This document shows positions 1 to 23,732 of a stretch of DNA of 23,732 bases, piece by piece (the stretch's first letter is position 1; each line of letters opens with the position of its first letter). The stretch comes from a virus, in the IMG/VR virus record IMGVR_UViG_3300042090_000396, positions 1 to 23,732 of that record. The stretch is one strand, 5' to 3'. Below the pieces are notes generated by a model. It searched no databases. It saw only the letters and a program-made list of their open reading frames with translations, and had not been told where the DNA came from. The position numbers and the translations under genes were made by a program.

Positions 1-1538
1 ACCAGTCGTATCAGCAGCGGTGGCTCTATGCGTCCGACTTCGGTCAGTGGACACTACGAAGCCAAACCTCAACGACCTATGCATGGTCGCCGGGCAATAT
101 CTGCCTCGCATCCGCTAACGGCAGCGCGACAACCTTCATTCCGTTCAACACCAATGCGCCGGTTGAGATTGTTGATCTGACCAACCCGGCACAGAATGAG
201 GTCAAGACTCCCAGTTCGGTGACCTATACGCAGGCCAGTTGCTCTCTTGGCATCGCGCCGACGTACACTCACTACTCGTTCTATCTGACCTCGGGCACGG
301 CCGGTTTGCAGGAGGCCATCAACAGCGTCTCCACCACGGCCCCCTATCCGACCCTGATCTGGATCGACCGCAACTGGTACGCAATGGCCTGGAACATTCC
401 CGGCACCTATCCGGCTGCGATCATCGCGAGCGCCGCGGGCAACAACAATGCTGTCCTGGTGGACAACACAACCGCTCCATTCACCTATTGGGTCTGGAAT
501 GGCACCCAGTATGCGGCCAGCGGCGCGACGACCAACTTCCCGAACCAGAAGGCCTCCAGCTACACCAACATTGCGGCTCCGGCGGCCCTCTCGACCAGCT
601 CGGTGACCACTGGCATCATCACCACGGCGACCACCGGCGGCACCATTCCGGCATCGAGCACCTATCGCCTGGCCGCGACCTATGTTGATGCGAGCGGCGG
701 CGAGACCACGGTGTCTGTCGATACAGCAAGCACTTCGACCATCGCTACCGGATCTGGCACGGCGACAAACACAATCACCGTGACGAGCCCCCCGGCAGTC
801 ACCGGCGCAGTTGGATGGCGTCTGTACATGACGGCGGCCAGTGGATCGACCCTGACCGAAATTCTCTACTCGCCAACCTGCTCCTCGACCGTGGCCATTG
901 CCAATCAGTCGGTGTTCCCAACTACGACCGTCTGCCCAATCGGCGCATCGGCTACCGTCACGGCGATTATCACTGGCACGGCCAAGGTGCCAGCAGTAAA
1001 TAGCGCGTTCCCACGGACGACCGGAGCGAGTGAATCATTCCCGCCCTTCCCGGCCCTGGGCACAGTCGCTTCCACTGCTACTGGTACTCTGGCAGTGGTC
1101 AATATCCCTGCGTACTTCATGAACACCCTCGGGCGCTCGTTTATGGCCTGCGGAAATGGATACGCAACAACCAACGGTACCGGCGGCACGATCACGCTGG
1201 CTGCTACCATCGCGTCTGTCTCTGGCGTGACTTCAATCACCCCGTTCACCGTGGTAAGTCCTGCCATCGGCGCCAGTACAATTCAGGTGCCTATCAACTT
1301 CTGCATTGATGCAACGACCGCCTCAACCGGGACCTCGGGAACCCTCGAAGTACATGGATGGGTCGATTATGGCGTGGCCGGCACTGCGGTGGGCAGCTTG
1401 GCTCAGGACACTGTTTTCACTGTCAGCAGCGCGATTGACCTGACCAAGCAGGATCAGATTGCTTTGACCATTACTCCGACGACTGCGGGCCTTACCGCTG
1501 CGCAGATCCGGCAGTTAACCATCTATCCCAGCAACTAG
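1..1538 (+). CDS. Phage fibre/appendage protein, 5' end outside window
   Basis: The reading frame is open from the window's first complete codon (position 3), leaving 511 residues. An internal GTG at 219 is not a credible start, because the homologous part begins upstream of it. Positions 21-530 encode a module clearly related to residues 41-205 of the next protein. Shared landmarks are LYAS-FGQW, a (V/K)IVD..NP..(N/T)E(V/I) stretch, TAGLQEAIN and a WNG(T/S)QY motif. By that alignment about 35-40 codons are missing, probably including a signal sequence. Positions about 630-870 encode an Ig-like beta module (TYRLAATYVD...GETTVS...VTGAVGWRLY). The last 160 residues are a Thr/Ala/Gly-rich beta domain ending in QLTIYPSN. 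I infer a receptor-binding or decorating fibre with a conserved virion-anchoring N-terminus and a variable tip. No enzymatic motif is visible. The exact virion location is unknown. Confidence 0.7.
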   Translation, partial: QSYQQRWLYASDFGQWTLRSQTSTTYAWSPGNICLASANGSATTFIPFNTNAPVEIVDLTNPAQNEVKTPSSVTYTQASCSLGIAPTYTHYSFYLTSGTAGLQEAINSVSTTAPYPTLIWIDRNWYAMAWNIPGTYPAAIIASAAGNNNAVLVDNTTAPFTYWVWNGTQYAASGATTNFPNQKASSYTNIAAPAALSTSSVTTGIITTATTGGTIPASSTYRLAATYVDASGGETTVSVDTASTSTIATGSGTATNTITVTSPPAVTGAVGWRLYMTAASGSTLTEILYSPTCSSTVAIANQSVFPTTTVCPIGASATVTAIITGTAKVPAVNSAFPRTTGASESFPPFPALGTVASTATGTLAVVNIPAYFMNTLGRSFMACGNGYATTNGTGGTITLAATIASVSGVTSITPFTVVSPAIGASTIQVPINFCIDATTASTGTSGTLEVHGWVDYGVAGTAVGSLAQDTVFTVSSAIDLTKQDQIALTITPTTAGLTAAQIRQLTIYPSN

Positions 1539-1592
1539 TACGAGACGGACAGAACCGAAAAAGGAAGATCAATCAGGAGGAGTAAAGGACTG

Positions 1593-4500
1593 ATGGTTAC
1601 AAAATTGTTTGTCCGATTGGCGGTAGTTTTTGCAATGTGCATACCTGCACTTGCACAATTCCCGCCAATCACTCCTCCACTCGCACGAACGACAGAGGGA
1701 AACATGGCGGGCCTGCTCTATGCCTCGAATTTTGGGCAATGGCAGGTGCCGCAGGGCAACCTCGGAACCTATTCGTGGAACTCCTATGCCTACTGCTATG
1801 CCAACACGGTCGGTGTGACTTTCCAGGCCTTTACGATGGGCACGCCAATCAAGATCGTGGATGTAGGCAACCCATCCGCAACAGAGATTGTGACACCCTC
1901 AGCGGTGAGCATTGTTCCTCCGGCCGGGTTAAGCATGGGGAGTTGCTCAATCACGATTGCGCCGGCGAACCCGCATTCAAACTATTACTACACATCGGCC
2001 ACAGCAGGGCTTCAAGAGGCCATCAACTGGGCAAAGACTTCCACCAATACTTACGATGTGGTTTTAACGCCAGACTGGACCACGCTTGGCGGAACTACTG
2101 CGATGGTAACCGCGGCATCAGGCAATTTCAGCACACCAATTATAGATGAGAGAACTGGTTCAGTTGGAGGATATTCCTGGAACGGAAGCCAGTACACCCC
2201 TATTGGTGTCGCCTGCACTGGCTATGGGTCATCACAGACATGCACCATCACCGGCAACCTGAACGTCACAGGCACCCTCGCGGCTGCTATTACGAATTCT
2301 CCAAAAGTCTCGTCGGGAGGGGTTTCCTCCTATACCACCGCTTGCTGGGGTGACTCGATCACGCAGGCTGTGAACGGGATGCTTTCTTACTGCTACGATC
2401 TTCAGTTTCTACTTGGAACAGGAACGATCAATGAAGGATACCCCGGAGATTGGAGCGCGAATGTCCTGGCCCGCTTCCAGTCCACCCCTACGGCTCCAAA
2501 CTACGTGACGATTATCATGGTCGGAGTCAATGACATTGCCAATGGGGTGACGAATGCAACGATCGAGGCCAACATTGCTTCCATCGTTTCTGCGGTAACA
2601 TCGGGCAACTACTTGGTGTTGTCAACGACAAACACCACGGCACAACCGAGCGGGTCTGGTGGATACATCCAACTGACGGCACTCAATAGCTATCTCTCGA
2701 CGACCTACGGGAGCAAGTTCCTCGATGTACGATCACTTCTGGTTGCCGCATACAATCCGCTAAATCCAACAGACGTAACGAACTACTCCCAAGACGTTCC
2801 GCCGTCGTCGCTACGGGTTGACGGGACGCACTTTAATACAGCAGGAAACGCGATCATCGCCAATGCAGTAAACACAAAACTTCGCTCTCTGTATCCTAGC
2901 ATTTACACCAATGGCCCCACTACGATCCCACCCACAACGTTGACCTCACAGAATCAGGGATTGCCGATCACAAACAGCTTAGTTGCCATCGGCACTCTCT
3001 CATCTGATCTTGCCCCGCTTGGAGCGGAACTTACCAGTTCGTCTGGCTGGACTTCTACAGGATGGACCGGGAGTTATTCGGCAGGATTCCTGCATACAAC
3101 TGGCAATACAAATGCGTTGAGCTATCCGGTAGCGATCACCGCAGGTCTGCCGTACATGGTCGCTTTCACGGTCTCATCTGGATCAGTGGGTACTGTCACG
3201 GCATCCCTAGGCGGGGCTTCCATTGTGAACACGACTGATAATCAGACCGCCTTTTACGGTCCGCAATATGTTGTGATTGCCGGACCGTATGCTAATACTA
3301 CCGCAGGGTTGATCCTGACTCCAACCACAGATTTCAATGGTACGATCAGTGCGATTAGCGTCAAGCAGATCACGTCAGCCGTGGCGAATGCGGTGTGGTC
3401 CGATTCAACCATGTCTGATTCATTTGAGTTGCGCACTCCGCTTGCGAATATGGCCGATATTTTCATGGGCTACAAATCAGGCCTGTATACGACACAGGCA
3501 CAGCAGGATGTAGCAATCGGCTATTGGTCGATGCAGAACAACACGACCGGTGGATATGACGCTTGTGTAGGCGCTCTCTGCTTGCAGCACAATCAGACCG
3601 GGGCAAACAACGCTTGCATAGGGCAAGGATGCCTTTCGTTCAACACTCTGGGGTCTTATAACGCTTGCGTCGGGACAGGATGCCTTCAGCAGAACATCGA
3701 TGGAAGCAATAACGTTGGAGCGGGATTCAGGGCTGGTTATTACGTCCAGCATGGTGGGTCGAACACGAGCATTGGGAACGCCGCAAATTCAAGTGGGGAT
3801 ACAAACAATGTTGTCGCAGTCGGAGCGAGCGCGGCGCAACTGAACCAATCAAGCGGAGTCACAGCCATAGGATTCTCTTCATTTCAGCAAAATACTACCG
3901 GAGGAGGAACGGCTGTCGGCTATAAGGCGGCTCAAGAAAACACGACCGGTACCAACGTAGATGCCTTTGGGGCTCAGGCGCTGCTTAACAACAATGCCAG
4001 CAATGTTGCTGCCTTCGGAGCCGGGGCAATGTCCGCAAACCTGAACGGAATCGATAACGCGGCCTTCGGAACGAATAGCTCCTCATCTAACCTCCACGGC
4101 TCTAATAACGCATCGTTTGGAGTATTTTCCCTTCAATCCAGCACAGGTGATAGTGACACCTGCATGGGGGAAAACTGCTTAGGAAATAACACGTCCGGAA
4201 CAGCGAACACGGCAATGGGTCTTGCCGCTGGAGTGACTGAAACACCCGCCAACTCTAACGTATCGGGAAGCCAAAATACTTGGATAGGGGCAAATTCTGG
4301 GCCGGGAACTACCACTCAACTAAGCAACACGTGCGCGTTAGGTTACGAATCGCATCCCACCCAAAACAACCAATGTACTATAGGATCGAATACGACCACC
4401 TTGGCGACACTTTACGGCGCGATGCAATGGCCGTCTTACACAACGGCGGGCACACTCCAAACTGACGCAAGTGGCAATGTCTCATCGACAGGCAAACTGC

Positions 4501-4766
4501 CGCCGCTTTCGGGAGTTTCAGGAAGCATAGGTGGGTCATCTGTTGCTTCCGGAGGTACGGCAGCAGGAACGGTCACGATCATTGGGGTGACAGCGGGTAT
4601 GCCCTGCTTTGCCGTAGCATCTGACGGGACGGCTGGCGCTGGTTATCCGTTCGTGACTCAGGCTTACGGAACCGGAGTGAACACGGCGAATGTGGTGATT
4701 TGGAACTTTTCAACCACTTCACAGACGCCGACAGCGAAGACCTACAACGTGCGCTGCATCCCTTAG
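1593..4766 (+). CDS. Tail fibre/spike with SGNH hydrolase domain and beta-roll repeats
   Basis: A 1057-residue protein, preceded by AGGAGGAG at 1575-1582. Residues 1-21 form a Sec-type signal sequence (MVTKL, hydrophobic core, PALA before Gln22), which is unusual for a virion fibre. Residues 41-205 repeat the N-terminal module of the upstream gene. Residues 250-435 form an SGNH/GDSL hydrolase: GDSIT with Ser255, GVND with Asn313, and DGTH with Asp410 and His413; the oxyanion Gly is probably 282 or 285. Such domains deacylate glycans or lipids, so a depolymerase-like action on host surface polysaccharide is likely. Residues 460-595 are a beta-rich linker. Residues 643-931 form about 17 Gly/Asn-rich turns like trimeric-adhesin head rolls. 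The C-terminal 70 residues are a Gly/Val/Thr-rich cap ending in YNVRCIP. The SGNH assignment is strong. Substrate and virion position are inferred. Confidence 0.85.
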   Translation: MVTKLFVRLAVVFAMCIPALAQFPPITPPLARTTEGNMAGLLYASNFGQWQVPQGNLGTYSWNSYAYCYANTVGVTFQAFTMGTPIKIVDVGNPSATEIVTPSAVSIVPPAGLSMGSCSITIAPANPHSNYYYTSATAGLQEAINWAKTSTNTYDVVLTPDWTTLGGTTAMVTAASGNFSTPIIDERTGSVGGYSWNGSQYTPIGVACTGYGSSQTCTITGNLNVTGTLAAAITNSPKVSSGGVSSYTTACWGDSITQAVNGMLSYCYDLQFLLGTGTINEGYPGDWSANVLARFQSTPTAPNYVTIIMVGVNDIANGVTNATIEANIASIVSAVTSGNYLVLSTTNTTAQPSGSGGYIQLTALNSYLSTTYGSKFLDVRSLLVAAYNPLNPTDVTNYSQDVPPSSLRVDGTHFNTAGNAIIANAVNTKLRSLYPSIYTNGPTTIPPTTLTSQNQGLPITNSLVAIGTLSSDLAPLGAELTSSSGWTSTGWTGSYSAGFLHTTGNTNALSYPVAITAGLPYMVAFTVSSGSVGTVTASLGGASIVNTTDNQTAFYGPQYVVIAGPYANTTAGLILTPTTDFNGTISAISVKQITSAVANAVWSDSTMSDSFELRTPLANMADIFMGYKSGLYTTQAQQDVAIGYWSMQNNTTGGYDACVGALCLQHNQTGANNACIGQGCLSFNTLGSYNACVGTGCLQQNIDGSNNVGAGFRAGYYVQHGGSNTSIGNAANSSGDTNNVVAVGASAAQLNQSSGVTAIGFSSFQQNTTGGGTAVGYKAAQENTTGTNVDAFGAQALLNNNASNVAAFGAGAMSANLNGIDNAAFGTNSSSSNLHGSNNASFGVFSLQSSTGDSDTCMGENCLGNNTSGTANTAMGLAAGVTETPANSNVSGSQNTWIGANSGPGTTTQLSNTCALGYESHPTQNNQCTIGSNTTTLATLYGAMQWPSYTTAGTLQTDASGNVSSTGKLPPLSGVSGSIGGSSVASGGTAAGTVTIIGVTAGMPCFAVASDGTAGAGYPFVTQAYGTGVNTANVVIWNFSTTSQTPTAKTYNVRCIP
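3519..4385 (+). repeat. 17 tandem 16-17-residue beta-roll turns in the fibre
   Basis: The turns begin at Gly643, 660, 677, 694, 711, 728, 744, 760, 776, 793, 809, 826, 843, 859, 876, 899 and 917, ending at Gly931. Spacing is 16 or 17 residues except for the last three (23, 18, 14). The pattern is roughly G-x-x-(A/C)-L-x-x-N-x-(T/S)-G-x-x-N-x-A-(C/F/V). It resembles the left-handed beta-roll of YadA-like trimeric adhesin heads, with longer loops. At the DNA level the first copies are partly conserved around an AACGCTTG core. Confidence 0.85.
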
Positions 4767-4804
4767 GTGAAACGACGGTGATTCCGTAGCTAGATAACCA
4801 CTTC

Positions 4805-4825
4805 GGGGGCCTGGCAATCGCCTCC
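4805..4825 (+). other. Short hairpin in the gap after the fibre gene
   Basis: GGGGGC (4805-4810) can pair with GCCTCC (4820-4825) with one G-U pair and a 9-base loop. No T tract follows, so this is not a convincing intrinsic terminator. It lies in the 104-base gap between the fibre gene and the small membrane protein gene. Confidence 0.3.
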
Positions 4826-4829
4826 GGGC

Positions 4830-4856
4830 GTGGTGAATCTGTGGTGGTGAATCTGT
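4830..4856 (+). repeat. 13-bp tandem direct repeat upstream of the lysis cluster
   Basis: GTGGTGAATCTGT occurs at 4830-4842 and again at 4844-4856, separated by one base. The second copy ends a few bases before the AAAGGG ribosome binding site (4862-4867) of the next gene. It could be a small duplication or a protein-binding site. No function can be assigned from sequence. Confidence 0.5.
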
Positions 4857-4870
4857 AAGCGAAAGGGACA

Positions 4871-5155
4871 ATGATGAATGATCTAAGTGTGGTCGCTAGC
4901 GATGTCCAGACCTTGAAAGAATGGCGTAAGGATGTTGTTGACCCATCCCTCGAAAAGGTCGATAAGCTGTGGGAAGATCGAGGATTTTTCAGAGGAGCAT
5001 TTTGGGTCATTGGAATAATCTGTTCAGCGACTTTTGCTTTGATCCTTTTGCTTACCACCTGGTGCCTTAACCACCTAAAGGTCAATGCGCAAGTGATTGA
5101 CTCAACTACGCAATCCAGCACACAGCAAAATGCTGAGATTTTCAAGAGGAGATGA
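4871..5155 (+). CDS. Small coiled-coil and transmembrane protein, holin/XhlA-like candidate
   Basis: A 94-residue protein with AAAGGG at 4862-4867; ATG 4874 is an alternative start. Residues 1-36 are charged and helical with heptad-like leucine/valine spacing (DVQTLKEWRKDVVDPSLEKV). Residues 43-66 form one transmembrane segment (AFWVIGIICSATFALILLLT), followed by a polar Ser/Thr/Gln tail ending in FKRR. A short amphipathic coil before one membrane span is the architecture of XhlA-type holin-associated proteins. Its place before a peptidoglycan-enzyme candidate also suggests a lysis role. There is no family-specific motif I can confirm, so holin or holin partner is inference. Its 3' end carries the ribosome binding site of the next small gene. 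Confidence 0.65.
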   Translation: MMNDLSVVASDVQTLKEWRKDVVDPSLEKVDKLWEDRGFFRGAFWVIGIICSATFALILLLTTWCLNHLKVNAQVIDSTTQSSTQQNAEIFKRR

Positions 5156-5157
5156 AG

Positions 5158-5274
5158 ATGCCTGAAGATCCGAACCCCTTCCCCCCTGATCCCAGTGCGC
5201 CGGGCCCGATTACTCCCTGTCAAAACGAAAAGCCGGAGCCAACACCATTTGACGAGGACGAAGACACTCAGTAA
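5158..5274 (+). CDS. Tiny proline-rich acidic protein, function unknown
   Basis: A 38-residue frame beginning MPEDPNPFPPDPSAP and ending DEDEDTQ. AGGAG at 5146-5150 lies 7 bases before ATG 5158, a better fit than the in-frame ATG at 5152, which almost abuts it. About a quarter of the residues are proline and the C-terminus is strongly acidic. One cysteine is present, but there is no signal sequence or lipobox, so it does not look like an Rz1-type outer spanin. It sits between two membrane-protein genes and is probably co-translated with the upstream one. I do not recognise a family. Confidence 0.55.
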   Translation: MPEDPNPFPPDPSAPGPITPCQNEKPEPTPFDEDEDTQ

Positions 5275-5364
5275 AGCAGGTCTATTATGACACCCAACAA
5301 ACTGTTCAGATTGCTTCGAGACTGGAGCAAATTTGAATCGATCAACCATGAAAAAGGAGCCGTA

Positions 5365-6123
5365 ATGCAGAAACTCTCGCAGTACCTGACACTTGCAGTA
5401 TCATTGGGCGGAACTCTCGGAGCTCCCGCGCTGGCCTCGTCCTGGCTGGCTACGCCAAGTCACAAAGTCATCTACACTGGTCTGGTCGCCTTCGCGATCC
5501 TGCTCCATGCGCTTTTTCCCTCGATCTTCAGCGCGCCGAGCGATTCATCCAAAAGCAGCGCCGGCCTGACTGGTGTTGGAATCGTTCTTTTGTTGCTCAG
5601 CATGGGCATGTGCGTGTCCTCAGCTTCCGCTCAGACCACACAGCCTGTTGCATCAACGACGACCACCGTATCCAGCCCGACGTTTACCGGCAGCGCCGAT
5701 GCGGTTGCTTTTCGATACAAAGGCCAGTGGAGTACCGGCTCACTGACCACCGAGAGCCTGGATTTCATTGACTTTGGAAAAACGAAGTCCAATCATGTTT
5801 TCGTCGAGGGGCATGAATTGATTGCTCCAACCCCCGGACTGAGCATTTACAGTGGAGGGCTCGGAATCCAGCCTGACCTGACAAAATTGCTGGCCAAGAC
5901 GAATATCTCTTCCTCGAATCTGAGCATCAGCTTCAACGAGGGTATGGGCGTCGGTGTTCCGGCATCTGGTGGCTCTCATTTTGCGTTCATTGCTGGTGGA
6001 GGCATCAAGTACAAGGCGACGACAGCTTTAACCTGGAACGCATTGCAGGCGCAATACGTTAGGTATGGATCGACGAATTCGGTTGCGATTTCGACTGGCC
6101 TCGCATTCGCTTTCGGCAAGTAG
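5365..6123 (+). CDS. Multi-span membrane-anchored beta-rich protein, function unknown
   Basis: A 252-residue protein read from ATG 5365, which has AAAAAGGAG ending at 5359. The same frame opens at ATG 5287, which would add 26 charged residues but has a weaker ribosome binding site. Hydrophobic segments lie at about residues 7-28, 35-55 and 67-84. The third ends in SSASA before Gln90, a good signal-peptidase I site. Residues 90-252 are Ser/Thr/Gly-rich with alternating hydrophobic residues and end in STGLAFAFGK, reminiscent of an outer-membrane or secreted beta structure. I infer a membrane protein whose C-terminal domain is outside the cytoplasm. It might be a holin-like factor, an envelope-modifying protein or a superinfection-exclusion protein. 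No known family is recognised. It is followed by a strong terminator. Confidence 0.7.
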   Translation: MQKLSQYLTLAVSLGGTLGAPALASSWLATPSHKVIYTGLVAFAILLHALFPSIFSAPSDSSKSSAGLTGVGIVLLLLSMGMCVSSASAQTTQPVASTTTTVSSPTFTGSADAVAFRYKGQWSTGSLTTESLDFIDFGKTKSNHVFVEGHELIAPTPGLSIYSGGLGIQPDLTKLLAKTNISSSNLSISFNEGMGVGVPASGGSHFAFIAGGGIKYKATTALTWNALQAQYVRYGSTNSVAISTGLAFAFGK

Positions 6124-6144
6124 AGCCCATCATTTCTTTTACTG

Positions 6145-6181
6145 CGCCGGTTCTCTAGTCAAGGGAATCGGCGTTTCCTTT
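6145..6181 (+). terminator. Intrinsic terminator after the membrane protein gene
   Basis: CGCCGGTTCTC (6145-6155) pairs with GGGAATCGGCG (6163-6173) across a 7-base loop, giving 11 pairs with two G-U wobbles. TTTCCTTT follows at 6174-6181. The next start codon is only 15 bases downstream (6196), leaving no room for an independent promoter. Readthrough or attenuation is therefore implied. Confidence 0.8.
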
Positions 6182-6195
6182 ACGTCGGAGCAATT

Positions 6196-6567
6196 ATGGC
6201 TTGGACCTACGAACAGTCAACCGGAAATCTAACGGCACCGAATGGTGACCTCGCTGGCCAGGGATACAGCGGCAATGGAGCCGACCTGGACAATCCCTCC
6301 GGACAGGCCGACGTCGGCCATGGACCGATTCCGCAGGGAGATTGGACTATTGGGCCATTCTTCGACGATCCGGGCGGCAAGGGGCCGGTTGTGGCTCATT
6401 TGATCCCATGCGTGGATACTCAGACGTTCGGACGATCGGGCTTCATGATCCATGGCGACAACTCTCATATGGACCATACAGCTTCCGAGGGATGCATCAT
6501 TCTCTCCAATCCTCTTCGCCAGCTCATCAAGAATAGCGGCGATAATCAACTGATCGTTGTCGTTTAG
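6196..6567 (+). CDS. Tlde1-like (DUF2778) L,D-transpeptidase-fold peptidoglycan enzyme
   Basis: A 123-residue protein. GPIPQGDW at 43-50 and the pair IHGDN (His86) plus SEGC (Cys100) match the catalytic layout of the Tlde1/DUF2778 domain. That is an L,D-transpeptidase-like cysteine enzyme best known from type VI secretion effectors that cut or exchange D-amino acids on peptidoglycan stem peptides. The protein is essentially the bare domain, with no signal sequence and no binding domain. Here it sits just after small membrane-protein genes and is the only visible candidate cell-wall enzyme, so a role as endolysin or wall-modifying lysis factor is likely. CGGAG at 6186-6190 is the ribosome binding site. 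It would need a holin or other route across the inner membrane. Confidence 0.8.
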   Translation: MAWTYEQSTGNLTAPNGDLAGQGYSGNGADLDNPSGQADVGHGPIPQGDWTIGPFFDDPGGKGPVVAHLIPCVDTQTFGRSGFMIHGDNSHMDHTASEGCIILSNPLRQLIKNSGDNQLIVVV

Positions 6568-6596
6568 CAATTGTTTAGAAGCAAAGGAGCATCATC

Positions 6597-7028
6597 ATGC
6601 CAGCAAAAGGCGGTCCCAATCTCAATCGTCGTCTCATTACGGTGGGCGCTCCCAGCGCTCCGACAGCGATCTATGCGACCGGACCAACCAGAGCCTGGAG
6701 GATCATTGAGAGCCCGCTGACAACTACTGGAGCGGCTCAAACTTCCACTGGTTTTCAAGTCCAGATTCCCAATGACACGAGCGCCAATGGATTTACACAA
6801 TGGTTTGGCCGGCCGGTATGGAACGCGAATGTCTCTCCAAGCGATCAGTATTTTGAGAATTGGAACCAGGTTTCTGCCCACGGCCCTTATGGTGAGGTTT
6901 TTGCGGGGCCCGGTAATACTCAGGCGGCGGGCATCGGCGGACCGACTCAAGCCACGCTCCTTTGCAATGTTCAGGCATTGGTTGGAGCAGGGTCTGGAAC
7001 CACAATCGAAATCGTGGAGTATTTCTAG
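6597..7028 (+). CDS. Hypothetical beta-rich phage protein
   Basis: A 143-residue protein with a strong AAAGGAG (6583-6589) 7 bases before ATG 6597. The N-terminus is basic (MPAKGGPNLNRRL). The rest has alternating hydrophobic residues with Gly, Thr and Pro turns and ends in GTTIEIVEYF. No signal sequence, transmembrane segment or catalytic motif is seen. It is followed two bases after its stop by the KTSC gene, so the two are likely co-translated. Its size, beta character and position before the portal would fit a capsid decoration or minor virion protein, but that is inference only. Confidence 0.7.
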   Translation: MPAKGGPNLNRRLITVGAPSAPTAIYATGPTRAWRIIESPLTTTGAAQTSTGFQVQIPNDTSANGFTQWFGRPVWNANVSPSDQYFENWNQVSAHGPYGEVFAGPGNTQAAGIGGPTQATLLCNVQALVGAGSGTTIEIVEYF

Positions 7029-7030
7029 CC

Positions 7031-7231
7031 ATGGCCAATCCAATCGCTGTTGATTCATCCTGGGTCCAGAGCATCGATTTCTCTGGCGGCCTTCTGACGG
7101 TGGTCACCAAGAAAGGCAAGAGGATTGTCTTCCTAGGTGCGCCTATCCCTGTTTGGAATCAGTTGCAGGCATCGCCGAGCAAGGGTGAATTCATCAACAA
7201 GCACATCAAGGGAAAGTTCAAGGAGCTTTAG
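7031..7231 (+). CDS. KTSC-domain small protein
   Basis: A 66-residue protein from ATG 7031, two bases after the upstream stop. The frame is open further upstream, but that would overlap the preceding gene. The pattern is KTSC-like: SSWVQSIDFSGGLLTVVTKK (beta strands), then a VWNQL helix, then ASPSKGEFINKHIKGKF. The A-S-x-G-x-(F/Y)-(I/F)-N-x-x-I signature is typical of this domain, which occurs at some lysyl-tRNA synthetase C-termini and as small phage proteins. The molecular role of stand-alone KTSC proteins is not known. It lacks the usual aromatic Y-x-Y middle strand. AGGAG near its 3' end serves the next gene. Confidence 0.7.
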   Translation: MANPIAVDSSWVQSIDFSGGLLTVVTKKGKRIVFLGAPIPVWNQLQASPSKGEFINKHIKGKFKEL

Positions 7232-7233
7232 CA

Positions 7234-7491
7234 ATGGACTGGCCATGGGTATCGCGCGCTCGCTTTGATGATGCGCGCCAGCAGATTGCCGAATTGAAGA
7301 AGGCCAATGCTGATCTTCTTGTGCTGGCCCTGTCGAAGAGCAATTCGTCTTCTATGAACCAAGAGGAATCTGACGAAGACCAGAAGCCGCAAAAGGCTCA
7401 CCGGAAACTTGGCGTAGACCTTCGGCGTGAATTTAGAGTTGCGGCCGAGGCGCGCGCTGCCGCGGCAAGAGTTGAAAAGGGAGCAAAATAG
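7234..7491 (+). CDS. Small coiled-coil protein preceding the portal gene
   Basis: An 85-residue, highly charged protein. AGGAG at 7221-7225, inside the end of the upstream gene, precedes ATG 7234. Residues 1-10 (MDWPWVSRAR) resemble the W-P-W-V-S-R opening seen in small proteins next to phage portal genes. Residues 11-35 are a coiled-coil-like helix. The middle is Ser/Glu/Asp/Gln-rich and the C-terminus is a basic Ala/Arg helix ending in GAK. It may be a minor virion or assembly protein. The function is not recognised. Confidence 0.7.
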   Translation: MDWPWVSRARFDDARQQIAELKKANADLLVLALSKSNSSSMNQEESDEDQKPQKAHRKLGVDLRREFRVAAEARAAAARVEKGAK

Positions 7492-7494
7492 CCG

Positions 7495-10038
7495 ATGGGA
7501 TCTCCAGCAATTACGATGGGAACGACGGGAATAGAGAAGGCTGGGCCTGATGTCGCCCATGGTCCCGACAATCCAATGCTGGTCACTCCAGAGCAGCAAG
7601 AACAGAAGCTACAGCTTCCCGAAGAGTACAAAAACAAGATGGTCGAGACAATCACCAGCTATCGGTCTGGATGGGCACCTGACCGGCTTCTCCGAATCCC
7701 AGGATGGATGCGCAATATCCTGATGTTCCGTGGAAGTCAACTCATCGAATTCGATCCGAGTTCCAATACATACGTCGATGTGCTCGCCTGGAACCGCCAG
7801 AATGGAAAGGCTGAGGCAGAAGATACCTACCTTGAGAAGTACAGCAACAACATCACCCAGATGCTTGAGGGGGGTTTCTCCTCGGTGATTGCTGGCGCGG
7901 TGCCGTCGGTGATCGTCAAGCCAGAGAACGCTGAGATTCTGGCAGATGTAACGACTGCCAAGGCGTCACAAGAGGCGATCTCGATCATCGAGCGCATGAA
8001 CAACAGCTCAAAGCAACTGCTGTCTGAAAGCAATAATCTTTACCTGTACGGCGTGTATTTCCGCCATACGCGAGCAGTTCTCGATGGCGACTGGGCGGGC
8101 TGGGACTACGAGGACATTTTTGGTACCGTACAGGGCCAGAAGCCAGATCGGTATCACTGCTACAGGTGCGGAACGGATACGCCAGCAGACAAGTTTCAAG
8201 GAGACCAGGCCAAGCAATGCCCGACCTGTGGCGCTCCGCTTGGTCCAGAGGCATTCTTTCCAAGTGAGGTCACAGAAGATACCGCGATCACTGGCCAGAA
8301 GCGCGTACCGCGAGCGATGGTCAAATGGAGCATCCATGGCCCGATGGAAATTGATCTTGATCCGCAGGCGTCCTGCATCGAGGAAACTCCGACGCTTAGC
8401 TTTGACCGTGAAATTGATATTGGCGCTCTTCGGCTTACCTATCCGTTAATCTTCGAGCAAATCAAAGAGGGGATTGAGATTGGGACGACGCCGAACGCCT
8501 CCTATGAGAAGTTGCGTCGAAGCGAGATTACGTCGATGGGATGGGGCGTAACGTCCGACTCGCAGAATCAGAAGCCGACACTCAGTCAGAATTGGATGCA
8601 GCCTAGTTCCTACGGACGTACAGGCGACAAACAGTTTGCTGCCTGGATGCACGATAATTTCCCCGATGGCGCCAAGGTCACGCTGATCGGGACGCTGGTC
8701 GCTGATGTACGAAAAGCTAATCTAGCCAAAGAGTGGTCTGCCTGCCTTCTTCATGAGAACGTTGGAATGTATCCGCCAGCCATCGCCGACAATGTCGTTC
8801 CATTCAATATCCGCCTGAATGACACCATGGATCTGATTGACGATTGGATCGAGCGGTGCGCCGCGGGCATGACGATCTACGACTCGAACAAGATAGACAG
8901 GCGAGAGATGGCTGGCCGGGTCATGTCTCCCGGCGTGCTGAATGGAATCCAGACCAAGGGCGCTGGTATCGACAAACCGCTTGGAGATTCGATCATGCAG
9001 TTTGAGTTCAAGCTGGACCCGCAGGTATTCAGCTATCCGAATATGCTGATCCAAATGTGCGAGCTAATCAGCGGCGTGACACCGCAGACATTTGGCGGCG
9101 GTACGCAGGATGGTGTTGAGACTAAGGGAGGCCAAGAGCAGGCACTCAACACAGCTCTGAACAAGCTCAATATCTTCTGGAAAATGGTGAAAGAAGAACA
9201 CGCCCAAGCGTCACAGAATGCTCTCGAATGCCTCCAGAAGCTGATGAAGGCGGGCGCGGTCGGTGAAATCTGGGATGTGATCCAGTCGAATGGCTCCGAG
9301 TTCCGCAACAACTATGTGAACTGGAACAAGATGCAGGGCCATGTCAAGGTTTATCAGGACATCGACCAGGGACTGCCGCAGACCCCGGAACAAATCCGCG
9401 CGACCATGATGAACTTCGTGAAGCTGGCAAGCGATAAAAATCCAATTGCTTCGGAGATCATGAGTTGCGTTCCGAACCAGGAATCGGCGATTTCGGTTCT
9501 CGGGACACCGGGAATGGTTCTCCCCCAGGCTGCACAGAGATCCAGGACGCTCCAGGCAATCAACACGCTCATGGAGAACGACTACATCGCCGTGGCCGAC
9601 CCGCAGACCGGCCAGCAGATCAATCAATTACCAATCATGCCCGAGCAGATCGTCGAGGACTTCCCGACTCTGCGCGACACGATGCGGCTATTCTGGCAGG
9701 AGAATGGGGATTTCAAGAAGTCGAACCCGGGCGGCTGGGAGCGGACCAAGGCCTATTATGCGATGGCCGTCGAGATGGAGGCCGCCGAGGCCGCCGAGGA
9801 AGCCCAGCGGTCGATGAAGGTCAAATCTGCTGGCGCGCCGCCGGCACCAAAGCCAGATCCGCAGCAGGAGCAGGCTGAGGCATTGCTTATGCAGGATGCC
9901 GCGGACGAAGTGGCCAACCTGCAAAAAATCTCACATATGCCGCCATTGGGACCAAGCGCATCCATGGCCAGCCAAACATCCGCAGGCGCGAAAATCTTGG
10001 ATTTAGCAGCTAAACTGCAACAAGCAAAGGAGAAATGA
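7495..10038 (+). CDS. Portal protein with embedded zinc ribbon
   Basis: An 847-residue protein, the size class of large podoviral (P22/SU10-like) portals, which form the dodecameric DNA channel at one capsid vertex. Supporting features are its position before a scaffold and coat gene, its mixed alpha/beta composition, the MIDLIDDWIERC-like helical region around residue 445, the GGTQDGVETKGGQEQALNTA segment around residue 540 and a long acidic, helical C-terminus rich in Ala, Glu and Gln. Unusually, residues 222-245 contain a zinc ribbon: Cys222-x2-Cys225-x16-Cys242-x2-Cys245 (YRCG and PTCG knuckles). A purine-rich AAAAGGGAG (7475-7483) precedes ATG 7495. Its stop overlaps the next start (ATGA), implying coupled translation. 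Portal identity rests on size, context and general resemblance. Confidence 0.8.
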   Translation: MGSPAITMGTTGIEKAGPDVAHGPDNPMLVTPEQQEQKLQLPEEYKNKMVETITSYRSGWAPDRLLRIPGWMRNILMFRGSQLIEFDPSSNTYVDVLAWNRQNGKAEAEDTYLEKYSNNITQMLEGGFSSVIAGAVPSVIVKPENAEILADVTTAKASQEAISIIERMNNSSKQLLSESNNLYLYGVYFRHTRAVLDGDWAGWDYEDIFGTVQGQKPDRYHCYRCGTDTPADKFQGDQAKQCPTCGAPLGPEAFFPSEVTEDTAITGQKRVPRAMVKWSIHGPMEIDLDPQASCIEETPTLSFDREIDIGALRLTYPLIFEQIKEGIEIGTTPNASYEKLRRSEITSMGWGVTSDSQNQKPTLSQNWMQPSSYGRTGDKQFAAWMHDNFPDGAKVTLIGTLVADVRKANLAKEWSACLLHENVGMYPPAIADNVVPFNIRLNDTMDLIDDWIERCAAGMTIYDSNKIDRREMAGRVMSPGVLNGIQTKGAGIDKPLGDSIMQFEFKLDPQVFSYPNMLIQMCELISGVTPQTFGGGTQDGVETKGGQEQALNTALNKLNIFWKMVKEEHAQASQNALECLQKLMKAGAVGEIWDVIQSNGSEFRNNYVNWNKMQGHVKVYQDIDQGLPQTPEQIRATMMNFVKLASDKNPIASEIMSCVPNQESAISVLGTPGMVLPQAAQRSRTLQAINTLMENDYIAVADPQTGQQINQLPIMPEQIVEDFPTLRDTMRLFWQENGDFKKSNPGGWERTKAYYAMAVEMEAAEAAEEAQRSMKVKSAGAPPAPKPDPQQEQAEALLMQDAADEVANLQKISHMPPLGPSASMASQTSAGAKILDLAAKLQQAKEK

Positions 10039-10652
10039 TGCACAAGTATGGTTCTGTCGTTCTGATGGTGCGCGGCGGGGAGACTGTCAATGCGCTCGTG
10101 GTTCAGTCTGTTCAACAGGCGGATGGCGAGCATCTCACCGTGGTCTCGCTCGATCCAGCCAAAGAAAGCCCGCTCTTGAGCGGCATGAATGTCGATGCGG
10201 CCATTCGGCGCGACTTCGTTACTCCACTGACCGAGGGCAAGACCTTCGGCTGGAAGGACGTTGATTTGAGTATTCTTGGATTCAAGCTATCCAACCAATC
10301 TATCTCTGACGACCCAAAAGTACTGGGAGTAAAGGAAGTTTCAGAGCCGGAGACTCCTACCGCCGAAGAGTCAAGCCCTGCCGACTTCAGCGCTGAGCTG
10401 AATCAGGCCAAGCGAATCATCGAACATCAGGATGAAAAAATCGATGTGCTTGAAAAGGAATTGGCCAGCGTCAAGGCTGAACTGTCGGCGACCACCGAGG
10501 GCATCGACAAGCAGTTGCAGGGCATTGCGGACGCCACAGCAAAGGAGGCCGCGCCGGAAGCGCCGAGGGACCCTATCGAGAATTCGGAGGGCTCGGTTAC
10601 AAGTTCTGACCCTGAGCCGGGATCGACCTCCGATAACCCGCTTCCCGGATAA
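10035..10652 (+). CDS. Coiled-coil protein coupled to the portal
   Basis: A 205-residue protein. ATG 10035 overlaps the portal stop, with AAAGGAG at 10026-10032; ATG 10038 is the alternative. Residues 1-90 form a small beta-rich domain (YGSVVLMVRGGETVNALVVQ). Residues 115-165 form a charged coiled coil (AKRIIEHQDEKIDVLEKELA). The last 35 residues are a Pro/Ser/Glu-rich tail. A globular N-terminus, a coil and a disordered acidic tail next to the portal would fit an assembly or portal-associated factor. No family is recognised. An intrinsic terminator follows within 30 bases. Confidence 0.65.
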   Translation: MMHKYGSVVLMVRGGETVNALVVQSVQQADGEHLTVVSLDPAKESPLLSGMNVDAAIRRDFVTPLTEGKTFGWKDVDLSILGFKLSNQSISDDPKVLGVKEVSEPETPTAEESSPADFSAELNQAKRIIEHQDEKIDVLEKELASVKAELSATTEGIDKQLQGIADATAKEAAPEAPRDPIENSEGSVTSSDPEPGSTSDNPLPG

Positions 10653-10677
10653 TCGTCTCATCACATTTGTTGATACC

Positions 10678-10706
10678 AGGGTCGCCACATGGCGGCCCTT
10701 TCGTTT
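10678..10706 (+). terminator. Intrinsic terminator between portal block and scaffold gene
   Basis: AGGGTCGCC (10678-10686) pairs with GGCGGCCCT (10691-10699) across an ACAT tetraloop with one wobble pair. TTTCGTTT follows (10699-10706). The scaffold start is 31 bases downstream, with AGGAGAG between, so there is little room for a promoter. Partial termination is more plausible than a full stop. Confidence 0.8.
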
Positions 10707-10737
10707 GCCCGCAATACCGCAACACTAGGAGAGCATC

Positions 10738-12408
10738 ATGCCCGATGGAATTTCCGCAGTAGCCGCACAGCCCGCCGCCGCACCAGCAGCCGTATCGGCC
10801 CCTTCAGCACCCTCTACGCCCGTCTCTGCACCGTCGTCGGTAGAAACCCCTGCCGCCCAGCCGTCCAGCTTGCCAGCGAGCACGCAGGCCCCGGCAACGA
10901 GCACTGAAACATCGGTATCCGCTCCCGCTTCTGGCACGTCCAAGCCCGAGCCTCAGCAATCTGAGTTTGAGGGAGATATTGTTTCCTTTCTTGATGCTCA
11001 CAGCGCCTGGGAGCGCGAGCGCGATGGCATTACCGAAGAGCAGCCATCCGCCGCTGAGACGAATCAGGCCCCAGCCGAGACACCGGCGGCAGAAGCTGAG
11101 ACGAAAGTCGAGGAACAGGCCCAACAGCAGGCAGCCGAGCCGGAACAAGCCGTCACGCCCGAGGCGCTGAATGCGCTGGCCGCCAAGAGCCCGGAGTTGC
11201 AGGCCGCATTCGACGCCAACCCTGAAGTCAAGAACGCGCTCTTTGCCATGGCTCGTACCAATGCCAAGGCCGCACCGATCCTCGAAGTCTTTCCGAACGT
11301 CGAGTCGGCCAAGTTTGCCGCAGAGGCCGCCGGCACGGTCGTCAACCTGCGGACTGGATTCCTTGAGGCCGTGGACAATCCCGAGAATTTCCCGACAGCT
11401 TTCGCTGATTTTGCAGACCAGTTCGCGATCAAGGACAAGGATGGAAAGTCCGTACTTGACGCTCAGGGCAATCCGACATTCGGCGAAGATTTCCATATGC
11501 TCAACGATCACATCGTCGATACCTACCATGACGTTGAGATTGGAGATCTTGAATCTCAATTGCAAAAGGGACAATTCAGGACCGAGGACGAGCGCGAGCA
11601 GGCCGATATGGCGCTCCAGGCTCTGAAATTCATCAAGGAATGGCGCAAGGGAGAGCCAACAGAGAATAAGCCCGATCTGAGCGGCCTATCGCCTGAAGCC
11701 AAAGCCTATTACGAGGCCAAAGAGAGGGAGATTTCCCAGCGTGAGGAAGCTCTCGGAATGAAAGGGAAAGCCCAGACCGCAGAGCAGCGCAAGCAGGAAC
11801 GCAACAACTACGAGGTATCCGTCGCGACCAAAGTCGGCGGCTCGGTGGGCAAACGGCTGAAAGGGTTGATTGACGAAAAGGATAAAATCGGAGCATTCAT
11901 TCCGAGCTATGTTCTTGAAGCAATTGACCCGTCAAGCGGAATTCCTGTCTTCTCGAAAACCATTTGCGACAAGTTCGAGGAAGCTACCTACGGACGGCGC
12001 GATAAAGCAACCGGAAAGATTATCGGAGGGGTTGCTTTTATTCGCGAACAGGCAGCAATGCTCAGGAATCGTCCTCCATCGCCGGAGGCCGAACAGGCGC
12101 GTATCGATTTTGCTCAACGCCTTATCGACGAGCACTTGCCGCAGATTTTTGAAAAAGAGTTTCGCTCCATTCAGAACAAGGAGCGCGCTGACCGCGAACG
12201 CATTCAGGGAAGGTCCGAAGTGCGTGAGCAGTTGGCAGAGCGTGAGCCGCGGGCGGGTGGAAGCGCCGGCACTCCAAAGTCAATCACTCCGCAAGATGCA
12301 ATGAAAGATGCGTATGCGTGGGTGGATCAACAATACCCGGACCTTGACGGAGCCGAAAGGACTGAAAAGGCCCTCATCAAGAAAAACGCAATCATGGCTG
12401 GACGGTAA
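10738..12408 (+). CDS. Capsid scaffolding protein
   Basis: A 556-residue protein immediately upstream of the coat gene, the usual place for scaffold. AGGAGAG (10727-10733) precedes ATG 10738. Residues 8-75 are low-complexity Ala/Pro/Ser/Thr. Residues 100-140 are Glu/Gln/Ala-rich. Residues 140-300 are acidic and helical. Residues 340-370 are a charged coil (EAKEREISQREEALGMK). The C-terminal region is helical and charged (ERADRERIQGRSEVREQL), ending in KKNAIMAGR. The acidic, helical, partly disordered make-up with a basic C-terminal helix that could bind coat is typical of scaffolds that guide procapsid assembly and then leave. No protease motif is visible, so processing would need another gene. 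Assignment rests mainly on context and composition. Confidence 0.75.
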   Translation: MPDGISAVAAQPAAAPAAVSAPSAPSTPVSAPSSVETPAAQPSSLPASTQAPATSTETSVSAPASGTSKPEPQQSEFEGDIVSFLDAHSAWERERDGITEEQPSAAETNQAPAETPAAEAETKVEEQAQQQAAEPEQAVTPEALNALAAKSPELQAAFDANPEVKNALFAMARTNAKAAPILEVFPNVESAKFAAEAAGTVVNLRTGFLEAVDNPENFPTAFADFADQFAIKDKDGKSVLDAQGNPTFGEDFHMLNDHIVDTYHDVEIGDLESQLQKGQFRTEDEREQADMALQALKFIKEWRKGEPTENKPDLSGLSPEAKAYYEAKEREISQREEALGMKGKAQTAEQRKQERNNYEVSVATKVGGSVGKRLKGLIDEKDKIGAFIPSYVLEAIDPSSGIPVFSKTICDKFEEATYGRRDKATGKIIGGVAFIREQAAMLRNRPPSPEAEQARIDFAQRLIDEHLPQIFEKEFRSIQNKERADRERIQGRSEVREQLAEREPRAGGSAGTPKSITPQDAMKDAYAWVDQQYPDLDGAERTEKALIKKNAIMAGR

Positions 12409-12620
12409 GTCTTTGAATTTTCAGCTTTGCTCGCTGGTGTAATCGCCTTCCCAGAGGCGTAGGGCAATATGAGCTGAGATTCGGTAGACCGAAATCAATG
12501 CCATCGGAACATGAAAACCGCTACCGGGATTTCCCGCTGAAGCGCGACGCCAAGCAGCACAAAAATAACCCAGTGCCGCAATCGATTGAAGCAGCGAGCG
12601 GCTAGAAGAAGAGGCGTATC
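12409..12620 (+). other. 212-base gap before coat gene with nested inverted repeats
   Basis: This is the longest gap in the window. TCAGCT/TTGC (12421-12430) can pair with GCAA (12464-12467) and AGCTGA (12472-12477), with a small bulge, enclosing a hairpin CGCCT/AGGCG (12444-12448 with 12455-12459). A second inverted repeat, TTCGGT-AG-ACCGAA, lies at 12480-12493. A weak promoter-like pair, TTGAAT (12413) and TGTAAT (12438), has a 19-base spacer, too long to trust. A 35-codon frame fills 12498-12605. The structure could act on coat mRNA stability, promoter control or stoichiometry. None of this is proven. Confidence 0.4.
12498..12605 (+). CDS. Possible 35-residue leader peptide before coat gene
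   Basis: The frame runs from ATG 12498 to TAG at 12603-12605 and encodes a hydrophilic, basic peptide beginning MPSEHENRYRDFPLKRDAKQ. Its stop is 15 bases before the coat start. No good ribosome binding site precedes it; the inverted repeat at 12480-12493 lies directly upstream. It may be a chance frame or a short translated leader. It has no recognisable homology. Confidence 0.25.
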   Translation: MPSEHENRYRDFPLKRDAKQHKNNPVPQSIEAASG

Positions 12621-13913
12621 ATGGCTCAGCAGAATCTTGGAGCCGCATCCCAGCAAACCGCTTGGATGCTTCAGAAAGTAAATTCGGATGTCCAGATTTC
12701 GGAGAACCTGGATATGGCCGGCGACTCGTTGTTCTCCCAAGCTCCCACCGAGGAAATCGGTCTCCAGCAGTATCGTCATCCGCTCGAGACTGAAGTCGGT
12801 GGCATTGTCGGCTACTACCAGCCGGACGGCGGCTCGTACTTCCAGGGCCAGGCCAATCAGTTAGACCAGATGATCGTTGCTCCCCTGCCCATCATGTGCG
12901 TGATCGCCGCGACCGAACTGGCGCGCAGGATCGCCAAGGGTGGCCGTGACGTGACCGTGGACAACTGGATTGCACGCATGATCTCCAAGGTGAAGGACAA
13001 GACCGCCCACACCCGCAATGCGTACCTCCAGGGCTACAACAACGGCATCTTGGCACAGGTGAATGCGACCTATGCTGGCGGCAACTCGATCCCGCTGACC
13101 ACGCCTCCGTTTGGTGGCCGTCTGCTCGATCGCAATGGCTATTACTCCATCACCGACCAGAATTTCAACCAGCTTGGCAATGTCAATGTCCTTGACCTGA
13201 ACAAGAACGGCGTCGGCACAATCGATACCGCGACGGTTGACGCGATCCCCCCGGGAACTGCGGCGGGATCCTACTTCCTGCCCATTGGTCTCGCTTCCGG
13301 AAATCCCATTGCTATCAACGGATTTGATTACATCATCTCTGGATCGACGGCTCTGGAGTATTGCGGAATCTCGCGCTCGAACTCCTACGTCCAGGCGCCC
13401 ACTTTCAATGCCAATGGCGCGTACCTGACGTTGGGCATGGTCGCGGCGTTCATGGCCCGTATGCAGCAGGCACTCGGCACGGCTCGGTTTAAGCAGCGCA
13501 AGCGCAATGTCTGGTATGGTCACCCGGCACAGAAGGTTTCGGCTGACATTCTCGGCTTCGCGAAGACTCTCTTCACCCAGGGAAATGGCAAGTCACCGGA
13601 TGGGTACGATGTCGCTGTCAATCCGTTTGCCACCTGGATGCTGGGTGGAATCGAAGTGGTTGAGGACTCGATGTGCCGCACCGACGTTCTTCGCTGGATC
13701 GACAAGAGCGTCATGAAGCGCGTCCGTTACCCTGGATCGCAGGCATTTATCCCCGGCATGGTCGAGGGCATTTTCTGGCCTCGTCAGGCTGGCGGCCTGT
13801 GGGTTGCTGAGTCCGATGCAATGTTCCAGGACTCGGTTAACTACTATTCGGCTTTGCCCTGGGCTTCAGGCGCGATCTATTCGCTCGGCTTGCAGCCGAT
13901 TCTCAGCAACTAA
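12621..13913 (+). CDS. Major capsid protein
   Basis: A 430-residue protein between the scaffold and a terminator, the classic coat position. The N-terminus is Gln-rich (MAQQNLGAASQQTAWML). Residues 30-75 contain a Gly/Tyr-rich loop region (VGGIVGYYQPDGGSYFQG). Residues 75-140 include a long helical stretch (AATELARRIAKGGRDVTVDN), compatible with the HK97-fold spine helix. The C-terminal half has mixed alpha/beta features and ends in GAIYSLGLQPILSN. No cleavage site or protease domain is visible, so the coat may be used at full length as in P22. The ribosome binding site is a modest AGAGG (12610-12614). An HK97-like fold is inferred; I cannot name a close family. Confidence 0.75.
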   Translation: MAQQNLGAASQQTAWMLQKVNSDVQISENLDMAGDSLFSQAPTEEIGLQQYRHPLETEVGGIVGYYQPDGGSYFQGQANQLDQMIVAPLPIMCVIAATELARRIAKGGRDVTVDNWIARMISKVKDKTAHTRNAYLQGYNNGILAQVNATYAGGNSIPLTTPPFGGRLLDRNGYYSITDQNFNQLGNVNVLDLNKNGVGTIDTATVDAIPPGTAAGSYFLPIGLASGNPIAINGFDYIISGSTALEYCGISRSNSYVQAPTFNANGAYLTLGMVAAFMARMQQALGTARFKQRKRNVWYGHPAQKVSADILGFAKTLFTQGNGKSPDGYDVAVNPFATWMLGGIEVVEDSMCRTDVLRWIDKSVMKRVRYPGSQAFIPGMVEGIFWPRQAGGLWVAESDAMFQDSVNYYSALPWASGAIYSLGLQPILSN

Positions 13914-13942
13914 CTACCCGGTAACAATCGGGTCATAACCGG

Positions 13943-13976
13943 GCGGGCTGGCTTTACGCTGGCCCGCTTCTGTTCT
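13943..13976 (+). terminator. Intrinsic terminator after the coat gene
   Basis: GCGGGCTGGC (13943-13952) pairs with GCTGGCCCGC (13958-13967) across TTTAC, giving 10 pairs including two wobbles. TTCTGTTCT follows. A smaller ACCCG/CGGGT hairpin lies just upstream. The next start codon is 16 bases after the T tract, so a strong drop after coat with partial readthrough is the likely effect. Confidence 0.8.
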
Positions 13977-13992
13977 CACGAGGAGCCGAAAC

Positions 13993-14691
13993 ATGAGCGT
14001 TGTCGATCCAACAAATGATGCGCCCAAAGATTTGCAGAAATCCATAGCCTCGCATGGTGGCATGGTGCCGGGCCAGAATCGCCCAATGTGGCGGCTCGTA
14101 CTGGCAGAGAACTGCCTGATCGTCACCAATGGCATTATGCACGACATTGGAGACGGCCAGGTATCCTGTTTCGCCATGGGGCCAGACGGGAAGAAGTTTT
14201 ACGAGAAGCCTCTGGATAGTGTCAAGCATGGACGTTTTGAAATTCCGAAATATCCATGTGAGGGCTGGATTCTCGAACGCTGGTTCCCGCAATCGACCTG
14301 GGGCACTCCCGAGGAATGGAGAAGCCACAAATCTGAAGACGGTAGCACCATCATGGGAGCATTTCCAAGTCGTGGCGATTATTGGATGCTGGCCGGACCA
14401 TTCAAGAGAGTTCCAGTCCTGTCTGATCTAATCCAAGCCATCGATATGCACCGTCATGCAATGGCAACACAGCCATCCAACTACGCCAATGTTCTCAAAC
14501 AGACCATTCTCGACGAAGAGACAAAGCGCGAACAGCGGCGCGAGAAGCTGGAAAAAGACTTGGCCTATATGCGGAAGAATGAACTGGTCCCAATGCTCAA
14601 GGGAACCTCTCTGGGAGCACAGCGGTTTCGTGACCGCCTCCAGTCTGCTTGCGGCCTTAAATCGCATCTTGGCGCCGTCCATGACGCATAA
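13993..14691 (+). CDS. Hypothetical phage protein with C-terminal coiled coil
   Basis: A 232-residue protein with GAGGAG at 13980-13985 before ATG 13993. Residues 1-140 form a Trp- and Gly-rich globular domain (PMWRLVLAENCLIVTNGIMH; later WILERWFPQSTWGTPEEW and GDYWMLAGPFKRVP). Residues 140-200 form a charged helix (EETKREQRREKLEKDLAYMR), followed by a basic C-terminus. No transmembrane segment or enzymatic motif is seen. It lies between coat and connector genes, so it is probably an assembly or minor head protein. No family is recognised. Confidence 0.65.
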   Translation: MSVVDPTNDAPKDLQKSIASHGGMVPGQNRPMWRLVLAENCLIVTNGIMHDIGDGQVSCFAMGPDGKKFYEKPLDSVKHGRFEIPKYPCEGWILERWFPQSTWGTPEEWRSHKSEDGSTIMGAFPSRGDYWMLAGPFKRVPVLSDLIQAIDMHRHAMATQPSNYANVLKQTILDEETKREQRREKLEKDLAYMRKNELVPMLKGTSLGAQRFRDRLQSACGLKSHLGAVHDA

Positions 14692-14721
14692 CCCGGAAAT
14701 GCCGAAACACCAAAGGAGATA

Positions 14722-15732
14722 ATGACCATGGGATCACCGAATTTCTCAGCAGCCAATCCACTCCAGAATCAGTACATCTCCAACGTCCTTGACAAGATGA
14801 TGAACGGCAAGGAGATGCGCCGCCTATCGATCGAGCGTCAGGCCCTGTTGACCTCCCTGAAGGTAACAGGACTCGCGCAGCCGGCGACCATCATCAACTT
14901 CAACCCTGTCGCTCTCGGGCTCGACGGTGGTATTGGCTTCAAGGTTCCGTCGATCATTGATGAGGCCGTACGGGACGAAGACCGCTTCATTTACAAATTT
15001 GAGGGCCGCGAGTACAAGGGCACCGTCCTGACCATCAAGGAGCCGAAGACTTTCCCCCAGATCAAAGATGTAAAGGTTGAGGACGAAGTTGCCAACGGCG
15101 TCTATGAGGTCAAGGCCTGCAAGCAAATCGAGATGGCTCACAACTTCTTTGTGGCCTACACGCTCGGCGTTCTGGGTAGCTCGACTGGCATGGGCGGCGT
15201 GGTGATCTATGAAGGCGATCGGCGCGTCTTGGATCGCGAAAAGACCAAACGCCTGACCATCCGCGTACCGAACTACATTCGTCTGGAGAATCGGACGCGC
15301 GAATATCTGACAGAACCCAAGGATTTCGACGAGGTTGCGGGCGAGGCTCTGAAGCTGCAGCGTCGCTACTGCAACCAGCAGACTCAAGAGGCGCAGGCCT
15401 ACTGGGACAAGGAAGATCAGCGCGGAAATATCACGCCGATTCACCGGGTCTGGCACCAGTACGAGATGGATATGGGTTGGCGGCAGACTGCGGCGCCGTG
15501 GGTCACGCTGACCAACGAGAACATCGAGACCTGTCCAGGGTGCGGTGAAAGTCAAAAGCGAGTTGATGCATTCTTCTGCTGGAAGTGCAACCGCGTCTAC
15601 GATCCTATGGCGGCCTACATGGCAAAGGAAATTCCTGTCTCTCATCCGTCCATGGAGCGCATTGCCGAAAAAGATTGGCCGACTGTCATCAAGGAAGAAT
15701 CTCGGCGTAAGGCGCTGCGCACAGGACTGTAA
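14722..15732 (+). CDS. Zinc-ribbon protein in the connector region, function unknown
   Basis: A 336-residue protein. AAAGGAG (14712-14718) is only 3 bases from ATG 14722 but 9 from ATG 14728, so the second start (MGSPNFSAANP) may be the real one. Residues 1-60 are helical and 60-200 mixed alpha/beta with many charged residues. Residues 225-260 include an HRVWHQYEMDMGW stretch. A C-terminal zinc ribbon is explicit: Cys271-x2-Cys274-x11-Cys286-x2-Cys289 (CPGC and CWKC). Such ribbons usually stabilise a fold or bind nucleic acid or protein. Position between coat and adaptor suggests a connector or assembly role. No specific family is recognised. Confidence 0.7.
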   Translation: MTMGSPNFSAANPLQNQYISNVLDKMMNGKEMRRLSIERQALLTSLKVTGLAQPATIINFNPVALGLDGGIGFKVPSIIDEAVRDEDRFIYKFEGREYKGTVLTIKEPKTFPQIKDVKVEDEVANGVYEVKACKQIEMAHNFFVAYTLGVLGSSTGMGGVVIYEGDRRVLDREKTKRLTIRVPNYIRLENRTREYLTEPKDFDEVAGEALKLQRRYCNQQTQEAQAYWDKEDQRGNITPIHRVWHQYEMDMGWRQTAAPWVTLTNENIETCPGCGESQKRVDAFFCWKCNRVYDPMAAYMAKEIPVSHPSMERIAEKDWPTVIKEESRRKALRTGL

Positions 15733-15756
15733 GCCACACGAGAGAGTTGGGGGAGC

Positions 15757-16467
15757 ATGAACACTGTCGGAGATGTAAAAGCGAGAATTCGGTCACTTAT
15801 TGGTGATACTGACGCTGATTTTGCGACAGATGCGTACTTGCTCCCCCTGCTCAATCAAAGTTACGATCAGGCAATCAATTACCTCTGCTCGACTTGCTCT
15901 CCATTCATCACGCAACTTCAAGTAGCGACAAACATCGCGCTTGGAACTGATTCGCTTGTTGAACTTCAAAAGTCAGGCCAGCCATTTGAGGGGCTTGTCA
16001 ATCCACTTGACATTGAGATCAAGCAGACCGGGCTTTCTGAGTTGAGCTACGTCATAGGAACGAGAAAAGACATTTTACCCAATTCCTCGAATTATGCCGT
16101 TGGCCAACCGTTGCAGAATTGGAGTGGTCGATTCTGTTGGGAATGGCGCAGCTACGTCATCTACATCACACCGGTGCCCTATGCTTTCGATCTGCGCATC
16201 CGCGGAGAATTCCGGCCGCCCGCTCTTATCAAGGACACGGACCCTATTGCAATTCATCCGATGATGGCAAATGCTCTTGCTTATTCGACAGCGGCCCTTG
16301 TAGGCGCTGAGCGCGGTAATGCTGGATATATCAGCAACTATGGATCTCAGGCAACAAACACCTTGGATGACATTTCGTCGATTCTTGTTCGTCAACAGCA
16401 GGGAACAAGCTCGCGTGTTGGAAAAATGAGCGGGAATAGCGGTCGCAGACCTCGTGGCCGGTGGTAG
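15757..16467 (+). CDS. Head-tail adaptor-like protein (SU10/gp4-type candidate)
   Basis: A 236-residue protein with GGGGGAG upstream of ATG 15757. The opening VGDVKARIRSLIGDT, an acidic strand-turn (DADFATDAYLLPLLNQSYDQ) and a later helix (AIHPMMANALAYSTAALVGA) match the general layout of podoviral adaptor proteins that sit under the portal: an N-terminal helix pair, a beta domain, then a helix. The C-terminus is basic and Gly/Arg-rich (GRRPRGRW), possibly a DNA- or protein-contacting tail. It is followed by a small beta-rich gene and the nozzle-like gene, the expected order for a short tail. Assignment is by layout and context, without a decisive motif. Confidence 0.6.
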   Translation: MNTVGDVKARIRSLIGDTDADFATDAYLLPLLNQSYDQAINYLCSTCSPFITQLQVATNIALGTDSLVELQKSGQPFEGLVNPLDIEIKQTGLSELSYVIGTRKDILPNSSNYAVGQPLQNWSGRFCWEWRSYVIYITPVPYAFDLRIRGEFRPPALIKDTDPIAIHPMMANALAYSTAALVGAERGNAGYISNYGSQATNTLDDISSILVRQQQGTSSRVGKMSGNSGRRPRGRW

Positions 16468-16495
16468 CAAACCTCAACCTCAAGGAGAAACTGAA

Positions 16496-16864
16496 ATGGC
16501 TTTCACAGAAAACGTCCTCAAGTATTCGCCTCCAGGAGTGCCAGACAGGCTCTTCTTGCAAATAATTCCGACCGGGAATTATGTAACCGGAGGCGACACT
16601 CTCAACCTTAATCCCTCGGCATTCAAAGATCCGAATGGAATTGGAATTCTTGGCTATCCAGACAGCGTTCCGAAGGTTCCTCCTGCGCCTTTCTCCTGGA
16701 ACTTCACTGGCGCATACGCACTCTACGAACCGTATGTTGTTCCGGGTGCGACTCTTGGGACCTTCAAGGTCCAGATTGCCAACGGCGGCGTGGAACTCGG
16801 CGCAGGTGCTTATCCAGCAGGCATCGCAGGCCAGCCGATCGAACTGGAAGTAGTGTTCAACTAA
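16496..16864 (+). CDS. Small beta-rich structural protein, unknown
   Basis: A 122-residue protein from ATG 16496, with AAGGAG at 16482-16487. The frame continues upstream to a GTG at 16454, but that would overlap the adaptor gene and lacks a ribosome binding site. The sequence is rich in Gly, Pro, Asn and hydrophobic strands (RLFLQIIPTGNYVTGGDTLN; then GTFKVQIANGGVELGAGAYP) and ends in IELEVVFN, suggesting a compact beta-sandwich. It lies between adaptor and nozzle genes and is probably a minor virion component, such as a decoration or neck protein. No family is recognised. Confidence 0.65.
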   Translation: MAFTENVLKYSPPGVPDRLFLQIIPTGNYVTGGDTLNLNPSAFKDPNGIGILGYPDSVPKVPPAPFSWNFTGAYALYEPYVVPGATLGTFKVQIANGGVELGAGAYPAGIAGQPIELEVVFN

Positions 16865-16895
16865 ACTCTCAACTCGCAAAGCAGCATGGGGCGAT

Positions 16896-19800
16896 ATGGC
16901 GATTTTCAGCGGGCAACCCGGCATCATCAGTCGGATGTTGGGATACATGGACCAGGACGACAGTTCCAATCTTCCCACTGGTCTAGGTGCGCTTGTCCGC
17001 AATTGCTGCTTTGACTCTCTAACTTCTGTTCGCACTCGCGACGGGATCAACACGACGATGCAGGGGGTGAACAATAGTCCGATCTCTGGACTGATTGGCA
17101 CCCTCTACACGCCCGAGACCGCAGCGCAGAATTTCTTTCAGTTGCCGATGATTTTTGACTTTGATGGAGCCTTGCAGTATGAGTCTCCTGTCGGCTCGGG
17201 CAATATGACGCAGTTTGGATATAACGTCGATTTCACACCGCCATCCAATGCTCACATGATTGCCTGCCAGGCCTATAACAAGGTCTGGGCGGCCTTCTCT
17301 GACCTCAATAAGCCTTTGTCGAGCATGGCAGTGATCGACCCACTGACAAAGAGCGTATGGCCATACGGAATGAAGCCGTTTGGCTGGAACTGGGTAGCCA
17401 ATACCCCGGTCCTCGTCGGCGAGATGGCGACTCCCAATACACCGAGTGGAAATGGACACACCTATCAGTGTATTACCGCCGGCATTACCGGAGCCATACA
17501 GCCTGTCTGGCCACTTACCGAGGGAGCAACAATAGTCGATGGAACGGCAAAGTGGCAGGAATATACGGCCGTCATGGCCAACCGGCTGCCTCCTCCTGGA
17601 GTATTCACGCTCTCTTACACGACGGGAAGCGGATCATGGGCTTCGGGACTCGATGTCTATGTGGCCATGACCTATGTGAACAATCAGGGCGAATCACTGG
17701 CATCAGCCCCAATTCTGATTACGACCGTGGCCGCCACTACAACAGTTGTCGTGGCGGTTCCTACCTTGGCTCAGAGCCCTGGCTGGTTCTCGGAGTTGAC
17801 CTCTCCATATGTCCCGAATGGTGTCAATATCTACACCGCGAGTGTTGCGCACGGATCAGCAGCTCCATCGCTATCGTCCTATGAAAAATCAAATTCCAGC
17901 ATCGTACCGATTGGAACAAATTACAACTGCACAACTGCCGGAACTGGTAGCGCGCCGCCATCCCTCTGCACCGCGCGTGTAACGCCTGGACAGCTTCCAA
18001 CTCCCGATACCGAGCCGATCATCCAGAGAATTCCTGCAAACACTACTGTAGCTCCCCCAAATGAACCGGCTCTCTCTCTGGTCTCGGGAGGTTCTACCTA
18101 CCCATTGGGTCGCGTGATCAATGTCGCCCTGACCCTGCTCAATGCCAACGGGGAAACCACCATTGGAGCCTCAGCGTCAATTACCCTGACAGCAAGCGAC
18201 CAGAGCGTAAAAGTCACAATAGCAAGCAATTATGGACCGACAGTAACAGGCGTCAATGTTTATGAGTGGGATGCAAGTTCTGGAACAAATCCTTTCAGAC
18301 TGGCTACAGGGTCTCCGGTCGCACTCGGGGGATCTATAAATATCACGAGCTACAATAGCGGCGGGGTAGAGCCTCCAACGACAAATACGGCAACGCTTCC
18401 CGCTGGGTCATTTGCCTCTGGTCGAGATGTTTATGTGGCTCAAACCTACACTAATGCCAATGGGGAGACTCTTCTCGGCCCTGCCAACTCGATCATCAAT
18501 ACTGGCGCTGATGATGCGGTCCTTGTGACCGTAGCGGTTCCGCAAGATGCCAACAACAATGATCTTTACACCATATCCTCGGTGGGAATTTACGAGGCGG
18601 ATGTAGCAACAGGCCAACCAGCTCCCCCCTCGTCCATGTTTGCTTTAGTTGGTTATTATCAGCCGACAAATCAGGAATTCATTCTCCAGACGGCGACTGG
18701 AGCCAATCCTCCCGTCATCAATGGGACTGGTCCAGGCGGCTCCATCGTAGCTGATACAGCGACGGGCGGAATCAATGGAACTCAGGGCTATCGGTACGCT
18801 GCTCTGATGTATATGAATCAGAACTTTACAGTTTCTGGATTCACGGCAAATTCAGTGATCCAATATGCCGTAGACGAGGATGGCTGGGAGCTTGGAATCT
18901 TCAAGGTCGCCACTGGGCCCGCCTATACGCTGGCGCGCATTGTAGCCTTTACTGTGGCCGATGGATCGAATGATGGACCATTCTGGTGGAACGGCAATGT
19001 CAACCTTCAGATTCCGGCTAAGAATTGGGTCTATCCTCAGACCTTTCTCTCGGACACGGTAAACCAATCCGCTACCGTGTTCCTTGACAATGCGACGACA
19101 AACGGAGTTTTCAACTTCACCGATGAATTTCTGGACAATGACAACAATGTGACCGATAGGCTCCAAGTAATTTGGCCGAATTCAGCCGTCCATGTCACCT
19201 ACTGTCCGAGCGTTGATCGCATTTTCCAATCTGGGGTTCCAGGCTATTATTCGGGATGGTGGGTGTCGCTGGCCGGCGACGCTGAATCCTACTATGCCGA
19301 TCTAAGCTATATCTCAGTCGGATCAGACGATGGCGAGCGTTCGTGGGGTACGGTCGAGTATCGCGGCACGGTCTACGGGCTCAGGGAGCGGTCTGGATAC
19401 ACGCTTGGAGCCAATCCAAACAATCCCCAGGCCTGGACGGCGACAAAGCGGTGGAGCGAGCGCGGTCCCTGTGGCCCTCGGGCATTCGATGCCTGTGGCG
19501 ACTTCATGATTTTTGTCCATCGTAGCGGAATCTACAAGTACAAGGAAACCAGCCCGGAGCTCGTGACAAAAGAGATTCCGTACTTTTGGCGCACGATCAA
19601 CTGGCTGGCCGCCGATACCATCTGCTGCAAGATCGATCAGGAGCGGCACGAGGTCCACATCCTTGTTCCAGTTGGAAACTCGACCGTTCCCAATCAGGAG
19701 ATCGTTCTCAACTATCTGGAAGGATGGGCGCAGCCAGTTCATTTCTCGACTTTCTCTGCCAAAGAAATTGCGGTTGCCGACGTGAGGAAGTTTTCGATCA

Positions 19801-20360
19801 ACGACGTGCAGTCTTTTGTGTGCGACCGCATCGAGCGTCTGCTTCCCTTGCAAGAACCGTTTCCAATGGGGCAGGTTGGAATTCCCTTTCTTGATTCCAG
19901 CTATTTCACTTCCCAGTTCGTTTACGGATCAAGCGCGGCAGACGGAACAGTGCAAGCTGTCACCCCTGGGACATTTAATGACAATGGAGCGGGAATTGAC
20001 TGCATCTATGAGACTGTTTCCCCGCTGACGACTATGTCGCTCAGCAAGATCGAGGGATTCACGCTCAATGCCAGGGGAAACGGGACTCTCTATCCGTACT
20101 TCTTGGCTGGCCGCACAATGGTCACAGACCAGAATCAATTAGGTCCGGTGCATGGAACGATCATTCCATGCAGGCCCATACAGCTCGATGTGATGGAAAA
20201 TGAGGGACTGAGCAGAATGGTCCCATCGAAAATAAATGAGCGGTGGAGAATGAGATTTACCAATGGGAAAGTCGCCGATGCGTGGTTTGCTCTAAAGTGG
20301 CTGGCAATCTACAGTATTCCCATGTATCAAGCGAGGGATTCAAGCGAGGCGGGCGGATAG
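16896..20360 (+). CDS. Tail nozzle-like protein with Ig-like inserts
   Basis: A 1154-residue protein; its ribosome binding site is weak (TGGGGCG). The N-terminus has the pattern LPTGLGALVRNCCFDSLTSV followed by RTRDG, like podoviral nozzle/tubular proteins that start with an N-rich, R-x-R-x-G strand. Residues 188-222 are a short Trp/Gly module (TYQC...AKW) common in phage tail proteins. Three Ig-like repeats lie at about 235-320, 393-473 and 497-587, each with a (V/R)-(I/V)-x-V-A-x-T core and a GE(S/T) turn. Residues 600-1140 are beta-rich, with WSERGPCGPRAFDACGDFMI, EVHILVPVGN and LNYLEGW segments that look like propeller blades. I infer a large nozzle carrying external Ig-like decorations. 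Family identity needs structure comparison. Confidence 0.6.
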   Translation: MAIFSGQPGIISRMLGYMDQDDSSNLPTGLGALVRNCCFDSLTSVRTRDGINTTMQGVNNSPISGLIGTLYTPETAAQNFFQLPMIFDFDGALQYESPVGSGNMTQFGYNVDFTPPSNAHMIACQAYNKVWAAFSDLNKPLSSMAVIDPLTKSVWPYGMKPFGWNWVANTPVLVGEMATPNTPSGNGHTYQCITAGITGAIQPVWPLTEGATIVDGTAKWQEYTAVMANRLPPPGVFTLSYTTGSGSWASGLDVYVAMTYVNNQGESLASAPILITTVAATTTVVVAVPTLAQSPGWFSELTSPYVPNGVNIYTASVAHGSAAPSLSSYEKSNSSIVPIGTNYNCTTAGTGSAPPSLCTARVTPGQLPTPDTEPIIQRIPANTTVAPPNEPALSLVSGGSTYPLGRVINVALTLLNANGETTIGASASITLTASDQSVKVTIASNYGPTVTGVNVYEWDASSGTNPFRLATGSPVALGGSINITSYNSGGVEPPTTNTATLPAGSFASGRDVYVAQTYTNANGETLLGPANSIINTGADDAVLVTVAVPQDANNNDLYTISSVGIYEADVATGQPAPPSSMFALVGYYQPTNQEFILQTATGANPPVINGTGPGGSIVADTATGGINGTQGYRYAALMYMNQNFTVSGFTANSVIQYAVDEDGWELGIFKVATGPAYTLARIVAFTVADGSNDGPFWWNGNVNLQIPAKNWVYPQTFLSDTVNQSATVFLDNATTNGVFNFTDEFLDNDNNVTDRLQVIWPNSAVHVTYCPSVDRIFQSGVPGYYSGWWVSLAGDAESYYADLSYISVGSDDGERSWGTVEYRGTVYGLRERSGYTLGANPNNPQAWTATKRWSERGPCGPRAFDACGDFMIFVHRSGIYKYKETSPELVTKEIPYFWRTINWLAADTICCKIDQERHEVHILVPVGNSTVPNQEIVLNYLEGWAQPVHFSTFSAKEIAVADVRKFSINDVQSFVCDRIERLLPLQEPFPMGQVGIPFLDSSYFTSQFVYGSSAADGTVQAVTPGTFNDNGAGIDCIYETVSPLTTMSLSKIEGFTLNARGNGTLYPYFLAGRTMVTDQNQLGPVHGTIIPCRPIQLDVMENEGLSRMVPSKINERWRMRFTNGKVADAWFALKWLAIYSIPMYQARDSSEAGG
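17598..18660 (+). repeat. Three divergent Ig-like modules inside the nozzle-like gene
   Basis: The modules occupy roughly 17598-17855, 18072-18310 and 18384-18660. Each reads as an opening strand, V-(A/Y)-x-x-(T/L)-x-x-N-x-x-G-E-(S/T), an alternating Val/Thr strand and a G-(V/I)-(N/G)-(I/V)-Y-(T/E) strand. The same pattern occurs once in the fibre gene at about 630-870. They resemble Ig/FnIII-type phage surface domains. The conservation is at protein level, not DNA level. Confidence 0.6.
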
Positions 20361-20361
20361 A

Positions 20362-21171
20362 ATGAGCGATATTAAAAGCCAGATCGAGGCGGCAGTAGGT
20401 GGGAACAAAGAAGAATTGCGCAACCTCCTTCTCGCTTTCAATGCCCAGCATGAGCTTCACAATCAGGTTACAGGCACCAACTGGGTCAATCCGACATCTG
20501 GAACGCAGAAGGCATCGACAACGCCTCCACCGGCGGCCACAGCAACCGCAGCGGGAGCAAATGGGGTCATCAGCCTCCAGATCGCAAACCCGGCGCAGGC
20601 GGCAAAGGCGACGATCTACCACGAGGTGAGCTATTCGCCAGTCAAGAATTTCAGCCAGGGCGTCACGACGCTCCCAGTATCGGCCAACAACACAGTGAGC
20701 ATCCCGGCGCCAGGTCAGGCCCCATTTGTCAGGATTCGATCCAGCTACGACGGACAGACATGGAATAGCCACCAACTGGTTCAGAACTCTGCCGTGAGTG
20801 CTGGTCTTCAGTCGAGTGCGGCAAGTGAGCCAGCGACCGCCTTGAACAACTGGAACTATGCAACTGTACTTGGAAGCGGATCGCCTGGACAGGTTCCGCA
20901 AATTCAGGTCTATGGGCCCAATGGTCCCTACAGCGGGTACACGGCGGGCCGTGGATCGATGCAGGTCAAGAGGCCATCGGCTACCATCCTCAATACGAGC
21001 TATACCCAATCGCAGATCGTGGCATTCGATGGCCAGCACTTCCAGATCAGCCCGACGCTTCCACCAATCATGAAAGACTCATGGGAGCCGGTTGGCCAGG
21101 CGCTCATCAATGGGCCGGCGGGCGGCGGCGGGACCAGCGGGGGAAATGGGGCGAGGTTGACATCAATATGA
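20362..21171 (+). CDS. Tail-associated protein with FnIII-like domain
   Basis: A 269-residue protein beginning one base after the nozzle stop. The ribosome binding site is weak (GGCGGA), so coupling is likely. Residues 1-36 form a charged helix (IKSQIEAAVGGNKEELRNLL), residues 48-68 a Thr/Pro/Ala linker, and residues 70-145 a beta domain containing PFVRIRSSYDGQTWNSHQLV, typical of FnIII-like folds. A Ser/Gly/Tyr-rich stretch follows (GPNGPYSGYTAGRGSMQVKR). The end is Gly-rich (AGGGGTSGGNG). This looks like a minor tail or adhesion protein. Its stop overlaps the next start. No specific family is identified. Confidence 0.65.
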   Translation: MSDIKSQIEAAVGGNKEELRNLLLAFNAQHELHNQVTGTNWVNPTSGTQKASTTPPPAATATAAGANGVISLQIANPAQAAKATIYHEVSYSPVKNFSQGVTTLPVSANNTVSIPAPGQAPFVRIRSSYDGQTWNSHQLVQNSAVSAGLQSSAASEPATALNNWNYATVLGSGSPGQVPQIQVYGPNGPYSGYTAGRGSMQVKRPSATILNTSYTQSQIVAFDGQHFQISPTLPPIMKDSWEPVGQALINGPAGGGGTSGGNGARLTSI

Positions 21172-21455
21172 GCTGGCAACTGAAGGACCACCATCTCGAC
21201 AAGCATCTCGGTCGGCACTATGCGATTCTCCACGAGCCGGTCACTGGTGCTGAGCACCATCTCATCATCCTGACCGGGCACGATACCTGCGAGACTTGCG
21301 GCCACGTGTTGCCGAAAACAAACACCGGTGAACTGGACTTCAAGGCAATTCTCAAGAGCGAACTAGACGCCCTGGAAGCCAGCCACGCGCAGAGCGAGGC
21401 TTATGCCAAGCGGCATGGCGTTCCGATTCTTCGCGCAGACGGGAGCAAGCGGTGA
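21168..21455 (+). CDS. Small His/Cys-rich protein, possible metal binder
   Basis: A 95-residue protein from ATG 21168, overlapping the upstream stop (ATGA). The frame is open further upstream inside the previous gene, so that extension is not used. Ten His lie within residues 8-46 (8, 9, 13, 17, 22, 30, 31, 38 and 46 among them), with Cys41-x2-Cys44 (CETCGH). This could form a single His/Cys zinc site, half of a zinc ribbon. The C-terminal half is a charged helix ending in ADGSKR. The stop overlaps the next GTG start. Function is unknown; a small assembly or chaperone role is conceivable. Confidence 0.65.
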   Translation: MSWQLKDHHLDKHLGRHYAILHEPVTGAEHHLIILTGHDTCETCGHVLPKTNTGELDFKAILKSELDALEASHAQSEAYAKRHGVPILRADGSKR

Positions 21456-21874
21456 GCGAAACAATCCTCCGTCTGGCCGAGCCCCGCGACATCCCGATTC
21501 TTCTCCACAAGCTCGCCGAGCAGAACCGGCGTGACGGGACGCGATACCCGCTCCCAGAGATTTTCGACGAGGACGGAAGGCAGGCCGACAATATCCCGCT
21601 CGCCTACGTGGTCGAGCGCGGCGGCGAAGTCTTTGGAGGCATCGTATTCGAGTCGAAAGGCATTGAGATGATGCTGGTCGGCTGCAATCCGCGCGTGACG
21701 CTGACCATCGGCAAGCACGCGCCAGGAGTGCTATACACATTGCGCGCAATGGGATTCAACTGGATCAGGTCTCTAGTCACAAGAAAGATTGTCGGTTTGG
21801 TTAAGCCCGCGATGAAGGAAGCCGGATTCAGACGCGACGATATCAAGTTTGCCAGCTTTTTCAGAGAACTCTAA
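21452..21874 (+). CDS. GNAT-like protein, degenerate N-acetyltransferase
   Basis: A 140-residue protein starting at GTG 21452, which overlaps the upstream stop (GTGA). GGGAG at 21441-21445 supports that start. The opening RLAEPRDIPILLHKLAEQNR, a central two-strand part (AYVVERGGEVFGGIVFESKG) and a closing AGFRRDDIKFASFF are laid out like GNAT acetyltransferases. The usual acetyl-CoA loop (R/Q-x-x-G-x-G/A) is not visible; its place is taken by GCNPRVTLTIGKHA. It may be an inactive or structurally repurposed GNAT protein. Small GNAT-like genes beside ejection-protein genes occur in podoviral genomes. The substrate is unknown. Confidence 0.5.
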   Translation: MSETILRLAEPRDIPILLHKLAEQNRRDGTRYPLPEIFDEDGRQADNIPLAYVVERGGEVFGGIVFESKGIEMMLVGCNPRVTLTIGKHAPGVLYTLRAMGFNWIRSLVTRKIVGLVKPAMKEAGFRRDDIKFASFFREL

Positions 21875-21885
21875 GGAGCCTCCCA

Positions 21886-22476
21886 ATGGGACGTGCAGCA
21901 GTCGAAAGAACAGATGTGGCATCCGCCGGGCAGAATGCTGGCTACTACAATGAGGCCCAGAACTCTTACACCAAGTCGCAGAACGACATTAACGACTACG
22001 AGAGCCAGCTCGCGCAGTATAAAGCAGCGAATCCCTATGGGCAGGGTGGCCAGTTCCAGACGGCGACGAATCAGCAGGTGGCAAATACATCGGACGCTGG
22101 TGCTCAGGCGGCTGGAGCGTATCTCCAGGGCGAAGCACAGCGCACCGGGCAGAATACGGCAGGCGGCGTAGCGGCTACGGAGCACATGCAGCAGCAGGGC
22201 GCGCGCGACGTGGCAGGCGAAGAGGCTAAGGCCACTCAGGAGCGACTCGGAGCGGGCGCACAGTATGGAAAGAGCGTACTAGGCGCAACCGAGGCCCCTG
22301 CGTCATTCGAGGCACAGACTGCTGATTACATGGGCAAAAATGCTGGCTCTGCTCTTGACACGATGGCGAAGAGCGCGGCAATCACGGACCCGGCGGCCAA
22401 TATCTGGAATAAGGCGGCAGCAGATATGACCGAAAATGGGGTGAAGGATGAAGAAAATGCCAACATTGGCAACTAA
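21886..22476 (+). CDS. Ala/Gln-rich internal virion (ejection) protein candidate
   Basis: A 196-residue protein with TAAGGAG (21872-21878), which includes the upstream stop codon, before ATG 21886. It is strongly biased to Ala, Gln, Gly, Asn and Thr, with long helical stretches (YTKSQNDINDYESQLAQYKA; later EEAKATQERLGAGAQYGK). There is no signal sequence, membrane segment or enzymatic motif. Small Ala/Gln-rich helical proteins downstream of tail genes are typical of ejected internal virion proteins in short-tailed phages. Assignment rests on composition and position. Confidence 0.6.
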   Translation: MGRAAVERTDVASAGQNAGYYNEAQNSYTKSQNDINDYESQLAQYKAANPYGQGGQFQTATNQQVANTSDAGAQAAGAYLQGEAQRTGQNTAGGVAATEHMQQQGARDVAGEEAKATQERLGAGAQYGKSVLGATEAPASFEAQTADYMGKNAGSALDTMAKSAAITDPAANIWNKAAADMTENGVKDEENANIGN

Positions 22477-22515
22477 TAAACTCAGATTGAACAAAGATTT
22501 CGAGGGAGAACAGAA

Positions 22516-23732
22516 ATGGCCGGTGAAGGTCCTTACCAAAGCGAAGATGAACGATACGGAGCACTTGTCGGCAATCTCCTGAATCCTCCTTCCGAACAGC
22601 CTGCACAGCCTACGCGGTCAGTGCAGGCTACCGCATTGAGGGGGAATCAGAGCCCACAGGTCCAGCCACAACCGAGCGCGGCGACTTTCACACCCAATGC
22701 AAAGATGCAGCAGCTTTCTCCGCAGGCCGCTACGCCGTCGGCCAGCCCAGCAGTACCGCCTACATCCACTGCGACTCCGGCAGCGGTCACACCGCAGGGC
22801 AATGGCCCGGCAGCCCCGCAGAAGTCGTGGGCCGACTATGTACGCCAGGCGAATGATCGTTCACTCAATTCGCTCGACCAAGCGCAGCAGGCAGCGTCTA
22901 CGCTTCAGTCTCAGCCCAGTGCCTCGGCGGCCAATGCACCACTAGAAACACGGCGGGCGGCTCTTGCTACACCGATACCCACCAAAGACCCGACGACCGG
23001 CAAGTGGCTTACGTCCGCTCAAACGGTCAATCCGCAGACAGGTGAGACCGAGACGATTGACCCGTCTCAACTCTACAAGCCAGGCATCGGAACCAAGATT
23101 GCTCGCGCGATATTCCCGAAGCGCATGGGCAATGCTCCCATCAATGCCCCGAACGCCGCCTATCAGGCCGCCGAGGCCGCGCGCCAGGGGCAGGCCGGAG
23201 TGTTGGAGCAGCAGGAGCAGCGCAACATTGCCAACGAGGCCGCCGACACCAACCGGCTGGGCAAGATCGGCACCGAGCAGAGGGCGGTGTCGACCGGATT
23301 CCAAGACGTGGCGAAATCAGCCACGGCGCAACAGGGTGCCGAGCAGAAGGGAGAATTCAACCAGGCGGTCGAGGATACTCGGACGCAACTCGCCAACATT
23401 CGCCAGCAACTCGCCGACCAGGGCGGCACGCCTCGTACCTACGAGCAGGCGGTGATCGCATCCAAAGACCCGACCTTAACGCCAGAGAAGCGACAGCAGT
23501 ACGATGCCGCAGCCCGCACAATTGCGACTACCGAGATCAAGAAATTCCAGTACGCCAATAAAGCAGTTGGCGATGGAGATCCACGTCGACAGCCATTGAT
23601 TGATGACGCAACGAGCAAGGTGGACAAGCTGAATACCTTCGAGTGGGATGCCGATGCGAACAACGGCGCTGGCGGATTCTATGACCCCGCCACGCCAACG
23701 AAGATCTACTCGCCGGCTGAATTCACGGCGAT
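22516..23732 (+). CDS. Large ejection-type protein, 3' end outside window
   Basis: The frame stays open from ATG 22516 to the window end (405 residues visible), with GAGGGAG at 22502-22508. Residues 25-105 are Pro/Gln/Ala/Thr low-complexity. A QKSWADYVRQ segment and a Gln/Ala-rich helix follow. Residues 215-310 form a strongly helical coiled-coil region (AEAARQGQAGVLEQQEQRNI; then QAVEDTRTQLANIRQQLADQ). The last visible part includes WDADANNGAGGFYDPATPTK. I infer a large internal or ejection protein partner of the upstream gene. Any enzymatic domain, such as a transglycosylase, would lie outside the window. Arg-rich frames in the other register here are shadows. Confidence 0.7.
   Translation, partial: MAGEGPYQSEDERYGALVGNLLNPPSEQPAQPTRSVQATALRGNQSPQVQPQPSAATFTPNAKMQQLSPQAATPSASPAVPPTSTATPAAVTPQGNGPAAPQKSWADYVRQANDRSLNSLDQAQQAASTLQSQPSASAANAPLETRRAALATPIPTKDPTTGKWLTSAQTVNPQTGETETIDPSQLYKPGIGTKIARAIFPKRMGNAPINAPNAAYQAAEAARQGQAGVLEQQEQRNIANEAADTNRLGKIGTEQRAVSTGFQDVAKSATAQQGAEQKGEFNQAVEDTRTQLANIRQQLADQGGTPRTYEQAVIASKDPTLTPEKRQQYDAAARTIATTEIKKFQYANKAVGDGDPRRQPLIDDATSKVDKLNTFEWDADANNGAGGFYDPATPTKIYSPAEFTA

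Follow-up and report, generated by a model that had tools for sequence, protein, structure and literature searches.

SGNH-type esterase domains on adsorption proteins have a described counterpart in phage G7C, whose tailspike reportedly carries one (Prokhorov 2017, as cited in PMC10811340); we know of no roll or signal peptide in SGNH esterase tailspikes such as that of G7C. A second described group comprises the viral rolls built on the repeat NTA[VI]GxxALxxNTTG (phrog_4636 and phrog_6002; P-SSM2, HTVC112P, Venkman and others), which have turns of 17 residues and, in most cases, few or single cysteines. Among solved structures, the left-handed parallel beta-roll heads of YadA and BpaC (PDB 1P9H; PMC9543794) stack short parallel strands in turns of 14 residues. 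The layer rise between equivalent residues of successive turns is 4.8 Å in these rolls, and positions 5 and 7 form a three-fold core, with A@6 outside it (PMC9543794). Phage Milano provides a precedent for disulfide bonding in a phage tail; its disulfide network, mainly interchain, occurs in sheath and baseplate proteins (PMC10811340), without a roll.

The protein described here resembles G7C-type tailspikes, by description, in having an SGNH esterase domain on a putative adsorption protein, and it shares with the viral rolls the same repeat at 30–40% identity. It is encoded in the window, that is, the whole virus record of 23,732 bases that was analysed. Since the window also encodes an SU10-type adaptor and a Tlde1-domain protein, the setting is that of a tailed phage. 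The features of the main ORF are listed below; the columns of a turn are counted from column 0, which lies two residues ahead of the invariant Gly in NxA[VI]G, and a turn with Cys at both column 0 and column +5 is called a CC turn.

1576–1582, ribosome-binding site GGAGGAG for ORF 1593–4766
1593–4766, + strand, CDS of 1057 aa: signal peptide-like start, N-terminal domain, SGNH hydrolase, Cys-bearing roll, C-terminal domain
1593–1655, + strand, signal-peptide-like N-terminus, residues 1–21 (MVTKLFVRLAVVFAMCIPALA, followed by QF), from a rule-based scan
1698–2234, + strand, N-terminal domain, residues 36–214, with Cys68 and Cys118, from sequence matches and alignment
2343–2855, + strand, SGNH/GDSL hydrolase domain, residues 251–421 (PF13472, E = 3.2e-11)
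3438–4412, + strand, roll of 19 turns, residues ~616–940
3549–3599, + strand, CC turn 1, residues 653–669, Cys658 and Cys663
3600–3650, + strand, CC turn 2, residues 670–686, Cys675 and Cys680
3651–3701, + strand, CC turn 3, residues 687–703, Cys692 and Cys697, 33 of 51 bases identical to turn 2
4146–4196, + strand, CC turn 4, isolated, residues 852–868, Cys857 and Cys862
4332–4376, + strand, extra pair in column −1, one Cys in each of the two final turns (Cys914, Cys928)
4437–4763, + strand, C-terminal domain, residues 949–1057, with Cys1005 and Cys1055, with matches in Acidobacteriaceae-family genomes

PF13472 scored 44.5 bits on this ORF against a Pfam cut-off of 32.9, and the motifs GDSIT (253–257), VNDIA (312–316) and DGTHFN (410–415) include both the Ser block and the DxxH block. 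The roll was matched by the PHROGs profiles phrog_4636 (tail spike, E = 3e-15) and phrog_6002 (virion structural, E = 8.3e-14) and by viral rolls in BLAST, at 33–39% identity; it gave no Pfam match at E ≤ 10. A single-chain model of residues 634–833, obtained from a 49-row alignment, had a pLDDT of 79.9 overall and of 83–89 over the CC turns; in each of these turns, column 0 lay midway along the first strand. Foldseek with this model against BFVD matched viral roll proteins (best E = 9e-8, TM up to 0.82), in agreement with the predicted folds of the viral 17-residue rolls. The same search against the PDB gave no match at E ≤ 0.001, although a fold adopted by a trimer could escape a search made with a monomer model; an earlier model from an 11-row alignment (pLDDT 69) had no PDB match either, and a profile search of the PDB with the window roll returned no YadA chain. 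An earlier note on this DNA had set the roll beside YadA-like rolls, but the likeness lies in the motif only (NSVAIG resembles NTAVG): profile and fold searches returned no YadA head. The stacking of short parallel strands is shared; the YadA and BpaC turns differ in length. The window roll looks like a variant of the known 17-residue repeat, and not like a new structural kind. When the columns are mapped by motif onto the solved rolls, column 0 corresponds to A@6, column −1 to position 5 and column +1 to position 7; on this comparison, columns 0 and +5 would face the inside of a single chain. The same roll is also predicted in giant-virus proteins of Bodo saltans virus, Marseillevirus and medusavirus; we found no solved structure of this roll.

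The cysteines at residues 658, 663, 675, 680, 692, 697, 857 and 862 are all present where the earlier note had placed them, with codons starting at 3564, 3579, 3615, 3630, 3666, 3681, 4161 and 4176. The roll itself was likewise found, but with 19 recognisable turns instead of 17; their anchors run from 624 to 929 at spacings of 14–23 residues, mostly 16–17. Eight of the ten roll cysteines occupy the small-residue columns (0 and +5). The other two, Cys914 and Cys928, which the earlier list did not include, are in column −1. Both columns are Cys in the same four of the 19 turns, and neither column is Cys alone; by chance, this coincidence has a probability of 1/3876, or of ~1/120 if the three adjacent turns are taken as one event. 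Shuffling of the roll sequence gave P = 5e-5 for four Cys pairs at spacing 17 and P < 5e-5 for four at spacing 5, so the stacked pairs reported at both spacings are real and non-random. At the DNA level, CC turns 2 and 3 are the closest among the turns compared (the 33 shared bases compare with a between-turn mean of 17.6). They are probably a local duplication, and because these turns are the most alike, the Cys stack would be partly a product of that event.

A scan by fixed rules, as opposed to a trained predictor, was applied to 20 window ORFs, of which the main ORF alone passed as having a signal peptide. Its residues 36–214 match proteins from Acidobacteriaceae-family genomes, and Cys68 and Cys118 are unchanged in 5/5 aligned copies of this domain, including that of the partial ORF 3–1538. 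The signal-peptide-like start and this conserved pair agree with the earlier proposal of an exported protein, and we consider that the product of ORF 1593–4766 is probably exported; disulfides would therefore be chemically possible. The mature chain has 18 Cys, which can be sorted on sequence grounds into nine putative local pairs: 68/118, 208/217, 251/267, 658/663, 675/680, 692/697, 857/862, 914/928 and 1005/1055. The N-terminal domain of the partial ORF 3–1538 is paralogous to the corresponding region of the main ORF (36% identity). Two Acidobacteriaceae-family proteins that share the N-terminal domain (L312 and L313) have other spike modules, without this roll, and two rolls from the same family (L301 and L302) have a Cys pair at the N-terminal cap (VCQDGC and TCYGTNSC).

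We then considered cysteine across viral 17-residue rolls. Survey A covered 2920 turns from 124 viral rolls chosen without regard to Cys; column 0 was Cys in 36 turns, column +5 in 18, and both in one. The viral relatives therefore carry Cys at these columns, usually singly, although most turns have Ala, Ser or Gly there. The claim that cysteine is absent from ordinary rolls fails for these nearest relatives, and, since Cys is a regular minor resident of both columns, a contrast with Cys-free rolls is not applicable to this family. One-turn pattern searches of IMG/VR gave five matches for Cys at 0 and +5, two of them in rolls (L018 and L021), 16 for Cys at 0 with Ala at +5, 15 of them in rolls, at least 120 contigs for Ala at 0 with Cys at +5, and at least 120 for Ala at both columns. 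A strict two-turn CC pattern had three matches in IMG/VR, none within a roll; the one-turn CC pattern had 18 in genome contigs, none of them a roll, and no CC turn was observed in the bacterial rolls scanned. The pooled survey B comprised 272 viral rolls and was partly Cys-selected, for which reason shuffles within each protein were taken as the fair comparison. Within-turn CC pairs showed no preference in this set (5 seen vs 3.9 expected, P = 0.36). Stacking of Cys in adjacent turns was in excess at +5 (14 vs 5.7 in shuffles, P = 0.004), which duplication and local composition could explain, and showed no excess over shuffles at column 0 (P = 0.42). In one viral roll, L137, Cys occupies +5 in four successive turns, with none at column 0 there, and no signal-like start was recognised in this protein.

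Searches for relatives with the roll and with residues 1–602 returned none, and the sole full-length homologue found surfaced only through the Cys-pair pattern. It is encoded by G528, the tailed-phage contig IMGVR_UViG_3300027860_000016 (locus L336, which holds match L018), near portal and head-protease genes. The G528 protein aligned with the main ORF at 30% identity over 817 aa (residues 173–989, E = 6e-87), a generous E-value for a repeat protein, as BLASTP was run without composition correction or masking; the SGNH part alone gave E = 5.4e-29. From a GTG start, it begins with a signal-peptide-like sequence and goes on to an SGNH region and a roll that includes a single CC turn. It has 12 Cys, and differs from the main ORF in its N-terminal part and in a terminal CSNC in place of Cys914/928. 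Its CC turn aligns with window turn 758 and with none of the window CC turns. The conservation of the Cys pairs in homologues, proposed earlier as a check, was thus not observed: G528 has ordinary turns opposite the three adjacent window CC turns. The CC-turn habit recurs in G528, but the position of the turn is not kept. The other roll match, L021 (contig G529, locus L337), contains a single CC turn in its roll and gave no SGNH match. The CSNC motif ends the last turn in both L018/L336 and L021/L337, from different contexts.

It is unusual for a protein from the tail region of a tailed phage to have a signal-like start, and the rule-based scan recognised no signal in 222 of the 226 viral rolls whose N-terminus is complete. 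CC turns occurred in three rolls in which the scan recognised no signal (L046, L067 and L274), and the third CC protein, that of G529, has an ambiguous signal and fails the same scan. An association between CC turns and signal peptides (3/6 vs 4/223) was considered and dropped, since G529 fails the scan, the window is where CC turns were first noticed, and G528 is related to it by homology. Signal-like starts were also seen on the spike-like proteins of L336 and of L312 and L313, the latter two near DUF1376 genes; a DUF1376 gene lies near both genome loci that were studied at length, which are of the Acidobacteriaceae family.

Our leading explanation, which we hold tentatively, is that Cys(0) and Cys(+5) of each CC turn form a disulfide rung within the turn of an exported SGNH-esterase fibre, and that three of the rungs were multiplied by turn duplication. 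It is ranked first because columns 0 and +5 are both Cys in 4/4 turns and never singly, because the isolated 857/862 turn needs no stacked partner, because the 18 mature cysteines sort into local pairs, and because the N-terminal Cys pair is conserved and export would allow oxidation. It also agrees with one of the two true CC-turn matches in IMG/VR being the full-length homologue. Several results oppose it: viral rolls have a lone Cys at one of the two columns far more often than a pair, survey B gave a null result for coupling, the CC turns of G528 and the window are misaligned, L046, L067 and L274 have CC turns without a recognised signal, and the signal of G529 is ambiguous. The absence of general coupling in the survey is also what makes a strong runner-up of neutral packing, a serious possibility in which Cys replaces Ala or Ser in buried columns and stays a free thiol, the stack having been made by turn duplication. 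The small-residue composition of both columns with Cys as a recurrent minor residue, the abundance of single Cys (the Ala–Cys pattern in at least 120 contigs), the nearness in DNA of CC turns 2 and 3 and the four-turn +5 stack of the signal-less L137 all fit free thiols. This reading accounts less well for the joint change of both columns in all four turns, the distant one included, and the signal peptide, the even Cys number and the conserved Cys68/118 suggest an oxidised protein.

Cross-links between chains, should the roll be a trimer, seem unlikely to us. Their best candidates would be Cys914/928, since column −1 corresponds to position 5, an axis-facing residue that belongs to the three-fold core in the solved rolls (PMC9543794), and the interchain disulfides that lock the Milano tail (PMC10811340) offer a parallel; columns 0 and +5, however, are not axis-facing in the comparison with solved rolls. 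Least probable of all, in our judgement, is the earlier proposal of an inter-turn disulfide ladder or soft-metal site along the fibre. Three successive turns do have Cys in both columns, and adjacent stacking at +5 exceeds the shuffles, but column 0 has no such excess, the 857/862 turn has no stacked partner, and three stacked Cys per column, an odd number, would leave one unpaired. A separation of 4.8 Å is slightly too far for an unstrained S–S bond. This value, the rise per turn of solved rolls (PMC9543794), thus counts against a ladder, as do the stack in L137, a protein without a recognised signal, and the pairs at other turns in G528.

If the within-turn rungs are correct, the product would be an exported, modular, spike-like tailed-phage protein, presumably located on the virion, whose roll may serve as a stiff shaft or as a presenting surface for the esterase; the enzyme would probably strip acetyl groups from host surface glycans. 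Within the roll, the two Cys of each CC turn would lie opposite one another and be joined, after export or lysis, by a single cross-turn disulfide, stapling and possibly stiffening short stretches of the shaft, with the three neighbouring rungs probably derived from turn duplication. Internal rungs of this kind would make the roll a natural design for a tunable protein fibre. The signal peptide raises a larger question than the rungs: if tail-region proteins are exported, virions would acquire the spike outside the cytoplasm, or the phage would secrete a surface-modifying esterase. Tailed phages are known to assemble in the cytoplasm, and a spike that is exported before it joins the virion, or that serves as a secreted enzyme, would depart from this. 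A more speculative idea, to which we give only a small chance, is that certain tailed phages form a group, probably infecting Acidobacteriota, with Sec-exported, periplasm-oxidised fibres for adsorption or surface modification, and that the shafts of these fibres have disulfide rungs and a stiffness adjustable by turn duplication.

The window phage is divergent: the portal-like (7495–10038) and capsid-like (12621–13913) ORFs, named by position and size, had no match in 50,697 phage records. Its host is probably a member of Acidobacteriota, as suggested by the domain matches. Downstream of the main ORF, ORF 5287–6123 has no family match; after several hydrophobic segments it has a C-terminal part that looks beta-rich and ends in FGK, and it may be a lysis or envelope protein. 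The Tlde1-domain protein at 6196–6567 (PF10908, E = 4.6e-11) lies in what is presumably the lysis region and is a possible endolysin.
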